Source: an uncultured Thermogutta sp. (GTDB lineage Bacteria; Planctomycetota; Planctomycetia; Pirellulales; Thermoguttaceae). From it: a stretch of DNA of 64,000 nt. Position numbers and translations under genes: made by a program. The notes beneath the pieces were generated by a model. The model saw only the letters and a program-made list of their open reading frames with translations. It was not told where the DNA came from and did no database searches. The stretch spans positions 1 through 64,000 of the forward strand of contig CAKZMM010000042.1 in the NCBI GenBank assembly GCA_937128505.1. The letters run 5' to 3'. Shown here one piece after another: positions 1-64,000 of this stretch. The stretch's first letter is position 1. The number at the start of each line of letters is the position of its first letter.

Positions 1-65
1 TATGAACGTCGCAGCGACATCCATCAAGCACTCCTTACCCTCGGCTGCATCCTGATCTGCTATAA

Positions 66-896
66 ATGCCTGTGCGGCTCATTTTGTTAGAGGCTCTAAG
101 TGTTTCGGTGATAGTCACGGCTGCAAACGGCCAATCGGCGGCGAACCTGTTTCAAGAGGCCGAAACCTTGGGCAGGGACAACCGGAAACAGGAGGCCCTG
201 GCCAAGATCGAGGCGGCAGTCGCCGAGTTGCAACGCATCCGCACGGCTGGACAACAACTGGAATATGCCGATTACGATCGGTTACGGTCGGCGGTGCGCA
301 TGCTGCGTGAGAATTTCGCGGACTACGATAGGGCACTATTCTATTGCGAGAAACTGTTCGCTCTGGCTACCGACGAAGGCTGGCAAGTCAACGCTCGCCT
401 GGAACGGGCACTGACGTACCGCGCGATGCAGGAATTCGACAAGGCCCAGGCGGAATACGACGCGATCGCCGCCGCCGACGATCCCCGAAATCGTGCAGTC
501 GGGCTCCTACCTCAAGCCGAAATGGTCTATTTCGATCTGCACGACGAGAAGCGCGGCCGCCCCCTGATGGTTGCAGCGCTCAAAAATGGGGTCATCAATG
601 GCTACCTACGATTCTCCGCTTTGCGGAATTGTGCCCAACAGGCTCTTGCTCAAGGCCGTTTCGAAGACGCCTTGCGATGTTACGCGATGATCGAAGAAAT
701 GCCTTTCGATAATCCTCGCGAACGCGCCGGCTTCCTCAGTTGGGCTTGGTACGAAATGGGCCAAATCGAAGAAACCCGCGGTCGGATTGCCCAGGCTAAA
801 TCGTATTACCGCCGCACAGTGGAACTGACGGACGGCGAAATGCGATTCCGCGCCCGAGCGCGTGATGCGCTGGAAGGTATCGAGTACTTCGAGTGA
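66..896 (+). CDS. Exported TPR-like protein
   Basis: This gene encodes 276 residues. The N-terminus is hydrophobic and ends in an AANGQS-like stretch, consistent with a signal peptide cleaved near residue 23. The rest is almost entirely amphipathic helix with tetratricopeptide-like spacing, for example around 'EALAKIEAAVAEL', 'FDKAQAEYDAI', 'FEDALRCYAMIEE' and 'IAQAKSYYRRTVEL'. TPR proteins are protein-interaction scaffolds, and nothing here points to an enzyme. A TAA stop lies directly upstream in frame (63-65), so the start cannot be earlier than 66. No clear Shine-Dalgarno sequence is visible, and a GTG at 72 is an alternative. The function is unknown. The next gene on this strand is a pseudopilin about 1.7 kb away, so no operon is implied. 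Confidence 0.75.
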   Translation: MPVRLILLEALSVSVIVTAANGQSAANLFQEAETLGRDNRKQEALAKIEAAVAELQRIRTAGQQLEYADYDRLRSAVRMLRENFADYDRALFYCEKLFALATDEGWQVNARLERALTYRAMQEFDKAQAEYDAIAAADDPRNRAVGLLPQAEMVYFDLHDEKRGRPLMVAALKNGVINGYLRFSALRNCAQQALAQGRFEDALRCYAMIEEMPFDNPRERAGFLSWAWYEMGQIEETRGRIAQAKSYYRRTVELTDGEMRFRARARDALEGIEYFE

Positions 897-1211
897 ACTT
901 TACCAGGCCATACCTTTGCCACCGGGCAGATCATCGGCTGAACCGGGAACCCACTTTCGGAAGGCGTGCCCAGAGGGCGTCATCCGGGCCGAGTACTCTC
1001 CGGCGACCTAACTAATTTACAAGGATTAGCTCGACTTGCACCGCAGAATTGCGGCCGTAAAAACCTGCAATTACCTCCGGCACGCAGGTGCACTTGGCTC
1101 CCGCCGCATCGATGCAGAAACACTGCATAAGGCATTCGACCGATGTCATCGATTGCTGTCGGGCGTGTTTGAGCGAGAAAGCCTACCCAAGCATGTTTTG
1201 CGAACAGCTTG
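897..1211. other. Spacer including unrecognisable tail of the sulfatase pseudogene
   Basis: No gene is recognised. The minus-strand frame that carries the last recognisable sulfatase motif stays open to about 980, but its translation (after 'PPGMQG') resembles no sulfatase C-terminus, so the original 3' end appears to be deleted or replaced. Confidence 0.5.
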
Positions 1212-2296
1212 TTGCAACCCTGCATCCCCGGTGGCACCGGCACCCCCGCTAAGTCCAGCACCGTGGGGGCGATATCCAGTTCAGCACCATTTCGTCACGG
1301 ATCTGGCGCCGAGCTCGAGAAGGCACCCGCGGGTCTAGCAGGATCATTGGTACCCACAACGAGACGTCATAGAGCAGCTCTTTGCCGCCCAAAAGGTAAT
1401 CGCCCATCATATCACCATTGTCGCTCGAGAAAATGATGACGGTTTGCTCGGCCAGTCCGCGGCGGTCCGGTTGCGCTCGGATTCGACCTTTCGCACGATC
1501 TACCCCAGTGATTAGTCGGTAATAGCCCTTCATCACCGACTGATATCTCTCGGACATGCTGAACCGCTCGTGCCAGTAAGAGGTGCGCGTTCGATCGCCG
1601 CAGAAACTCCGAGAGTGCCTCGAAGTATTCTTGCCTGCCCGTGGGGGGCATGGGAATCTCAACCTCGGCATACCGATGCTGCAAGTCCAGCTCGGCATCG
1701 TATCCCAAATAGCCTTTGCCGGAGTGAGGCGCCTTGAAGCTGATGGAAAGGCACCACGGCCGGCCTAGCGGCACATGCTCCAGAAAATCGCACGCCTGCT
1801 CGACCATGACCTGGCTAAGGTGCTTGCCGCCGTGCTCAGGCGGAAAATACTCGCCTTGCCCGTAAAAGCCGTACCAGCGGTCGAATACCTCGTGCCCTTC
1901 GATATCCCGCTTCCCATCACCCACGCCGTACTTGCCGATGAAACCGGTGTAGTATCCGGCACGCCGCAAGCGCGCCGGATAACTCTGTTCTGGTTGTGCA
2001 CGTCGGAGGGGCCCCGTATGAAAATTGCAGCCGTGTGCCCGCTCGTACTGTCCGGTGAAAATGGTGGCCCGGCTGGCCGCGCAAGCGGAACTGGTTACAA
2101 AGGCTTTGGTGAATTGGGTACCCTCCTGGGCTAGACGGTCCGTTGCCGGAGTCTGCAAGATCGCATTGCCCGCACAGCCCATTGCATCCCAGCGCTGGTC
2201 GTCGGTCACCAATACGAGAATGTTCGGCAGGCCCGAATCCCCAGACCCAGCGGACCACAGCATTCCAGCTAATGCGTACGCCCATATCGGGTTCAT
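1212..2296 (-). pseudogene. Frameshifted, 3'-truncated formylglycine sulfatase
   Basis: The sequence starts at an ATG at 2296 with a signal peptide ('MNPIWAYALAGMLWSAG') and a normal sulfatase N-terminus, 'PNILVLVTDDQRWDAMG'. The active-site region reads 'SSACAASRATIFTGQY', a Cys-x-Ala-Ser-Arg variant of the C-x-P-x-R modification motif. The frame is lost near 1586: homology continues in another frame with 'RTSYWHERFSMSERYQ' and 'TVIIFSSDNGD'. A second shift near 1280 looks like a one-base deletion, because restoring one base reconnects 'MVLN' to 'DIAPTVLDLAGVPVPPGMQG'. Similarity then ends, well short of a full sulfatase (usually 450-550 residues). The gene therefore cannot make a complete enzyme. 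Two independent frameshifts plus a missing end argue for true decay, although assembly errors could explain single shifts. Confidence 0.8.
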
Positions 2297-2621
2297 GACG
2301 TCACTTTCTTGCCGAAAAGTGTAAAAAACCGACAAGCGTAGTGCACTGCCGCGAACGGAGCGCTGGGCGATTCGAAATTCGAGGAGAGCGATCCGGGCAC
2401 GCTTTTTGACTGATGGCCTGTGTAAGCTAGCCTTACTTCGGATCCACTTCGTCACCTGTCAGTATTCGCATTGAAGTGGATTTGCAGCTTTTTGCGATTT
2501 TATGGAGTTTATCGAGCATTGCGAGTTTTTGTCCGCAGAGGCGGGTTTCCCTTTTTGGATCATGATCAATTGCCCAATGTCGTTCCTACCGCGTGATGGG
2601 GCATTCCCATGGCTTCGGCCC

Positions 2622-3245
2622 ATGGCAGGGTTTTTGCCGAGGTCGCGTCAGAGCAAGGTGGGTGGCAGCAATCGTCGCTCATTCACCCTAGTGGAAGCGA
2701 TGGTCAGTTTGAGTTTGATGGCCATCGCCGGGTCCGCGGCACTTTTAGGGATTCAGTCTGCACTTCAGAGCTCAGAGTGGGCACTTTACCAGGTCATCGC
2801 CTTGGGCTTGGCCGAGCAAATGATCGATGAGGTGGCAGGAGCCCGGTATATGGAGCTCGGCGCAAACCCCTACGACACGAATTTTCGACCCGGCTGGGAC
2901 GAAGCGGCACTGGGAACGCGAGAGATTTTCGATGACACGGATGATTACCATAACGTCAACGACAGTCCCCCCTTGGATCGATGGGGAATTCCGCTAGGCA
3001 GCGATGATGGCACGAGAGGAAAACGGCATCCGGGCCTGATCGTCGGGCAAGAGATTCTCCGCAGTTTCCGCGTGAATGTGGCAGTCTACTATGTTGCGCG
3101 GGAGAATCTTTCGGTACGACTTCCACCGGGGGCCGTGAGTGACTTTCGGGCGATCGAAGTTACGGTGACGCATACTGACCCCCGCGGACGGGTTCGCCCC
3201 CTGTGTACCCTGCGGCGCATTGTGGCTTATGTGCAGCCACTGTGA
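2622..3245 (+). CDS. Type IV pilin-like / PilV- or GspI-like pseudopilin
   Basis: The protein carries a class III prepilin signal: a short basic leader ending 'SNRRS' followed by 'FTLVEAMVSLSLMAIAGSAA', with Glu at +5 and a hydrophobic helix. The residue before the predicted cleavage site is Ser instead of the usual Gly. The rest is an extracellular domain with no recognised motif. The reading frame is open back to an ATG at 2502, but that would give a leader of about 59 residues. The ATG at 2622 gives a 19-residue leader, typical of prepilin peptidase substrates; no good Shine-Dalgarno decides between them. It is the first of three consecutive plus-strand genes with pilin-type N-termini (to 6006), which suggests minor pseudopilins of a type II secretion or type IV pilus machine. 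PilV/GspI-like is the best family guess. Confidence 0.75.
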   Translation: MAGFLPRSRQSKVGGSNRRSFTLVEAMVSLSLMAIAGSAALLGIQSALQSSEWALYQVIALGLAEQMIDEVAGARYMELGANPYDTNFRPGWDEAALGTREIFDDTDDYHNVNDSPPLDRWGIPLGSDDGTRGKRHPGLIVGQEILRSFRVNVAVYYVARENLSVRLPPGAVSDFRAIEVTVTHTDPRGRVRPLCTLRRIVAYVQPL

Positions 3246-3418
3246 AGCATCGCGGATGCGGCAGAAAACCCCCTCAGTCGTGATGTATCGATTGGTCAAA
3301 AGGAGTTCGCTTGGGCAACTCAATTGATGGCCGAAAGGCCTTTTGCCTTCGAGGTCACGTATCACCGTAAAAGCAATTTGTTCGATGAGCGAACAAGCGG
3401 ACATTCAGCACACGAACC

Positions 3419-4333
3419 ATGGCTTTGACTGCGATTAGTCCTTTTGAACAGAATTCTCAAGTGTCTTCTGACCATCCGCAGAAACCCGAGCTTTTTGGCC
3501 CCGGGGCATGCCCCAAGCGTGGGGTACGACCGTTGCGCTTCGGCGTGTCTGTGGCGGAACTTTTGGTTGCAATAAGCATCGTGGCGATGGTTGCCACGGC
3601 CACAGCTGCACTGGCTCGGGCCATGCAACAGGCTTTTGAAATCATGGAGGCTCAAGGGCAGGTTGTGCAACAGGCCCGGGTCTGTTTAGAGCGAATCGTG
3701 CACACGGTCAGTCAGGCCCGAACAAGCCCGCAGTTTCCCGGATTCTTGGTCGTGACGTATTCCTTCGACACTTTTCCGATAGCCGACACGTTAGTGGTCT
3801 GGTCTCCCAAGGGCAACGCGGCAGAACCCGAGGGATTGCCGCGGTTTAACGAGCTTGTAGTGTACTGTCCACACCCCGAGCATCCGAACCGACTTTTGGA
3901 GATAAGGTTTCCGGAGGACAGCCGGCCGGTACCTCCCATTACGGATCTGTCGTCCTGGCGGCAAGAGCTTCAAAACCTTAAACAAGCGAGTGACGCGCAG
4001 CGCGTAGAACTCTCCGCGCTTATGCGAACCGTAACTCTCACTACGGGACTGGTTACCAAACGACAAGCCGGCCTATGGTTTTTCAGCCGTATGCGGCCGT
4101 CGGAGGAGGAGTGGCTTCAGTACATGCAGGGGTCACGAAGCTGGGAGAGTTTATCGTGGGTCCAAGGGATGTATGGGGTCCATCGAGGGATTCGACAACA
4201 CTGGCTGCGGATCGAACTTCAGATGCTTCCGCCCGAGCTGGCATCGAGTTCGACAGGTACTCGCGAGCCTCTTCCGTTTTTCGGCTCGGTGGCCATTTAT
4301 TATCCTGTCAAGCGCCCCTCGGGCGGCCCCTAG
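3419..4333 (+). CDS. Pseudopilin, PulJ/GspJ-like
   Basis: The 304-residue product contains a prepilin-type segment after a long leader: 'RPLRFG' then 'VSVAELLVAISIVAMVATA', with Gly at -1 and Glu at +5. It continues into the helix 'AGQVVQQARVCLERIVHTV'-like region seen in GspJ/PulJ minor pseudopilins, followed by a mixed beta domain. The leader from this ATG is about 42 residues, longer than usual, and no Shine-Dalgarno is seen, so an internal non-ATG start closer to the cleavage site is possible. It lies 173 bp after the previous pseudopilin gene and 122 bp before a PilX-like gene, all on the same strand. Anchoring in the inner membrane before processing and assembly into a pseudopilus is inferred from the family. 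Confidence 0.72.
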   Translation: MALTAISPFEQNSQVSSDHPQKPELFGPGACPKRGVRPLRFGVSVAELLVAISIVAMVATATAALARAMQQAFEIMEAQGQVVQQARVCLERIVHTVSQARTSPQFPGFLVVTYSFDTFPIADTLVVWSPKGNAAEPEGLPRFNELVVYCPHPEHPNRLLEIRFPEDSRPVPPITDLSSWRQELQNLKQASDAQRVELSALMRTVTLTTGLVTKRQAGLWFFSRMRPSEEEWLQYMQGSRSWESLSWVQGMYGVHRGIRQHWLRIELQMLPPELASSSTGTREPLPFFGSVAIYYPVKRPSGGP

Positions 4334-4355
4334 TTACTTTGTGCTATGCATTCCC

Positions 4356-4401
4356 CTTGTGCAGTAGCTTTGTTAAATCTTGTGCAGTAACTTTGTTAAA
4401 T
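4356..4401 (+). repeat. Tandem duplication, 2 x 23 bp
   Basis: Two adjacent 23-bp units (4356-4378 and 4379-4401) differ at one base; each contains 'CTTTGTTAAAT'. The pair sits 22 bp after the stop of the GspJ-like gene and is one of several two-copy tandem duplications in spacers of this window. Confidence 0.9.
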
Positions 4402-4455
4402 CCATAAAACTGACCCCTTTTACCTAGAATTCCTATCGAGCGAAGCAATTTCGGG

Positions 4456-6006
4456 ATGAGTCCTCGACCGCTGCCGCGGAAGCCGAAACGCACAACTACG
4501 CAGGGTGCCGCTGCGCTTGTCGTACTTCTGCTTGTCGGAATGGCGATGGCGATGTCCTACGCCTCTTTGCGAACGCAGTCCGTGACCGTCGCCATCGCGC
4601 GAAATGCCGTGCTCGCCGCCACAGCGCGCCAAGCGGCCTTAAGCGGCTTGGCGGTAGCCGTAAAGGCTATTCAATCACCGGGTTGGTCAGGGGTGGATAG
4701 TAGCTTAAGTCGCAGCCTCGGGGTGCGAGACCGTTTTCTGGCTACCTTCACCTTCGGTGACACACAACCCAATGCAGCGGATGTTGGCGAATTTCCATAT
4801 CGGGTAACGGTTACGGTCCTCGGCGAAGCTTTCGATGAGGTCGCCTCGGACAGAAGTTCCCGAAGCACAATGCGACTTGCGCTCAGGTTGATTCCTCGCC
4901 GCGTGGCGGATCCGATCGCGGGTTGGAGTGACTTGACGGGCTACACCTTGTGCCAATGGAAAAGGGCACCGTGCCGGGTGCAGTCGCCCTGTCGAATTTT
5001 GGGGCCCGCGCGGTTGAGAGAAAAGTTAGTGCTCGGCGAAGATCTGCCGTGGCACTACGAGGCGCGGGCGAGCTTCTTTAATGGGTTGACCGACCTTCAT
5101 TATCTCGGGCAAGGAGATTATCGCCCATTTTCGGGGCCACTTACCCTCCCTTATTCGCTCCAAACGGGAGTGACGATGGCGGCTTTGAACCTTAATTTGG
5201 AGGTCTTCACAATTAATGGATCTTCAAACACAGCATGCTGGTGGTCGGTGCCGGTGGGACTTAAAAACTATCAATTATACCCTGGGGGACCAACCTTCAC
5301 CGCGGGCAGCTTGTCGTCTGGTGTTTTGGAATCCCTTCGGTTAGAAGGGAATCCTACAACAAATCCCCTTGGGATATACGTCGCCAGCGGGACGCTGGAA
5401 TGTAGCCGCGGGATCCAATTCCGCGGAATGCTGCTACTAACCGGCGGCAAAAGCGCCGACTTACTGGTCACGGGCGGCGGAAATGAATTTACCTCGGTGG
5501 AGGCCCCACCTTACGCCGATCCGCCACGCTCCAAGGAGGTTCGCGTCCGGTTGCCCGCGGCTATTCTGGAAGATGACCTTAAGGTACAACCAGGCGGGCA
5601 GATACTTATCAATGGGATGATAATCAACGGGGGGGATTTCGTTGTTGAGAAAGCAGGACAAACGGCTAGCCAATTCACCCTTCGAGGAAAGCTAGCTACA
5701 GCCGCTATTCAGATCGAACCGCGTGAGGATTGGATCCGTAACGACTCGTGGTGGGATCAAGTGCATGTTGCCTTTGTAAAGCAGCGTTTGACGGGAGATC
5801 CAATCTTCCCCCGGTGGCTTCTCCAGAACCACGCGCTGGATTACCGGACAAAGATCGAGCTTTTGCCGGACACCACCTCCCGGACTTATCACTGGTTCGA
5901 TCCGCAGTTTCCGCTATTTTTGCCGCGCACGGAAGACGCAACACCCTTGGATGGCTCAGCAGTCCTACGGTGGGAGGTGGTACGCGTCGAAACCCTTCCA
6001 CCATAA
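4456..6006 (+). CDS. PilX/GspK-like membrane-anchored pilus assembly protein
   Basis: The 516-residue product starts with basic residues and then 'QGAAALVVLLLVGMAMAMSYASLRTQ', the N-terminal membrane helix typical of PilX-type pilus assembly proteins, followed by a long helix rich in Ala ('ARNAVLAATARQAALSGLAVAVKAI'). The remaining 430 residues look like an extracellular beta-rich domain without recognisable motifs. The helix lacks a canonical G-FxxxE prepilin site, so processing by prepilin peptidase is doubtful. With the two pseudopilin genes upstream it forms a likely three-gene cluster for a surface pseudopilus; no secretin, ATPase or prepilin peptidase gene is in the window. GspK is the alternative assignment. 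The ATG at 4456 follows a 'TCGGG' with short spacing. Confidence 0.65.
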   Translation: MSPRPLPRKPKRTTTQGAAALVVLLLVGMAMAMSYASLRTQSVTVAIARNAVLAATARQAALSGLAVAVKAIQSPGWSGVDSSLSRSLGVRDRFLATFTFGDTQPNAADVGEFPYRVTVTVLGEAFDEVASDRSSRSTMRLALRLIPRRVADPIAGWSDLTGYTLCQWKRAPCRVQSPCRILGPARLREKLVLGEDLPWHYEARASFFNGLTDLHYLGQGDYRPFSGPLTLPYSLQTGVTMAALNLNLEVFTINGSSNTACWWSVPVGLKNYQLYPGGPTFTAGSLSSGVLESLRLEGNPTTNPLGIYVASGTLECSRGIQFRGMLLLTGGKSADLLVTGGGNEFTSVEAPPYADPPRSKEVRVRLPAAILEDDLKVQPGGQILINGMIINGGDFVVEKAGQTASQFTLRGKLATAAIQIEPREDWIRNDSWWDQVHVAFVKQRLTGDPIFPRWLLQNHALDYRTKIELLPDTTSRTYHWFDPQFPLFLPRTEDATPLDGSAVLRWEVVRVETLPP

Positions 6007-6407
6007 GTTCCTCTTTCCGGCCTAAAGATTGAGCATCAAAATCAGCGGGATAAATGGAAATCCCCTTTTGGCAGGGGTTTCCCAAACCGATACGGGATCC
6101 GCGTCGGAGCGGCATCCCTTCGGCCTTCAGTGCGATTGCAGAGACGAGAAAAATGAGCTCCGTCCTGATTGATCCTTCACAAGAGAGGAGTGCGGCCGGC
6201 TCCACTTCCGAGCTTACACAGGAACCTTTAGTTTCTAGCGCTGGGAATACTGCAAGTTACTCCGGCGGCGCCCCCGAGTCTGACGTAACAAAGCGAAACA
6301 CCGAGGCTTGTGTGGAAGAAGGGCGGTACAATTTTTCCAACACTCGACTCGGAGGTAGCCAAGCGAACCGCCGACAGCCGGCGGAATGCTCGGGAATCCT
6401 TGCGGCC
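6007..6407. other. Spacer, no supported gene
   Basis: A plus-strand frame (6054-6455, or from an ATG at 6153) is open but is Ser/Arg-rich, has no recognised domain, lacks a ribosome-binding site and runs into the 3' end of the convergent gene. I do not call it a gene. Confidence 0.5.
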
Positions 6408-8660
6408 TCACGGTGCGATCCGAAGCTCCCAAGCAAGTACGCTCAGTGGGGGTAAATGGATGGCCTTATTCCAGCGGTCCTGCACTTGTGTGGTGGAAGG
6501 AGCTTCGCCGGCATGCAACGGTCGCACATGGATGCTCTGGGCCTGAAGAGCCGTGCCGACCAAGTCTGTGTTCAGCTCGGCGCTTAACGGTTGATCGGAG
6601 ACGTTGACCGCGATCACTGCAACGCTCCTGTCAGCCGGAATTGCCCATGCGCCTGTAAGGACCGCATCGGTTGTGACCCACCGGGTTCCGTGCCACTGCC
6701 AATCGGCTTTGATTTGGGGAATTTCGCCCGAGAGCTTCGGTGGTCGAATCATCTGCCCCGCATAGAAGTAGCGTCTTAGTTGCCAACGAATCCCCGCGGC
6801 GGCGCGGAGAAATTGCGCATTTTCAGTTTCTTGGATGATGCCCGGATTGATCCAGCCCAACTGCTCGCCGAACGCTAAGCTTTGGCCAATCCGCATCCGG
6901 GTAGCACGATCCCGGTTGGCCGAGGCCTCCACCGATGGAAGTAGTCCGCTTCCTGTGGACCCGTACCAACGACCGAACATTTGCACGGTGCCGCCGTAGA
7001 CGGCCGGAAAGAGTGGGATCTGGCGGTCGTACTGCCAATGCCAAGTCAAGTATCCGTCAAACCAGCGGATGAACGGCTCCGCGTTACATTCGGTGGTGAT
7101 CATGGCATGGTCGGGCTTCCGGCGGCGTATCTCTTCCAGTAGCTTCCAATACCCCTCATTCCACCAATGGCCGCCGCCAAGGGGGTGACCGTGGGAGAGG
7201 TCAAAGCACAGCGTTGGGGGCGCAGCCGCTACCTGATCGATGTAGACTCCATGAACCCCGCACTCCTTGAAGAGCTGATCGACAATTCCGCCCACTTTTT
7301 CATGCCAACAACTGGTGGTTGGACACATCACGCCGAGGCGAACGGGACTCCCGTCACTTTCTTTACTGTTGTAGGTCTCTGTGTAGGGCTCACCGTTTTC
7401 GTCCTTGCTTACCGCCGGACGCGCAACGGGGGTGAACTGATAGTCTTCCAGACCACGATCCCGAGTGTCCCATAATCGGCCGTTGATGTACGGCATAACC
7501 TGGACGCCGGAGTCTTGGAGGCGTTTAACCGCTTCGGGAAAGCCGGGTTTCGTGGGGAAATAGTGCGGGTAATCATTATCGAACGGAATTTGGTGCCAGT
7601 TGTACCAGTGGAAGCCACACGGGCACTGAAAATATTTAGCAAATTCCAGTACCCGATCCACACACTCCGAAGGGGCTCCGCCCCCTAAAATCCACAACGG
7701 GAGTTCTCGCATCCAAAGGGGCGTATCTTCCCGTCCCTCCGCCGTCAATTGCGGAAACCACCGGGCCTCGCGGCCAACCCAATCGCGGTAAATCGTGGCG
7801 GCATCGAACCAATCCCCTTGAAAGGCTCGCCACACCACACTACCGGGCAGCTCGAAAGAGTTACCCACTTTACTCATATTCGGAACGGGATGGTGGATTT
7901 CCAATGCAAGAGTCTTTTCGGCCGGCTTTGAGCGGCATTGAAATTCCTTCGTGCTCCCGTAAGGATCGTGAACTCCAATGTATAAACCGGACCTTAAGCT
8001 TTCAGAATAGGCGGCAAGAAGTTGCATGGTGACCCAGCCGGACGGATAACGCCCTCCAAAATGGAAATCGCGTTCCCAAACCTTCTGCTCGGCGATTCCT
8101 GCGGCATAAGGGTAGACAAACCAGGCATCCTCGGCGAAAGAAGCTAGATTTACTTGAGGAAAGCGAACTTCCCACAAACTCCACGCCCTGCTAGCGTTTT
8201 CAACTTTTAGCTTCCATGTGACGGAGTGCGCCGCCGGTTGCGGCAAGGCTATCATGGTGACGGAAATCCCGGCGAGACGCTCCTCGTTGGGTTCGGCTAA
8301 TTGAATTTGCCAAAAGCTACTCGGACCACTTAAAGGTCTGACCTCCCTTTGCCGCCAACCTTGCTGCGAGGAGATGCTAAGTTGCTCCTTTGTCTGTGTA
8401 TTTCGCAGCACCAACGTAAATAGGGGAGCATCCTTCTCGAGTACAAAACTCACCCCCGAACGCAAGTCCCGGATCGAAAGCAAGGTAATTCCTTCCGGTT
8501 TTTCGCCAATGGTGATTTCCAAATTCCCGGCTTGAAGAACATGCGAGTCTTCGAAAAATGACCCGCTTGCCGCGACCCCCTCAGCCAAGCAAGCCGCGGC
8601 AAAACTGGTAGCCGCGACTACCGCCAGAAACCTGGTTAAAAGAAGGCTGAGTGATTCCAT
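6408..8660 (-). CDS. DUF6259 glycoside hydrolase-like protein
   Basis: The 750-residue protein has an N-terminal signal peptide (to about residue 27, 'FAAACLAEG'), a beta-sandwich-like region (residues about 40-290), and then a TIM-barrel-like region with motifs expected of DUF6259 proteins, relatives of GH101-type barrels: 'FHWYNWHQIPFDNDYPHYFP', 'YINGRLWD', 'GVYIDQVAAAPP', 'HPLGGGHWWNEGYW' and 'MITTECNAEPF'. The acidic residues in 'YIDQ' and 'TTECNAE' are candidate nucleophile and acid/base, by analogy only. A C-terminal beta domain follows. The start is well supported by GGAGGAG nine bases upstream of the ATG. The role is probably periplasmic or surface carbohydrate cleavage; the substrate is unknown. 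It is monocistronic and convergent with the pilus cluster. Confidence 0.78.
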   Translation of the reverse strand: MESLSLLLTRFLAVVAATSFAAACLAEGVAASGSFFEDSHVLQAGNLEITIGEKPEGITLLSIRDLRSGVSFVLEKDAPLFTLVLRNTQTKEQLSISSQQGWRQREVRPLSGPSSFWQIQLAEPNEERLAGISVTMIALPQPAAHSVTWKLKVENASRAWSLWEVRFPQVNLASFAEDAWFVYPYAAGIAEQKVWERDFHFGGRYPSGWVTMQLLAAYSESLRSGLYIGVHDPYGSTKEFQCRSKPAEKTLALEIHHPVPNMSKVGNSFELPGSVVWRAFQGDWFDAATIYRDWVGREARWFPQLTAEGREDTPLWMRELPLWILGGGAPSECVDRVLEFAKYFQCPCGFHWYNWHQIPFDNDYPHYFPTKPGFPEAVKRLQDSGVQVMPYINGRLWDTRDRGLEDYQFTPVARPAVSKDENGEPYTETYNSKESDGSPVRLGVMCPTTSCWHEKVGGIVDQLFKECGVHGVYIDQVAAAPPTLCFDLSHGHPLGGGHWWNEGYWKLLEEIRRRKPDHAMITTECNAEPFIRWFDGYLTWHWQYDRQIPLFPAVYGGTVQMFGRWYGSTGSGLLPSVEASANRDRATRMRIGQSLAFGEQLGWINPGIIQETENAQFLRAAAGIRWQLRRYFYAGQMIRPPKLSGEIPQIKADWQWHGTRWVTTDAVLTGAWAIPADRSVAVIAVNVSDQPLSAELNTDLVGTALQAQSIHVRPLHAGEAPSTTQVQDRWNKAIHLPPLSVLAWELRIAP

Positions 8661-9454
8661 GAATTGAGCTCCTCCAAATGGGTATGGTACTCGATCGTCA
8701 AAGGCATACGATTCATATTCTCGGCGGCAAACTGAATGTCAACGGCAACCCGTGCCCAGTTTCGGCCAAACGCCTTCACGCTCACACAGGCGAACGTCGC
8801 TTATACTAGGAAGCGTCGCTCGGGCGCATCACCGCTGGAACTGCGACCTCGGGCTTGAAATCTGAATGAATTTCACGGCGAGCTTAGGCTGGTAGGATTG
8901 GAAAGCAACGTCACGCAGAAACTACATGTATCTGGGTGAGCCTAAGTGAGTCAACGAACTTTTTTCGGTTCACGCACATGCGGGGAGCTTCCAGGTAATT
9001 GCAGCTCCAAAAAAGCAGATCACGACCTGATCTTCCGCACCAGAAAATTCGCAAACCTTCGCAAATTTGCTTGACTATTTTATAGCCGACAACACCCCCA
9101 CATTTCTAATTCCTACCGATCTGCTGCGGACAACTTCGTCCTGCGAGCGGCAAACCAGCCGAAGATTAAACCCCACATATCATCAGGGGATTAGAACGCG
9201 GCGTCGACCGCCAATCAAGCCGAAGAATCTGCGTACTGTTTCGACTTTTTAGTCTGGCCGGAATTGCCACAAAAACGATCCCTCACTAAGATGAGGCTAT
9301 ATTCCAGATGGTCGTCGTCAATCGTTTTGGCACGTGTCGCCTGCCGGATCGGAAACCGAAAAAGTGTTACGGCACTGCGAATTTTCCGGCTATCTGACGG
9401 GCCCAGTAACGTCGCTAAAACACCCCTCATTGTTCTTGAGGAAAGGAGCACCCG
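8661..9454. other. Divergent spacer, nothing recognised
   Basis: This 794-bp spacer separates divergently transcribed genes and must hold both promoters. No RNA gene, repeat or coding remnant was recognised. A GGAAAGGAG Shine-Dalgarno for the next gene lies at its right end. Confidence 0.5.
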
Positions 9455-10201
9455 GTGCGAGTCTTGCTGCTTGGGGCGCACGGCTACATGGGACCCCATG
9501 TGGTGCGCTCGTTGGCCGGTCGGCACATGCTGCGAATCACGGATATCCGGCCGGCCCCTGACGAACTTCGGAATGAATTCCCCAATCAAGAATTCGGGAT
9601 TGTGGACATCACCTCGGCCGATCAAGTTCGCCAAGTCGCTCGCGGGATGGATGCCATTATCAACCTTGCCGTGGTTCGACAAGATCCGGTTTTGGCTTTC
9701 CGGGTCAATATGTTGGGCTGCTACCATGTGATGCAAGCCGCGGCAGAGCACGGCATTCCGCGGGTGATCAATAGCGGTCCTCACTTCACGTTGGCCGGAC
9801 CCGGATATGAGTTTTTTGATTTCGGTATCGAGCCGGACATTCCGCCCCATCCCGGCACTGGATTGTACCCACTGACAAAATCCTTAGGGCAAGAGATTTG
9901 CCGCACCCTGGCGGAGCGATACGACATACAAGTCATCACTTTGCTTTTTTATATTCTTCGGGACCGAGAGGAATTGCGACCGGGATCCGGTGGGCGACCG
10001 TTTGTGGTCAGTTGGGCGGACTGCGGCGAGGCTTTTCGCCTTGCCCTGGAGATTGGAAGGGAGCGGCTACCGTCCCGGTGTGAGGTGTTCTTTATCCTCG
10101 GAAACGTTCCGCACGGCAAATTCCGGGTGGGGAAGGCGGAACGGATATTAGGTTTTCGCCCCAAGGAAGACGTTTCCGTGCTTTGGCGAAAGCCGCAGTA
10201 G
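9455..10201 (+). CDS. NAD-dependent epimerase/dehydratase (extended SDR)
   Basis: The 248-residue protein opens with the Rossmann motif 'LLLGAHGYMG' (GxxGxxG, residues about 7-13), followed by an acidic residue after strand 2 ('ITDIRP'), 'DAIINLAV', a Ser in 'VINSGPHF', and the catalytic 'YPLTK' (Tyr138, Lys142). This is the extended short-chain dehydrogenase family that acts on nucleotide sugars or related metabolites, but it is shorter than typical epimerases (about 310 residues), so the substrate domain is reduced. Translation starts at GTG 9455, with GGAAAGGAG a few bases upstream. It lies 205 bp ahead of the lactate permease gene on the same strand; a joint role in handling hydroxy acids or sugars is possible but not shown. 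Confidence 0.82.
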   Translation: MRVLLLGAHGYMGPHVVRSLAGRHMLRITDIRPAPDELRNEFPNQEFGIVDITSADQVRQVARGMDAIINLAVVRQDPVLAFRVNMLGCYHVMQAAAEHGIPRVINSGPHFTLAGPGYEFFDFGIEPDIPPHPGTGLYPLTKSLGQEICRTLAERYDIQVITLLFYILRDREELRPGSGGRPFVVSWADCGEAFRLALEIGRERLPSRCEVFFILGNVPHGKFRVGKAERILGFRPKEDVSVLWRKPQ

Positions 10202-10406
10202 CGTGCCTGTGTACTCGCATTTCGGTCGCAGCCAAAGCCATCTGATTTTTGGGCTTAGCCCCGATTATCAATTTCCGCTTATATCAAGATTTCCAAGGGC
10301 ATAAGGTCGGCGTGGAGCCGCTCAGCTCTCCCATACTGTTTGCCGGATAGCAGAGCGCGGCTCAAGCCGGTTGCCGATAGCACCACAATCCTTGGAACGA
10401 GGACAC

Positions 10407-12128
10407 ATGACCGGAGGGACGATCGTGGCTGCTTTGGTAGCGGCAAGCCCCCTAGTGATCGTGTTTTTGCTTTTGGTGGTCTGGCGGTGGTCGGCACGGA
10501 CCACGATGATCGTGGCATATTTGCTCATGGTTTTTCTTGCTTGGGGTTACTGGGGCGTCAATTTCTGGCGAATTGCGGCTGCTACATTAGAAGGTTTGGT
10601 AATCGCCGCGAGTCTTCTGTACATCATTTTCGGGGCACTCCTGCTTCTTTATACGCTGAAAAACTCCGGTGCGGTAGAGGCGATTCGCGGGGGTTTTGGA
10701 CGGCTGTGTCCCGACCGACGCGTTCAGGCAATTATCGTGGCATGGGCCTTTGGGGCTTTCATCGAGGGGGCGGCCGGATTCGGGACACCGGCCGCGGTCG
10801 CCGGGCCATTGCTCGTGATTCTCGGATTTCCGCCCATGGCTGCGGCCGTCAGCACACTGGTCATTCAGAGCACACCGGTATCGTTCGGCGCAGTGGGTAC
10901 TCCCATTCTTTTGGGAGTCAATAAAGGGCTCGAAGGCCAGGCATCCGTGGAGAGTTTTTTGGCCCAAGCTCCGGTCGGGCTTTTCGGAACCAGTTTGCAA
11001 TCCTTTGAAGAGTTGTTGGTTGAAGTGGGCAAACGTACGGCAATACTCCATGCGATCATCGGGTTTTTAATGCCGCTTCTGGTGGTGTGTCTGCTGACTC
11101 GCTTCTTCGGCTCGGAACGGAAGTGGAACCTCGGCTTCGGGGTGTGGAAATTCGCTTTATTCGCGGGGCTTGTTTTCTCCGGTGTTTATGCCACCTGCGG
11201 ACTTGTCCTCGGTCCACGATTTCCGTCCCTCTTAGGGGGCCTCGTGACCTTGGGGGTTTGTGTGGCGGCAGCCCGATGGGGCTTTCTCCAACCCAAAACG
11301 GCGTGGGATTTCCCTCCAGCCGATCAATGGCCGGAGCAATGGCATAGTAGCCATGGCCCGACGAAATCGACAGTCGAATCACCAGGCGGTAAGAGGATCC
11401 CCTTATGGGAAGCGTGGGTCCCCTACCTGGCAGTAGCCAGCCTTCTTGTTCTGGAACAATGGGAACCTGTAAAAGCCGTTTTGCATCGGGCCCAATGGGA
11501 GTGGGTGGTTTTAGGAGACCCCGAAGCAACACGAAGTATCATCGCGCGATGGAATGTGGTGGCCTCTCCCGGCACCATTTTCTTGGTGGCGACGCTACTA
11601 GCGGCGTTTTTGCACCGAATGAGCCGAACGAATTTTCAAGGGGCTGTCCGCGAGGCAGGAATGCGTACGCTTTCGGCAGCCGTAGCCTTGGTGTTTGCCG
11701 TTCCTGCCGTGCGGATCTTCATCCATTCGGGGGTCAATGCCGCGGGATTAGAAAGTATGCCTCGGGAGTTGGCGGAGGCCGTCGCAAGTGGCATGGGAAG
11801 TGCATGGCCCGGTTTTGCGGCGGTCTTGGGCGCCTTCGGTGCGTTCATTGCGGGAAGCAATACCGTCAGCAATATGACTTTCGCCTTGTTTCAGTTTGAG
11901 GTGGCGATCCGAAGCCACCTCGATCCGCTTTGGGTCGTAGCGCTTCAGGCTGTGGGTGGGGCTGCCGGAAACATGGTGTGTGTCCATAATGTGGTGGCGG
12001 CCTCGGCCACTGTCGGGTTGGAGGGGCGGGAAGGTTGGGTCATCCGCCGGACCTTGCTACCGACGTTGTACTATTTGTTGGCGGCAGGGGCTTTGGGAAT
12101 TTTCGTGACCCGACTCCTCGGCCAATAA
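10407..12128 (+). CDS. lctP: L-lactate permease (LctP family)
   Basis: The product of about 573 residues is an integral membrane protein with a dozen or more hydrophobic segments. Hallmarks of the LctP family (TC 2.A.14) include '[18 protein letters not shown]', '[17 protein letters not shown]' and, near the C-terminus, '[21 protein letters not shown]' with '[20 protein letters not shown]'. These proteins import lactate or glycolate with protons across the inner membrane. The frame is open from an ATG at 10371, but the ATG at 10407 has GAGG six bases upstream and is preferred. A soluble insert of about 60 residues (about 310-370) lies between two helices. No lactate utilisation genes are adjacent; the SDR upstream is the only close neighbour. 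Confidence 0.88.
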
Positions 12129-12803
12129 ATTTAAACCACGGAGTCGGTTGCCTTTGATTATGCGGGAAGTAAACTGAGAGAATTAAAAAGGCAAGCTCGG
12201 CGGGGCGTTTCCACGGTTTTCGTGCTGGAGCCCGCGACTCTAGAGAAATCGCTAGAGTTAGTAACGGGAGCTTTGTCAGCAATGATTTTTTGGTGAATCC
12301 GGGACCTAGTGATCCGACTGAGGAACCTCACCCTGGTGGCAGGTTCGGTCGCGTTACCAAGGCAGCGGTTCGGCTTCAAAGCCGCCCAGCGCGCGGCGTT
12401 GCGATATTGAAATGTTCGGTCATCTAAGGTTGCGAACCTCGCACAAGAGTAATCCAGCCTGCGCGAAAGGTGAAACATGAAGCTACATAGAGGTATAATT
12501 CCGCTGCATTGCTCAAGATAGCTTCATTACTCGGGGTGGTCCTTGCGTGCCGTTCCGGTATTTGGTGAATAAATGTCGCGGAGCGGAACGATCCTACCGC
12601 GTTGGCGTAGAGCACAAGCCAGAAACCCTTCCCGCCATGGAATGAATGCCTGATGGGGCGTCGATAGCGGAAACGCTCATGAGTTAACCGAAAACGCTTA
12701 TGAGTTAGAATCGTTCGGAAATTAGAGTAGATCGAGCGTAAAAATAGTTCCCAGAGTTAAGATAGTTTGGAAAGTTAATCCCGAGAAAAGAAGGAGAAGC
12801 AAC
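12129..12803. other. Spacer with short tandem duplication
   Basis: No gene is recognised. The right part (12668-12803) is AT-richer and contains a 21-bp period tandem duplication, and the Shine-Dalgarno of the ThuA-like gene (AAGGAGAAG). Confidence 0.5.
12668..12707 (+). repeat. Tandem duplication, period 21 bp
   Basis: Two 19-bp units (12668-12686 and 12689-12707) sharing 'AAACGCT(C/T)ATGAGTTA' differ at two positions and lie about 100 bp upstream of the ThuA-like gene. They could be regulator sites (two helical turns apart) or replication slippage. Confidence 0.8.
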
Positions 12804-13679
12804 ATGCAGCGGCGTCATTGGTTCGGCTCCCTCGCCCTAGTGCTTTTAGGAGGTGTTTTCGTTCTAGCCCAACCCCCGTACAAGGCGCTCATCATCGATG
12901 GACAAAATGCGCACGATTGGAAGGGCACGACGCCGGTTCTCAAGCAGCTTTTGGAGGAGACAGGGCTTTTTCAGGTAGATGTAGCCACTTCGCTGCCAAA
13001 AGGATCGGACATGAGTGGCTTTAAGCCGAATTTCTCGGCTTATCACGTTGTCGTGAGCAATTACCAGGGGGATCCTTGGCCGGAGGAGACTAAAAAGGCT
13101 TTCGTAGAGTATGTCCGCAATGGTGGCGGCGTGGTGATCTACCATTTTGCGTGCGCGGCGTTTCCGGATTGGCCAGAATACAACGAAATCATTGGTCTCG
13201 GGGGTTGGGGTGGCCGTAATGAGAAAAGCGGTCCGTATGTTCGTTGGCGTGACGGAAAAGTGGTTCTGGATTATTCGCCGGGTCGTGGCGGCGGTCATGG
13301 CCCGATGCAGGCTTTCCAGGTTGTGATTCGTGAGCCCAATCACCCCATCACGCAGGGGTTGCCGGAAAAATTTATGCATGTGGAGGACGAGCTTTACGGC
13401 TGGCTTCGTGGCCCGGCTAAGAACCTCACGGTTTTGGCGACCGCTTTCGCCCCGAAAGAAAAGGGCGGCTCCGACGAACACGAACCGATTTTGTTCACCG
13501 TGCAATACGGTAAAGGTCGTGTTTTTCAGATTGCCCTCGGTCATACGGCCAAGGAACTGAAAAGCGTGGCATTCATTGTGCCCTTCCAGCGGGGGGCTGA
13601 GTGGGCGGCAAGCGGTAAGGTGACCCAGCCTCTACCCCCCGACTTCCCCACAGAAACTGAGGCGCGGGTGCGTCCCTAA
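12804..13679 (+). CDS. ThuA-like domain protein, exported
   Basis: The 291-residue protein has a signal peptide ('WFGSLALVLLGGVFVLAQ') and then a ThuA-like (trehalose utilisation, glutamine-amidotransferase-like fold) domain. Supporting motifs are 'YKALIIDGQNAHDWKGTTPV', 'YHVVVSNYQGDPWP', 'YVRNGGGVVIYHFACAAFPDW', 'HPITQGLP', 'HVEDELYGWLRG' and 'GRVFQIALGHT'. Such proteins are common and often multi-copy in planctomycetes, next to oxidoreductases and sugar genes; their biochemical activity is not settled. The ATG is preceded by AAGGAGAAG. It stands alone between two long spacers. Periplasmic location is inferred from the signal peptide. Confidence 0.85.
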   Translation: MQRRHWFGSLALVLLGGVFVLAQPPYKALIIDGQNAHDWKGTTPVLKQLLEETGLFQVDVATSLPKGSDMSGFKPNFSAYHVVVSNYQGDPWPEETKKAFVEYVRNGGGVVIYHFACAAFPDWPEYNEIIGLGGWGGRNEKSGPYVRWRDGKVVLDYSPGRGGGHGPMQAFQVVIREPNHPITQGLPEKFMHVEDELYGWLRGPAKNLTVLATAFAPKEKGGSDEHEPILFTVQYGKGRVFQIALGHTAKELKSVAFIVPFQRGAEWAASGKVTQPLPPDFPTETEARVRP

Positions 13680-14702
13680 GAGATTCTGTCTCCCCAGAGA
13701 TCACTCCGTCTAATCGTCGCCACGAAAAACGATGACGAAATGCCGTTGCCCCGTGAGGAGATCATGCTCGAATACACAGCTCGAGTACTAATAAATCCCT
13801 AAATGCTTTTTCAAGGCTTTTGCCCTATCCCAGGGAGGTTTTCCAAAATTTTTGCCTTTCGGATTAGTCACTAGCGAGTCGAGCTCCGGGGAAGCGAAAA
13901 ACTATGGGGCGTGGGACGTCGCGAAATTGAGCCAAGTGGTTGTTATTACCCCGTGCTAGGTGTATTAAGCGAGTGGGGAACTTGGTAGGCTTTGCCAGAC
14001 CAAACGCAGCGCATCGCCTCAGGGAGAAGTTGCCTGCGAGTGCTTCGAAAAGCTACGAGCAGCTCCAGAAGGGTCTAAAACAAATTAACAATGTAGCCTC
14101 TTGCGGGTTGAAGCGTTAGGGTTAAGGTTAATTACGCTCTTACCGGTATTGAGCGGCCCAGGTCGCCGTTTGCTCAGTGGTGACCGGGCCGCATTTCTTT
14201 TCAGCCGATCCTCGATAAAATTGGGTGCGGCCAGTGTGGAATCGGGACTGCGGCCGCTGCCGTGGCATAGGGGCCTCGGCCGCTATTATAGGACCGGCAC
14301 GTAGCAAAGCATCGGCTCCCAGATTAATATCCACGGCCTCGGAATCGTCCCTTTACAAGCATCGGTTGTACCAGATTATGCCGGCCGCCCGAGCGTCGGG
14401 AAAGCAAAGAGTGCTTAAGGCTCTTGGGGGCACAAAGACTTTTTTGGACGATTGATTTTTCGACGCTTGCTTGCGAGGTTGCAATGGTGACATCGCGGAA
14501 TCAATGCGTTACCAGCGGAGGAAAGTATTACGGGGTGACCCCAACAAACGGTTTCGCGGTTATGCCTATGGTCACCATAGCTAGAGTTAGGTAGGTAGAG
14601 TTAGATCAAGTCACGAAGCTTTTAGGTGGGGAAGAGATTAAAAGCGAATCCGCACTGCATATTGTCAATGGCAAACCCGAAGCCAAGCGTGGAGCAATAA
14701 TC
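13680..14702. other. Long spacer with an orphan terminator
   Basis: About 1 kb without a recognised gene. It contains a strong terminator-like hairpin at 14153-14201, about 470 bp after the ThuA-like gene. This leaves room for a long 3' UTR or an unannotated RNA in 13680-14150. A short direct repeat (TAGAGTTAG twice) lies near 14585-14607. Confidence 0.5.
14153..14201 (+). terminator. Rho-independent terminator-like hairpin
   Basis: A GCGGCCC arm (14153-14159) pairs with GGGCCGC (14186-14192), and an inner GGTCGCC pairs with GGTGACC, followed by the T-rich tail ATTTCTTTT. The orientation is plus strand. Confidence 0.7.
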
Positions 14703-17420
14703 ATGGATTTTTCCGGTGTGAAGGATCCCTTAGGTGCTCGGGCAGTATTGGAGACCTCGACCGGCTCAGTTCACTATTCCCGCCTCGAAAGGCTTGAGGA
14801 GCTTGGCTGGACCGTGTTAGCGGAGCTTCCATTCTGCATCCGAGTTCTCCTCGAAGCGGCTTTGAGAAATTGCGACGGCTATCAAATCAGCGAGGCGGAC
14901 GTGCGGAATATCGCCGCGTGGGCTCGAGGATCTGCCGGTGAGGTGGAGGTGCCGTTCAAGCCCGCGCGGGTGATTCTTCAGGATTTTACCGGTGTACCAG
15001 CACTTGTCGATTTGGCAGCCATGCGGAGTGCTCTTCAGCGGCAAGGGGGAGATCCAAGCCGGGTGAATCCTCTGGTCCCTGTGGATTTGGTGATCGACCA
15101 CTCGATCCAGGTGGACTTTTACGGGAGTCGGGAGGCACTGGAGCGAAACATTGCCCTGGAAATGTCGCGCAATCGCGAGCGTTACGTGTTCCTTCGTTGG
15201 GGGCAGAAAGCCTTTAACGGTTTGCGCGTGATCCCCCCTGGAGTGGGGATCATTCATCAGGTCAACTTGGAGTACCTGGCTAAAGTCGTATTGGTGGGTG
15301 GGGTTTCCGGGGAGCAAATCGCCTATCCCGATACTTTGGTGGGCACGGATAGCCACACAACCATGATTAATGGTCTAGGCATTGTCGGGTGGGGTGTCGG
15401 AGGTATCGAAGCCGAGGCAGCCATGCTGGGGCAGGTGCTGCCGCTCCTTTTGCCGGAGGTGGTGGGGCTGGAACTGACCGGTGCCTTACCCCCAGGGGCC
15501 ACTTCGACGGACTTGGTCTTGACCGTCACCGCCCTGTTGCGGCGCGAAGGGGTGGTGGGGAAATTTGTCGAGTTTTTCGGACCCGGTGTTCAAAAGATGT
15601 CTGTGCCCGATCGGGCTACGCTTGCGAACATGGCTCCTGAGTACGGAGCCACCATGGGCTACTTTCCGATTGATCAGGAAACGCTAACCTATCTCCACCA
15701 AACAGGGCGTAGTGAAGCCGAGGTGGAGCTGGTGGAACGCTATGCTAAGGCACAACGGCTTTTTTACACACCGTCGAGCCCCGTCCCAAAGTACACGAAA
15801 GTATTGACGCTCGAACTAAGCGGCATTGAATCCTCCGTGGCTGGTCCCAAGCGGCCGCAAGACCGGGTTAGCCTCATCCGCGTTCCTCAAGTCTTTGAGC
15901 AGGCACTCCATGCTCCGACGGCCGAGAGGGGTTATGCCGTGCCTCGCGAGGCCGCACGTTGCGAAGTCCCCATTCGACTGAACGGTCGCGAGGAGATGCT
16001 GAGCCATGGTTCGGTGGTCATCGCAGCGATCACCAGTTGCACCAATACGAGCAATCCTTCCGTCATGCTTGCAGCGGGGTTACTAGCCCGAAAGGCGGTT
16101 CAGCTCGGCCTACGGGTCAAGCCGTTTGTGAAGACAAGCTTGGCTCCGGGATCCCGTGTGGTAACTCACTACCTTCTCGAATCCGGCTTGCAGGATGCCT
16201 TAGATCAATTGGGATTTTCGACCGTAGGTTATGGGTGCACCACGTGTATCGGAAATAGTGGGCCATTACCTGAACCTGTGGCTCGGGCGATCACAGAAAA
16301 TAATCTCGTAACCGTGGCGGTGCTTAGCGGAAATAGGAATTTTGAAGGGCGTGTCCATCCGCTGGTGAAAGCCAATTATTTGGCCAGTCCACCCCTTGTG
16401 GTTGCCTACGCGTTGGCAGGGCGGATCGATATTCATTTTCAGACAGAACCTCTCGGCTACGATGCGGACGGCAAGCCGGTCTTTTTGCGAGATATTTGGC
16501 CGGGTCAAGAGGAGGTTAACCGGTTGGTTAGCCGTCTCATCCGACCGGAGCACTTTCGCAATTCTTATGAACAGGCCTTGCCCGGACGACCCGAGTGGAA
16601 CGAATTACCGGCACCGGAGAGTCCTATTTTTCCGTGGGATCCGGAGAGTACTTATATCCAGGAGCCACCCTTCTTCGAAGGTGTGGGTCGTGAGGTGCCA
16701 CCACTTGAAGCGATCCGGGGGGCTCGGATTCTAGTTCTTTTAGGGGATTCGGTAACCACTGACCACATTTCCCCGGCCGGCTCCATCCCCAAGAGCAGTC
16801 CGGCGGGATGTTACCTTATTGAAAGGGGGGTGCCCCCCGAAGAGTTCAATAGTTATGGAGCCCGCCGAGGAAATGACCGCGTCATGACCCGAGGCACCTT
16901 TGCGAATATCCGTTTGCGAAACCTTCTTGTACCGGGGACCGAAGGGGGAGTGACCAAACACTTTCCTAGCGGCGAAATCATGACCATCTTCGAGGCAGCG
17001 ATGCGCTATCAAACCGAGAGGGTGCCCCTATTGGTCATCGCCGGGGCGGAGTACGGCTCGGGGAGCAGCCGAGATTGGGCGGCCAAGGGCACCAAACTAC
17101 TGGGGGTCCGAGCGGTGCTGGCGGTCAGTTTCGAGCGGATCCATCGGAGTAACCTCGTGGGGATGGGGGTTCTACCACTGGAATTTGTCGACGGTGCTAG
17201 TTGGGAAAGCCTCGGCATCCAGGGAAATGAAGTCTTCGAAATTTTAGGATTGCCGGGTGACAACTTTGAACCGCGGTGTTTGCTCGAAGTTGTTGCGAGA
17301 GATCCGGCGGGGGCGGAGAAGCGATTTCGCGTGCGTGTGCGAATTGATACCCCGCTTGAGATGGAGTATTACCGCCACGGTGGTGTCCTGCCCGCCGTGC
17401 TCCGGAAACTCATGGATTAG
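14703..17420 (+). CDS. acnA: Aconitate hydratase A
   Basis: The 905-residue protein matches AcnA/IRP-type aconitase along its whole length (the family is about 890-910 residues). It interconverts citrate and isocitrate in the TCA cycle in the cytoplasm. Landmarks are 'VILQDFTGVPALVDLAAMR', 'HSIQVD', 'GVGIIHQVNLEYL', 'PDTLVGTDSHTTMINGLG', 'GVVGKFVEFFGPGV' and the 4Fe-4S ligands Cys446 ('SCTNTSNPS') with Cys512 and Cys515 ('GYGCTTCIGNSG'). The swivelling C-terminal domain holds 'GDSVTTDHISPAG' and 'EYGSGSSRDWAAKG'. The ATG follows a GGAG about nine bases upstream. It is monocistronic, with a 1-kb spacer upstream. All catalytic elements appear intact. Confidence 0.96.
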   Translation: MDFSGVKDPLGARAVLETSTGSVHYSRLERLEELGWTVLAELPFCIRVLLEAALRNCDGYQISEADVRNIAAWARGSAGEVEVPFKPARVILQDFTGVPALVDLAAMRSALQRQGGDPSRVNPLVPVDLVIDHSIQVDFYGSREALERNIALEMSRNRERYVFLRWGQKAFNGLRVIPPGVGIIHQVNLEYLAKVVLVGGVSGEQIAYPDTLVGTDSHTTMINGLGIVGWGVGGIEAEAAMLGQVLPLLLPEVVGLELTGALPPGATSTDLVLTVTALLRREGVVGKFVEFFGPGVQKMSVPDRATLANMAPEYGATMGYFPIDQETLTYLHQTGRSEAEVELVERYAKAQRLFYTPSSPVPKYTKVLTLELSGIESSVAGPKRPQDRVSLIRVPQVFEQALHAPTAERGYAVPREAARCEVPIRLNGREEMLSHGSVVIAAITSCTNTSNPSVMLAAGLLARKAVQLGLRVKPFVKTSLAPGSRVVTHYLLESGLQDALDQLGFSTVGYGCTTCIGNSGPLPEPVARAITENNLVTVAVLSGNRNFEGRVHPLVKANYLASPPLVVAYALAGRIDIHFQTEPLGYDADGKPVFLRDIWPGQEEVNRLVSRLIRPEHFRNSYEQALPGRPEWNELPAPESPIFPWDPESTYIQEPPFFEGVGREVPPLEAIRGARILVLLGDSVTTDHISPAGSIPKSSPAGCYLIERGVPPEEFNSYGARRGNDRVMTRGTFANIRLRNLLVPGTEGGVTKHFPSGEIMTIFEAAMRYQTERVPLLVIAGAEYGSGSSRDWAAKGTKLLGVRAVLAVSFERIHRSNLVGMGVLPLEFVDGASWESLGIQGNEVFEILGLPGDNFEPRCLLEVVARDPAGAEKRFRVRVRIDTPLEMEYYRHGGVLPAVLRKLMD

Positions 17421-17954
17421 AAAAGCGGGCAAAGCATTTTCGTAGTTTGCTCAATCTTTCTCCTTGAAGCTCAGGGGTGTTTGATATCGAGATACTGTTA
17501 CGTCCAATATTCGAATCCCGCGCGAACAAATGATCTCGGAGAAATGCCAAATATTTCCCCGCGTCGAATTACAGGGCTCCGCAAATCACTTCCGCCCGCG
17601 CGGCAACCAAATATCTTCGCACGGCGAATCGAAGATCGTTCACAAAACTTACTAATTGCTCTACGCTTCTCACCTTCCGCTTATTTTGCCTATATCCGCC
17701 ATATTCACTAAATCACGGATATTAACGCCTAGGTCCGCGACCTTCGGTTCCCGCGGCCGTTGATGAGCGGATTGAGCGCGGCCTTGGCCCCCCAAGAAGC
17801 GGTCAAAGGATTTGAGCCGGACGAAAAAAACACTTTTGGGGAAGCAAGGAAAAATCGAAACATCCGTAAGGAAAAGGACATAATTCGCGACGGAGGGGTG
17901 GACCAACAGCGAAGGTAAGAGCAGTTGGAGACAGTTCAAAAGAACGGGTGCGGC
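17421..17954. other. Convergent spacer, nothing recognised
   Basis: This 534-bp region between convergent genes contains no recognised gene, RNA or strong terminator. Short open frames here lack ribosome-binding sites and homology. Confidence 0.5.
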
Positions 17955-18449
17955 TTAGCTTCGCCGTGCCGGTTCTTCTGTCAAAGGCTTAAGATCGCTT
18001 TTGTAGAAATGAATGGCTTCGCGCGGCGTAAGATTATAGATGACACGACCGTCGGTATCCCAACGCTGGCCATCGAACCGAAACACGGCGGTTCCTAGCC
18101 GAATATTGCCACCCGGTTCAGATTCCCCCTCGAGTCCGAGGCTTCCATCTTCAAACTCGATGGAAACCCCCACGAATGCTGAAAGCTCGCCGGTGACACG
18201 ATTGCGCGCGTAGGCAACCTCGTCCTCGAAACGACAGTCGATTCCTCGCGGGGCAGAGGGTCGGGACCGACCCATGAGCAATTTGATAAATTTAGCTTCG
18301 AGACGCTCTCGGTGAAGATGGAAATGCCGCGATGCCTCCGCGAGACGCGGCTCCCAAAAAGCCTTACGGGCAGCCCGCCACAAAATGGTTCCCAATGCTG
18401 CCGCCGCAGCAGTCGCACCGGCCACCGCCAGCCACCAATGCCAAGCCAT
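17955..18449 (-). CDS. Small membrane-anchored protein of unknown function
   Basis: The 164-residue product has one N-terminal membrane segment ('WLAVAGATAAAAALGTILWRA'), then a basic amphipathic helix ('LAEASRHFHLHRERLEAKFIKLL') and a compact C-terminal domain with alternating strands: 'VGVSIEFEDGSLG', 'GTAVFRFDGQRWDTDGRVIY', 'LTPREAIHFYKSDLKPL'. The coding character is good and a G-rich (AGGGGGG) ribosome-binding region precedes the ATG. I recognise no characterised family. The orientation Nin with a cytoplasmic or periplasmic domain cannot be decided from sequence. It is isolated: convergent with acnA and preceded by a long spacer. Confidence 0.65.
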   Translation of the reverse strand: MAWHWWLAVAGATAAAAALGTILWRAARKAFWEPRLAEASRHFHLHRERLEAKFIKLLMGRSRPSAPRGIDCRFEDEVAYARNRVTGELSAFVGVSIEFEDGSLGLEGESEPGGNIRLGTAVFRFDGQRWDTDGRVIYNLTPREAIHFYKSDLKPLTEEPARRS

Positions 18450-18867
18450 TCCGACCCCCCTGAGGAGACATCATTACAAGTCGGCTTCTTGTGCCCTTTT
18501 ATTCTATGCCCCGAAACGTAGGCTTTGCAAGTGTCGGGGGCTACCGAACTGAACTTACCGCGGATTTCCCTCTCACCAAAATCCTTCATATTCATTTGTT
18601 TTTCGCAACACAAACCTTCAACAACTTGCGACATTCCCGCGTTGGTTGATCCCCGCGCGTGAAACCTCCGCGTTCCCCAACCCAATCGGCCACCCGTTTT
18701 TGCGAAATCCGTATTGGAAGCTCGAGCGGTTGCCCAAGTAACACAATAGCCCCCGTTTCGGTGAAATCCGATCAGATGAAGGTTAGGGGCCTTCAGATTC
18801 AAGGTGTTATGGGCATTGCCAAGGTTTTCCCACCCGCTTTTTCAGCAATCGTGACAAAGCAAAAAAT

Positions 18868-18933
18868 CCTTTAAACAGAGGTTTTGAACCGGGTAAGTAT
18901 CCGGGAGAAGGACAAAACCACCGTTTTTAAAGG
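18868..18933. repeat. Imperfect inverted repeat
   Basis: CCTTTAAA with GGTTTTG on the left is mirrored by CAAAACC and TTTAAAGG on the right, with about 25 bp in between. It could fold as a hairpin or be a remnant of element ends. Confidence 0.6.
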
Positions 18934-19210
18934 AAGCGGCAGCAACTTCCGGAGCCACTCACACGCTTCGCTCGGCCGGTACGCAGAGCCCATTATCTGG
19001 CTCCAAAGGCAGGCCGGAACCGTCGCCGTCTCGTGAAATGAGCTTGTCGGCGACGTGCTTTAGGATCGGGCCGATATGAAGGAACTTTTGAGACTCGGCT
19101 AAAAAAACCACTGAATTCGAGCTTGCAAATCCAAAATTTTGGAAACCTATTTTGTGTAAATTTCGTATTCGAGTCTCGCCTAGCGTTTCAGTGAATGAGC
19201 GATCGCCCAC

Positions 19211-19236
19211 GGGCGCAAAAAACCGCCCATTTTTTC
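19211..19236 (+). terminator. Terminator-like hairpin, orphan
   Basis: GGGCG (19211-19215) pairs with CGCCC (19224-19228) and is followed by ATTTTTTC. The stem is only 5 bp. No plus-strand gene lies nearby upstream, so its meaning is unclear. Confidence 0.35.
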
Positions 19237-19291
19237 ATCCGGGAACTTTTTCCGGGATTCGGGCTATCGCGGCGGGCCCCCTCACGACCCT

Positions 19292-20410
19292 TCAAGCTTC
19301 CCCAAATGCCGCATTTAAAGTTTCGTAAAGGGTCAAGATATTCGCGGTGGGAGTAATCGGCTGAATATTATGGCAGGGAGCACATATCCATCGTGCGTTT
19401 CGATATATCTCGATGCTTTCCAGAACTTCCGCCCGTACCTCCTCCGGGGTTCCGAAGGCAAGCGTTTGCTGATTGTCGATCGAACCGTGGAAAATCACGG
19501 ATCGTCCGAATTCGGCCACCAAGTAGCGGCGATCCATGCCGGCAGCCCGCCATTGAATTGGATTAAGAATCTCAATTCCCACTTTCTCTACTAAATCGGG
19601 CAAAAAGGGGAGGATACTCCCATCGGAATGGTACATGACGTGAACCCCGAAAGATCGGGCAAGGTCGGCCATTTTGAGTTGGTGCAGCAGAAGAAAACGT
19701 CGGTACGTTTCCAAACTAATCAATGGCCCCGATTGCGAACCGAGGTCCTCGGCCACCCAGGTGAGGTCGATCCGGCCCTTTCCGGCCTCGAAAATCCGCC
19801 GGTGATGCTCCCAAAAAAACTCGAACAAATGTCCGAGGATAGCGTCTGCAAGCTTCGGGCGGAGGACGAGATCTTCAAAAGCCTTTTCCAAACCGCGCAG
19901 ATACCCATAGATCATAAAGGGTTCGAAGTGCCCGGCATGAATCGGTCGGCAAAGATCACTTTTCAGCACCGCATCCGTGATCGTTTGGTAATCGAAGTCC
20001 TCGGGTTTAGGCCACGGATGTCGCGCAACATCACTCGGGGATTCCGCGTCTGCCAACGGGTGATAAACCGGTTCTTGATAGCGTCCCAGCCCGTAGTCCA
20101 CCCACCGATATCGAACTCCCCAAAGGTCAGCCGCAGGATCCTGGGGATGACGCTCGTACTTCCAACGTGGTGCCACGAAGTAGCGCGCATCTATTTTGAG
20201 CCGACGATATATTGCTTCCTCATCTGGGCAGCCTAATTCGTGCTTTAGTCTTTCGGTGACCTCAGGGGTTGCCTGGTAATCAGACGGAATTCGATCGGCA
20301 CCCTTTCCCTCAAGTAACGCAAGCCATCGCTCGCGGGGCGTCATTTCGGGCTTAATCGAGTGTCCAAAAGCTTGAGGGTCATTCACGGCCAGATTCCGCG
20401 CAACCAACAT
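19292..20410 (-). CDS. Uroporphyrinogen decarboxylase (URO-D) family protein
   Basis: The 372-residue protein belongs to the URO-D superfamily in its wider sense, which includes corrinoid methyltransferases (MtaA/CmuA) and many uncharacterised planctomycete proteins. Supporting segments are 'MTPRERWLALLEGKGADRIP', 'FEPFMIYGYLRGLEKAFEDL', 'DLTWVAEDLGSQSGPLISLE', 'HVMYHSDGSILPFLPDLVE', 'GIEILNPIQWRAAGMD', 'IFHGSIDNQQTLAFGTPEEV' and 'CAPCHNIQPITPTANI'. The His in 'YHSDG' and Cys/His in 'CAPCHN' could bind zinc as in MtaA-type enzymes. It is unlikely to be the haem-pathway HemE, because the N-terminal substrate motif is absent. It follows a Gfo/Idh/MocA gene by 130 bp on the same strand, so joint sugar or methyl metabolism is plausible. 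The substrate is unknown. Confidence 0.82.
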   Translation of the reverse strand: MLVARNLAVNDPQAFGHSIKPEMTPRERWLALLEGKGADRIPSDYQATPEVTERLKHELGCPDEEAIYRRLKIDARYFVAPRWKYERHPQDPAADLWGVRYRWVDYGLGRYQEPVYHPLADAESPSDVARHPWPKPEDFDYQTITDAVLKSDLCRPIHAGHFEPFMIYGYLRGLEKAFEDLVLRPKLADAILGHLFEFFWEHHRRIFEAGKGRIDLTWVAEDLGSQSGPLISLETYRRFLLLHQLKMADLARSFGVHVMYHSDGSILPFLPDLVEKVGIEILNPIQWRAAGMDRRYLVAEFGRSVIFHGSIDNQQTLAFGTPEEVRAEVLESIEIYRNARWICAPCHNIQPITPTANILTLYETLNAAFGEA

Positions 20411-20540
20411 CCTGTAACCCGGGCAAACTAGTCACTTCGCTCGCCTATGCCGCATTCGAATACCGCGATGAGGAAACTTCCGACACCGATCGCCCCGGGG
20501 GACAATCCTTCTGGGTGCGTTAGAGCTTAGGCTCCTAAGT

Positions 20541-21569
20541 TCATTCCTGAAGGGGAAGCTTAACGGGTTGCCCGCCCGAGGCAATCGACCGGTCGATTGC
20601 GATACAAACCTCGTGCGTAAAGAAAGCATCCGCCACGTTTACATGAGACTCCTGCCCGGTCCGAATACAATCGACCAAATGGTTTACCTCATCGTCGAAA
20701 GGATGGTGTTCCACTGCCCCGGAATCCGGGAGGATGGTCTGCATGGTCGTCCAGCCGGTTTGGCCGGGGAAAAGCCGAGTGGACCAAATCCGATTGTCGC
20801 GAAGGGTGCCCTCCGTGCCCACGAGATCAATGTTGAATTGGTAGGGCATTTCCGCATCAAATAGCGCGGAGGTCTTGCCGATTGCCCCGCTTTTGAACCG
20901 CAAAATGGCAACGACATTTGCGGGATATTCGAACCTCCCATGGATATTGTTCGCGAAAGCGGCGACCTCGATCACCTCGTCACCCGAGAGCCATCGGATA
21001 GCGTCGACCGCATGACAGCCCCCGGTCAACATCGCACTGCGACCACTTGCGTAAGTGCGTCCCCATTCGTAGCCGGTCCACCACTCGGCCAACCCGTGCC
21101 AGTAATCGATTTCAATGTAGAAAAGCTTTCCGATGGCATGCTGGGCTAACAGCGATTTTAAGTTTTTTATGAGAGGATTCCACCGGAGAACGAAGCTTAC
21201 CACCGATTTCACTTCTGCCCGGGCAACGGCCTCCCTAAGACGGCGATTTTCGTCCATGTCTAAACACATGGGCTTTTCAATCAGGAGATGTTTACCGGCT
21301 GCGGCTGCGGCGATGGCCTGCGGCGCATGGACATGGTTCGGACCACTGAGGTTAACGATGTCCACACGCCCGTCGGCCAGAACCGCCTCGAAATCACTTC
21401 CCACCGAGCAGCTTAGGCCGAACCGGGCAGCCAATTTTTCGGCACTTTCGCGCCGGCGGCTGGTGATCCAAACAATCTCCACATGGGGATTCTTAAGCCA
21501 ACTCGCCACATGAGCGTACGAGACCTTACCCGCTCCGTGGATCGCGACACCATACTTGCCATTGATCAT
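20541..21569 (-). CDS. Gfo/Idh/MocA family oxidoreductase (cytoplasmic)
   Basis: The 342-residue protein starts with the Rossmann motif 'GVAIHGAGKVSYAH' and has the family signature 'GKHLLIEKPMCLDMDENRRL' (EKP motif), the 'MLTGGCHAVDAIRWLSGDEV' segment with the catalytic-region His, and a C-terminal alpha/beta domain. Members oxidise or reduce sugars and inositols with NAD(P). It has no signal peptide, unlike the two Tat-type members elsewhere in this window. GAGAGG upstream of the ATG supports the start. It is the upstream gene of a likely two-gene unit with the URO-D family gene. The exact substrate cannot be told from sequence. Confidence 0.87.
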   Translation of the reverse strand: MINGKYGVAIHGAGKVSYAHVASWLKNPHVEIVWITSRRRESAEKLAARFGLSCSVGSDFEAVLADGRVDIVNLSGPNHVHAPQAIAAAAAGKHLLIEKPMCLDMDENRRLREAVARAEVKSVVSFVLRWNPLIKNLKSLLAQHAIGKLFYIEIDYWHGLAEWWTGYEWGRTYASGRSAMLTGGCHAVDAIRWLSGDEVIEVAAFANNIHGRFEYPANVVAILRFKSGAIGKTSALFDAEMPYQFNIDLVGTEGTLRDNRIWSTRLFPGQTGWTTMQTILPDSGAVEHHPFDDEVNHLVDCIRTGQESHVNVADAFFTHEVCIAIDRSIASGGQPVKLPLQE

Positions 21570-22781
21570 GGGTCTTACCTCTCGGATAACAATTCCAGAG
21601 ACCTACGGTATTGCTGCCGACTTCGTGATTGCTCGCGATGGGGACTTTGGTAAGCCGATCTCGATACCCGATATGCGGAATCTCAATGCCGGATATCGTA
21701 TTGCGAAACGGCTGCGATTAGAAGTGGCCCACTCAACGGTCACTAAATGTCGGAAAATTAATCGAGCCGGTTCTCCCTAAGCTGCGAACGCCACGAGCAT
21801 GAGACTTGTCTAAACACTCGAGTTTGCCCGCACAATCGGCCCCGATCCATTCCCATTTTTAACCGAGATATACGCTGTTTGGGCACCGAAGTATGTTGAA
21901 TTCCGAGGGCTCAGGCGAAATCCGTCAGTAGTGCGAATCGGCGACCCGTAATCGTGCTTCGGCCTCAAATAGCCGGAGGGCAGCTTTTTTCTGTAGGCCT
22001 CGGCTTCGATCGCTTCCCCCAATGGGAAGGGGAGAAGGCACGCTGAGGGTAGCCATATTCCGCACGGCGTGGCTTCACTTGAGTTGGGTACCCACTTGCA
22101 TTCCAAAGGAGCGGCAACTAAACTCACCCAACTACTGACGGGGAATGGCCTCTTGATAGCCAAGATGCCGCGATAAGAACGTCACTGACGTGGGGGAAAC
22201 GGGAGGAAATCGTTCGACGGTCGCGGCATTTTTTGAAGTTATGCCCCATCGGGCGATGCATGCTTTACCGGTTCGAGCAATTCTCGAGCGAATCTAAAGC
22301 TAAGCCGTGTCGGTGTTCGCCGCACGCCAGAAATTTCAGCGTGTTTTTCGTGGCTCCGATCCCAGTAGCGATCCCAACCATGGAAGATCAGCGCTTGGGC
22401 GGGCAACATCTTGGGCCGCTTGAGTGGAAATTTCATCGATGATGCCCCATGGCAAAGCCGCGTGTGATGACGGAGTGCAAGGAGAAAGCATCTTCAAAAA
22501 ATGAAGTGATTCTAAAAAATTTCGCCTATCACGGGCGTTGGAGCGCTCGTCTCAGCGAAGAAAGCCAATGCTTTTCGCCGCGTTCGCACGAAGGGGGCTT
22601 GCTGCGATTGAGAAGGGGGAATTCAGCCAATTGATCTGACAATTGCGGGGCGATCGGCTCGGAAGAAGATTAAGTGCTTTCTAAAGTCTTTTTCTCTGAT
22701 CGCAAATGCGGTTCATCCAACAGATAGGGCAGTTCATGCGTTGAACGAACCGGTTTGAAGTTCTTACTCTGGGAGTATGCT
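21570..22781. other. Long divergent spacer, nothing recognised
   Basis: About 1.2 kb between divergent genes. Several short open frames exist on both strands, but none has a ribosome-binding site, a recognisable motif or convincing composition. The right end carries GGGAG before the GTG start of the CAP gene. Confidence 0.5.
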
Positions 22782-23330
22782 GTGAAAGTCATTTGCAAAC
22801 TCGGATTGCGCTTGGTCGTGATTGGCTTGCTTTCTGCCATCGTCATCGTTAGCAGGGCGAAAACCGCTGCGGCCGAAGGAGCCCAAAATAATCCATCTCT
22901 CACAGCGAAACAAAATCCGAATAATGGGAGAGCGGTTCAGAAAAATGGCACGAGTTCTTCGATTTCAGCCGCGGAATCGAGGCACAATGGTGTACCATTG
23001 TTGCCCGTGGAAGAGAATCTGCTTTACTACACAAATCTTGAAAGGCAACGGTATGGGCTGCCGCTCCTGATTGTCGATCAATTGTTACAGGAGTCGTCCC
23101 GCCGGCACTGCCGCTGGATGGCTCAGGTTGGAAGCCTTGTTCACACCTCTGAACCTGTGGCCGAGAACATCGCTATGGGTCAACCTTCGAGCAAAAAGGC
23201 GGTTGAATCTTGGATGCGATCGCCGGGTCATCGCTATAACATCCTGAACCCAAGGCATCGCCGGGTAGGGGTTGCCGCCTATCAGTCGCCCAACGGTCCA
23301 ATTTATTGGTGTCAGCAGTTTCTGCCTTGA
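22782..23330 (+). CDS. Secreted CAP (SCP/PR1) domain protein
   Basis: The product of about 182 residues has an N-terminal signal peptide ('LGLRLVVIGLLSAIVIVSRAKTAAA') and a linker rich in Asn/Ser/Lys, then a compact CAP domain: 'YYTNLERQRYGLPLLIVD', 'SRRHCRWMAQVGSLVHTSEP', 'VAENIAMG', 'AVESWMRSPGHRYNILNPRH', 'RVGVAAYQ' and 'YWCQQFLP'. The His of 'LVHT' and Glu of 'AEN' match the usual CAP cavity residues. Bacterial CAP proteins are extracellular and of mostly unknown role. GTG 22782 is chosen because GGGAG lies just upstream and it gives a proper signal peptide; the frame is open a little further to a TTG at 22755. It is monocistronic. Confidence 0.83.
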   Translation: MKVICKLGLRLVVIGLLSAIVIVSRAKTAAAEGAQNNPSLTAKQNPNNGRAVQKNGTSSSISAAESRHNGVPLLPVEENLLYYTNLERQRYGLPLLIVDQLLQESSRRHCRWMAQVGSLVHTSEPVAENIAMGQPSSKKAVESWMRSPGHRYNILNPRHRRVGVAAYQSPNGPIYWCQQFLP

Positions 23331-24337
23331 CGAACACAACGGGCTTATTTTGTTTCGTCACTCACTCTTCCGGGTCAGTGAGCCGACTCGTTTCAGGCGT
23401 TGTCACATCGGTTCGTTCCGTTTGAAGGTCTCCAGGAAATGACTTGTTTTGCTGCTCAAAAACCGGATTCTTGATTCCTCAAACGGAATTCTAGATTCAC
23501 GAAATAGTGGGTGAGCGATCCCTCTTCGCTTGTGAGGCCTAGCCATCTTACCGATGATGGCTGCCCACCGAGCCGCACAATTTTAGGAAATTTAAGATTC
23601 GAAAATTGTTTATAGAGGAATTCAGTTGGCTCATCCTCAGGCCGACCGCTATCTTATCGTCAACCCGGCGAGCAGATCGGCTTTCCCGAGTAGAACCACC
23701 GAGAGAATCCGGCCGATTTGTGGCGAATCGTGGGAAAGTAATCGTGCAACGTTTTGCTTGAAAATGGCTAGAAAGGTGAGGGCGGATTGTTGCTTCATCT
23801 GTCTAAACCAAACCGCTCCCACTTCCCCCGCACGCACTTCGTGGTCACCATCGGCTGGTGTGACTTAGGTGGTGATCTTGACAAGCGCAGGTCGCCGGAG
23901 CAAGCTTAACGGAAATAAACACCACGTGTATAGCGAATATAAACTGCTTGCTCTTTCCGACGGAAACGGATGCAGGATAAAGCCGAAAACGCGTTTCCCA
24001 CCGCAGGCTTCCCTCCTTTAGTGCCCGCCGTGAAGCAGAATGGATGGCGGGAAAACGGCTCGTGTGAATGCGAAGCAACATTATGTGAAGCACTATTAGA
24101 TGTCAAACACCGTCAGCACGCCGGCAAAGTGATTCGTAGCGTAATGAAAGGTGGCACCCGGATCGAGTAAGTAGAACCGGGTAAGCAGATTAGAAGGATT
24201 CGACCGAAGCTCGCCGATCGCTGCTTAGAGCCATCAATGGTGGGCTGTGCTTTATTCGTAGGCTCAAACGGTATTAAAGCGGCCGTTGTAGATTGCGCAG
24301 TAATTTGTGGACATCCGCTCGTAAAGGAGGCTGTGCC
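23331..24337. other. Long spacer with a degenerate tandem repeat
   Basis: About 1 kb with no recognised gene. Around 23461-23506 two diverged copies of a roughly 23-bp unit (GGATTCTTGATTCCTCAA versus a GAATTCTAGATTCACGAA form) lie in tandem. AAAGGAGG for the next gene lies at 24323-24330. Confidence 0.5.
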
Positions 24338-25309
24338 ATGGTATGTTCGCGTCGGCGTTTCCTGGCTCAGACGACTTCGGGGCTGGTTACCTCCGGAGTA
24401 GTCGGAGTTGCCCTTCCCGGATTGATTGCTGACCACTCCGCCGCTTTAGGGGTTATTCAGCCGCAAAGTGGTATGCCCAAATTGGCGATTGCCAAGTGGG
24501 CTGGGCCCAAGGAACTAGATGCCGCGGCCATCCAGCAAGCTGCCGTTAAGTTGACCGAAAAAGCAGTAGAGGCTTTAGGGGGCCTGCAACGATTTGTGCG
24601 AAAAGGGGATGTGGTTTGGGTTAAGCCGAATATCGCCTGGGATCGCACGCCGGAATTGGCTGCCAATACCAATCCGGATGTCGTCGCTACGATTGTCCGG
24701 CTTTGCTTTGAGGCGGGAGCAAAACGGGTAAAAGTGGGCGATAACCCTTGTGATATCGCAGTAAATTCATACGAGCGAAGCGGAATCGCGGCTGCCGTCC
24801 GGCCCTTGGGAGCGGAAGTCGTCTTTTTGGACCGGAGCCGCTTTAAGACCGTGAATATCAAGGGGGAATTCGTAAAGACGGTTCCGCTTTATCCGGAGAT
24901 TCTTGAGTGCGATTTGCTGATCAACGTACCTATCGCCAAGCATCACGGGTTGTCAGTGGCCACGCTGTGCATGAAAAACTACATGGGGGTCATGGAGGAA
25001 AGGCGTACTTTCCACCAGGCAATCGCCGAATGTCTAACCGATCTGACCCGCTTTCTCCAACCCCGAATCTGCATCTTAGATGCCGTGCGAATGCTTGTGG
25101 CAAGGGGACCACGAGGCGGAAATCCGCAGGATGTGCGGCTCGGTCTGGCCGTTGCTGCCGGGACCGACCTTGTCGCGCTCGATGCTTGGGGTGCCGAGAT
25201 GTTGGGTCGCAAGCCTGAGGAAGTCCCGAGCATCGTCAAAGGACACCAGAGCGGCCTAGGTACCATGAACTATCGCAGCCTCAATCCGCTGGAGCTTACC
25301 GTGGCATGA
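24338..25309 (+). CDS. DUF362 protein with Tat signal
   Basis: The protein of about 323 residues begins with a twin-arginine signal ('CSRRRFLAQTTSG' plus a hydrophobic stretch to about residue 35). The body matches DUF362: 'GDVVWVKPNIAWDRTPELAA', 'TNPDVVATIVRLCFEAGAKR', 'VKVGDNPCD', 'DLLINVPIAKHHGLSVATL', 'MKNYMGVMEERRTFH' and 'VALDAWGAEMLG'. DUF362 proteins are often found with iron-sulfur proteins. The ATG 24338 follows AAAGGAGG with good spacing. Its stop overlaps the start of the next gene (ATGA at 25306-25309), so the two are translationally coupled. Tat export suggests it folds, perhaps with a cofactor, before crossing the membrane. The function is unknown; a partner role to the polyferredoxin is inferred from the overlap. 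Confidence 0.87.
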   Translation: MVCSRRRFLAQTTSGLVTSGVVGVALPGLIADHSAALGVIQPQSGMPKLAIAKWAGPKELDAAAIQQAAVKLTEKAVEALGGLQRFVRKGDVVWVKPNIAWDRTPELAANTNPDVVATIVRLCFEAGAKRVKVGDNPCDIAVNSYERSGIAAAVRPLGAEVVFLDRSRFKTVNIKGEFVKTVPLYPEILECDLLINVPIAKHHGLSVATLCMKNYMGVMEERRTFHQAIAECLTDLTRFLQPRICILDAVRMLVARGPRGGNPQDVRLGLAVAAGTDLVALDAWGAEMLGRKPEEVPSIVKGHQSGLGTMNYRSLNPLELTVA

Positions 25310-26931
25310 TTCGGCAATGGCTGAGCGGCCCACGGCTGCGACGGATTGTCCAACTCAGCTTCCTGACGCTATTTATCTTATTGGTGATTTGGGCTCGGCC
25401 TTTGCCCGACCGCCCCCCAAGCCCGTGGTTGAAGCTGTTTTTTTGGTTCGATCCGCTCATACTTGTGGTGACAAGCTTGGCCGCCCACGCGGTACCGTGG
25501 CTGGCTCTCCTGGCACTTGTGACCGGGGTGGTGACCGTCTTAGGCGGTCGACTATTTTGTGGGTGGGTTTGTCCCCTGGGAACGGTTCACGACATTGCCG
25601 GCCGATTTTTGCACTCTCGCCGACCGCGACGCGGTACGCGCGATTGGTGGTCGGGTTGGCAGCGAACCAAACATTATCTCCTCGTTGCTTTCCTGGTGAT
25701 GGCCCTTTTTGGGGGCCACTGGGTCACGATTTTTGATCCCCTAGTACTTCTGTACAGAACACTTACCGTGAGTGTTTTTCCCACAGTCCAATGGGCTGTC
25801 GAGGAGGGGAGTACGGCGATCTATCAAACGGATCCGGGTATCGGGCCTGTTCGAGTTGTCCATTTGACCGAGCCGCTTTACGTTTTTTACCGCGATAACA
25901 TTACTGTCAAACCGCGGCAAGCTTTTTGGCAAAGTGGAAGCGTTTTGGTCTTTTTTGCGGTCATCGTCGGCTTGAATGCGGTGCGCCGGCGATGGTGGTG
26001 CCGGTTTGTGTGTCCACTCGGAGCGCTTCTGGGTTTCCTTGCATGGCGGCCCTTTCTCCGACGCGAACTACGGGAAGATATTTGCAATCAGTGCGAGCTT
26101 TGCGGGCTGACGTGTCACGGTGCAGCTGCGGAGGCCGCAGGCGGAAAATGGAAAGCGTCGGAGTGCTTTGGTTGCCTGAATTGCACGGAGGCATGCCACC
26201 GCGATTCTTTGCAATTTCGGTGGGTGTGGCCCTGGAAGCCGGCACGTGATAACGACCCGGTGGATCTCTCGCGTCGCGGAGTACTTGCCTCGGTCCTCGG
26301 CGGGCTTTTCGCGCTGGGGGCGATGCGATCCACAGTTTTGGGACGCCAGTTACAATATCCACCCGAGTTAATTCGGCCTCCCGGGGCGCGGCCGGAGCCG
26401 GAATTTCTCGCGCGGTGTACGGCTTGTGCACTGTGCATGAAGGTCTGCCCCACCGGCGGGCTTCAACCGTGCGGCTTGGAAATGGGGCTTGAATCGCTTT
26501 GGACGCCCCGATTAGTTCCCCAAATCGGCTACTGCGATTATGGTTGCAACCGATGCGGCTTCGTGTGTCCCACCGAGGCTATCCGCCCCCTGCCGTTGAT
26601 CGAAAAGCAGCAAACCCGACTCGGGCTCGCGACCTTCGATACCAGTCGATGCATCCCTTACGCCTACGGCCGGGATTGCATGGTGTGCGAAGAACATTGC
26701 CCGATTCCTGATAAAGCTATTTATTTCCTGGAGGTCGAGATCACGGATCGGCAAGGACAGAAGCGGCTCATCAAGCGGCCTTACGTCGATGCCACGAAAT
26801 GCATCGGGTGCGGCGTTTGTGAATCCGTTTGTGTATTCCGCGATCGGCCCGCCATCCGGGTCACTAGTGCCAATGAATCGCGGAATTCAAAGAACCAGCC
26901 TATTCCGGCATGGGAAGAGCCCTATTATTAA
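25306..26931 (+). CDS. NapH/NapG-like membrane polyferredoxin fusion
   Basis: The 541-residue protein combines two modules. Residues 1-310 resemble NapH: membrane helices with 'CGWVCPLG' (Cys85, Cys89) and 'CRFVCPLG' (Cys232, Cys236), then ferredoxin-type clusters 'CNQCELCGLTC' (260-270) and 'CFGCLNCTEAC' (287-297). Residues 321-345 are 'LSRRGVLASVLGGLFALGA', which looks like an internal twin-arginine signal. After it comes a NapG/MauM-like domain: 'CTACALCMKVCP' (371-381), 'CDYGCNRCGFVCP' (410-421), 'CMVCEEHCP' (458-465) and 'CIGCGVCESVCV' (499-509). NapG and NapH pass electrons from quinol to periplasmic reductases. ATGA overlap with the DUF362 gene upstream implies joint expression. No terminal reductase is in the window, so the electron acceptor is unknown. 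Confidence 0.87.
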   Translation: MIRQWLSGPRLRRIVQLSFLTLFILLVIWARPLPDRPPSPWLKLFFWFDPLILVVTSLAAHAVPWLALLALVTGVVTVLGGRLFCGWVCPLGTVHDIAGRFLHSRRPRRGTRDWWSGWQRTKHYLLVAFLVMALFGGHWVTIFDPLVLLYRTLTVSVFPTVQWAVEEGSTAIYQTDPGIGPVRVVHLTEPLYVFYRDNITVKPRQAFWQSGSVLVFFAVIVGLNAVRRRWWCRFVCPLGALLGFLAWRPFLRRELREDICNQCELCGLTCHGAAAEAAGGKWKASECFGCLNCTEACHRDSLQFRWVWPWKPARDNDPVDLSRRGVLASVLGGLFALGAMRSTVLGRQLQYPPELIRPPGARPEPEFLARCTACALCMKVCPTGGLQPCGLEMGLESLWTPRLVPQIGYCDYGCNRCGFVCPTEAIRPLPLIEKQQTRLGLATFDTSRCIPYAYGRDCMVCEEHCPIPDKAIYFLEVEITDRQGQKRLIKRPYVDATKCIGCGVCESVCVFRDRPAIRVTSANESRNSKNQPIPAWEEPYY

Positions 26932-27458
26932 AACTCCATGTTCGGGCAAAGAGAGTTTCATACTGCGAAGCCCTCAGGGGATGAACTTGCCTGATACTTC
27001 ATGCGTCAAAGGCACCTGATAGGCAAGCTCGTTCGGAGAGAAAGCAAATTTAAGCAGATAAGCCGCGCCAGAAAACTCCGGCAAAATCACTTGATCCCCC
27101 CGTGAATGAACACAGTTAATGAATCTAGTTCTTAAGAAGAAAAAGAAGAAACAATATTTGCTCACGTGAAGGCGGAGTACCTCCGGATCACATCTCGGCT
27201 TAAACTTTCTCCCGCAGTTTTCGCTTCCTCCTTTAGCCCGTTATTCAGGATTTAGCGGGATCCATGCCCGGTCCATAGCATTTTCGCGAGCCTGACCTGC
27301 GAAAAGTCAGTGCCCCGTGACTTGCAATCCGACCGGGTGACACGAACCGGCACAATAAGGGTGCTTCTGGACCGGGCACGGAATCCTCGCAAATGTTCGA
27401 CTTTATGTTTTCCCTCTCTTTGCTCCTTCGCAGGCTTCGAAATCGACGACGATGCCTT

Positions 27459-27494
27459 CACTTCAGATATGACGCTCACTTCAGATATGACGCT
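27459..27494 (+). repeat. Perfect tandem duplication, 2 x 18 bp
   Basis: The unit CACTTCAGATATGACGCT occurs twice with no gap (27459-27476 and 27477-27494). Confidence 0.95.
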
Positions 27495-27700
27495 TCCGAT
27501 CTGCACGGCAAAATTTTTTCCGAGTGATAGTTGCTCGTATCCTAATCATCACTCCCGCTTCCAATAGACGCTTTCCTACCCTGCTGGTTTTTAGAGTAAG
27601 CGGTTCGTCGTATTTCTGCCGGGCTCGGAACCTTCTGATCGGGTATCCTGCGGCTTTCTCGCCCCTTGCACCGCCAATGGTGTCTTTTTCAATTTGGTGA

Positions 27701-27740
27701 ACGATATGATCTCTGACCGGCGTACGATCTGATCTCTGAC
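27701..27740 (+). repeat. Tandem duplication, period 23 bp
   Basis: Two 17-bp units ACGAT(A/C)TGATCTCTGAC at 27701-27717 and 27724-27740 differ at one base. They lie 17 bp beyond the stop of mraZ. Confidence 0.85.
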
Positions 27741-27756
27741 ACTTACACGAGTTGTT

Positions 27757-28242
27757 TTAGCTCAATCGCGCAAAAAGCCGCGTAAATCGGGCCGCTCGGC
27801 GGTTCAAATAATGGAGCCACTGCTCCCGTTTCCAAATTTCCACGCAAACTGCGGCTCCAATGAGCATCACTTCTGCGTTGGGTTCGGCGCCCAAAAACTC
27901 GCGAAAGCCCTCAGGGATGACCAAACGGTTGCGTCCCGCAAGCTCTACCGGTTTGTGCCGTGTGGAGAGCAGCCGGCCCAACATCTGAACCTCTGCAAGC
28001 CGGCGATCCAAATCGCCCAAACTAAGCCGCTGCTCAATCAACTGAATCCGCCCGGCAAACCGCCGTTCCCATTCCGTCCTGCTCCAAAGACTCAGGCAGC
28101 CAGCTCGCTCTTTTACGAGCGTGCACTCGACCGACTCCCGAGTAATCGGCTCTGCAAGTTGGGGGGGAATGATCAGCCGGTAGCGATCATCGACCGTTCG
28201 GCGAAATTCGCCGATGATCAATCCTGACGACTTTCCAGCCAT
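27757..28242 (-). CDS. mraZ: MraZ-like transcriptional regulator
   Basis: The 161-residue product has the two-fold SpoVT/AbrB-like architecture of MraZ. The first half holds 'GEFRRTVDDRYRLIIPPQLAEPI' and 'CLSLWSRTEWERRFAGRIQLIEQ'. The second holds 'RRLAEVQMLGRLLSTRHKPVEL', 'GRNRLVIPEGFREFLGAEP' and 'EVMLIGAAVCVEIWKREQW'. MraZ is a ring-forming DNA-binding protein that normally represses its own division and cell-wall (dcw) operon. Here it stands alone: no rsmH, ftsL, mur or ftsZ gene is near. The frame is open further upstream to 28389, but the ATG at 28242 gives the proper family N-terminus. Two copies of TTGTGGGATT (minus strand) lie 130-180 bp upstream and may be its operators. Confidence 0.82.
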   Translation of the reverse strand: MAGKSSGLIIGEFRRTVDDRYRLIIPPQLAEPITRESVECTLVKERAGCLSLWSRTEWERRFAGRIQLIEQRLSLGDLDRRLAEVQMLGRLLSTRHKPVELAGRNRLVIPEGFREFLGAEPNAEVMLIGAAVCVEIWKREQWLHYLNRRAARFTRLFARLS

Positions 28243-28368
28243 CCCCAACCTTTGGATAGTACCACCGACTTCAAATCCACCCCGCCTATTTGCCGCTCGA
28301 TTTCTATGTGAGTCTGAGTGTAACACAGGCAAAGAAAAAATCAAGCTATTTTGCTCAATTAGGGCGAC

Positions 28369-28420
28369 AATCCCACAATTTGCCTTCAATCTTTTGTGGT
28401 TTTGGGTCTAAATCCCACAA
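28369..28420 (-). promoter_or_regulatory. Putative MraZ operator repeats
   Basis: On the minus strand the sequence TTGTGGGATT occurs at 28411-28420 and again at 28369-28378, exactly 42 bp apart (about four helical turns). TGGG-containing direct repeats upstream of mraZ are the known MraZ target type, but usual boxes have 10-bp spacing, so this is an inference. An inverted repeat TTTGTGG/CCACAAA (about 28394-28420) overlaps one copy. Confidence 0.35.
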
Positions 28421-29050
28421 AGCTTTTTTGCCGAAATATTTTGATCAACTTGCTCAAAATGAGAATTGGATGCCGGGCGCGACTCACCCGGAATCGCTAG
28501 TCGATCCAGAGCACGCACTCGTAGGCAGGAAATTCAGGCTAATGCAAATGCTGGCTCTGGCAGGACCGCGGACGACTCAAACGAATCAGGCCTTCGTTTC
28601 GACCGCATCGACTAAATGAGACGCATTATCAATATCACGGGGGCAAGCCTTAACAAGCCGGTCGCCGACAGCATGAGCCTAACTTCTGTTTTGATGGGGC
28701 AAGGGTTACCAGCTCCAAGTTGCTGCCGACGTCCCCGCCAAAAGATTCGAGAATTCTTGTAGATTTTTTGTCCCATTGACAGACTATTTGGGCGGTAGCG
28801 TGTACCCTCCTCGTCGAGATCACATGAGTCATCGGGCAGCGAGGACTAAGAGGACGGGTTTCCAGGCAGCGCTGGCTGTCAAAAATAAGCCGAAATAATT
28901 ACGCAACCTCCGCACAACATCCGGCTGGACCAGTGCAATGTCCTCGCGGTCAGTTGGAAGGGAAAGTGCAATTCAGCAGGGGACGGGAGGCAGTCATAGC
29001 AAAGAGCAGTCGCCGAGAGCAGGGCGTTGGCTACGGACGGCTTCGACGTG
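28421..29050. other. Spacer left of the transposase remnant
   Basis: No gene or RNA is recognised. The right part (28930-29050) is GC-rich and may be the 5' flank of the degenerate insertion sequence; I could not find its terminal inverted repeats with confidence. Confidence 0.45.
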
Positions 29051-29372
29051 ATGCGGAAATCGACCCGCCGGCATGCGTTCCTGCGGAGGACGGACCAGGT
29101 CATGCCCAGGGCGGAGCTGGCGAGACTTGCCGAGCCGTTCTGCCCGCAGGAGGCGATGCGGGAAAAGGCGCCTGGGGTACGGGACTTTACCGAGCGGCGG
29201 GCGAGGCGTGGGCATCCGCTGAGTGCAAAGGAAAAAGGTGGGGAATCGGTGGAAGTCGCGGATTGGGACGCGGGTGAAGCAGGTGTTCGCGGTGATGAAC
29301 CATGTGTTTAGGTGGCGGAAGGTGCGTTTTCGGGCGATATACAAGAACCTTCAATATGCCTTGAGGGTGGGG
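29051..29372 (+). mobile_element. IS5-type transposase remnant with internal deletion and frameshift
   Basis: From an ATG at 29051 the translation 'MRKSTRRHAFLRRTDQVMPR' and 'AELARLAEPFCP' matches the N-terminus of IS5-family transposases (the 'RREKFLAEMDAVVPW..L..LIEPHYPK' type). The sequence then jumps directly to a C-terminal part: 'RRARRGHPLSAKEK' in the same frame, and after a frameshift near 29237 'NRWKSRIGTRVKQVFAVMNH' with 'WRKVRFRAIYKNLQYAL'. This matches the usual 'NR.KS.IRARVEHVFG.M' C-terminus. The central catalytic DDE part, roughly 200 residues, is missing. The element therefore cannot transpose by itself. Confidence 0.75.
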
Positions 29373-29738
29373 GGCGGGAGTGAATACTTACCTCCACCGG
29401 CGAATGTTGTACAGACGCCTGACGTCTTGGGCGACGGGCTAGAGCGCTTGGGCGGCGCACCAGCGTGGACGGTTAAGCGGGGAAGGATAGACAAGCTGGA
29501 GTTGCTCTCCAGCGACTCCGATCCCGCTAAACCACGAAAGTAAACGGCAAGGGCTCCATCACTTTAAAAACGCCAGTGTTGTTCAGAGGTTCCTTACGCT
29601 ATTTCCAAAGGAAGATCCGTCGAAATCCGACACACTTCTCAGAACCAATCAGTCCCCGCTCAAGAAACGAGGATTGATTGAAAAAGGCGAATCTGTTTAA
29701 AGCCCAACGATTGGAAGCAATCCGCGAAACACAGAAGC
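29373..29738. other. Spacer right of the transposase remnant
   Basis: The frame of the transposase C-terminus runs on to 29543 without recognisable similarity. No other feature is seen. Confidence 0.45.
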
Positions 29739-31043
29739 CTAGGCCCACGGATCACGTTCCGGTCTGGCCCTGAGGCTGTTTGCCTCCTCGTCACCGAGAA
29801 ATTCTTCCCGCTCCGGATCGAAGCGAAGCTTTCGATTAAGAACCCAGGCTAAAGCCGCCGCATGACACGCGACATGAGAGCGCCGCATTACCCAATGATT
29901 GCATACCGGTCTTTGACGCGTCTTGACGCAGTCGAAGAAGTTGCGGGCATGCGCCGTCACATCTAGCCCCTTAACACGCGTCAAGCCTTCCGGCACCTCC
30001 TTTCGCAGGGAAGGCGGATGAACCTCCACTTCCCCATTATCGCCGGTTTCTACCCATCCTTCCTCTCCGACGAATCGCACCGGGCAGGTTCCCAGTCGGG
30101 TAATGAACTGGGGACTTCGATCGCCGAAGGGGGTCTTCAAAAATTCTAAAATAAGCTTCACACCGTTCGCATAGTGGCAGATGATGTTGGCCGGGGTGGG
30201 TTCGAACTCAACCGGGGTCGTGTCGTCGGCACCAATGGCCCATTGACATAGGTCAACTGTATGAGCCCCCCAGTCCAAAAGGCGAGCACCGGAATCGAAG
30301 TCCCACAACCCCCGCCACGCGCCCTCCACATAGCGATGATTGTAGGGACGCCACGGTGCCGGCCCTAACCATAAATTCCAATCTAGCACTTCTTTAGGTG
30401 GGGTATCTTCCCGGGGCAGCCAAGTATTATCAAGCACCGGCTCATACACCGATGCATACATGGTGTGAATTTTTCCCAACTTCCCACTTTTAGCTAACTG
30501 CACAGCGAATTGGAAATTCGGCACGCTCCGTCGCTGAGTGCCTGCTTGAAAAACCCGGCCTGTTCGATCGAACACCTTGCAAAGTCGTTGGCACAACTCG
30601 ATGGTCATGGCACAAGGTTTTTCGCTATAAACATCTTTGCCGGCCTCTGCGGCCATGATCGAGGCCGGTGCATGCCAACGATCTCCGGTGGCGATGAGCA
30701 CCGTGTCAATATCTTCGCGGTTCAGCAAGTCGCGGAAATCCGAGTATGCCGCACAGTCTTGATTCCCGTAGTGCTGATCCAACAATGCTTTTCCGGCCTT
30801 TCTCCGCGATGCTTGAGCATCGGCGACCGCCAAACAGCGGACGTCTGCCAACTGGAGGATACTTTGTAGATCGTAGGTGGCCCGAGGACCTACTCCAATC
30901 ACGCCCAAGGTGATTTGCCCACTGGGTGGGGGAGCTGCCTGAGATCCCCACGCCTGAGGGGAGACGAACCACGGCATTCCGAAAGATGTAGGGGCAACCA
31001 ATGTAGTCTGAAGAAATCGACGACGGGAACTTGAATCGCTCAC
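29739..31043 (-). CDS. Gfo/Idh/MocA family oxidoreductase with Tat signal
   Basis: The protein of about 434 residues begins with a twin-arginine signal ('SSSRRRFLQTTLVAPTSFG') and then the Rossmann region 'ITLGVIGVGPRATYDLQSIL'. The family signature is present as 'AGKDVYSEKPCAMTIELCQR', with 'FQAGTQRRSVPNFQFAVQLA' and 'LLDWGAHTVDLCQWAIGAD' containing the conserved His/Asp region. GTG 31043 is chosen because AAGGAGG lies six bases upstream and the Tat motif then sits at the very N-terminus; an in-frame start at 31091 is less likely. Secreted Gfo/Idh proteins keep their nucleotide because Tat exports folded proteins. They are typical of planctomycetes; the substrate is unknown, probably a carbohydrate. 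Confidence 0.88.
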   Translation of the reverse strand: MSDSSSRRRFLQTTLVAPTSFGMPWFVSPQAWGSQAAPPPSGQITLGVIGVGPRATYDLQSILQLADVRCLAVADAQASRRKAGKALLDQHYGNQDCAAYSDFRDLLNREDIDTVLIATGDRWHAPASIMAAEAGKDVYSEKPCAMTIELCQRLCKVFDRTGRVFQAGTQRRSVPNFQFAVQLAKSGKLGKIHTMYASVYEPVLDNTWLPREDTPPKEVLDWNLWLGPAPWRPYNHRYVEGAWRGLWDFDSGARLLDWGAHTVDLCQWAIGADDTTPVEFEPTPANIICHYANGVKLILEFLKTPFGDRSPQFITRLGTCPVRFVGEEGWVETGDNGEVEVHPPSLRKEVPEGLTRVKGLDVTAHARNFFDCVKTRQRPVCNHWVMRRSHVACHAAALAWVLNRKLRFDPEREEFLGDEEANSLRARPERDPWA

Positions 31044-31893
31044 GTTATGCCTCCTTAACGCTTTTAAAATGGAACAAAGGAGTATTGTCACCCATTATGT
31101 CATTGACCGCATGAAAGTACGAGAATTTTTCGGGATGCTTGGATGTCGGGCCCGCCCTTCATGACAAGCTGCAACTAACGTTCTCAATTTCAAAGGCAAT
31201 GCGTAAGGTACCTTGGGGTTCAGGGTTTTTGAATAAAGAGGGCACCACGATCTCAACGAATAATCCGCTTCCGAAAAATAAGGGTTGAAATCAGCCCGAA
31301 TACGGCTTCAAATCACTCCTCAAAGATGCCCCTTCTGCCTTCGATACCCACGCTTTAGTCCCCTACCCGGTAGGCGAAATCCATGAACAAAAACCGATTT
31401 TAGACCTGGAACCCAGCATGTGGGGGCATACAACCGATCGATTTTCGGTCGCACGCCCAAGCTGGCTTTTCGCCCCAATTTGAGGCCCAGCCCACAGAAC
31501 TCCCGGTCAAAGGATTATAACCTGGGCAGTAGGGATTTGCTTGCTTCAACGGCAGGGTTCACAAGACCTATCGCTTTCTTCAATGGCACTTCGTAGTCCC
31601 AAGGTGTCGGATAGCGACCAGGAGGATATAATCAAAAGCGATCCGCCACATGCTTACCCGCCGCATGAACCTTGGGAAGAACTCTTGGTCGAGAACAGCG
31701 GAAGTAGTGACGGTCCACACGTTTTTTGGCTCAACAAATTCCTGTGCGCTGCTGCTGGACAGTCTCGCCTCATTAGTGTGACTATCCACGCCTAAACCGT
31801 TTCCAAAACCTTGGGTGCATCTGCGAGTTTGCTCTTTGGCTATACTCCTTTTCGCAACTTGATCATTCCTTTATACGAATGAGGGAACTTTTT
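31044..31893. other. Divergent spacer, nothing recognised
   Basis: This 850-bp region between divergent genes contains overlapping short open frames on both strands (31541-31795) without recognised motifs or ribosome-binding sites. GAGGG at 31881-31885 serves the next gene. Confidence 0.5.
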
Positions 31894-33510
31894 ATGAGTA
31901 ATCGAAAGGCCACGATCAATTCCCTAAGCAGCTTTTTCCGCGGCTTCATGCCCATTCGGCACTTCTCAAATAAGCGGCAACCTCAAGGTATGCAAGAGCG
32001 TAGGCCCGCCCTTTGGCAAATGCTTTTAACGTGTTCATTTGTTCAGATCATTGTCCTTAGTAGCTTTGTTTTTGCCGGCGAATCCGGCGGTGGGCTCACG
32101 GCGGCAGTGCGTTCTGTGACCGCTGCCGAGCTAAGAGAGCATGTCCAATATCTGGCGGACGATCGCCTGGAGGGCCGAGAAGCGGGTAGTCCTGGTGCTC
32201 GGCAAGCAGCCGAATGGCTTCAATCCCAGCTCATGGCTCTAGGATTAGCACCGGCTGGAGAGGCCAGCACCTATTTTCAGGCCTTCGGTGATGGCTACTG
32301 CAATGTTCTTGCATGTTGGAAAGGGACGGATCCGGCCTTATCCGGCGAGTTTGTCGTGCTGTGTGCCCATTACGATCATATCGGCTACGGTACACCGCGC
32401 AATAGCCGGGGCGAGGTAGGACAGATCCACAATGGGGCGGACGATAACGCCAGCGGCACAGCGCTGCTTTTGGAAGTGGCCGAGGCATTCACGGTGGCCC
32501 CGGAGCTTCCAGGCCGTTCGGTGCTGTTTGCTTTTTGGGACGCCGAGGAAAAAGGACTCCTAGGCAGCAAACATTGGCTCAACCATCCTACCGTGGATAA
32601 GGATAAGATAGTTGCGGCGATCAATGTGGACATGGTAGGCCGATTAAGAAACCGAGAACTCCACGCGGTCGGTTGGCGCTCCGGTGCGGGCTGGCGTCGG
32701 CTCCTATCTGAGAACAATGCCTTCGAACTGACGTTACATCTAACTTGGGGATTACGACCTGATTCCGATCATATTCCTTTTTTCCGGCACGGGATTCCCA
32801 CCATTATGTTCCACACAGGCCTCCACGAAGATTATCATCGGCCATCTGATGACGTGGATCGGCTCTATTACGAGGGGATGGAGCAAGTGAGCCAATTCAC
32901 CTTTCAAGTGGTGTGGACCCTCGCAACGCAAAAGGAACGGCTCCGCTTTCGGCCGGAGGCCGACAAAGAGAAGCCACCAGAAATAACTCATCCTTGTGGG
33001 GACCGCTTAGGTGCGGTTTGGATCGAAGATTCGGAAAGTTCGTGCGTTCGGATCGAGAGTATTCGGCCGGAGGGGCCTGCGGCGAAGGCCGGTTTGGAGC
33101 CCGGGGATGAAATTGTCCAGGTGGGGGACTTGGAGAATCCCACGAGTGATTCATTGGCTTCGGTGATAGCCTCGGCAAAATCGTCCGTCACCCTAGAAAT
33201 CAGGCGTGGCTCTGAGCGAAATGTCATCCGCACAACGATCGATTTGGAGGGCGAACCGAACATGACAGGGTTTTGCTTCCGCCGGGATGACGCGGAGCCT
33301 GGAGTGCTTATTGTAACTAAGGTACTATCCGGCTCGCCGGCTGCCCTCTTGGGACTGCGGTCGGATGATCGCATTATTGCGATCGATTCTCGGGCAATCG
33401 CAATGCTAACCGATGAGGAAACCAAATCCGCTTTCGCCGCCCCTCCCTCCCACCTGCTCGTTGAACGGCAGGGCCGATGCATTAACCTTGCGGCTTCCCC
33501 GACCCAGTGA
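31894..33510 (+). CDS. M28-family zinc peptidase with two PDZ domains
   Basis: The product has about 538 residues. After a basic N-terminus and a membrane/signal segment ('LLTCSFVQIIVLSSFVFAG') comes an M28 aminopeptidase-like domain. Its metal-site motifs are 'HYDHIG' (His159, Asp161), 'HNGADDNASG' (Asp183), the catalytic Glu pair 218-219 in 'DAEEKGLLGS', 'NVDMVGR' and the final His in 'EDYHRPSDD'. Residues about 370-440 and 450-530 are two PDZ domains ('AAKAGLEPGDEIVQV' and 'PAALLGLRSDDRIIAID'). PDZ domains in such exopeptidases probably control access or bind C-termini. ATG 31894 has GAGGG nine bases upstream; an ATG at 31879 has none. Location in the periplasm or anchored in the membrane is inferred. 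All zinc ligands are present. Confidence 0.88.
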   Translation: MSNRKATINSLSSFFRGFMPIRHFSNKRQPQGMQERRPALWQMLLTCSFVQIIVLSSFVFAGESGGGLTAAVRSVTAAELREHVQYLADDRLEGREAGSPGARQAAEWLQSQLMALGLAPAGEASTYFQAFGDGYCNVLACWKGTDPALSGEFVVLCAHYDHIGYGTPRNSRGEVGQIHNGADDNASGTALLLEVAEAFTVAPELPGRSVLFAFWDAEEKGLLGSKHWLNHPTVDKDKIVAAINVDMVGRLRNRELHAVGWRSGAGWRRLLSENNAFELTLHLTWGLRPDSDHIPFFRHGIPTIMFHTGLHEDYHRPSDDVDRLYYEGMEQVSQFTFQVVWTLATQKERLRFRPEADKEKPPEITHPCGDRLGAVWIEDSESSCVRIESIRPEGPAAKAGLEPGDEIVQVGDLENPTSDSLASVIASAKSSVTLEIRRGSERNVIRTTIDLEGEPNMTGFCFRRDDAEPGVLIVTKVLSGSPAALLGLRSDDRIIAIDSRAIAMLTDEETKSAFAAPPSHLLVERQGRCINLAASPTQ

Positions 33511-33930
33511 TCATGCTTTTCCCAGGAAATCGTCTCGCATCCCAACATGGAAGATGCTTCGTGGGTGACTGGAGGTAGCGTGCCTTTGAGCGGATTTCCA
33601 AGGCCTTGATTCATTTGACTGGATTACAAGGGCCTTGATTCAATTTGATTGTTTTTCGATCAAATGAACTCCCGCTTGCCCAAGAGGTCACTAGGGCAAG
33701 CACCGCCGGGCAAACACCGAAATGGACCATTTGGCATTCGCACGGCTCATGAGCCTCCCTCGGAAAGCCTTTAACGGCAGATACATCGGGCAGCCATCCG
33801 TTACTTAAACGCACCGATGGGGCATTTTTGGGACTAACCGCCTAAAGACAACTTTTTTTCTTCCGGGCAAACTTTGCAGGGAAGCCGTGCCAACTGGCCC
33901 TAAAGCGCCCAGTGAGGGCGCGTAAAACTA
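33511..33930. other. Spacer with tandem duplication
   Basis: No gene is recognised. Two diverged copies of a roughly 29-bp unit, each containing GGCCTTGATTCA, lie in tandem at 33592-33650, about 80 bp after the peptidase stop. Confidence 0.6.
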
Positions 33931-33960
33931 TTGACAGCCTCGGGGAGCCTGTGGTAAGTT
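33931..33960 (+). promoter_or_regulatory. Putative sigma70-type promoter of the riboswitch transcript
   Basis: A perfect -35 TTGACA (33931-33936) is followed after 18 bp by TAAGTT (33955-33960), a weak -10. It is placed about 20 bp before the predicted P1 helix of the cobalamin riboswitch, as expected for its promoter. Confidence 0.45.
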
Positions 33961-33978
33961 AACTCTGTCGCTAAGTTG

Positions 33979-34174
33979 CGTTGGTGGTTGGGCACCCCGC
34001 TGGGGTTTCCAACGAACAGGGAACACCGGTGCAAGTCCGGGACGGCCCCGCCGCTGTGACCGTGAATGGGAAGACTCCACTCTTCCAGGGCCATTGTCAC
34101 TGTGAGGGTTGCAACCCTTTAAGGTGATGAGAAGGCCGGGGTCTTCGACGCGGAAGTCAGCAGACCTACCAACG
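33979..34174 (+). promoter_or_regulatory. Cobalamin (B12) riboswitch
   Basis: The conserved core is easy to read. A GGGAA turn (34020-34024) is followed by CCGGTGCAAGTCCGG, then ACGG and CCCCGCCGCTGTGACCG. Next come the CACTG segment (34099-34103) and GAGAAGGC, and at the 3' end the B12-box region GGAAGTCAGCAGACCTACC (34152-34170). The closing helix P1 forms between CGTTGGTGG (33979-33987) and CTACCAACG (34166-34174), with one G-U pair. Cobalamin riboswitches bind adenosyl- or other cobalamins and usually repress downstream expression. The only plus-strand gene downstream before a strong terminator is a DUF1559 prepilin-like gene starting at 34698. None of the usual B12 transport or synthesis genes is present. 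Confidence 0.93.
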
Positions 34175-34697
34175 TAGTAGCCGGGAACACTCGCGAGGGT
34201 CGAGTCGCCGGCTGAAAGGGTCCTCAACCCCGCGGCGTTCGCAAGAGTTAAGGTGAGGACCGGCAAAGTCTTTTAGGGAGTTGTTTGCGCCGTTCCGAGC
34301 CCGCTCTGTGCCTTTGTGTGGGCGCGCAGCGGCCTAGGTGCGCGCACAGTCTTCGTGCACTTAATGAAGGCATGAACTCAGTGAAGACAAATGGGCGTGC
34401 ATGACGGGCGGCGCACATCGTGCGCACTGCATGTCGCAGGCGGAGGGGTCTTTTGCGCGAAGCGACCATCCGTCGAAAGGGTTGTACGCCCGCCGAGATG
34501 ACTGCGTAAATTCAGGCTCGATATGATTCCCCGGAAAAGCCGGCGACGGATCCCTCACGTTTGACGGATCGGTTGCGGCTTTTAGCCCTGGGTGCGAGTG
34601 CTGGGCTTAGGCGGGTTGCAAGAAATCGAGTAGGAGGGAGCTAGAAGGGTTAGCTCAAGAGTGAGGTTAGTGTTCCCCGTATTGAGGGAGAAACAAC
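34175..34697 (+). other. Long structured leader between riboswitch and DUF1559 gene
   Basis: This 523-nt leader has no coding frame worth calling. Directly after the riboswitch are two strong hairpins. AGCCGG/ACTCG pairs with CGAGT/CCGGCT (34179-34213). GGTCCTCA-CC pairs with GGTGAGGACC (34219-34261), followed by CAAAGTCTTTT, which could be an imperfect terminator. Further imperfect stems follow (TGTG..GCGCA with TGCGCGCACA near 34315-34350, and GCGCAC/GTGCGC near 34410-34422). The riboswitch output could be the second hairpin acting as a terminator; this is inference. GAGGGAG before 34698 is the ribosome-binding site. Confidence 0.5.
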
Positions 34698-35483
34698 ATG
34701 GGGTCCAAGCGTCGTGGTTTTACCCTCGTGGAATTGTTGGTGGTGATCGCGATTATTGGAGTGCTGATAGCGCTACTTTTGCCGGCGGTTCAGGCGGCAC
34801 GAGAGGCTGCCCGTCGTGCCCAATGCGCGAATCACCTAAAGCAAAACACGTTGGCGGTGTTGCTTTACCATGATAGTTTCCGGGTATTGCCGCCCGCGAC
34901 CTTGCCGTCCAATTGGCCGGATCCACAGATTACTTGGTTTGGATCGGTGGATTATTCGACCAATACCGTGGACCCACAGAAGGGACTGATCGTGCCGTAT
35001 ATCGAGCGGAACACCGCGGTTTATCGCTGCCCCACCCGCACAGATCAGATTGTACAGCTTTATCAGGGAGCAACCGGCGGGTATGGCTACAACATGAATC
35101 TAGGATACCTGGATTATTCGAATTGGCCAAATCCGCCACAGATGGTAGTTCGGGATTTGGCGTATTTCCCCGCGACCAGTCGAACGATGGTCTTTTGCGA
35201 CTCGGCTCGTATCCAGTTACCTTGGGCCGGTGATCCAGAACTGAAAGCGACCGAAAACTTTTATATCCTAGGTCCCGAAGACGCTTGGACCGAGCCGAAC
35301 ACGCATTTTCGACACGGGGGAAATGTTGCGAATGTGAGTTTTTTGGATGGACACGTGGAAGCTATGAAGGAGGTGTTTGTCGCTCCCCCGGGGCATTGGC
35401 CGCAAGATGCGATCGCGCTGCGAGCAAAGCTCGTGATTGGCTACCTTAGTGATAAAAGCGTGGAGCTCTATCGTCCCCGCTAA
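34698..35483 (+). CDS. DUF1559 prepilin-like protein under cobalamin riboswitch
   Basis: The 261-residue protein has a textbook prepilin N-terminus, 'GSKRRG' then '[20 protein letters not shown]', followed by '[21 protein letters not shown]', the start of the DUF1559 (SBP_bac_10) domain. It ends with the H-x9-DG motif '[20 protein letters not shown]' and a 40-residue tail. It is shorter than most DUF1559 proteins (about 300-400), with a reduced central region ('[20 protein letters not shown]'). DUF1559 proteins are hugely expanded in planctomycetes and their role is poorly known; surface pseudopili or crateriform structures have been suggested. Here control by cobalamin is implied by the riboswitch 523 nt upstream. 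GAGGGAG precedes the ATG. The gene is monocistronic, closed by a terminator at 35850. Confidence 0.88.
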
Positions 35484-36087
35484 GAGCCCAATCGGTGAGC
35501 GTCGTTTATTGTAGCGCTCACCACCAAAAGCCACTTATAGTCCCCGCTCAGGAGTGGCTTGAGCGGTGCGCCGAGCTGATGCATAGCGAGCGTCTCTCGA
35601 TGGTTCGCGCTAAACAGGAGATTGTCTCGCCCTGCACCCGGAAAGCTGACGGTCAATCGCTTTTGCGAGCGCAACCGAAACGGGGCTGAAAATGGTCAGT
35701 CCACAGAGGCAACCAGAAGGTAACCACCTACCATCATTAGGAGATCAAATGGAAGTTAAACATTGATTCAGCGGCACCAGCTTGGAAGAGATCATCCGTT
35801 GAGGATGAGGTGCAAAAGGCTCGGCATAAGATCGGCATAACGAATGAACAAAAGGCGGGGCTATCGTACGGTTACCGGCCCCGCCTTTTGGGATGAATAC
35901 AAGGTAAGGCATTAATTGCCGGCTCACAAACGTTACAACAAAGCCTACGCCTGTTGCCGGCCCCCAAGCAAAGGACGCTCCCTGCGCCCGCTTACGCTCA
36001 AACTTTGAAAGCTAATCCGGCGTTCCGAGGTTTATTTCAGCCCAGTTCCCTCCGAAGGCGGCCGCTTCCGCCCCGCGGGCGAGGGTT
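35484..36087. other. Convergent spacer with a bidirectional terminator
   Basis: Apart from the terminator at 35850-35889 and a small direct repeat (TCGGCATAA twice near 35821-35840), nothing is recognised in this 604-bp convergent spacer. Confidence 0.6.
35850..35889. terminator. Strong bidirectional terminator
   Basis: AAAAGGCGGGG pairs perfectly with CCCCGCCTTTT (11 bp, A-rich on one side and T-rich on the other). It lies between the DUF1559 gene (plus) and the giant vWA gene (minus), and can serve both. Confidence 0.88.
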
Positions 36088-39000
36088 TTAGAAGAATCCA
36101 CCACCGAAGCCGCCACCGCCAAACCCCCCGAAGCCGCCACCGCCACCGAACAAACCTCCGAACCCTGCACCACCTGTTCCGCCTCGTCCTGCCGTCGTAG
36201 TGCCCACGGCGAAATTAAATACATTGACTTCCGCAATTCCGGAGAATTGGGGCATCGGCGCAACTCGCACATAGCGGCGGTCAGCCGAGACCACAGCCCA
36301 AGCAGACAACACTGTGCCTTCTGTAACAGGCACAATTATCGGCTGATAACCGACGGCCCCACCGGTGACCGCTGGAACAAAGGGTGTAAACGTCCTACCG
36401 CCGGAGGAGGCTAAACTCGCCATAGCACCCGGGTCCACGCCGGCTGCCAGCTGTTGACCCAGGATAGCGCGCCCAACCGCAAGCTGCCGCGCGGCGATAT
36501 TCGCGATTTGATGCGCTTCCAAAGGTTCGGTCCGCCGGCCTGCATCCAACGCGAACTGAACCACTGCCTGATCGTCTTTGAGAGTGACCGTTTTCTCCAA
36601 TGATTCAGCTTTGCCTGACCAAAGATGACGGTGCACCGTCACCTTCACCTTATTGGCAGGGATATTACCCCAAACACGCTGCAACACCACGCGATAAGTC
36701 CCTCCAAAACCCTTCGGGCATACATAGACTTCTCGCAATTGGTTAACACCCGTGCCGAGGTGGGAATAGGTATCCCCGAGAAAAATTCCGCCTGATGTCG
36801 TTCTGGGATTGCGTAACGAGCAGATCGTGCCAGCAGGTTCTTCCACCACCAAGTCGACATCGGCATCACCGCTCCAAGAGACCTCGACCACTACGTCACG
36901 TACTATCGCATCATCTAGCTGAGCTAAGAAAGCCGCCCGTTCTTCAAACCGTTTCTGGCTTTCCAAACGATCGAGGATTTCCTTCGCCGTACCATAAGCC
37001 TCCAACCATATATTCTTTTGCCGTTCCGGCCACGCTTGACTGAGAATGCCCACCGTAGACCATTTGAGGCTTTCGATATCGTCCAGCTTCCGCGCAACCC
37101 GGAATGCCCGAACATACAGCTCCGGATCAAGTGGATTCAAATCGGCCAGTTGTCGATACAGCGAAAGAGCACGCTTTTCAAGACCGAACTTCTCCAGATA
37201 AACCGCTACGTAAAGCACATCCAAAGGAGTATCCGCACAATCAACGGCGGACATCAACGCCCGCTCAACCTCCTCGGTCGGTGCCCCCATAGCCAGCAGA
37301 GCCAACCCGAGGCTTTCATACATCCAAGGCTGCGGCTGACCAGCCCGCAGAGCCGCCTTCAAGAAACAGACGGCATGTTCAAACTGTTGATCGTTCATCA
37401 ACTGACGGGCAATTCGACGGGCCGCCTCCGGACTGACTTCATGCCTATCGAAGAACATGGCCCAGAATTCGGCCGGCTGCGCATCTTTCGGAATCCGCAC
37501 CGGCAATTCTGGGGTTTTCTTCTCCTGCGGGTGTCCCGGTGATCGCTCTGCGGCGTTCACTGCCGAGCCAACTACCGATGACTTTGTTGAATCGGCCCCT
37601 CTTGCGGCCAACCCCTCCTGACTTGTTCCCTGAAAGGCAACCGATTCCTCCTTCACGCAAAAAGCTTGAAAACCACCCTGACCGGGAACCGGGAGAAGCC
37701 CCCCCATCGGGCGAGGTCCGATATTGCCAGGGATGATCGGCACATTCCAAGCCCCACCTCCCCAGCCACCACCAAACCGGCCTCCCCAACCGCCTCCCCC
37801 ACCGCCAAAACCACCACCAAAACCACCACCAAAACCGCCCATGCCCATGCCCATGCCACCGAAACCGCCCATGCCCCCGAACCCGCCGAAACCCCCAAAC
37901 ATACCCATTCCACCCATGGAGGCTGGCGAAACGGGCGGGATGACAAGGTCACCGACCGGATACACCTTAATCGACAGACGGTTCTCAGCTTCCTCCGGCG
38001 TGGTGATCATTAGCACTTCATCTTGAATCATATACGTCAAATCCAAGGGGCGAAGCAACAATCGCAAAGCCGAGCGGAGAGAGACCCCCTTAATATCCAG
38101 GTTCACAGACGTGCTTGGATCGATTCCCACATCCTGAAGCGCCTTTTGATCCAATTGAATCTCGATTTGATGCCGGTCCTTTAAAACCGAGATAGCATCG
38201 CTCAACGGAGTGTCCAAAAATTGCATTTCGGTAGGCCGACGCAGTTCTTCATTGATTCTTCTCTCGGCCGGCCCTTCGCTGGCTAGATCCACGGCCGCAT
38301 ATCGCGCCCTGCGCCGCTGTGTTAGTTCTTGCCACACATCGGCCGCCGGGTAAACGATCGGAGGCTCGTCTGGGAATGGAACGTGGGATTTCTCGACCTG
38401 ATCTAGCGTATCCAACACCCGGCGCTGGCGTTCCACGCGAAGGATCAACCCTTTTTCCAGATTTCCTGTCATCCGGGCATTATGCATGGCCAAAATGGGC
38501 ACCGGATTTTCGGGCTCTAGGCCGTGCGCTTCTGAAGCAGCTGCTTCGTCCGCAAGCTCATATCGGCCTTCAGCCACAAGCGAGTTGAATCGCTCCAGAA
38601 GCTGTCGCACCCGCTCCTGCCGCCGTAAAAGCTGCTCAGCAACCAACTCTTGCTCCCGAGCGGCCGCCGAACGCTCCTGCTGCTCTTGACGATACTGCTC
38701 CAGCTCTACCTGCTTACTATTCGCCTCGCGGATTGCCACCTCGATTTGCCGAGTCAACTGATCTCGAACCAACGGATCTAATTCCGGCACCCGTTTAAGC
38801 TTCTCCAAAGCCAGCTTCAGCTCTTGAATTGCGCCAGCCGGGTCTGTTGTCATGCGAGCCCGTGCCTGGTTAATCGTGACTTGAATATCTGCCGTAACCT
38901 TTTGGGCCAATAGCCGACGATCCCTTTCAAACTGATTGACTAATTCGCCGTTCGACGGCAAATTCAACGGCGGAGGTAGGCCGGCTTCGGGTCCCTGAGC

Positions 39001-40275
39001 ACCAACCGCCGAACCCGGAGTGCCCAACTGCAAAGTCGGCTCCGCCGTTGCGGGCCGAACCTCCGGACGCCCCTCCAATCGCTGTTTCTGTGCACCCCCG
39101 AGCACCAAACGAGCCGTGGCATTTTCTGGATCATCCGCCAACGCCTTTCGCGCAAGCTGAATAGCACCTTCCAAATCTCCGGCCCGCAATGCCTGAACAG
39201 CTAACTGAGTCGTTTGATCAACGGCCTCTGCCGCCGCCTTCTCGGCCACTTGCAGGCTGGTCCAATCGACGAGATTTAGACCGAATCCGCCCGTGGTCCG
39301 CGCCAAATCGACCAGTTGCATCAAGTAATGGTTAGTGTCGATACTCGCAACCCACGGTGCACTCCATTTCAATGAAATTCGGCCGCCTGGTGTCTGACAA
39401 GTCGCAAAAAGTTCCAGAGCTTTCTCTCCCTCGCACATCCCTACGATAACCGTTTCACGGTCACTCCGAATCGGGGGGAGAGGTCGAGGGAAAGTTTCGT
39501 TGACGGTCGGGCCCCAGGTAATGGCTTCTGGCCACGCCACGGCAGCTTGCACTGCCTGAACCAATCGAGAGACGATCTCCGCTGCACTGAGATCGCCGTC
39601 GTCGATCAACAGCCCGCCGGTTCTCGCGGCCAAAATCCCAAGGACTTCGTAATCGATATTCGGTCCTAGGGCGTAACTGATAACCGGGGTCTGAGCTCGG
39701 GTATAGCTTTCAACCACATTGGCAAGATTCGCAGTGCCCAGCAAATTGGCGCGACTGGTACCGTCGCCGATGAAGACCACGGCTTTCGGCCGGTTCCCGT
39801 CTGAGAACTGGGCCACCGCCGCCAAAAGAGCATTCTCTAGGTCCATCGCCCCCAAGGGCTCACGCTGCCCAAACACGGCAACGGCTCGCTGCATCTCCGG
39901 ACCGGTAGGCGGCACGAAACCTTCGGTTAAACTGACCGCCTTGAGGTCCGCGACCATCAGGTGCACTCTGTGCTCGGCCGATAAACTCTTCAAAAGCCGG
40001 TCGAGTACCGCCAGCTGCTTCTGACGGAACGGTCCGACCTGGCTTGCCGAGGTGTCGACCAGCAGCAGTATGTCCCGACCTTCAACAGGGGGTTGCGACA
40101 CCTCTGGCAATCGAACCCCTAAAGCGAAGTAAGCAGTTCCGTCGGGCGCTACATATGTTTGCAAAAGGGCAGGATAAGTCGTTTCTTGTGCCCCGACCGG
40201 ATCAACACCTGCCATTACCGTAGACAACAGTAACCCCAACCCCAACAGCATTCGGCATGCGAGATCTTTTGCCAT
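36088..40275 (-). CDS. Giant vWA / STN-like / DUF2135-like secreted protein
   Basis: The protein has about 1395 residues. Order of parts: signal peptide (1-30, 'LLGLGLLLSTVMAG'); von Willebrand A domain (about 60-225) with the MIDAS motif 'DTSAS'; TPR-like helices; long Gln/Glu/Arg-rich coiled coil; an STN-like (secretin/TonB short N-terminal) domain (about 683-765, 'LDTPLSDAISVLKDRHQIEI', 'LDIKGVSLRSALRLLLRPLD'); a Gly/Met/Phe-rich stretch (about 788-842); more helical repeats; a DUF2135-like beta domain (about 1125-1250, 'VVVEVSWSGDADVDLVVEEP'); and a Gly/Phe-rich C-terminus. The start 40275 is chosen because it exposes the signal peptide; the frame is open to 40491. Such vWA/STN proteins occur in planctomycetes, probably at the cell surface. 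It has no operon partner. The function is unknown. Confidence 0.78.
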   Translation of the reverse strand: MAKDLACRMLLGLGLLLSTVMAGVDPVGAQETTYPALLQTYVAPDGTAYFALGVRLPEVSQPPVEGRDILLLVDTSASQVGPFRQKQLAVLDRLLKSLSAEHRVHLMVADLKAVSLTEGFVPPTGPEMQRAVAVFGQREPLGAMDLENALLAAVAQFSDGNRPKAVVFIGDGTSRANLLGTANLANVVESYTRAQTPVISYALGPNIDYEVLGILAARTGGLLIDDGDLSAAEIVSRLVQAVQAAVAWPEAITWGPTVNETFPRPLPPIRSDRETVIVGMCEGEKALELFATCQTPGGRISLKWSAPWVASIDTNHYLMQLVDLARTTGGFGLNLVDWTSLQVAEKAAAEAVDQTTQLAVQALRAGDLEGAIQLARKALADDPENATARLVLGGAQKQRLEGRPEVRPATAEPTLQLGTPGSAVGAQGPEAGLPPPLNLPSNGELVNQFERDRRLLAQKVTADIQVTINQARARMTTDPAGAIQELKLALEKLKRVPELDPLVRDQLTRQIEVAIREANSKQVELEQYRQEQQERSAAAREQELVAEQLLRRQERVRQLLERFNSLVAEGRYELADEAAASEAHGLEPENPVPILAMHNARMTGNLEKGLILRVERQRRVLDTLDQVEKSHVPFPDEPPIVYPAADVWQELTQRRRARYAAVDLASEGPAERRINEELRRPTEMQFLDTPLSDAISVLKDRHQIEIQLDQKALQDVGIDPSTSVNLDIKGVSLRSALRLLLRPLDLTYMIQDEVLMITTPEEAENRLSIKVYPVGDLVIPPVSPASMGGMGMFGGFGGFGGMGGFGGMGMGMGGFGGGFGGGFGGGGGGWGGRFGGGWGGGAWNVPIIPGNIGPRPMGGLLPVPGQGGFQAFCVKEESVAFQGTSQEGLAARGADSTKSSVVGSAVNAAERSPGHPQEKKTPELPVRIPKDAQPAEFWAMFFDRHEVSPEAARRIARQLMNDQQFEHAVCFLKAALRAGQPQPWMYESLGLALLAMGAPTEEVERALMSAVDCADTPLDVLYVAVYLEKFGLEKRALSLYRQLADLNPLDPELYVRAFRVARKLDDIESLKWSTVGILSQAWPERQKNIWLEAYGTAKEILDRLESQKRFEERAAFLAQLDDAIVRDVVVEVSWSGDADVDLVVEEPAGTICSLRNPRTTSGGIFLGDTYSHLGTGVNQLREVYVCPKGFGGTYRVVLQRVWGNIPANKVKVTVHRHLWSGKAESLEKTVTLKDDQAVVQFALDAGRRTEPLEAHQIANIAARQLAVGRAILGQQLAAGVDPGAMASLASSGGRTFTPFVPAVTGGAVGYQPIIVPVTEGTVLSAWAVVSADRRYVRVAPMPQFSGIAEVNVFNFAVGTTTAGRGGTGGAGFGGLFGGGGGFGGFGGGGFGGGFF

Positions 40276-42263
40276 TCCTGAAACTCTCCGCCGCAGAACT
40301 TTTAGACGTCGCGAATTTTGGCCGCCAAACTGCACCCGTTGTTGACTAGCTACTTGCTGATCGCAGATAGTTAGCAGATACTCAGGCATCCACGCCTTCA
40401 TTTTAACTAGCTTTCCCGCTTTTTGCCAAACAAAAACCTTGCGGAGGCTTCCGCAGCCATGCGGGATCGTTAGGTGATTCTTTGCTTCCAATCATTTCAT
40501 TTAGCGACAAAGATTCCTTAAATCACGGCTGGGCACGGAGAGGATCTATATTTATTTCTCCGTCCGAGGCCCATTTTTCTTTGCGCGACAGCTCCTGCCG
40601 TCTCTGCCACGGTTGTCCAAGCGCTTGAAAGTAGCCTCCAATACCGCAGGGTAAAAATCAAATTTTTTTCCGCCACTCCCAACCTTACCTAACTGAGTAC
40701 CTTTAGCAGCCGTTGGGGCCGACAGGCCGTTCCCATAAGCTCCGCGATCAAGGCAACTAGCCACATTACCGAGAACGCGATCCATCAGACCGCGATATGG
40801 TCCAGTCTCCATCCCGATCAACCCCAACTGAGGCTTTGTGGAAAGGGATTCCCACATAATATTTTACCGGATCTCGCCAAACTCTTGCTCTATCCGATAG
40901 TTACGGTTTAGGTAGCCGAAGCCCAACAGTGATCAAGACGGGGAAAGCAGCGTCAAACTCACTTTCCAAAGCATCAGAAATCTGTTTTAAGAATCTCCAA
41001 ATGCGGTTCGAGAGAGGCTGTCATAGGTTAAAGCTTACCTTATTTCATTTCCCGGATAATGGATTTCAATTCCCGGATAATGGCCAATTATTCCGCCGCC
41101 ATATCCCCTGCCCAGTTGATTCGAATTTTCGCAAACTGTTTTTCTGTGCTAAATCATTGACGCGGCGCCATGTCTAGTTCATCTGGGATTTGGCGTTTTT
41201 AACACAGGATTCGGTGCTACCCACGATTCGAGTTATGTTTTCCAACACGAGATCCTTTTGTTCGATTCCTGGAGAATCAGCGGCAATCGTTTAACCCTTT
41301 TTCGCGCAAAAATCGGAAACTCTGCCTAGCACACTGGCCGCCTCGGCACAACTTTCAACCGTCCATCGGCGGGGGAAAATGTGCCATGTTCTCACGGTCA
41401 TAAACTCGCCGCGGCCGGCGATCATGGGACAATCACATCGCGGATCAAACGTTCGGATCAAAAATGTCGGGATGGATCGGTCGAAATCGGCGGGTGGATC
41501 GGTTCCGCCGTAAATCCGCGATGAGCCCTCTTTGTCTGGCGGCAACCTGTTCGAGAATACCGACCGATGCTTTCCCAACGCCGCGACGAAGATTACCCGG
41601 ATTTTGCGTAAAAAACTGCTCAATCAGCTAAAAAGACGGTGGTTAAAACCCCAAAAACAGAAAGCTCATGCAGGAACGAAACGCTTGTGCGAAAAAAGTC
41701 GGAGTTCTCAGGCACCTAACCAATTTCCGATGTAACCCGACACCAGACGTGGGTAAAAAGCTTATAGCCCATTCTTTTTCCGAGAGAAACCACTTCGGCC
41801 GAATTTTCGATTTTTTGGTAATTTAGTTTACACACTTCATGCAATTTTTTAGCAGATGACTGCTCTGGGCCCATGCTTCTTTAAGCAGAGGGTCCAACAA
41901 CCCACGAGAAGCCTAATCAATAGAGCCGCCCTGCCGGACGCTGACGAGACTGGCACTTGTGACTGTGCAAAGATGGAAGCACATTGAGGAGCTTGACAGG
42001 CATTAAAGCATCACGCCGTCAATCGAATATCGAATACTGGCATGCCGTCAATTCAATTCTGGGGTATCTTTGCGCCACTTATGGTCGGGAATCATTGAGA
42101 TCTCACTTTCACAAGAGAAATGATTAACTTTGATATGGTTGGCTAAAAATTTTGATGCAGCGCCAAGAAACCTGAGTAAACTTGCGTCGATCTGCAACCA
42201 AATTGGTTCCAGCGGGTGCATTATAAAGGGACTAGTGCATAATTTTGCTACAGCAAAATAAAA
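40276..42263. other. 2-kb spacer, no recognised gene
   Basis: No gene with a ribosome-binding site or known motif was found on either strand in nearly 2 kb. A tandem duplication of a 21-bp unit containing TTCCCGGATAATGG lies at 41046-41087. A small perfect hairpin (ATTTTGC/GCAAAAT, 42243-42260) precedes the structured RNA candidate. Confidence 0.5.
41046..41087 (+). repeat. Tandem duplication, 2 x 21 bp
   Basis: Two adjacent copies (41046-41066 and 41067-41087) share TTCCCGGATAATGG and differ mainly at their last bases. Confidence 0.85.
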
Positions 42264-42620
42264 CAGGCGAGCAAGGTTCGGGCCGCTTAACCTTGGCTCG
42301 CCTGCGTCATGCGGAAGTCTAATACTTCCGACTGAGGACCGCAACTCGCCTGTCGAGACGGGGGAGATAGAGCAGCAGGCGAGCCCGTCCTCATGGGACC
42401 GTTTCGGTGGAGTGGGGGGAGGCACTCTACCAAGGCCCGTCCCGCGGCCTTCACGCGCTTCATCGCTTGGCTGGTAATACGAGATACCACCAAGCACTCT
42501 GGGGGGTGACTGCTCTGCTTGAACAGAGCTATGGAAAGGTAGCTGCAATCCTCATGCCAAAAAAGCTCGGCTGGCTGCAGCCCAAAACCCGGAGATCACC
42601 TCTAGACGACATCCTCCGCT
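42264..42620 (+). ncRNA. Large structured RNA candidate, possibly HEARO/omega-RNA-like
   Basis: At least seven stable hairpins follow each other: 42264-42304 (15 bp, one bulge), 42312-42330 (CGGAAGT/ACTTCCG), 42345-42357 (CTCG/CGAG), 42406-42431 (GGTGGAGTG/CACTCTACC), 42432-42451 (AAGGCC/GGCCTT), 42465-42495 (GCTTGG plus TGGTA with TACCA plus CCAAGC) and 42512-42529 (GCTCTG/CAGAGC). A G-U pair in the fourth stem becomes an A-C mismatch on the other strand, which supports the plus strand. CAGGCGAG or its complement CTCGCCTG occurs four times, allowing alternative pairings. No protein is recognisable in any frame. The overall look, including ACCGCAACTCGCC and GGTGACTGCTCTGC segments, reminds me of HEARO RNAs (guide RNAs of IscB/IsrB), but no nuclease gene is adjacent. 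The class is uncertain; the presence of strong structure is not. Confidence 0.6.
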
Positions 42621-43055
42621 AACTGGGGCCCCCGGCTTGAGGAACCAGGATCCTGAGCTTGCTGGGAAACATCCCCCCCACATCCTGTACCTGGCAGACG
42701 GAAAAGCAGACATGAAATGAGCACGCCCCAAGAAAAGCTTTAAAGGGCTTAAAAAGCGTTGATAATCGCGACTACCTGCGAGCCGAAATGATTACTCACC
42801 CCGGATCCCCGAATGAGATCCGTTAACATCAGTAAGTTTGCAATGATTCAGCCCTTATGCCTGCCAATAAGCGCGCCTTTATTCGTGTCATAATTTCCTT
42901 TACTAAGGGCTATAGATCTGCTGAGCGGAAACGCTTCAAGCCGCTTGTGCACGGCAAGCTTTCGGAAAAGACGCGGAGCATGGGCCGATCAGCCTCAAGA
43001 TCGGGGCGGGCACCAGTTCCTCACCATTCAAGCTTCTAGCCCCAGTCCCGCGCAT
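42621..43055. other. Spacer after the structured RNA
   Basis: No iscB/isrB-like or other gene is recognised. The part up to about 42710 could still belong to the RNA element; it ends near ATGA at 42711-42714. Confidence 0.45.
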
Positions 43056-45059
43056 TTATGCCGCGAGGTCCAGCTCGCAAAGGCGCTGAAACAGCGGACA
43101 TCGCCGAACCAATTCTTGTTGAGACCCTACATCCATCAGTTGCCCGTCCTCCATGACGGCGATCTGATCCGCAAGCGTCAGGGTGCTCAGCCGGTGGCTA
43201 ATAATTATAGTTGTCCTTCCGGGGATGAAATCTTCAAGCACCTTATGAATTAACCGCTCGCTTTCCAGATCAAGTTGGCTTGTTGCTTCGTCAAGGATAA
43301 GTATTGCCGGGTTTCGGAGGATCGCACGCGCTAAGGCGATGCGTTGGCGCTGGCCACCGGATAACCGCGCTCCCATCGGACCGACTCGTGTTTGGTAACC
43401 CTCAGGGAGGTCCCGGATGATAAACTCGTGAGCTTGGGCCTTTCGTGCTGCCTGCTCCACCTCGGCCGGCGTTGCGCGAAGGGACCCATATCGGATGTTG
43501 TTGAAAACCGTATCATCGAAGAGCACCGGCTCTTGAGTGACAAGGCCAATTTGCCGGCGCAAATCACGGAGACGGACCTCCGTCAGAGGAACGCCGTCTA
43601 ACAGAACCCGCCCGGCCGTCGGATCGATGAATCGGGGAATCAGGCTCACGAGGGTCGATTTGCCGCACCCACTTGGACCCACGATCGCGAGCGTGGTGCC
43701 GAAAGGAATTTGCAGCTCGATCTCTTTAAGTACCAGTTTTTCGGGGTGATAAGCGAACGAAACCTTCTCGAATGTAATTTCGCGGTGATGCCTCAAAATC
43801 TTCCGCGGTCGGATCGGATCCCGCACCTGGGGTTGCTGGTCCAAAAGCTGGAGGACGCGATCCGAAGCGGCAGCTGCGCGCTGAAGTTGGCCAAATAAGT
43901 CGGAAAGCTTGCGTAACGGATCCGCTGCGCCGATTAGGAGCCCGTAAAAAAGGGCTAGGCTCGCGAGATCGAGGGGTCGATCCGTAATAGGGATTCCCAG
44001 GAGATGGGTTTCCCCGCGAAGAACGAGCCATCCACCGGCAAGTAAAGCCAGCACAATCGTTCCCATGCCCAGAAGTTCGGTGCTCGGGTGGACGAAAGCG
44101 TCGTAGCGCGCAATACGCATCGCAGTGGCGAAGTACTGCTTACTGGTGCGATGGAAACGTTTTTCTTCATGTTTTTCCATCGTGAATGCCTTAACGATTG
44201 CGATGCCGCGAAGAGCCGCCTCCAATCCTGCGTAAAGCTCCGCCATCTTTTCCATACCCCGACGATGCGCCGCTTTCAGTAGCCGCCCAAGCGAATAGAT
44301 TAAAAACCCAGCCACCGGTGTGATGAAAAGCGACACCAGGAGGAGCCGCCAGGAAACCCACATGGCCCCGACCAGGCAGGCAATCATTTTTAGCGGTTCC
44401 CGGGCAAGGCGGCCGACAAGCCATTCCAAGCCTGCCGAAATGGCGGCCAAATCGTGGGTAGAGCGAGACAAAAGTTGTGACATTCCGTCGCGATGAAAGG
44501 CCGCTAAATCCATGCGAAGGGCATGGGCAAAGAGGCGTTGGCGGAGATCGTAGGCTGCAAGTTGGGCAAACCGCGAGGCCAAGATGTTCTGACTAACCAA
44601 AAAGAAGCTTTTCAGGCCCGTGCCGAGCATGAGTACCACGAGAATAAGAACCAACGTCTGGAGACGGTCTTCTGGAACATAAGTCTCAACAAGCGGCATA
44701 GCCCAACGGTAGGTCCGGGCGGCATACTCCTCAGCTTCAAGTTGAGTTTGAATCTGAAACAATTTGCGCCTGATGGCTTCGGCATCAGTCGCCGATCCTT
44801 CCGACGTCGCCAGTTGGAGCCGGTTTTCTAATTCCCTGACTTGAGTGCGAAGGTCTTGTGCGGTTCTTTCGGCCCGTGACAGCTTCTCCGCGAGCCGATC
44901 CTGGAGTGATTTTTCCCCAAAGGTGATTTCCACAAGCGGGTAAACGACCCCGATATTTGCCCCCCAAAGGGCTCCCACTCCCAGGGCACAAATGAGGGCG
45001 CCAATAAGCGTCCAGCGGTGTTTTAGGGCCAAACGAATGACTCGTAAGAAGTTTCTCAT
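43056..45059 (-). CDS. ABC exporter, fused permease-ATPase (MsbA-like)
   Basis: The protein of about 667 residues has an N-terminal six-helix export domain and a C-terminal ATPase. The ATPase is complete: Walker A 'GPSGCGKST', Q-loop 'LVTQEP', signature 'LSGGQRQRIALARA', Walker B 'ILILDEATSQLD' and H-loop 'IISHRLSTL'. Such half-transporters dimerise and export lipids, lipopolysaccharide precursors or drugs. Unusually, about 90 residues separate helix 1 and helix 2 and are strongly predicted coiled coil ('LAEKLSRAERTAQDLRTQVR', 'ELENRLQLATSEG', 'RRKLFQIQTQLEAEEY'), placed in the periplasm. ATG 45059 is preferred because a Met-Arg start directly precedes helix 1; a TTG at 45086 is in frame. It has no neighbouring partner gene, so the substrate is unknown. 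Confidence 0.9.
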   Translation of the reverse strand: MRNFLRVIRLALKHRWTLIGALICALGVGALWGANIGVVYPLVEITFGEKSLQDRLAEKLSRAERTAQDLRTQVRELENRLQLATSEGSATDAEAIRRKLFQIQTQLEAEEYAARTYRWAMPLVETYVPEDRLQTLVLILVVLMLGTGLKSFFLVSQNILASRFAQLAAYDLRQRLFAHALRMDLAAFHRDGMSQLLSRSTHDLAAISAGLEWLVGRLAREPLKMIACLVGAMWVSWRLLLVSLFITPVAGFLIYSLGRLLKAAHRRGMEKMAELYAGLEAALRGIAIVKAFTMEKHEEKRFHRTSKQYFATAMRIARYDAFVHPSTELLGMGTIVLALLAGGWLVLRGETHLLGIPITDRPLDLASLALFYGLLIGAADPLRKLSDLFGQLQRAAAASDRVLQLLDQQPQVRDPIRPRKILRHHREITFEKVSFAYHPEKLVLKEIELQIPFGTTLAIVGPSGCGKSTLVSLIPRFIDPTAGRVLLDGVPLTEVRLRDLRRQIGLVTQEPVLFDDTVFNNIRYGSLRATPAEVEQAARKAQAHEFIIRDLPEGYQTRVGPMGARLSGGQRQRIALARAILRNPAILILDEATSQLDLESERLIHKVLEDFIPGRTTIIISHRLSTLTLADQIAVMEDGQLMDVGSQQELVRRCPLFQRLCELDLAA

Positions 45060-46611
45060 GGCTACTTTGCTGACCGTGAGGATCAACTCGCTTTTTTGAC
45101 CGAGTGGTTCTCCACCTTTTCGGGGCTCGACTATGAAGAATTCGGATAGCTTTTAGCTTTGCGGAAGCCGGCGTACATCTTCGGATCGCCGTGCGTCCAA
45201 AGCCTTCGGGTACTTACGTGAGTCGCTGTTGCTGCGCTTGGGAGTCGGTATATACCTTCTCGACCGAGGTTGGGTCAACGTGGGCTTCTCGGTCGTGGGT
45301 GGCGTGCCGTCACTGAGCACTTACGACAAGCGGTTTATAGCAGAGCTTCGCTTAGGAGTATTTCAAGCAGGTGAGACTCCATTTTGGCGTCGTAACAAAA
45401 TGAGCCCTCTGACAAGAAAAAAGGGCAAGGCTACCGATCAAATCAGGCTGCCAGCGTGGATTGACGATTCAGATTCGCCCGATCAAACCCCCGGAGTGGA
45501 GCCCGGATTGTGAATTCTGCACAGCACGCCGCCGCTTGCGCCCGGAACACGGCACCGGGCAACTCCTTTGGGACGGCCGTGCCCCCAATCGGGTGTTTTC
45601 TCGGCGCTCGCTCTGCAATACTTCGAGCTGCGGAGCGACAACCCCACCTGTTCCCAACAGGACATTTCTCCTTGTTTCCACGTTTCCATCTCCTCTCACT
45701 ACCGCGGAGACAGTCCGAAGTGCGTGGTGCCGGCACTAAGCGCATGGGTGTTTGCGGCGACCATCAGTAACCTTCGTATGAGTCCTCTCCCCTCAAAAGG
45801 CGCGGCACCGATGAGCGGAAGGGCAGACTCTCAGAAGGCAATTTTGCTCCCAGAAAAATGATTTGATCAGGTGATCAAGAAGCTTCTTAATTTTTATGTT
45901 TAGTTTTGCTGCTTTTTGCTTTTAGGAATCGGAGGTAACGCGCAGAATCTGCCTGGGCCTTAAGCCAGATCGTGCCCCACAAATTGGGAGCATTCATTTG
46001 AATCGGTTGTCGTGGAAATGTGATTTGATTAGGCTGGATGCAAAACTTGCGTAGCCTGGGTGGACTGAATTTGGGCGCCGGCGGAAGTTGACATAACGTC
46101 GTGGCCCCCGACGCGCGTGAAAACCAGCGGGGATACCCTTCGCGCACAATCATCCGGATGTTCGCATCATTCGGGATAAACGCGAAAGGAGATACCGCTC
46201 ACGCAAAACTGCTTTGTTTCGGATTGAACGATACTCTGCCGACGGCGCGGTAGGGCACAACGCGAGCTGCTAAAGCGGGGCATGTTACGGGGAACGGAAA
46301 TTAGCAAGATAGAAGATAGATATTCACCGAGCTAGCAGGGAAAATTTTGGAAAACAAGAACTTTCAAATGAACTTTGCAGCAAGAAGCAGGCTCACATCA
46401 GCGAGAAAAAATGGCAACAATATGCAGTTTCCGTCGGTACGATTTAGCGAACTGAGAAGATTTGGGAATCAACACCGGAAGGCGATCGGTCCTGAGGCAA
46501 TCGGTTTTCGTGCGGTTTAGGTCGATCCAAATATTCAAAAGTTTTGCCGCAGAGAAGTTTCGCTGGCAGGCCTGCACTATTACTTGGGCTCAACGAGAAG
46601 GGCGTGACTGT
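45060..46611. other. 1.5-kb divergent spacer with a GC-rich structured patch
   Basis: No gene is recognised. The section 45500-45760 is GC-rich, open in nearly all frames and rich in hairpins (see separate entry). A frame in phase with the sulfatase gene is open back to 46462 but is unlikely to be translated. Confidence 0.5.
45500..45760. ncRNA. Possible structured RNA, strand unknown
   Basis: Hairpins include CCTGTT/AACAGG (about 45647-45661), TTGCGCCCGG with CCGGGCAA (about 45536-45562), CACGG/CCGTG (about 45548-45581) and CGCTC/GAGCG (about 45608-45637). I could not match it to RNase P RNA, tmRNA, SRP RNA or a riboswitch. It may only be GC-rich spacer DNA. Confidence 0.25.
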
Positions 46612-48588
46612 ATGGACGCTCTTATTTCTGCTATTTTCGCTCTTTCAGACGCAGAACGCACGGTCGCGTGCATCGAGCCGAGGTTCTGTGGAAAAAAAGT
46701 TTCGGGGTTTCGCGGACGCTACGAAGCGCGAAAACCGGCGGGTTTTCGGCCTGCTTTTTCGGATCAAAAGCGGTCTTTTCCGCGCCGGATTGGCAAGGTG
46801 GTTTTCCTACTAGCCTTCTTTTGGGGAGGGGTAGGTTTTAACAATTCTTTCCTGTTTGTAAAACATGCATCGGCTGCGGAAGAGCGGCCAAATGTGATCA
46901 TTGTGATCACGGACGATCAAGGATATGGCGACCTTTCATGCCATGGGAATCCGATTTTGAAGACCCCTCACATAGACCGTCTATGGGCGGAAGGGGTCCG
47001 GCTTTCTGATTTTCATGTCAGCCCGGTTTGCACCCCGACGCGGGGGCAGCTCATGACGGGATTGGATGCTTTACGCAACGGGGCGCGGAGTGTTCCTGCC
47101 GCCACCAACATGATTTGGCGAAACATCCCGACCACGGCGGAGTATTTCCGCCAGGCAGGATATCGTACTGGGCACTTTGGGAAGTGGCACCTCGGCGACC
47201 ACTGGCCTGATCGCCCTATGGACCGAGGCTTTGAAAAGGCCATCTGGTTTGGGGGCTGGGGAGTGGCTTCAGATTTAGAGTTCGACAACGACTGCATGAA
47301 TATTCGCGTTTTTGATGGAGACCGCATGATTCAAACCCAGTTGTATTGCACGGATTTGTTTTTTGCTGAGGCCATTCAATGGATGGAAGAATGCCGCGCT
47401 GCAGGAGAAGCCTTTTTGTGCTATATCGCCACCAATGCTCCACATGGTCCGCTTTGGGCAAAAGAGGAAGATGAAGCTCGGTATCGCGACCGCGTGCCGC
47501 CGGCGGTGGCTTCGTTTTTCGGGATGATTGCCAATATCGATGACAATATCGGCAAATTGGAAAAGTGGCTGAGCGACAGGGGACTTCGCGATCAAACGAT
47601 CCTTATCTTCACGACGGATAACGGAGGCACGGCCGGCCGGAAAATTTTCAATGCCGGGTTGCGCGAGGGAAAGGGAACCCTCTATGAGGGCGGCCATCGG
47701 GTGCCGTGCTTCATCCGCTGGCCTGCCGGCGGGATTACCGGCGGACGTGAAGTGGGCTTTCCAACCCAGGTCCAGGATATCTTGCCCACGCTCCTTGAAC
47801 TATGCCGTATCCCGAAGCGGGAAGGAATCCGCTTCGACGGGCAAAGTTTGGCTGGGGTTTTGCGGGGTAAGCCCGCGCCATCGGAGCTCACCGATCGTTT
47901 TTTGGTGGTTCAGTATGGAGGGCGGATCCGCGCGACGAAATACGAATCATGTGTTATCCAAGGCCCTTGGCGGTTGGTGTACGGCAAAGAGCTTTACAAT
48001 GTGGCATTAGACCCGGGGCAAAACGTCGATATCTCGCCCCGTCATCCGGAAGTGGTAGAACGGCTTCGGAGCTATTACGACCAGTGGTGGGCCGGGATCG
48101 AAGATCGTGTTTTCGAGTATCAGCCGATCCCCGTTGGCACACAGCACGAAAATCCTGTGATTCTCTCGCCGAATTATTGGATGGGTGTCGATGTGGACAA
48201 TCATCATCGCGTCAGTAGCGCCGAAGGAGGGGAACGAGGGGGGAAATTTCTTATTGATGTGACGAGAGCCGGAAAGTACCGGATTGAATTTCGGCGTTGG
48301 CCGTTCCACACCCGCTGCTCTATCGGCTCCCCCGGGCCTGAGCAAACCGTTAGTGGGCGTTCTTTGTTGGAAGTTATTAAAAAGCGGGCCACGATCCCGG
48401 CACATGCAGCAGTTTTGGAAGTGGGCGAGCGGCAATTTAGGGCCGAAACTACTCCGGATGCCTTGGGCGTCGAATTCGTTATTGAACTTCCGGCCGGGGT
48501 CACGACCCTTCAAGGGTGGTTTCAAGGAGCGGCGGGGCAAGATCTCTGCGGGGCATTCTATGTTGCCGTCGAGTTTTTTGAAAATTAG
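46612..48588 (+). CDS. Formylglycine sulfatase, exported
   Basis: The protein has about 658 residues. A membrane/signal segment ('VVFLLAFFWGGVGF') precedes the sulfatase domain: 'PNVIIVITDDQGYGDLSCHG' (metal-binding Asp pair), the modification motif 'CTPTRG' (Cys140 in this numbering), 'GHFGKWHLGDH', 'APHGPLWAKEE' and 'ILIFTTDNGGT'. The Cys must be converted to formylglycine by a maturase not in the window. After the sulfatase fold (to about residue 500) there is an extra beta-rich C-terminal domain. The substrate class is unknown; arylsulfatase A-like enzymes in planctomycetes mostly act on sulfated polysaccharides. ATG 46612 has GAAGGGCG upstream; the N-terminus before the hydrophobic segment is long, so a start nearer 46790 is possible. 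The enzyme looks intact, unlike the pseudogene at 1212-2296. Confidence 0.88.
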   Translation: MDALISAIFALSDAERTVACIEPRFCGKKVSGFRGRYEARKPAGFRPAFSDQKRSFPRRIGKVVFLLAFFWGGVGFNNSFLFVKHASAAEERPNVIIVITDDQGYGDLSCHGNPILKTPHIDRLWAEGVRLSDFHVSPVCTPTRGQLMTGLDALRNGARSVPAATNMIWRNIPTTAEYFRQAGYRTGHFGKWHLGDHWPDRPMDRGFEKAIWFGGWGVASDLEFDNDCMNIRVFDGDRMIQTQLYCTDLFFAEAIQWMEECRAAGEAFLCYIATNAPHGPLWAKEEDEARYRDRVPPAVASFFGMIANIDDNIGKLEKWLSDRGLRDQTILIFTTDNGGTAGRKIFNAGLREGKGTLYEGGHRVPCFIRWPAGGITGGREVGFPTQVQDILPTLLELCRIPKREGIRFDGQSLAGVLRGKPAPSELTDRFLVVQYGGRIRATKYESCVIQGPWRLVYGKELYNVALDPGQNVDISPRHPEVVERLRSYYDQWWAGIEDRVFEYQPIPVGTQHENPVILSPNYWMGVDVDNHHRVSSAEGGERGGKFLIDVTRAGKYRIEFRRWPFHTRCSIGSPGPEQTVSGRSLLEVIKKRATIPAHAAVLEVGERQFRAETTPDALGVEFVIELPAGVTTLQGWFQGAAGQDLCGAFYVAVEFFEN

Positions 48589-48954
48589 GGCTTGCACCCT
48601 AAACTCCAGTGTTCTTTTTCGTGCAATATCCTCACATTTGATCACTATCCCCATATGCGATCGCACAGTCAACTTTTCGGCCGACCCGAAGCCTGCTGGG
48701 TTAAGGCAAGCATGCTAGGGTAAAACGAGTGAGACAAAAGAGCAGAGGGCAAACGGAAAAAGAGAATAATGAATGGGAGGAAAAAGAGAAGACGTTTAGT
48801 CACCGAAAGGCTAATGGTTGCCCGCGGTTTTACCGCAAGATATGCTACGGTAGTTCCGCGTTTTGTCCGGGGAACAAAATAAGCCTTAATCTCAGCTTCC
48901 GCTTACGGAGAAGCCAAACTGCATTTACAGTGCTAAATACCTGGTAAAACCATC
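48589..48954. other. Spacer, nothing recognised
   Basis: The 366 bp between the sulfatase and the phosphodiester glycosidase contain no recognised feature. The two genes could still be co-transcribed, but no evidence decides it. Confidence 0.5.
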
Positions 48955-49827
48955 ATGCATAAGCGATTTTCGGTGTTTACGCTCTTAGCGTTTTTCTCTG
49001 GATTAGTTAGTGTTTGGGCAGGTAATGAGGCCGTCAAAGGCGATGAGCCAAGCTGGCGAAGCGCAATTCGGTATGAGATCGAGGTGCGGAACGAGCCCCG
49101 CCCGCTTCGAATTCATCGGCTTTGGATCGATTTGCAGTCGCCGCATATCGAGTTAGGGGTCGCCGTGGGTGATGATCCCGACGGTGATGGACCGGCGGAG
49201 GCGAAATTGACCTCCCCGATTCAGCTTGCGGAGCGAGCCGGCTTTGTAGCGGCGGTCAATGCCAATGCCTGGGAAACCATAAAGCTCAACAATGAATGGA
49301 GTGAATCAAATAGTGTAAATGCCGTCCAATGGGCCGCTGATATTTGCGGTTGGGCCAAAAGCGAACACGGTACCCGGAGCAAAGTCGAGCCAGGGTATGG
49401 TTCGCTCTGGTTAGATGGGTCATCGGGTCGTCCCATGCTTGGATATTTAAAAGAGGAACCACTAGCGCCGATTGCGGTGGCAGGTTTCAGCCTTCTCATT
49501 GCGGAGGGGAGGGTATTGCCGGAGCCGAGCGAAGTCCTCCATCCAAGGACAGCAATTGGCTTTGACTCGGAAAGGCGATGGATTCTGTGCGTGGTGGTTG
49601 ATGGTAGACGAAAGGGCTACAGCGAAGGGATGAGTACCCGGGAGCTGGCAGAATTGATGGCGGAGTCAGGGTGCTCCGAAGCCCTTAATCTTGATGGTGG
49701 GGGGAGTAGTATCCTTCTGCTGCGCGACGAAGCCGGAACCCTTCGGGTCATGAATAAACCGTCCGATCTGATTGGGCCGCGTCCTGTGCCCGTGATTTTA
49801 GGGGTGCGATCGAAGGGCAGGAATTGA
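48955..49827 (+). CDS. Phosphodiester glycosidase (NAGPA-like) family protein
   Basis: The 290-residue protein has a signal peptide ('FTLLAFFSGLVSVWAG') and one NAGPA-type domain, the family that includes the enzyme removing GlcNAc from GlcNAc-1-phospho groups and bacterial phosphodiester glycosidases. Signature segments are 'AGFVAAVNANAW', 'HPRTAIGFDSERRWILCVVV', 'DGRRKGYSEGMSTRELAELM' and 'CSEALNLDGGGSSILLL'. The last (NLDGGGSS) is the strongest family mark. The size agrees with single-domain members. It lies downstream of the sulfatase on the same strand, which fits a role in trimming complex polysaccharides or teichoic-like phosphodiesters outside the cytoplasm. No good Shine-Dalgarno is seen before the ATG. 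Confidence 0.87.
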   Translation: MHKRFSVFTLLAFFSGLVSVWAGNEAVKGDEPSWRSAIRYEIEVRNEPRPLRIHRLWIDLQSPHIELGVAVGDDPDGDGPAEAKLTSPIQLAERAGFVAAVNANAWETIKLNNEWSESNSVNAVQWAADICGWAKSEHGTRSKVEPGYGSLWLDGSSGRPMLGYLKEEPLAPIAVAGFSLLIAEGRVLPEPSEVLHPRTAIGFDSERRWILCVVVDGRRKGYSEGMSTRELAELMAESGCSEALNLDGGGSSILLLRDEAGTLRVMNKPSDLIGPRPVPVILGVRSKGRN

Positions 49828-50192
49828 GAATGTCCGCGACGGCCCCGCCAACACGGCGAAACTCTTAATACTAATACGATGGCGCGGCTTTGCGGTTTCT
49901 CCGTGGAAAATTAGGTTATGGAGATTTATTCCGCGCAGCGATTCGGCGGAGGGTGCCACGAAAAAACGATTTTTCATGCTACGGCTGATCGCTCTGCTTC
50001 CAATAAACGCTCTTTTTTGTGGGCTGAATGGGCATTGAGGGCTAAACGGGTATTTCAAGAACTCAAAGGTCCCCCGGCCGGCAAACAAAGCATGGCCCCA
50101 TTCCAGATTTAGCTCCCGAGTGAATTCGTGAGCTGCCACAAATTGCGACCCTGTTTACGCTCAAGCCGCCGGCGGATCGATAGCCCCATAAC
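49828..50192. other. Spacer, nothing recognised
   Basis: 365 bp without a recognised gene, RNA or clear terminator. Confidence 0.5.
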
Positions 50193-50708
50193 GTGGATGA
50201 GCCTTCTATGATGAGCCGAGGACGAGAAGAGATTCTTGCAAACCTTCCGCACAGAGACCCTTTTCTTTGGCTAGATGAAATCGTAGAACGGGGCGAAAAC
50301 CTCCTCGTTTGCAGGAAGACGTTCACGGGAAATGAGGACTTTTTTAGGGGCCATTTCCCAAGTTTTCCGGTCGTGCCCGGCGTAATCCTCTGCGAGATAG
50401 CCTTCCAGACCGCGGCTTTGCTCGTCGCCGTAAGTTCGGCATCGAAAAGCGGAGGTCCAAATCCCACTTCGGCCGAACGGCTGCCGGTGGTCACCCGTCT
50501 GCGAGAAGTACAGTTCCGGGAGATGGTCCGGCCGGGCCAGACGGTGGAGGCATTGGTTCGTTTAGAGGACCATGCGGCGGGGGCATACCGATTTCATGCC
50601 ACGCTCCGCGCGGATGGGAAGCTAGTAGCCCGGATGGATTTCGCTTGCATGGTGATTAACCCGCCTCGCGGCCCGGCTGCGATCTCTAGCGGGACAGAGC
50701 ACGAATAG
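50193..50708 (+). CDS. FabZ-like 3-hydroxyacyl-ACP dehydratase family protein
   Basis: The product of about 171 residues is a single hot-dog domain. It shows the FabZ hallmarks 'ILANLPHRDPFLWLDEIVE' near the N-terminus and 'FFRGHFPSFPVVPGVILCEI', with the catalytic His in 'GHFP' and Glu in 'LCE', then 'RLREVQFREMVRPGQTVEAL'. FabZ removes water from 3-hydroxyacyl-ACP in fatty acid elongation in the cytoplasm. It stands apart from any other lipid gene, so it may be a second, specialised dehydratase (for example for unusual lipids or polyketides), not the housekeeping FabZ. In-frame ATGs at 50208 and 50211 are alternative starts; no Shine-Dalgarno decides. Confidence 0.84.
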   Translation: MDEPSMMSRGREEILANLPHRDPFLWLDEIVERGENLLVCRKTFTGNEDFFRGHFPSFPVVPGVILCEIAFQTAALLVAVSSASKSGGPNPTSAERLPVVTRLREVQFREMVRPGQTVEALVRLEDHAAGAYRFHATLRADGKLVARMDFACMVINPPRGPAAISSGTEHE

Positions 50709-51175
50709 TTTCGTGATTCCGCTTCCGGGCAAACCCTGCGGCCAAACTAATTTGCACATCCCGCGGCCAAACTAACTAGCCCAACAGCGGGAAAGCGGTG
50801 TACCACTTCTCCACGATCATCTCCCGGCTTCGCGCTGCGGCTTTGTGTGCCACGGTTCGATGCCGGCACTCACGCCGCGGGGTATTCGCCCTTCTTCGGT
50901 GCACCGAAGAGAATCGCCGAATAGTTGCCGGCCCACAGTCTCCCTTCTCAATTTCTCAATTCGCCGAACGAAAAAGATTCCAAAAAATTCCACTTGTGCT
51001 TTGATCCCTCCATAAGAAACTTTTTACCGGGATTGAGACAGCGGCGTGGGTCCCTGTCCGCGTTCAAATTTTGCCTCACGTCTTGCACGTATAGAGGTGG
51101 CAACGCACAATTTGAGAAATTGGGGAAGGTGCTCATGCGGCGTTGGCACCACGCCCACTCGGAGGTTCCCGAAAG
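50709..51175. other. Spacer with tandem duplication
   Basis: No gene is recognised. GCGGCCAAACTAA occurs at 50738-50750 and 50763-50775 (period 25). GGAGG at 51161-51165 serves the aminotransferase. Confidence 0.6.
50738..50775 (+). repeat. Direct repeat, period 25 bp
   Basis: A perfect 13-bp unit (GCGGCCAAACTAA) is repeated 25 bp apart, 30 bp after the stop of the FabZ-like gene. Confidence 0.8.
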
Positions 51176-52585
51176 ATGGACAAATCGGTTGGCCTGGGCC
51201 CGATTATTCTCTCGGCTTACGGGGAGGCTTCAAGCCGGCCATCCCCGGTTGGCCGGATGATGGCGGCGTTTGCGGCCGACTTCCGCGACGGGATCGATAT
51301 CAATCTCGGCGTCGGTTATGTCAATGAGCAGACGATTCCCCGCGATTTGATCCGCGAAGCCTTGACGGTCGTGCTGGCCAATCCTCAGCGATATCGGGTA
51401 GCGTTGAATTACGGTGGCCCGGCAGGCTCACCTAATCTGATTCATTCTTTACGACAATTCTTGCTTTCGCGTCGCGGTACCGGAATCGATGAACGCTTGC
51501 TAGCGAAAAATCGGATCATCATCGGCCCCTGTGGGGCGACCAGCCTCCTCGAAAGTGTTGCTCATCTTCTTCCACCGGGGATTGTGGTCACTTCTGACCC
51601 TGTGTATTACATTTACTGTGAACTACTCGAACGATTGGGATTTGAGATTTTACCGATACCTGAAGACGAGCAAGGACTCAGCGCATCCCATTTGCGGGAA
51701 GCTCTAAGAGCTTTAGGCGATCGGCTCGAAGGGCTACGATTCTTCTATGTGGTGACGGTCAATAACCCCACCTGTCGGATCCTCTCCACCGACCGACGCA
51801 GGGAACTCGTGCAAATTGCCGGGGAGGTTTCGCTGAAGCTCGGGCGACGTGTTCCCATTTTTTTTGACTTGGCGTATGAATTTCTCATTCATGATCCCTC
51901 CCTTGATGTGCCGCAATTACCGCTGGTTTTCGATGAATTCGGTATCGTCTACGAAATCGGAAGTCTCTCGAAGGTTTTAGCACCGGCTTTACGAATCGGG
52001 TATATGATCGGGCCGGACGGGCTGTTCTTGCACTCGGTGGTCCAAAGAACTTGTGACTGCGGTTTCAGTGCCCCGCTGGTCATGCAAGAGGTAGCCAGCT
52101 ATTTGCTCGATCACCATATCGAAACTCAGCTTGTTCGCGTTACGGAGGGCTATCGCCAAAAAGCGATCCTCGTGCAGCAGTGGATCACGGAGCAATTAGG
52201 AGAATTCCTCGCAGATTGCTCGGGCGGGCAAGCAGGGTTTTATTTCTACTTGACTTTCAAAGACATTGAGACTCATGAGGGCTCGCCATTTTTCCGCTTC
52301 TTAACCCGGACCACGGGGCAGCTGGAAGTGGATGGCCCTCCCCAGTCTAAATACCCTCGGGTGATCTACTTACCGGGGGAATACTGCGTGCACTCAAAAG
52401 GCCAATTACGCGAGTTGGGACGCCGCCAACTGCGACTATCCTATGGTTTCGAGGAATTAGACCGCATCGCCGAGGGCCTGAGGCTCATGCGGCAAGCGGC
52501 TTTGGCTGCACGGCAGACAGAGCTGGAATCCCTCAGAACCGGTTCCCTCCAGACCCCCCCAGTCACAGTTAAGCCCCTTGCCTGA
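51176..52585 (+). CDS. PLP-dependent aminotransferase, class I/II
   Basis: The protein of about 469 residues is a fold-type I PLP enzyme. Supporting segments are 'INLGVGYVNEQTIP', 'LNYGGPAGSPNLIHSLRQFL', 'IIIGPCGATSLLESVAHLL' (cofactor phosphate region), 'VTSDPVYYIYCELLERLGFE', 'FYVVTVNNPTCRILSTDRRR' (Asn that contacts PLP), 'IFFDLAYEFL' and the lysine motif 'YEIGSLSKVLAPALRIGYMI' with Lys266 as Schiff-base residue. A C-terminal Arg region ('RRQLRLSYGF') would bind the substrate carboxylate. ATG 51176 has GGAGG ten bases upstream. It resembles 2-aminoadipate or aromatic aminotransferases more than AspC, but the substrate cannot be told. A Gfo/Idh gene follows 104 bp later. Confidence 0.86.
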   Translation: MDKSVGLGPIILSAYGEASSRPSPVGRMMAAFAADFRDGIDINLGVGYVNEQTIPRDLIREALTVVLANPQRYRVALNYGGPAGSPNLIHSLRQFLLSRRGTGIDERLLAKNRIIIGPCGATSLLESVAHLLPPGIVVTSDPVYYIYCELLERLGFEILPIPEDEQGLSASHLREALRALGDRLEGLRFFYVVTVNNPTCRILSTDRRRELVQIAGEVSLKLGRRVPIFFDLAYEFLIHDPSLDVPQLPLVFDEFGIVYEIGSLSKVLAPALRIGYMIGPDGLFLHSVVQRTCDCGFSAPLVMQEVASYLLDHHIETQLVRVTEGYRQKAILVQQWITEQLGEFLADCSGGQAGFYFYLTFKDIETHEGSPFFRFLTRTTGQLEVDGPPQSKYPRVIYLPGEYCVHSKGQLRELGRRQLRLSYGFEELDRIAEGLRLMRQAALAARQTELESLRTGSLQTPPVTVKPLA

Positions 52586-52689
52586 GAAAATCTCGGCTTC
52601 GGTTTCTCGGCAGCAATTTGCGGTTTCGTGGTGGATTTTTTGGGCGCTCTTTGAATCCTGGTTTTAATCTTTAAAGGAGGAACATATCC

Positions 52690-54003
52690 ATGAAACGTGG
52701 TATGCGAAACTCACGTCGTGAATTCTTGAAGCAGTCTACCCTAGGAGGGGCAGGTGTTCTGACATCAGGCAGTTTGTCGCTGGTTCGCTTCGCCCATGCG
52801 GCGGGAAGCGACATCATCAAGTTTGCTTTAATCGGCGCGGGAGGCCGGGGAACCGGGGCTTGTATCCAGCTCATGAATGCCGACCAAAACCTACAGGTCA
52901 TTGCCGTGGCCGATGCTTTCGAAAATCGGGCACAAGGAGCAGCCGACCGCTTGCGGAAACAGAACCCCAAGCAGGCGCTGATTCCGCCGGATCGGGTGTT
53001 TTCCGGACTAGAAGCCTATAAAGCAGCTTTAGCCACGGAGGCAGATTTAGTCGTCTTGGCCGAGCCGCCGGGTTTTCGTCCGTTCACCTATAAAGCCGCA
53101 ATCGAAGCAGGCAAGCACGTCTTCATGGAAAAACCTTGTTGTGTGGATCCGCCCGGTTACCGGATGCTCATGGAGACTAACAAGCTGGCGGACGAGAAAG
53201 GGCTCTTGGTAGCAGTGGGGCTCCAGCGACGCCATGAACCGCGGTACATCGAAACCATTCAACGACTTCGTGATGGGGCGATTGGGGAAATCAAGTTCTT
53301 GCGGGTTTACTGGAACGGGGGCGGTATTTGGAACCGAAAACGTGAACGCGGCATGACGGAGCTGCAATACCAGGTCCATAACTGGTACCACTTTTGCTGG
53401 CTTAGTGGGGACAACATTTGCGAGCAACACATCCACAATATCGATGTCGGCAATTGGGTTCTGGGAGATGATCATCCGGTGGAGGCGAACGGAATGGGCG
53501 GCTGCACCGCGCGGTATCGGGGAGAGTTGCGCGGCACCGGTCAAATTTTTGATCATCATTTCGTCGAATTTGTTTACGCCAATGGGGTTCGCATGTTCAG
53601 CCAATGCCGGCACATGGCCAATTGCTTTAATTCAGTCTCAGAGTTTGCTCACGGCACCAAGGGTGTGGCGGATTGCAGCGGCCGTATTGACGGGGAGAAC
53701 TCTTGGCGATACACCGGCCCAAACCCAAATGGTCACCAACAGGAGCAGATCGACCTGGTGGCGGCCTTGCGTGCCGGAAAGCGCTACAACGAGGGCTACT
53801 ACGGGGCCAATAGCAGCATGACCGCGGTCCTCGGACGGATGGCCACTTACTCCGGGAAAGTGGTAAAGTGGGACGAAGCGGTTGAAAAGGGCAAAAGCGA
53901 ATTCCCGAAAGAACTGCGATGGGACGCTCCGGCAACTGTTTCGAAGAATGCCGAGGGTGATTATCCGATCCCGATGCCAGGCGAATACTCGCCTTTTGCA
54001 TAA
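52690..54003 (+). CDS. Gfo/Idh/MocA family oxidoreductase with Tat signal
   Basis: The 437-residue protein starts with a twin-arginine signal ('NSRREFLKQSTLGGAGVLTS' with 'FAHAAG' as likely cleavage site), then the Rossmann motif 'FALIGAGGRGTGACIQLMNA'. The family signature is 'AGKHVFMEKPCCVDPPGYRM', followed by 'VAVGLQRRHEPRYIETIQRL', 'WNGGGIWNRKR' and 'EQHIHNIDVGNWVLGDDHPV', which carries the catalytic His-Asp region. The C-terminus ('DYPIPMPGEYSPF') is typical of the planctomycete/bacteroidete secreted subgroup. AAAGGAGG precedes the ATG. Tat export explains how an NAD(P)-binding enzyme could act in the periplasm with bound cofactor. The substrate is probably a sugar, but unknown. Confidence 0.9.
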   Translation: MKRGMRNSRREFLKQSTLGGAGVLTSGSLSLVRFAHAAGSDIIKFALIGAGGRGTGACIQLMNADQNLQVIAVADAFENRAQGAADRLRKQNPKQALIPPDRVFSGLEAYKAALATEADLVVLAEPPGFRPFTYKAAIEAGKHVFMEKPCCVDPPGYRMLMETNKLADEKGLLVAVGLQRRHEPRYIETIQRLRDGAIGEIKFLRVYWNGGGIWNRKRERGMTELQYQVHNWYHFCWLSGDNICEQHIHNIDVGNWVLGDDHPVEANGMGGCTARYRGELRGTGQIFDHHFVEFVYANGVRMFSQCRHMANCFNSVSEFAHGTKGVADCSGRIDGENSWRYTGPNPNGHQQEQIDLVAALRAGKRYNEGYYGANSSMTAVLGRMATYSGKVVKWDEAVEKGKSEFPKELRWDAPATVSKNAEGDYPIPMPGEYSPFA

Positions 54004-54516
54004 GCAATCAGCCGTTGCAGCGAAGTCAGATTCTTGCGTACAGCTTTTTAACTTGCAAACTGCCTCCAGGTGCCGATTGACGCGGATTCCATGCGCCTCA
54101 GCAAGAGGTCTCCGCTGTTTTGTGAATAACGGAGCGGGGGTGGCTCATTGACCCGCTTTATTCATACGGAGCCACTTAGCGGGTGTCGCACGGTGGCAGG
54201 TGCGGCCTGGAAGTAAGCAGGTTTTTGATCGCAGGAGGGATCATTGCGCGTACGGGCCACGGCTACATCCTTGCTCCTACGCCAGTCTGATGTACAGATG
54301 CATATCGCGCAAGGGCTGGGGCAAAACTTTCAAACCCCGGGGTTCCGCGTCCTAAAGTCCTCGCGTTTGGGGCACTTCAATCGCGCCGGAACAAGGCCGA
54401 ACAGGTTCCGGCTTTCCTGGAGTCTAAACATGTTTGGGGTGGCTACCCCGGACTCGGGAAGGTTGCCCATCCGTTAAAAACCGTCATGAGGTCTCCGCCA
54501 ATACGGCTCCGAAAAG
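54004..54516. other. Convergent spacer, nothing recognised
   Basis: 513 bp between convergent genes; no terminator hairpin with a clear T-tract and no coding remnant were recognised. Confidence 0.5.
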
Positions 54517-55914
54517 CTATCGGCCGGCATCTAGAATCACGGGCACGGCTATTTCACGTCCCTCGCGGATCACGTTAATGACGACTTGATCGCCGGGTTC
54601 ATGGGATTCGATTTCCGTTAGAAACTCCTCCACGGTGCGAATGCGCTTGCCATTCACGCCGACGATAAGGTCCGCAGCGGAGCGATCGACCGTTTGATAC
54701 TCATAAATAAACGGGCCGTGTTGGCGGCGGCGACGAATGATTTGCGGTCCGCGCAATCCCGCTCGTTCGGCAGCACCATTCGGGACCAAGGCAGCGATTA
54801 ATAGGCCGAGTTCGGTTTGGTAAACCCGGGCAATACCCACGTCGGGACGAACGACACGCCCATTCTTGATCAGTTGCGGTACTATGCGGGCCACGGTGTT
54901 AACGGGGATCGCAAATCCTACGCCCGCACTTTCACCAGTCCGGCTTGCGATTGCGGTGTTCATGCCGATCATTCGACTGTGGGTATCCAAAAGTGGGCCC
55001 CCGGAGTTGCCCGGATTTATGGCAGCATCGATTTGAATTACTTGGGTAATCTTTCGGTATTGCCGCTGACTAGGAAGCTCGCGATTCAAACTGGATATGA
55101 TCCCCGTGGTCAACGTGCGTTCCAGGCCGAACGGATTGCCGATGGCATAAACTCGCTGGCCGACCCGTAGGCGACTAGAATCGCCAAATACCACCGGATA
55201 AAGGCGGTCGGAAGGGGCGTCGATTCGAAGCACGGAAATATCGGTGGCCGGGTCGCCGCCGACCATCCGCGCCTCATACGTACTTCCGTCGAAAAGTGTG
55301 ACCTGAATATCCCGGGCTCCGTCCACCACATGGAAATTGGTAAGGATATGCCCCTGCTTATCGAGCACGACCCCGCTTCCTTCTCCTTCGGTCGGGATCT
55401 CGAAGAGAAAGAAACGTTCCATTTGGACACTCCGAGTACTTATATTGACTACACTTCGATTCACATTGTCATAAACGGCAATTCCGACCCGCTCCTCAAG
55501 GGTATATTCGCTGGTGCCCAAAGGGTCGCGATACCCCGTGAGTGGATCGATGTAAGTCTGGTCGGCGATCGCTGGCTCAAGCCTCAGGGCTGGTTGGCCT
55601 AATTGAGCAAACCGCCAAAACGCAGATTCCGAGTGCTGAGCAGCATCTCCGCTACCGGTCTTGCCCGCCGGGGCTCGGCCAAAACCTGCCGCATTGTCGA
55701 GGAATTTCCCACCGGTAGCAGTCTCTGACGTTGGGCCACCGCTCGGAAAAGCGAAAGCGGTTCTGGCGGTAAGGCGTATTGAGGACCCTTCCCGGTGTTC
55801 GCCGGACAATAGGCACATGCCCGCCAAAAGCGCTCCTAAAGCGAGTCCAGTTGCAAGGCCCAAAGCAAAACCGGCCGGCCTCTTTCCGTTGAAGTGAAGT
55901 AAGGCTGACCCCAT
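54517..55914 (-). CDS. Trypsin-like serine protease with PDZ domain (DegP/HtrA-like)
   Basis: The protein of about 465 residues has an N-terminal membrane/signal segment ('FALGLATGLALGALLAGMCL'), an 80-residue low-complexity linker and a trypsin-like domain. The catalytic triad is His195 ('NFHVVDG'), Asp225 ('DPATDISVLRI') and Ser304 ('NPGNSGGPL'). One C-terminal PDZ domain follows ('VALVPNGAAERAGL'-like region, 'DLIVGVNGKRIRTVEEFLTE') with a 20-residue basic insert ('QIIRRRRQHGPF'). HtrA proteases degrade or hold misfolded envelope proteins. ATG 55914 is chosen because AAAAGGAG lies eight bases upstream; a TTG at 55920 is too close. It has one PDZ domain like DegS, but the linker and anchor do not tell DegS from DegP roles. 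Confidence 0.9.
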   Translation of the reverse strand: MGSALLHFNGKRPAGFALGLATGLALGALLAGMCLLSGEHREGSSIRLTARTAFAFPSGGPTSETATGGKFLDNAAGFGRAPAGKTGSGDAAQHSESAFWRFAQLGQPALRLEPAIADQTYIDPLTGYRDPLGTSEYTLEERVGIAVYDNVNRSVVNISTRSVQMERFFLFEIPTEGEGSGVVLDKQGHILTNFHVVDGARDIQVTLFDGSTYEARMVGGDPATDISVLRIDAPSDRLYPVVFGDSSRLRVGQRVYAIGNPFGLERTLTTGIISSLNRELPSQRQYRKITQVIQIDAAINPGNSGGPLLDTHSRMIGMNTAIASRTGESAGVGFAIPVNTVARIVPQLIKNGRVVRPDVGIARVYQTELGLLIAALVPNGAAERAGLRGPQIIRRRRQHGPFIYEYQTVDRSAADLIVGVNGKRIRTVEEFLTEIESHEPGDQVVINVIREGREIAVPVILDAGR

Positions 55915-56390
55915 CGACAAAACTCCTTTTTACATAGCAATACGACAAAATATGGAAACTTTGATTTTTAGAAGGGCGGAATTACAAAGGTCCAAAAACC
56001 CATTATGGTGCGAATTTTCGCCCTTGCTACAAGGCTGAATTTCACCCCTTAGGTCGGAAGATAACAGAACCGGAAAGGAGGAGATTTCGGGAGGGAGGAG
56101 ATTCTAGATCAAACTTCACACGGGCTTCGGAAATAATCATCCCGCGAAAAGATAACTAAATCCTTACCGTCCCGAGGTCATAGGGTTTTTGGATCACAGG
56201 AAAGTGACTGAACTTGCGAGGCAATAACCAGCCCAACAACGTTGCCAAGAATTTTCTTCAAAGAAGTAAGTTCCCAGCTTTCCCGAGCATCTCGCCAGGC
56301 TCATAGAAGACGCGACGCAAGCCCGCGGGGAATGAAGCTCTTTGCCTAGGATTACCTGAGCGGCGTACATTCGATGATCTCGAAGGACCA
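55915..56390. other. Spacer, nothing recognised
   Basis: 476 bp upstream of the protease gene and downstream of the SLC13 gene, both on the minus strand; the protease promoter is expected here. No repeat or RNA is recognised. Confidence 0.5.
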
Positions 56391-58223
56391 TCACCTGGTG
56401 GGGGGATAGAAAGGCCAAATCCACGGAATCAACGTCAAGACGCACACGGCAACGATAAGGTTCATAAGGATGCCCAGTTTCAAGTAATCACGCGGCTGGT
56501 AACCGCCTGGCCCCATGACCATCAAATTCGTCTGATAGCCGACGGGGGTGAGAAAACTCATGGAAGCTGCCATGGTGATAGCCATGATGAACGGCCGGGG
56601 GTCATAGCCGCCCGCATCCGCTGCGGAAAGGGCAATGGGTAATATCATGGCTGCCACCGCGACATTTGTGATAAACTCGGTTAAAAGCGATCCCAAAACG
56701 AAAAGAATTCCTAAAAGCAAATAGGGGTGGCCTGAAACCCCTTGAACTAGGATTTGCGAAATTGCATCAGCGGCTTTCGTACTTTCAAGAGCCTTCCCCA
56801 ATCCCACAGCCGCACCAATCGTGATTAAGACTTGCAAATCAATGGAATTACGGGCTTGACCTGGCGAAACACATCGGGTCAAAACCATCGCTAAAGCCAC
56901 GAACACCGCCCCGACGGCCGGTTCCCCGATCGCGGGAAGCCACGCCCGGATTTGCTCTACATTCCGCAGCAGTAACCACAGTACAAACCCCCCCAGCAAT
57001 AGCCCGGCGATCCATGCCCGCTCATGCCGGGGCGGTTCCGAGCCTTCTACACTGGCCACCAAGTAAAAGTCGCGACTATGACGGAATCGGGCCGTGAAAT
57101 CCGTCCGCGTCTGCAAGAGCAGGGTGTCGCCGGGTTGCAGTTCGATATCGCCGATTTTCCGCGGCAATCGCTCCCCGTTACGATGCACGGCAATAACGAC
57201 CGCGTTGTACATCCGCCGGAAATTAGCTTCGCGGATGGTTTGCCCGATTAAAGGAGAAGATCGCGACACCACGGCTTCGCAAAGATGACGTCCGCGCTGC
57301 GATCTCGGATCAAGTCGGAACCGCAGCTCCCCCGCCGGTCGGAGGCCCGGAATCTTCACTAGGTCGACGATCGTAGTGACCACCCCGGTGAAGACAAGTC
57401 GATCCCCCTCGTGAATGATGTCTTCCGGGGTCACCGGGGTAATGATGTGTCCATCGCGGTCAATCTCGATGAGAAAGAGCCCTCTCAAATGCCGAAGTCC
57501 CGCCTCTTCCACAGTTTTGCCCGCCAATCGGCACCCGGGCTCAACAATCATTTCCACCAGGTATTCCCGAGCCTCTTTTTCCAACCTCTCCACCAAATCA
57601 GTTCGGTTCGGAAGCAAGTGGTAGCCGACAGTTAGAAGAAAAAGTGCCCCGACAATCGCGACCGGTAAACCCACATACCCGATTTCGAACAGGTGCATGG
57701 GGCGGAGCCCCGCCTCGACAATCAAGCCGTTGACCACAATATTCGTACTTGTTCCAATCAATGAACAGGTTCCGCCCAAGATCGCCAAGAAACTCACCGG
57801 CATGAGGAGCTTCGACGGGGAAATCCCCCTTTGCCGACACCACAGTAGCACTGCCGGAACAAACATCGCCACCACGGGCGTATTGTTTACAAACGCAGAG
57901 ACGAATAGGAGGGTCGGGGCTAACCGAAGGAGTGCTTCTCGGGCTGATCCCGCGGACCCCAGCAGTTGGTAAACAGCCCAGTCCAACAAACCTGTGGCCT
58001 GAAGCCCACTTGCCACGACAAATAAGGCAGCAATAGTAATGACGGCGGGGTTGGCAAAACCCGCCAGCGCTTGCCGCGGCTCAAGGGCCCCACACAAGAC
58101 CACAATGACAAGTCCACTGGTAAACAAAATATCGGTGGGTATAGGAATGCGTAACTGCATGACAAGGAAAATGCCAATAGTTACGCCTATTGTGATCCAT
58201 GCGGTAAAGGGCAAGCTAAACAT
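56391..58223 (-). CDS. SLC13-family anion transporter with two TrkA-C domains
   Basis: The 610-residue protein has two membrane halves around a soluble centre. The first half contains 'LFVSAFVNNTPVVAMFVPAV' and 'GTCSLIGTSTNIVVNGLIVE' (the SNT motif type of DASS carriers). The centre (residues about 210-395) holds two TrkA-C (RCK_C) regulatory domains ('GLFLIEIDRDGHIITPVTPE', 'MYNAVVIAVHRNGERLPRKI'). The second half has 'LLTEFITNVAVAAMILPIAL' and 'SFLTPVGYQTNLMVMGPGGY'. The family imports sulfate, dicarboxylates or other anions with sodium or protons. Sulfate uptake or export would suit a sulfatase-rich region, but this is inference. It is likely the last gene of its own transcript; the ATG is preceded by a weak GGGA. 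Confidence 0.9.
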   Translation of the reverse strand: MFSLPFTAWITIGVTIGIFLVMQLRIPIPTDILFTSGLVIVVLCGALEPRQALAGFANPAVITIAALFVVASGLQATGLLDWAVYQLLGSAGSAREALLRLAPTLLFVSAFVNNTPVVAMFVPAVLLWCRQRGISPSKLLMPVSFLAILGGTCSLIGTSTNIVVNGLIVEAGLRPMHLFEIGYVGLPVAIVGALFLLTVGYHLLPNRTDLVERLEKEAREYLVEMIVEPGCRLAGKTVEEAGLRHLRGLFLIEIDRDGHIITPVTPEDIIHEGDRLVFTGVVTTIVDLVKIPGLRPAGELRFRLDPRSQRGRHLCEAVVSRSSPLIGQTIREANFRRMYNAVVIAVHRNGERLPRKIGDIELQPGDTLLLQTRTDFTARFRHSRDFYLVASVEGSEPPRHERAWIAGLLLGGFVLWLLLRNVEQIRAWLPAIGEPAVGAVFVALAMVLTRCVSPGQARNSIDLQVLITIGAAVGLGKALESTKAADAISQILVQGVSGHPYLLLGILFVLGSLLTEFITNVAVAAMILPIALSAADAGGYDPRPFIMAITMAASMSFLTPVGYQTNLMVMGPGGYQPRDYLKLGILMNLIVAVCVLTLIPWIWPFYPPTR

Positions 58224-59663
58224 CTCAGATAATTCCCGTAACCTTAACGGTAAGTGGACTTTTTGATCGGAAACCGTACGCGAAAACGACCCAGAGCTCC
58301 TATTTCACCTATAGTACTCTTATCCCCGATTTCACCGTGACTCATGGCAGCTTTATCACAGCAGCGGTAGTTCTTTCGCTACAAACTTCATTAGGCATCG
58401 ATGGCCGCACAGACCAGCCTGTGGAGGCTTCGGGTCCTTCTCTACACCCCCATTTAGAATTCTAATCCGCTCAAATCTAAATCAAACACACAAACTTTGT
58501 CAACATAATTGCGGACAGGGATGTCTTTACAGGTATGGCAAATTTCGATGCCGGGAGCGGAAGAGGCTTTTCGAACACGGATTTCGATTACCGAATTTGA
58601 TGCCTGGGCTACGAGGAGGTTTTTACACTCTCTCGATCGAGTGTTAGGGTGAGGGGGTCCTGCGGCGTGGAACATTTCATGAGTGAGTGCCCGGCGAGAA
58701 TCATTCGGTTTTGTAAGCATTAAATAATCGCGACCAGCAGCGCGCCGTTCCGCTGAGAATCACCGGCGATATTATCCTCCACTTTTAATTTTTTCGCGCA
58801 CCTCATCCCATGTCATTCTCTAAGCTTGCCTGAGGATCGGCAGGGCCTGCACCAAGAAGGAGATTTGGAGGCCAATTCGCGCGGCCACTCCGTCACGGGA
58901 CTCTGACGACTCGGCCACGAGCTGCCTCCAAAGACACCTTGGTCCAGAAATCCGTGTCACTAACTAGCGAATTTACAGGGTCAAAAAATCCGACGCTTAA
59001 GTTCAGATCAAAAAGCCTTGGGTACGGGCAAAAAAGGATTAAAGAATTACTAATCGCTCGCGGCCGAATTGCCCTCAGACGGAGCATTTTAACGCATTCT
59101 GCCCCCAATTCTCGGGTAATTGATGCCCTAGAGATCCAGCGAACGTTTCAAAGGTCTTCGGCGAAGGATGCTCTTTGGATGGAAATTATCACAAAGGTCC
59201 GCCCGAGATTCCATGAAAGATTTTGCGGAAAAACCGATCCGATAAAGCGGAGGTCCTAGAGAAGCGACCAAAAAATTTTTGCGTCGCCACCAGATGTTCC
59301 ACGATGGTAGTAGCATGTTCGCATCAGTGTGTAAAGCTTAACTAATCGGATCCCCTTCGCACATCCACCCCGCGAATTCTCGGCATAACCGGTCACGTTT
59401 ACCGCGGATCAATCGCGAAAATCACTCTAAATGCTACAAGTTTTTCCGCTCAACCAGGCTCAATAGACCCCGAAGTGCCCCCGGACCTCCTCAAGGCCCT
59501 TAATTGCCTAATGCACCCACTCTCTCCAGCCCGATACGGTAATCGGTGACTGAGGATTGTTCAAGTCCTCACTCTTGCATTATCCCACCTTCGACCTTCG
59601 AAATCCTGATGACATCCCTCACGCAGCTCGAGCCTGGTTACCAATCAGGGAGGACACCTGACA
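58224..59663. other. 1.4-kb divergent spacer with one doubtful small gene
   Basis: The only coding candidate is the short minus-strand frame 58454-58720, listed separately. The rest is AT-richer spacer with no recognised element. GGGAGG before 59664 is the ribosome-binding site of the giant gene. Confidence 0.5.
58454..58720 (-). CDS. Possible small Cys-containing protein, doubtful
   Basis: The 88-residue translation has a plausible composition and pattern in its second half ('SNSVIEIRVRKASSAPGIEI', 'CHTCKDIPVRNYVDK', 'VCVFDLDLSG'), including a CxxC pair, and its codon use looks similar to neighbouring genes. No Shine-Dalgarno precedes the ATG and no family is recognised. It could be the remnant of a larger gene. 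Confidence 0.25.
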   Translation of the reverse strand: MLTKPNDSRRALTHEMFHAAGPPHPNTRSRECKNLLVAQASNSVIEIRVRKASSAPGIEICHTCKDIPVRNYVDKVCVFDLDLSGLEF

Positions 59664-62600
59664 ATGAGAGCCTTCTGCCTTCCATTATCCTGGGCATTGG
59701 TACTTCTTGGTGGCATCAGCCTTTCGCAACTTTTACCAGGGTTAGTGTGTTCTGCCAAAGCCGAAGAGACTTTCTGTCGACCAGAAGCCGTCGAAAGTTT
59801 TGCAGACGATGAACATTTTTGGGACCGAGGAGAGCTCCCACCGCCGGATCCGGTCCTGATGCATGTGGAAAACGAAAACGATCTTGTTCGATGGTTATCT
59901 CCTCAATCCGCAAGCGGAGAAGAAAGTGTCCAACAAAAGGCCACCTCGTTTGAAAACTACGAGGCGTGGGAATGGTGGACCGAGCCCTCATGGCCTGCAA
60001 CGAGCGATGAATCCCACGGCAACACGATGGAATCTTCCGACTCGGCAAAGTTCGGGGCCCCGTTTGAGCATGAAGCCGATAGCGAAATGGGCGGTTCATC
60101 CGAAGGTGAGGACGCGGCCCAGATTCAGCCGGATTCACCGAGTCGTTACGAGTACTTTGTCGACGAATACCACTTCCGCTACGGGAACTTGCTTGCGGCC
60201 GATGCACAACGGCAATCGACAAATATCCCGAGCGATGGGAGCCGTTCTCACGTGGCCACGCAAAGTACCATCGAACACGCCGGGTGTTGGCCGCAGTCGA
60301 CCACTGATTATGCGGATGATTATGCGGATCCCGAGTGGGCCATTTATGGGTACGGTTGCTCGGGGAGCCAATCGTTCTCTTATGAAACTGCTGCCGAAAG
60401 GAAGACGAGCACTCGTGGTGCAACTAGCTGTGATTTTGGGAGGGAAACATCACAGCCCACTGCCAGCTTCGAGGGTCTGACTGAAGCGTATTCTGCCGAA
60501 GAGCCCGTGTATGGCGATGCCTATTGGGAAACCGCGCAGCAGACAAGGGATCCTGCCAACTCCTCAGAAAATTTGCCAGCGTATGCCGAGTGGGAATGCC
60601 AATACGACGTCTGGAGCGGGTACTCGGAAAGCAACGTGTGTACGGCCGAATCGCAGGTCCTGGAAACTGAATTCCGTTCCCACAACAACTGGGCGACCTC
60701 GCCGATAAGGGATTGGGATCAGCCCACGTTTGATTCGGAATCCTCCAGATCGGACGCAGCCAGGGTAAAACCCGAAGGCAGGGAGAGCTCTTGGGATGAC
60801 CCGGGCTTTTGGTGCAAGTACTACGGGTATGAGTCAAGCGAGAGTTCCGTCGACGAGGCGGCCGCGGACAGTGGGATTTCGCAATCCGAGGTAATGGAGC
60901 AGCCCGTCGGCGATCCGTCTGCTACCGAACCTTACTCCACAGAGGAGACCGACACTTGGGGTTCATACTCTCGCTATCACGAGGGGCCATACGGCTACAT
61001 GCGGTACCGGGCGGGATATTCTTCTTGGGGCGACGCATTAAAAGATGAAACCACACTCACAACGTCGCGGTTCGCTGACACAGGTTTTTCTGCGGATGTT
61101 TCTGCGGAAACTGCTCGCGATGCCGCCGAGCCAGATCTAGGTGTTACGGATTCCGCAGAAATGAGCGGCGGGTCGGGGGTTACCCGCTTCGAGTATCCCG
61201 AGCAAGATTGGGCCCAAAATTACGATGAATTTGACGGCTATTACGAGCCTGAGGATTACGGGCCCTATGGACAATCGTCAAGTCCATCGCAAACGGCGGG
61301 AGCCAAATGGAATTTCGAAGGGTTGAATGAAGCGAACTTTACCGAACAAAACCGCGGGTCCGCTACTTCCTTAGACGGTCTCCATGCATCCCAGTTGCAC
61401 CAACCATTTGAACCTCTTTCTACGACTGAAACAGACCTCGCCAAGGAAGCCTGCATCCAGGATGCGTACGGTGAGGGTGAATCTTATGAATCGGCAATCC
61501 TCGAAAAATTCTACGGGGAGAGCCGCGGCGGGTCAGCAGCTAGGCCACAGACCCCGGAGCCATTTTCCCGCAAGCAGGCATCGCAAGGCAGTGCTCCCAC
61601 TTCGCCAGCGAATTCAAACGGTGTTTTGAGCGGCGATAAGGCCCAAGCTTGGTCCCCCAACGCGAATCTATACCCTGAGTATGTATATCCTGAGGATCAA
61701 TTTGATTGGTCGGGTACGGAGTCAGCACCGTTTTCGTGGGAGCTCGGTTCTCCGGCAATGCCTGCGCCGGGTAGGGGGCTAAATCAAATCCAGGATTCGC
61801 AATCCACTTCCGAAGAAGCGCAGTATTCGGACTATGGATTCCAGGGCTACCCAGAGTATCTAAGCGAGTATGCCGAAGACCATCCCGCCACCACTAAGGA
61901 AAACTCAACTTCCTCCGAGGAATGGGTTCCCGAGGATGTTTGCGAGGAGGACTGGCTCGGAGATCAGCCTGCCACCAATGAAGCTTGCGAGGATATGCAG
62001 GGGATGTCGGCGGAAGAGTATCCGTGTGAGGACTATCAGTGGTCTGTAGAGGCTTCGATGACCGAGTGGGATGATCCAGCTTCTGACAGTCAGGAAATCC
62101 TCGGCCACGAGATGAGCCAAACGGACGCTTATGATGCTAACGAGGATGAAGCACTTTCCGAAGAGTCCTGGGATGCGGAAGATGTAGACATCTGGAAAGA
62201 TGCTGGCGAGCCTTCGGGCGATCAAGCCGATTCCACGATGACTTATGAAGCGTTTGGCCCGGCGGAGCGTTCGGCCTACTATCCCTGGGAAGGAGAACCC
62301 GGTTACCCCTGGGGAATTGAAGAAGCTGAGCGCGGCTTCCATTGCACGGATAGTTGGGCTGAACCAAAACCGGAAGCCGCCACGATCGAGCCACGCGAAA
62401 CTCAGTTTTCAGATTCGGCTTGTGTCGATGAGCTTAAAAACTCCCTAAGCAACTTCGGCAGGCAGGAGCACGGCATATCGCCGGATCGTGCCAAGTATCA
62501 TTGGTGGTGCGCGGAAGATCCCTATGTTTACTCCGAAGGTGTGGATCTGACTCACACCCAATATGGTGCCCAGGCCACTGCGAGCGAAGCTTCCCCGAGC

Positions 62601-63641
62601 TTTACGAAGCAAACGCTCAGTCTTCCTCAATCACCAACCGGAAAGACCGTGAGCCGGGAAGACGGTAGCTCAACCTGGTCGTGGGATGATTCCTTCAGCC
62701 GACTGCACGGTGAGCCGGGCGAACCGCTCTATACATATGAGGAAGAATTCGGCGAGAGTGAGTGGCTCGAGCTTGAGGAGTCGGGCGGTTATCCCTACTA
62801 TGGTCGGCCGGTCCAAGAGAGCGAGGGAAACTTCGGCGAATTCGGTCCCAACGATTTCGGAGTACCGCGCGGCAAGGCATCGCCGGGTAGTTCGATGTTC
62901 GACTCATCGGAGCTTACTCCGAGCCGGCCGAGCGAGCAAAGCAGCCTGATCCAAAGCGGGCTAGAGCTTTTTGCCCTGCATGCTCGGGATTTGCTGAGCT
63001 CGATGGATATCGACCTACTTCGCCAACTGAACGAGATGGCGACAGAACCGGCGACCATCCGGGCAACGGTCTTAGAGGAATACTTGAGCGTACTGGGGTG
63101 GCACGCCGGCGAGTTGGCAGCCCGTTTGGAGAGCCTTACCGGCTTAGGGATTATTCACTTAGCAAGGGATCCCGCGGATGCGGCCGCCCTATTGGCAGCC
63201 TGCCGATTGGTGGAACGGGACGAGCTGGGGCTTGAAGAGGCCGTGAGGGTACTTCGACGCACTCTTGAAAACCGGTCTTCCAACTGGGGCCACCAAGTGG
63301 CCGAACTTTTGGGCGATTGGTATGAGGCGGATGGAATGTCCGATGGTAGTGCCAACGATCTCCCCGCGAATACTGCCCCGTTCAGTCGCGCGGAGAAAAA
63401 CAAAGGCGGCAAGTCGGACTCACTACCGCCCAGGTCAAGCTCGCAGGCGGCCGATCATGGGCGAAAAGCGGTGGATCAAGCCGCTACCAGCGAAGAGGCG
63501 CAAGCGATAGCTGCCAACCCGTTAGGAGTTGCCATCTCAGCTGTTACCGAATCTTTGACCTGGGGGATCCACACGGTGCGGACGAGCGTGGTAGAGCCTT
63601 TTGTTGAAGCTGTCGAGGAGGTCATCCAGGAGCAATTTTAA
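59664..63641 (+). CDS. Giant acidic, Tyr/Trp-rich secreted protein of unknown function
   Basis: The 1325-residue protein has a clear signal peptide ('LSWALVLLGGISLSQLLPGL' to about residue 31). Residues 40-1080 are low complexity: very rich in Glu, Asp, Ser, Tyr and Trp, with recurring short patterns such as 'EYPEQDW', 'YGYESSES', 'DYADDYADPEW' and 'YPWEGEPGYPWGIEE', and hardly any hydrophobic core residues. Its charge must be strongly negative. Residues about 1092-1222 form an ordered helical domain ('FALHARDLLSSMDIDLLRQL', 'EEYLSVLGWHAGELAARLES', 'EEAVRVLRRTLENRSS'), followed by a polar linker and a C-terminal amphipathic helix ('VVEPFVEAVEEVIQEQF'). Cysteines are few but scattered. GGGAGG precedes the ATG. 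The composition suggests a secreted, disordered cell-envelope or matrix protein; no family is recognised. Confidence 0.8.
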   Translation: MRAFCLPLSWALVLLGGISLSQLLPGLVCSAKAEETFCRPEAVESFADDEHFWDRGELPPPDPVLMHVENENDLVRWLSPQSASGEESVQQKATSFENYEAWEWWTEPSWPATSDESHGNTMESSDSAKFGAPFEHEADSEMGGSSEGEDAAQIQPDSPSRYEYFVDEYHFRYGNLLAADAQRQSTNIPSDGSRSHVATQSTIEHAGCWPQSTTDYADDYADPEWAIYGYGCSGSQSFSYETAAERKTSTRGATSCDFGRETSQPTASFEGLTEAYSAEEPVYGDAYWETAQQTRDPANSSENLPAYAEWECQYDVWSGYSESNVCTAESQVLETEFRSHNNWATSPIRDWDQPTFDSESSRSDAARVKPEGRESSWDDPGFWCKYYGYESSESSVDEAAADSGISQSEVMEQPVGDPSATEPYSTEETDTWGSYSRYHEGPYGYMRYRAGYSSWGDALKDETTLTTSRFADTGFSADVSAETARDAAEPDLGVTDSAEMSGGSGVTRFEYPEQDWAQNYDEFDGYYEPEDYGPYGQSSSPSQTAGAKWNFEGLNEANFTEQNRGSATSLDGLHASQLHQPFEPLSTTETDLAKEACIQDAYGEGESYESAILEKFYGESRGGSAARPQTPEPFSRKQASQGSAPTSPANSNGVLSGDKAQAWSPNANLYPEYVYPEDQFDWSGTESAPFSWELGSPAMPAPGRGLNQIQDSQSTSEEAQYSDYGFQGYPEYLSEYAEDHPATTKENSTSSEEWVPEDVCEEDWLGDQPATNEACEDMQGMSAEEYPCEDYQWSVEASMTEWDDPASDSQEILGHEMSQTDAYDANEDEALSEESWDAEDVDIWKDAGEPSGDQADSTMTYEAFGPAERSAYYPWEGEPGYPWGIEEAERGFHCTDSWAEPKPEAATIEPRETQFSDSACVDELKNSLSNFGRQEHGISPDRAKYHWWCAEDPYVYSEGVDLTHTQYGAQATASEASPSFTKQTLSLPQSPTGKTVSREDGSSTWSWDDSFSRLHGEPGEPLYTYEEEFGESEWLELEESGGYPYYGRPVQESEGNFGEFGPNDFGVPRGKASPGSSMFDSSELTPSRPSEQSSLIQSGLELFALHARDLLSSMDIDLLRQLNEMATEPATIRATVLEEYLSVLGWHAGELAARLESLTGLGIIHLARDPADAAALLAACRLVERDELGLEEAVRVLRRTLENRSSNWGHQVAELLGDWYEADGMSDGSANDLPANTAPFSRAEKNKGGKSDSLPPRSSSQAADHGRKAVDQAATSEEAQAIAANPLGVAISAVTESLTWGIHTVRTSVVEPFVEAVEEVIQEQF

Positions 63642-63870
63642 GGCCGATTGGCCGACTCTAATTGATTCGCACAGGGTGGTTCGTTTAGCCTCCAAGTGCG
63701 GAAACCTTCGGTCTAGCATCCGCGGAAATGCCTACGTAGAGTAGGGAATTAACGTTGGGTAAACATCCGATAAACCGCCCCAACACCGCAAAAGTGCTCC
63801 GAGTTGCCGCGGTGGCACTAACCTTCTGACGTAGATCACAACCCTTAAAACTAGCCACAAAGATCCTTTT
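63642..63870. other. 3' region between giant gene and terminator
   Basis: 230 bp between the stop and the terminator; either a long 3' UTR or space for a small RNA. Nothing is recognised. Confidence 0.45.
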
Positions 63871-63871
63871 G

Positions 63872-63901
63872 GCCCGGTCGGCTTCTCGACCGGGCTTTTT
63901 T
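63872..63901 (+). terminator. Rho-independent terminator
   Basis: GCCCGGTCG (63872-63880) pairs perfectly with CGACCGGGC (63887-63895) across a 6-nt loop and is followed by six Ts. It is the most canonical terminator in the window and probably ends the transcript of the giant acidic protein gene or of a small RNA just before it. Confidence 0.92.
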
Positions 63902-64000
63902 GTTTTGCACAGAGACTCTAATCTTCGATCCTCATTTTCGCTATACTGTCGCGGTTACCTGTTTATTTTGCCGCTTTTTTGGCCGACAAGCTTGCAAGCT

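Follow-up and report, generated by a model that had tools for sequence, protein, structure and literature searches.

A predicted sigma-54-dependent noncoding RNA gene conserved in the order Pirellulales

Results

A minus-strand gene bounded by a promoter and a terminator

The stretch of DNA analysed here (the window, 64,000 nt from an uncultured Thermogutta sp.) carries on its minus strand what is very probably a noncoding gene driven by sigma-54, with predicted expression and with homologues across the Pirellulales. We favour the reading, at a probability of roughly 0.6, that its product is a trans-acting, post-transcriptional regulatory RNA, controlled by sigma-54 and an activator and displaying multiple recognition motifs. 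The features of the locus are listed in Table 1.

Table 1. Features of the RNA locus, in window coordinates
Feature	Position	Strand	Remarks
Functional unit	42213-42560	-	promoter through downstream two-site block
Sigma-54 (RpoN) -24/-12 promoter, TTGGCATGAGGATTGCA	42544..42560	-	11/12 positions of TGGCACG-N4-TTGCW
Noncoding RNA, ~279 nt	about 42533-42255	-	predicted 5' end ~12 nt after the -12 GC; 3' end in T-tract
C-rich run 3 (UCACCCCCCAGA), unpaired, interhelical	42500..42507	-	predicted fold; same run present in further genera of the family
C-rich run 2 (GCCUCCCCCCAC), in hairpin loop	42414..42421	-	predicted fold
C-rich run 1 (AUCUCCCCCGUC), unpaired	42360..42365	-	predicted fold
Large central hairpin, outer stem GAGGAC..GTCCTC, C-run in loop	42334..42392	-	predicted fold; genus-specific
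Small hairpin CGGAAG..CTTCCG	42312..42330	-	conserved in family f1; helix 2, 94.6% paired
Intrinsic terminator	42255..42304	-	hairpin 42264-42304 (15-16 bp), then TTTTATTTT at 42263-42255
Conserved two-site block, candidate activator site	42213..42252	-	just past terminator; resembles tandem LuxO boxes in relatives
ABC exporter gene (neighbour, context only)	43056..45086	-	upstream of RNA, same strand; Pfam ABC_membrane + ABC_tran

With its ends set by the promoter (5') and the terminator (3'), the minus-strand RNA folds at -121 kcal/mol (z = -4.94), and none of 200 shuffles was as stable. Over the interval 42240-42720 the minus strand also outperformed shuffles (z = -3.0), as did, modestly, the plus strand (z = -2.4). 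The initial annotation had taken the region for a large structured RNA read on the plus strand; its many strong hairpins, one of them 15-16 bp long, are real and the folding does exceed that of shuffled sequence, but the strand was wrong, the 15-bp hairpin being the terminator of the opposite gene, and positions 42562-42620 of the annotated stretch lie outside the functional unit. A plus-strand gene, with an extended -10 promoter and stem I as the 5' end of the RNA, was rejected because the supposed 3' motif, GCAAnnGGCGTGCCAA, turned out to be the minus-strand sigma-54 promoter, and stem I the terminator. At the level of sequence, the strand, promoter and terminator, and with them the gene boundaries, are established.

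The absence of a protein in any frame, also claimed initially, agrees with the lack of a coding signal in homologues: their longest ORFs have a median length of 42.5 aa, against 43 aa in shuffles, so that a leader peptide or other protein-coding reading was discarded.

Conservation of the promoter, terminator and downstream block

One alignment, A1, with a row that had been shortened by hand, was left out of the analysis. Two blocks stand out as the most conserved in the alignments of homologous loci. One is GCAAnnGGCGTGCCAA on the plus strand, equivalent to TTGGCACGCC-nn-TTGC on the minus strand, whose promoter GG and GC are kept in 48/48 aligned loci, a count that is partly circular in that the set was partly selected on the promoter motif; upstream of -24, the aligned loci show no conservation. 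Because most of the aligned set had been gathered with that motif, we ran an out-of-sample test on 53 loci, nearly all from genomes outside the building set, found with a covariance model (R2) that spans the terminator (hairpin and T-tract) and the two-site block past it and contains no promoter sequence. Of these 53 loci, 51 have a same-strand sigma-54 site 136-406 bp upstream (a match at 10/12 positions or better, with a penalty when GG or GC is missing), compared with 4/53 on the opposite strand, 3/53 downstream and 0/50 further upstream. Dropping loci L140 and L161, possibly the same as the L097 and L094 records used to build R2, left the result unchanged. A sigma-54 promoter makes transcription dependent on an activator and a signal.

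The second most conserved block consists of a GC-rich hairpin followed on the minus strand by CTGTTTTATTTTGC, that is, an intrinsic terminator. Covariance support among homologues, which the initial annotation had proposed to look for, is found in this stem, with 61 double-changed cells against 16 in shuffles. This is a strong terminator, for which no alternative antiterminator fold appeared. The body of the RNA that lies between it and the promoter (110-380 nt) varies widely in both sequence and length among homologues; in two loci of one genus (L018 and L027, g30), the second hairpin contains an inserted hairpin of ~65 nt.

Activator sites beyond a gene's end are unusual. The two-site block just past the terminator, degenerate in the window copy, may bind the activator of the RNA's promoter. 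In relatives it resembles the LuxO box (consensus TTGCAW3TGCAA; PMC11443567): a match of at least 11/13 occurs in 40% of the out-of-sample loci, as opposed to 0.2% for random windows and 0.7% for shuffles, and strict 17-bp symmetry is mildly raised (at least 6/7 pairs in 25% vs 7%). Across six genomes, further LuxO-like sites were no more frequent than those of a control pattern, the locus itself aside, and no regulon was found. Three loci (L141, L155 and L181) have a further sigma-54-like site (10-11/12) within 450 bp past the block, which might serve that second promoter.

Distribution and genomic neighbourhood

The initial annotation had envisaged a mobilised stand-alone copy and proposed BLASTN for copies in the genome; with 42240-42720 as query, only one was found in the source genome, alongside relatives in both remaining genomes of the genus and in another 17 from the family. 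R1, a covariance model built on the end that is conserved best, matched 46 of 119 family genomes, once each. R2 matched 136 of 397 Pirellulales genomes (34%) in at least 14 families, with one copy per genome except for a weak second match in a single genome. The helix of R2 was built one column off, which should cost sensitivity only, and the promoter test gave an independent check on its matches. The true frequency is probably above 34%, because only 10 candidates per genome were scored. Among 392 genomes of the phylum, R2 had no match outside the Pirellulales. A homologue is present in the cultured member of the order Blastopirellula marina DSM 3645, where it spans about 240 nt on the plus strand of NZ_CH672377.1 (about 1,243,214-1,243,453).

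No gene for IscB or IsrB adjoins the RNA, as initially stated: it is flanked by an ABC exporter gene and, in relatives, by genes for DUF1549/DUF1553 and DUF1501 proteins. In nine families (f3, f4, f7, f9, f11, f13, f14, f15 and f18), the next same-strand gene encodes a DUF1549/DUF1553 protein; the loci with such a gene downstream of the RNA are L135, L149, L152, L157, L159, L160, L173, L189, L192 and L193. It is often followed by a ~420-aa gene, DUF1501 where checked (the Pfam check covered five DUF1549/DUF1553 genes and one DUF1501 gene). Family f1, to which the window belongs, keeps the RNA without the adjoining operon, and has lost or moved the DUF1549/DUF1553 gene. The ABC exporter lies upstream of the RNA in the window and in f15; the presence of both neighbours in f15 suggests an ancestral order of ABC exporter, RNA and DUF1549. 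Elsewhere in the window, two copies of TTCCCGGATAATGG form a close direct repeat (41050-41085).

Repeated motifs

Most homologues repeat pieces of GGGGYCGGAACAGAGAAGAGGCA, and the GGAACAGAGAAGAGGC motifs are mostly unpaired. Relative to dinucleotide shuffles, GGAACA, GAGAAGA and GAAGAGG each show a ~9-14-fold excess (GGAACA ~9-fold) and have a predicted unpaired fraction of 0.64-0.71 (GGAACA 0.69) vs 0.37; GGGGYCGG is in ~44-fold excess but mostly paired. The GA-rich motifs are present in 72-79% of the RNAs, and by inspection GGAACA or GAAGAGGC is displayed in many hairpin loops, that of the terminator included. GGA alone is not enriched (6.2 per RNA vs 7.6 in shuffles). C-rich motifs average 0.70 per RNA against 0.11 in shuffles, and 46% of the RNAs have one.

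The genus of the window departs from this pattern. GA-rich motifs of the GGAACAGAGAAGAGGC type are entirely absent from its RNAs, and each of its three genomes instead has three CUCCCCC/CACCCCC runs per RNA; in the predicted fold of the window RNA, all three fall in unpaired stretches. One mechanism may thus not fit all members.

Relation to known RNA families

None of 4227 Rfam families, HEARO included, matched the element or its homologues, and at E<=10 nothing around the element reached E = 1, the three weak matches being unrelated. The sole Rfam match in the window is a cobalamin riboswitch (RF00174, 33965-34187 on the plus strand, 77 bits), far from the element. In the papers that could be searched, neither this RNA nor any Pirellulales-specific regulatory RNA is described; in its main text, a 50-genome ncRNA survey does not name planctomycetes. 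The undescribed class that the initial annotation had offered as its alternative is supported by the spread over families of a single order, the covarying stem and the absence of Rfam matches.

With a -24/-12 promoter directly upstream, its own terminator and no conserved ORF, the sequence very probably belongs among sigma-54-dependent noncoding RNA genes, a kind rather than a homologous family. In its working it would resemble known sigma-54 RNAs, but no homology was found that assigns it to one of their families. CrcZ of Pseudomonas, a 407-nt RNA with six A-rich stretches, is transcribed from a promoter that depends on RpoN and CbrB, and titrates Hfq (PMC4063720). CrcZ/CrcY and the Pirellulales RNA share a sigma-54 promoter, a stand-alone RNA of a few hundred nucleotides and a repeated purine-rich motif, but the latter has the GGAACAGAGAAGAGGC motif and candidate activator sites past the gene's end; the lack of any Rfam match for the window copy and its homologues gives no sign of homology to CrcZ. 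The Qrr RNAs of Vibrio, which depend on sigma-54 and LuxO, are similar in their -24/-12 promoter, intrinsic terminator and LuxO boxes (PMC11443567), whereas the Pirellulales RNA is longer, unrelated in sequence, single-copy and without an Rfam match, and has its LuxO-like boxes past the terminator instead of upstream of the sigma-54 promoter. Repeated GGA-containing loops, together with CsrA in every genome searched, recall the CsrA-sequestering CsrB/CsrC/RsmZ; however, CsrB has 22 GGA, which in loops is the known CsrA site (PMC7652899), while the Pirellulales RNA has ~6, not above chance, a core of GGAACA instead of ACARGGAUGU, and a sigma-54 promoter.

Discussion

Sigma-54 RNA polymerase would transcribe the single-copy minus-strand gene, and the intrinsic terminator would end the transcript. 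Expression should require an enhancer-binding protein of the NtrC/LuxO type, possibly bound at the block past the terminator, and the RNA would then act in trans on the messages of other genes through several motif copies. In most of the order, the GGAACAGAGAAGAGGC-type motifs would most plausibly be decoys that capture an RNA-binding protein, with CsrA as the first candidate; in the genus of the window, the three exposed C-rich runs would most plausibly pair with Shine-Dalgarno sequences. Expression itself, the signal, the activator, and the ligand or targets are all parts of this prediction.

CsrA is considered because it was found in 30/30 genomes searched (most with 3-15 copies, the genus of the window with 2-3) and because GGA loops are its known site, but the lack of enrichment of GGA itself, and the missing motif in the genus of the window, weaken this assignment; that the RNA is specifically a CsrA decoy is a tentative proposal, more likely wrong than right. 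Also unlikely, taken as a whole, is the broader scenario in which the RNA links sigma-54 signalling to post-transcriptional control across the order by titrating an expanded CsrA family, with the activator past the terminator and the genus of the window having switched from a GA-motif decoy to pairing by C-rich loops.

Among the other explanations, the one closest to our reading keeps the same gene but makes base pairing its main mode of action in the whole order: its C-rich loops would block the sites where ribosomes bind target mRNAs, and its GA-rich motifs would be structural or chaperone-binding. The excess of C-rich motifs over shuffles, the three unpaired runs in the genus of the window and the precedent of Qrr for sRNAs made by sigma-54 all speak for it; yet fewer than half of the RNAs carry a C-rich motif, while GA-rich motifs are more widespread, and we give this version perhaps one chance in a handful. 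Less probable still is action in cis, in which the transcript would serve the DUF1549-DUF1501 operon downstream as its long leader or attenuator, and the stem would be a regulated terminator. Many families do have the operon next, in the same orientation, but its distance from the RNA varies (about 180-600 bp), family f1 retains the RNA without it, and a strong terminator lacking an alternative antiterminator fold speaks against attenuation.

A divergent housekeeping RNA (6S or SRP RNA) missed by the Rfam models would likewise be order-wide, single-copy and structured, but is very improbable: a sigma-54 promoter would be unusual for such an RNA, length and body sequence vary widely, and not even a weak 6S or SRP match appeared around the element at E<=10. 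tmRNA and RNase P were rejected, since both are found elsewhere in the genome (G000:C177 and G000:C79). The HEARO or omega-RNA identity suggested by the initial annotation, or that of another mobile-element RNA without its nuclease, can practically be set aside. Several stable hairpins and the absence of an adjacent protein on the strand then considered spoke for it. The likeness to HEARO (RF02033) and the IscB/IsrB omega-RNAs goes no further than size and a multi-hairpin appearance; the element differs from them in strand, promoter, copy number and genomic context. RF02033 matched neither the window copy at E<=10 nor any of 13 homologous loci, nor anything in a genome-wide search of 20 related genomes run without a positive control. 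A single copy per genome, stable neighbours, the gene's own promoter and terminator and the absence of the exact pattern from viral contigs likewise make a mobile element unlikely.

Order-wide conservation, the RNA's own promoter and terminator, and its repeated motifs make the regulator and targets of the proposed trans-acting RNA directly testable in a cultured strain. The RNA may explain how the multiplied CsrA proteins of the Pirellulales are controlled, and may offer a natural example of activator sites that lie past a gene's end.
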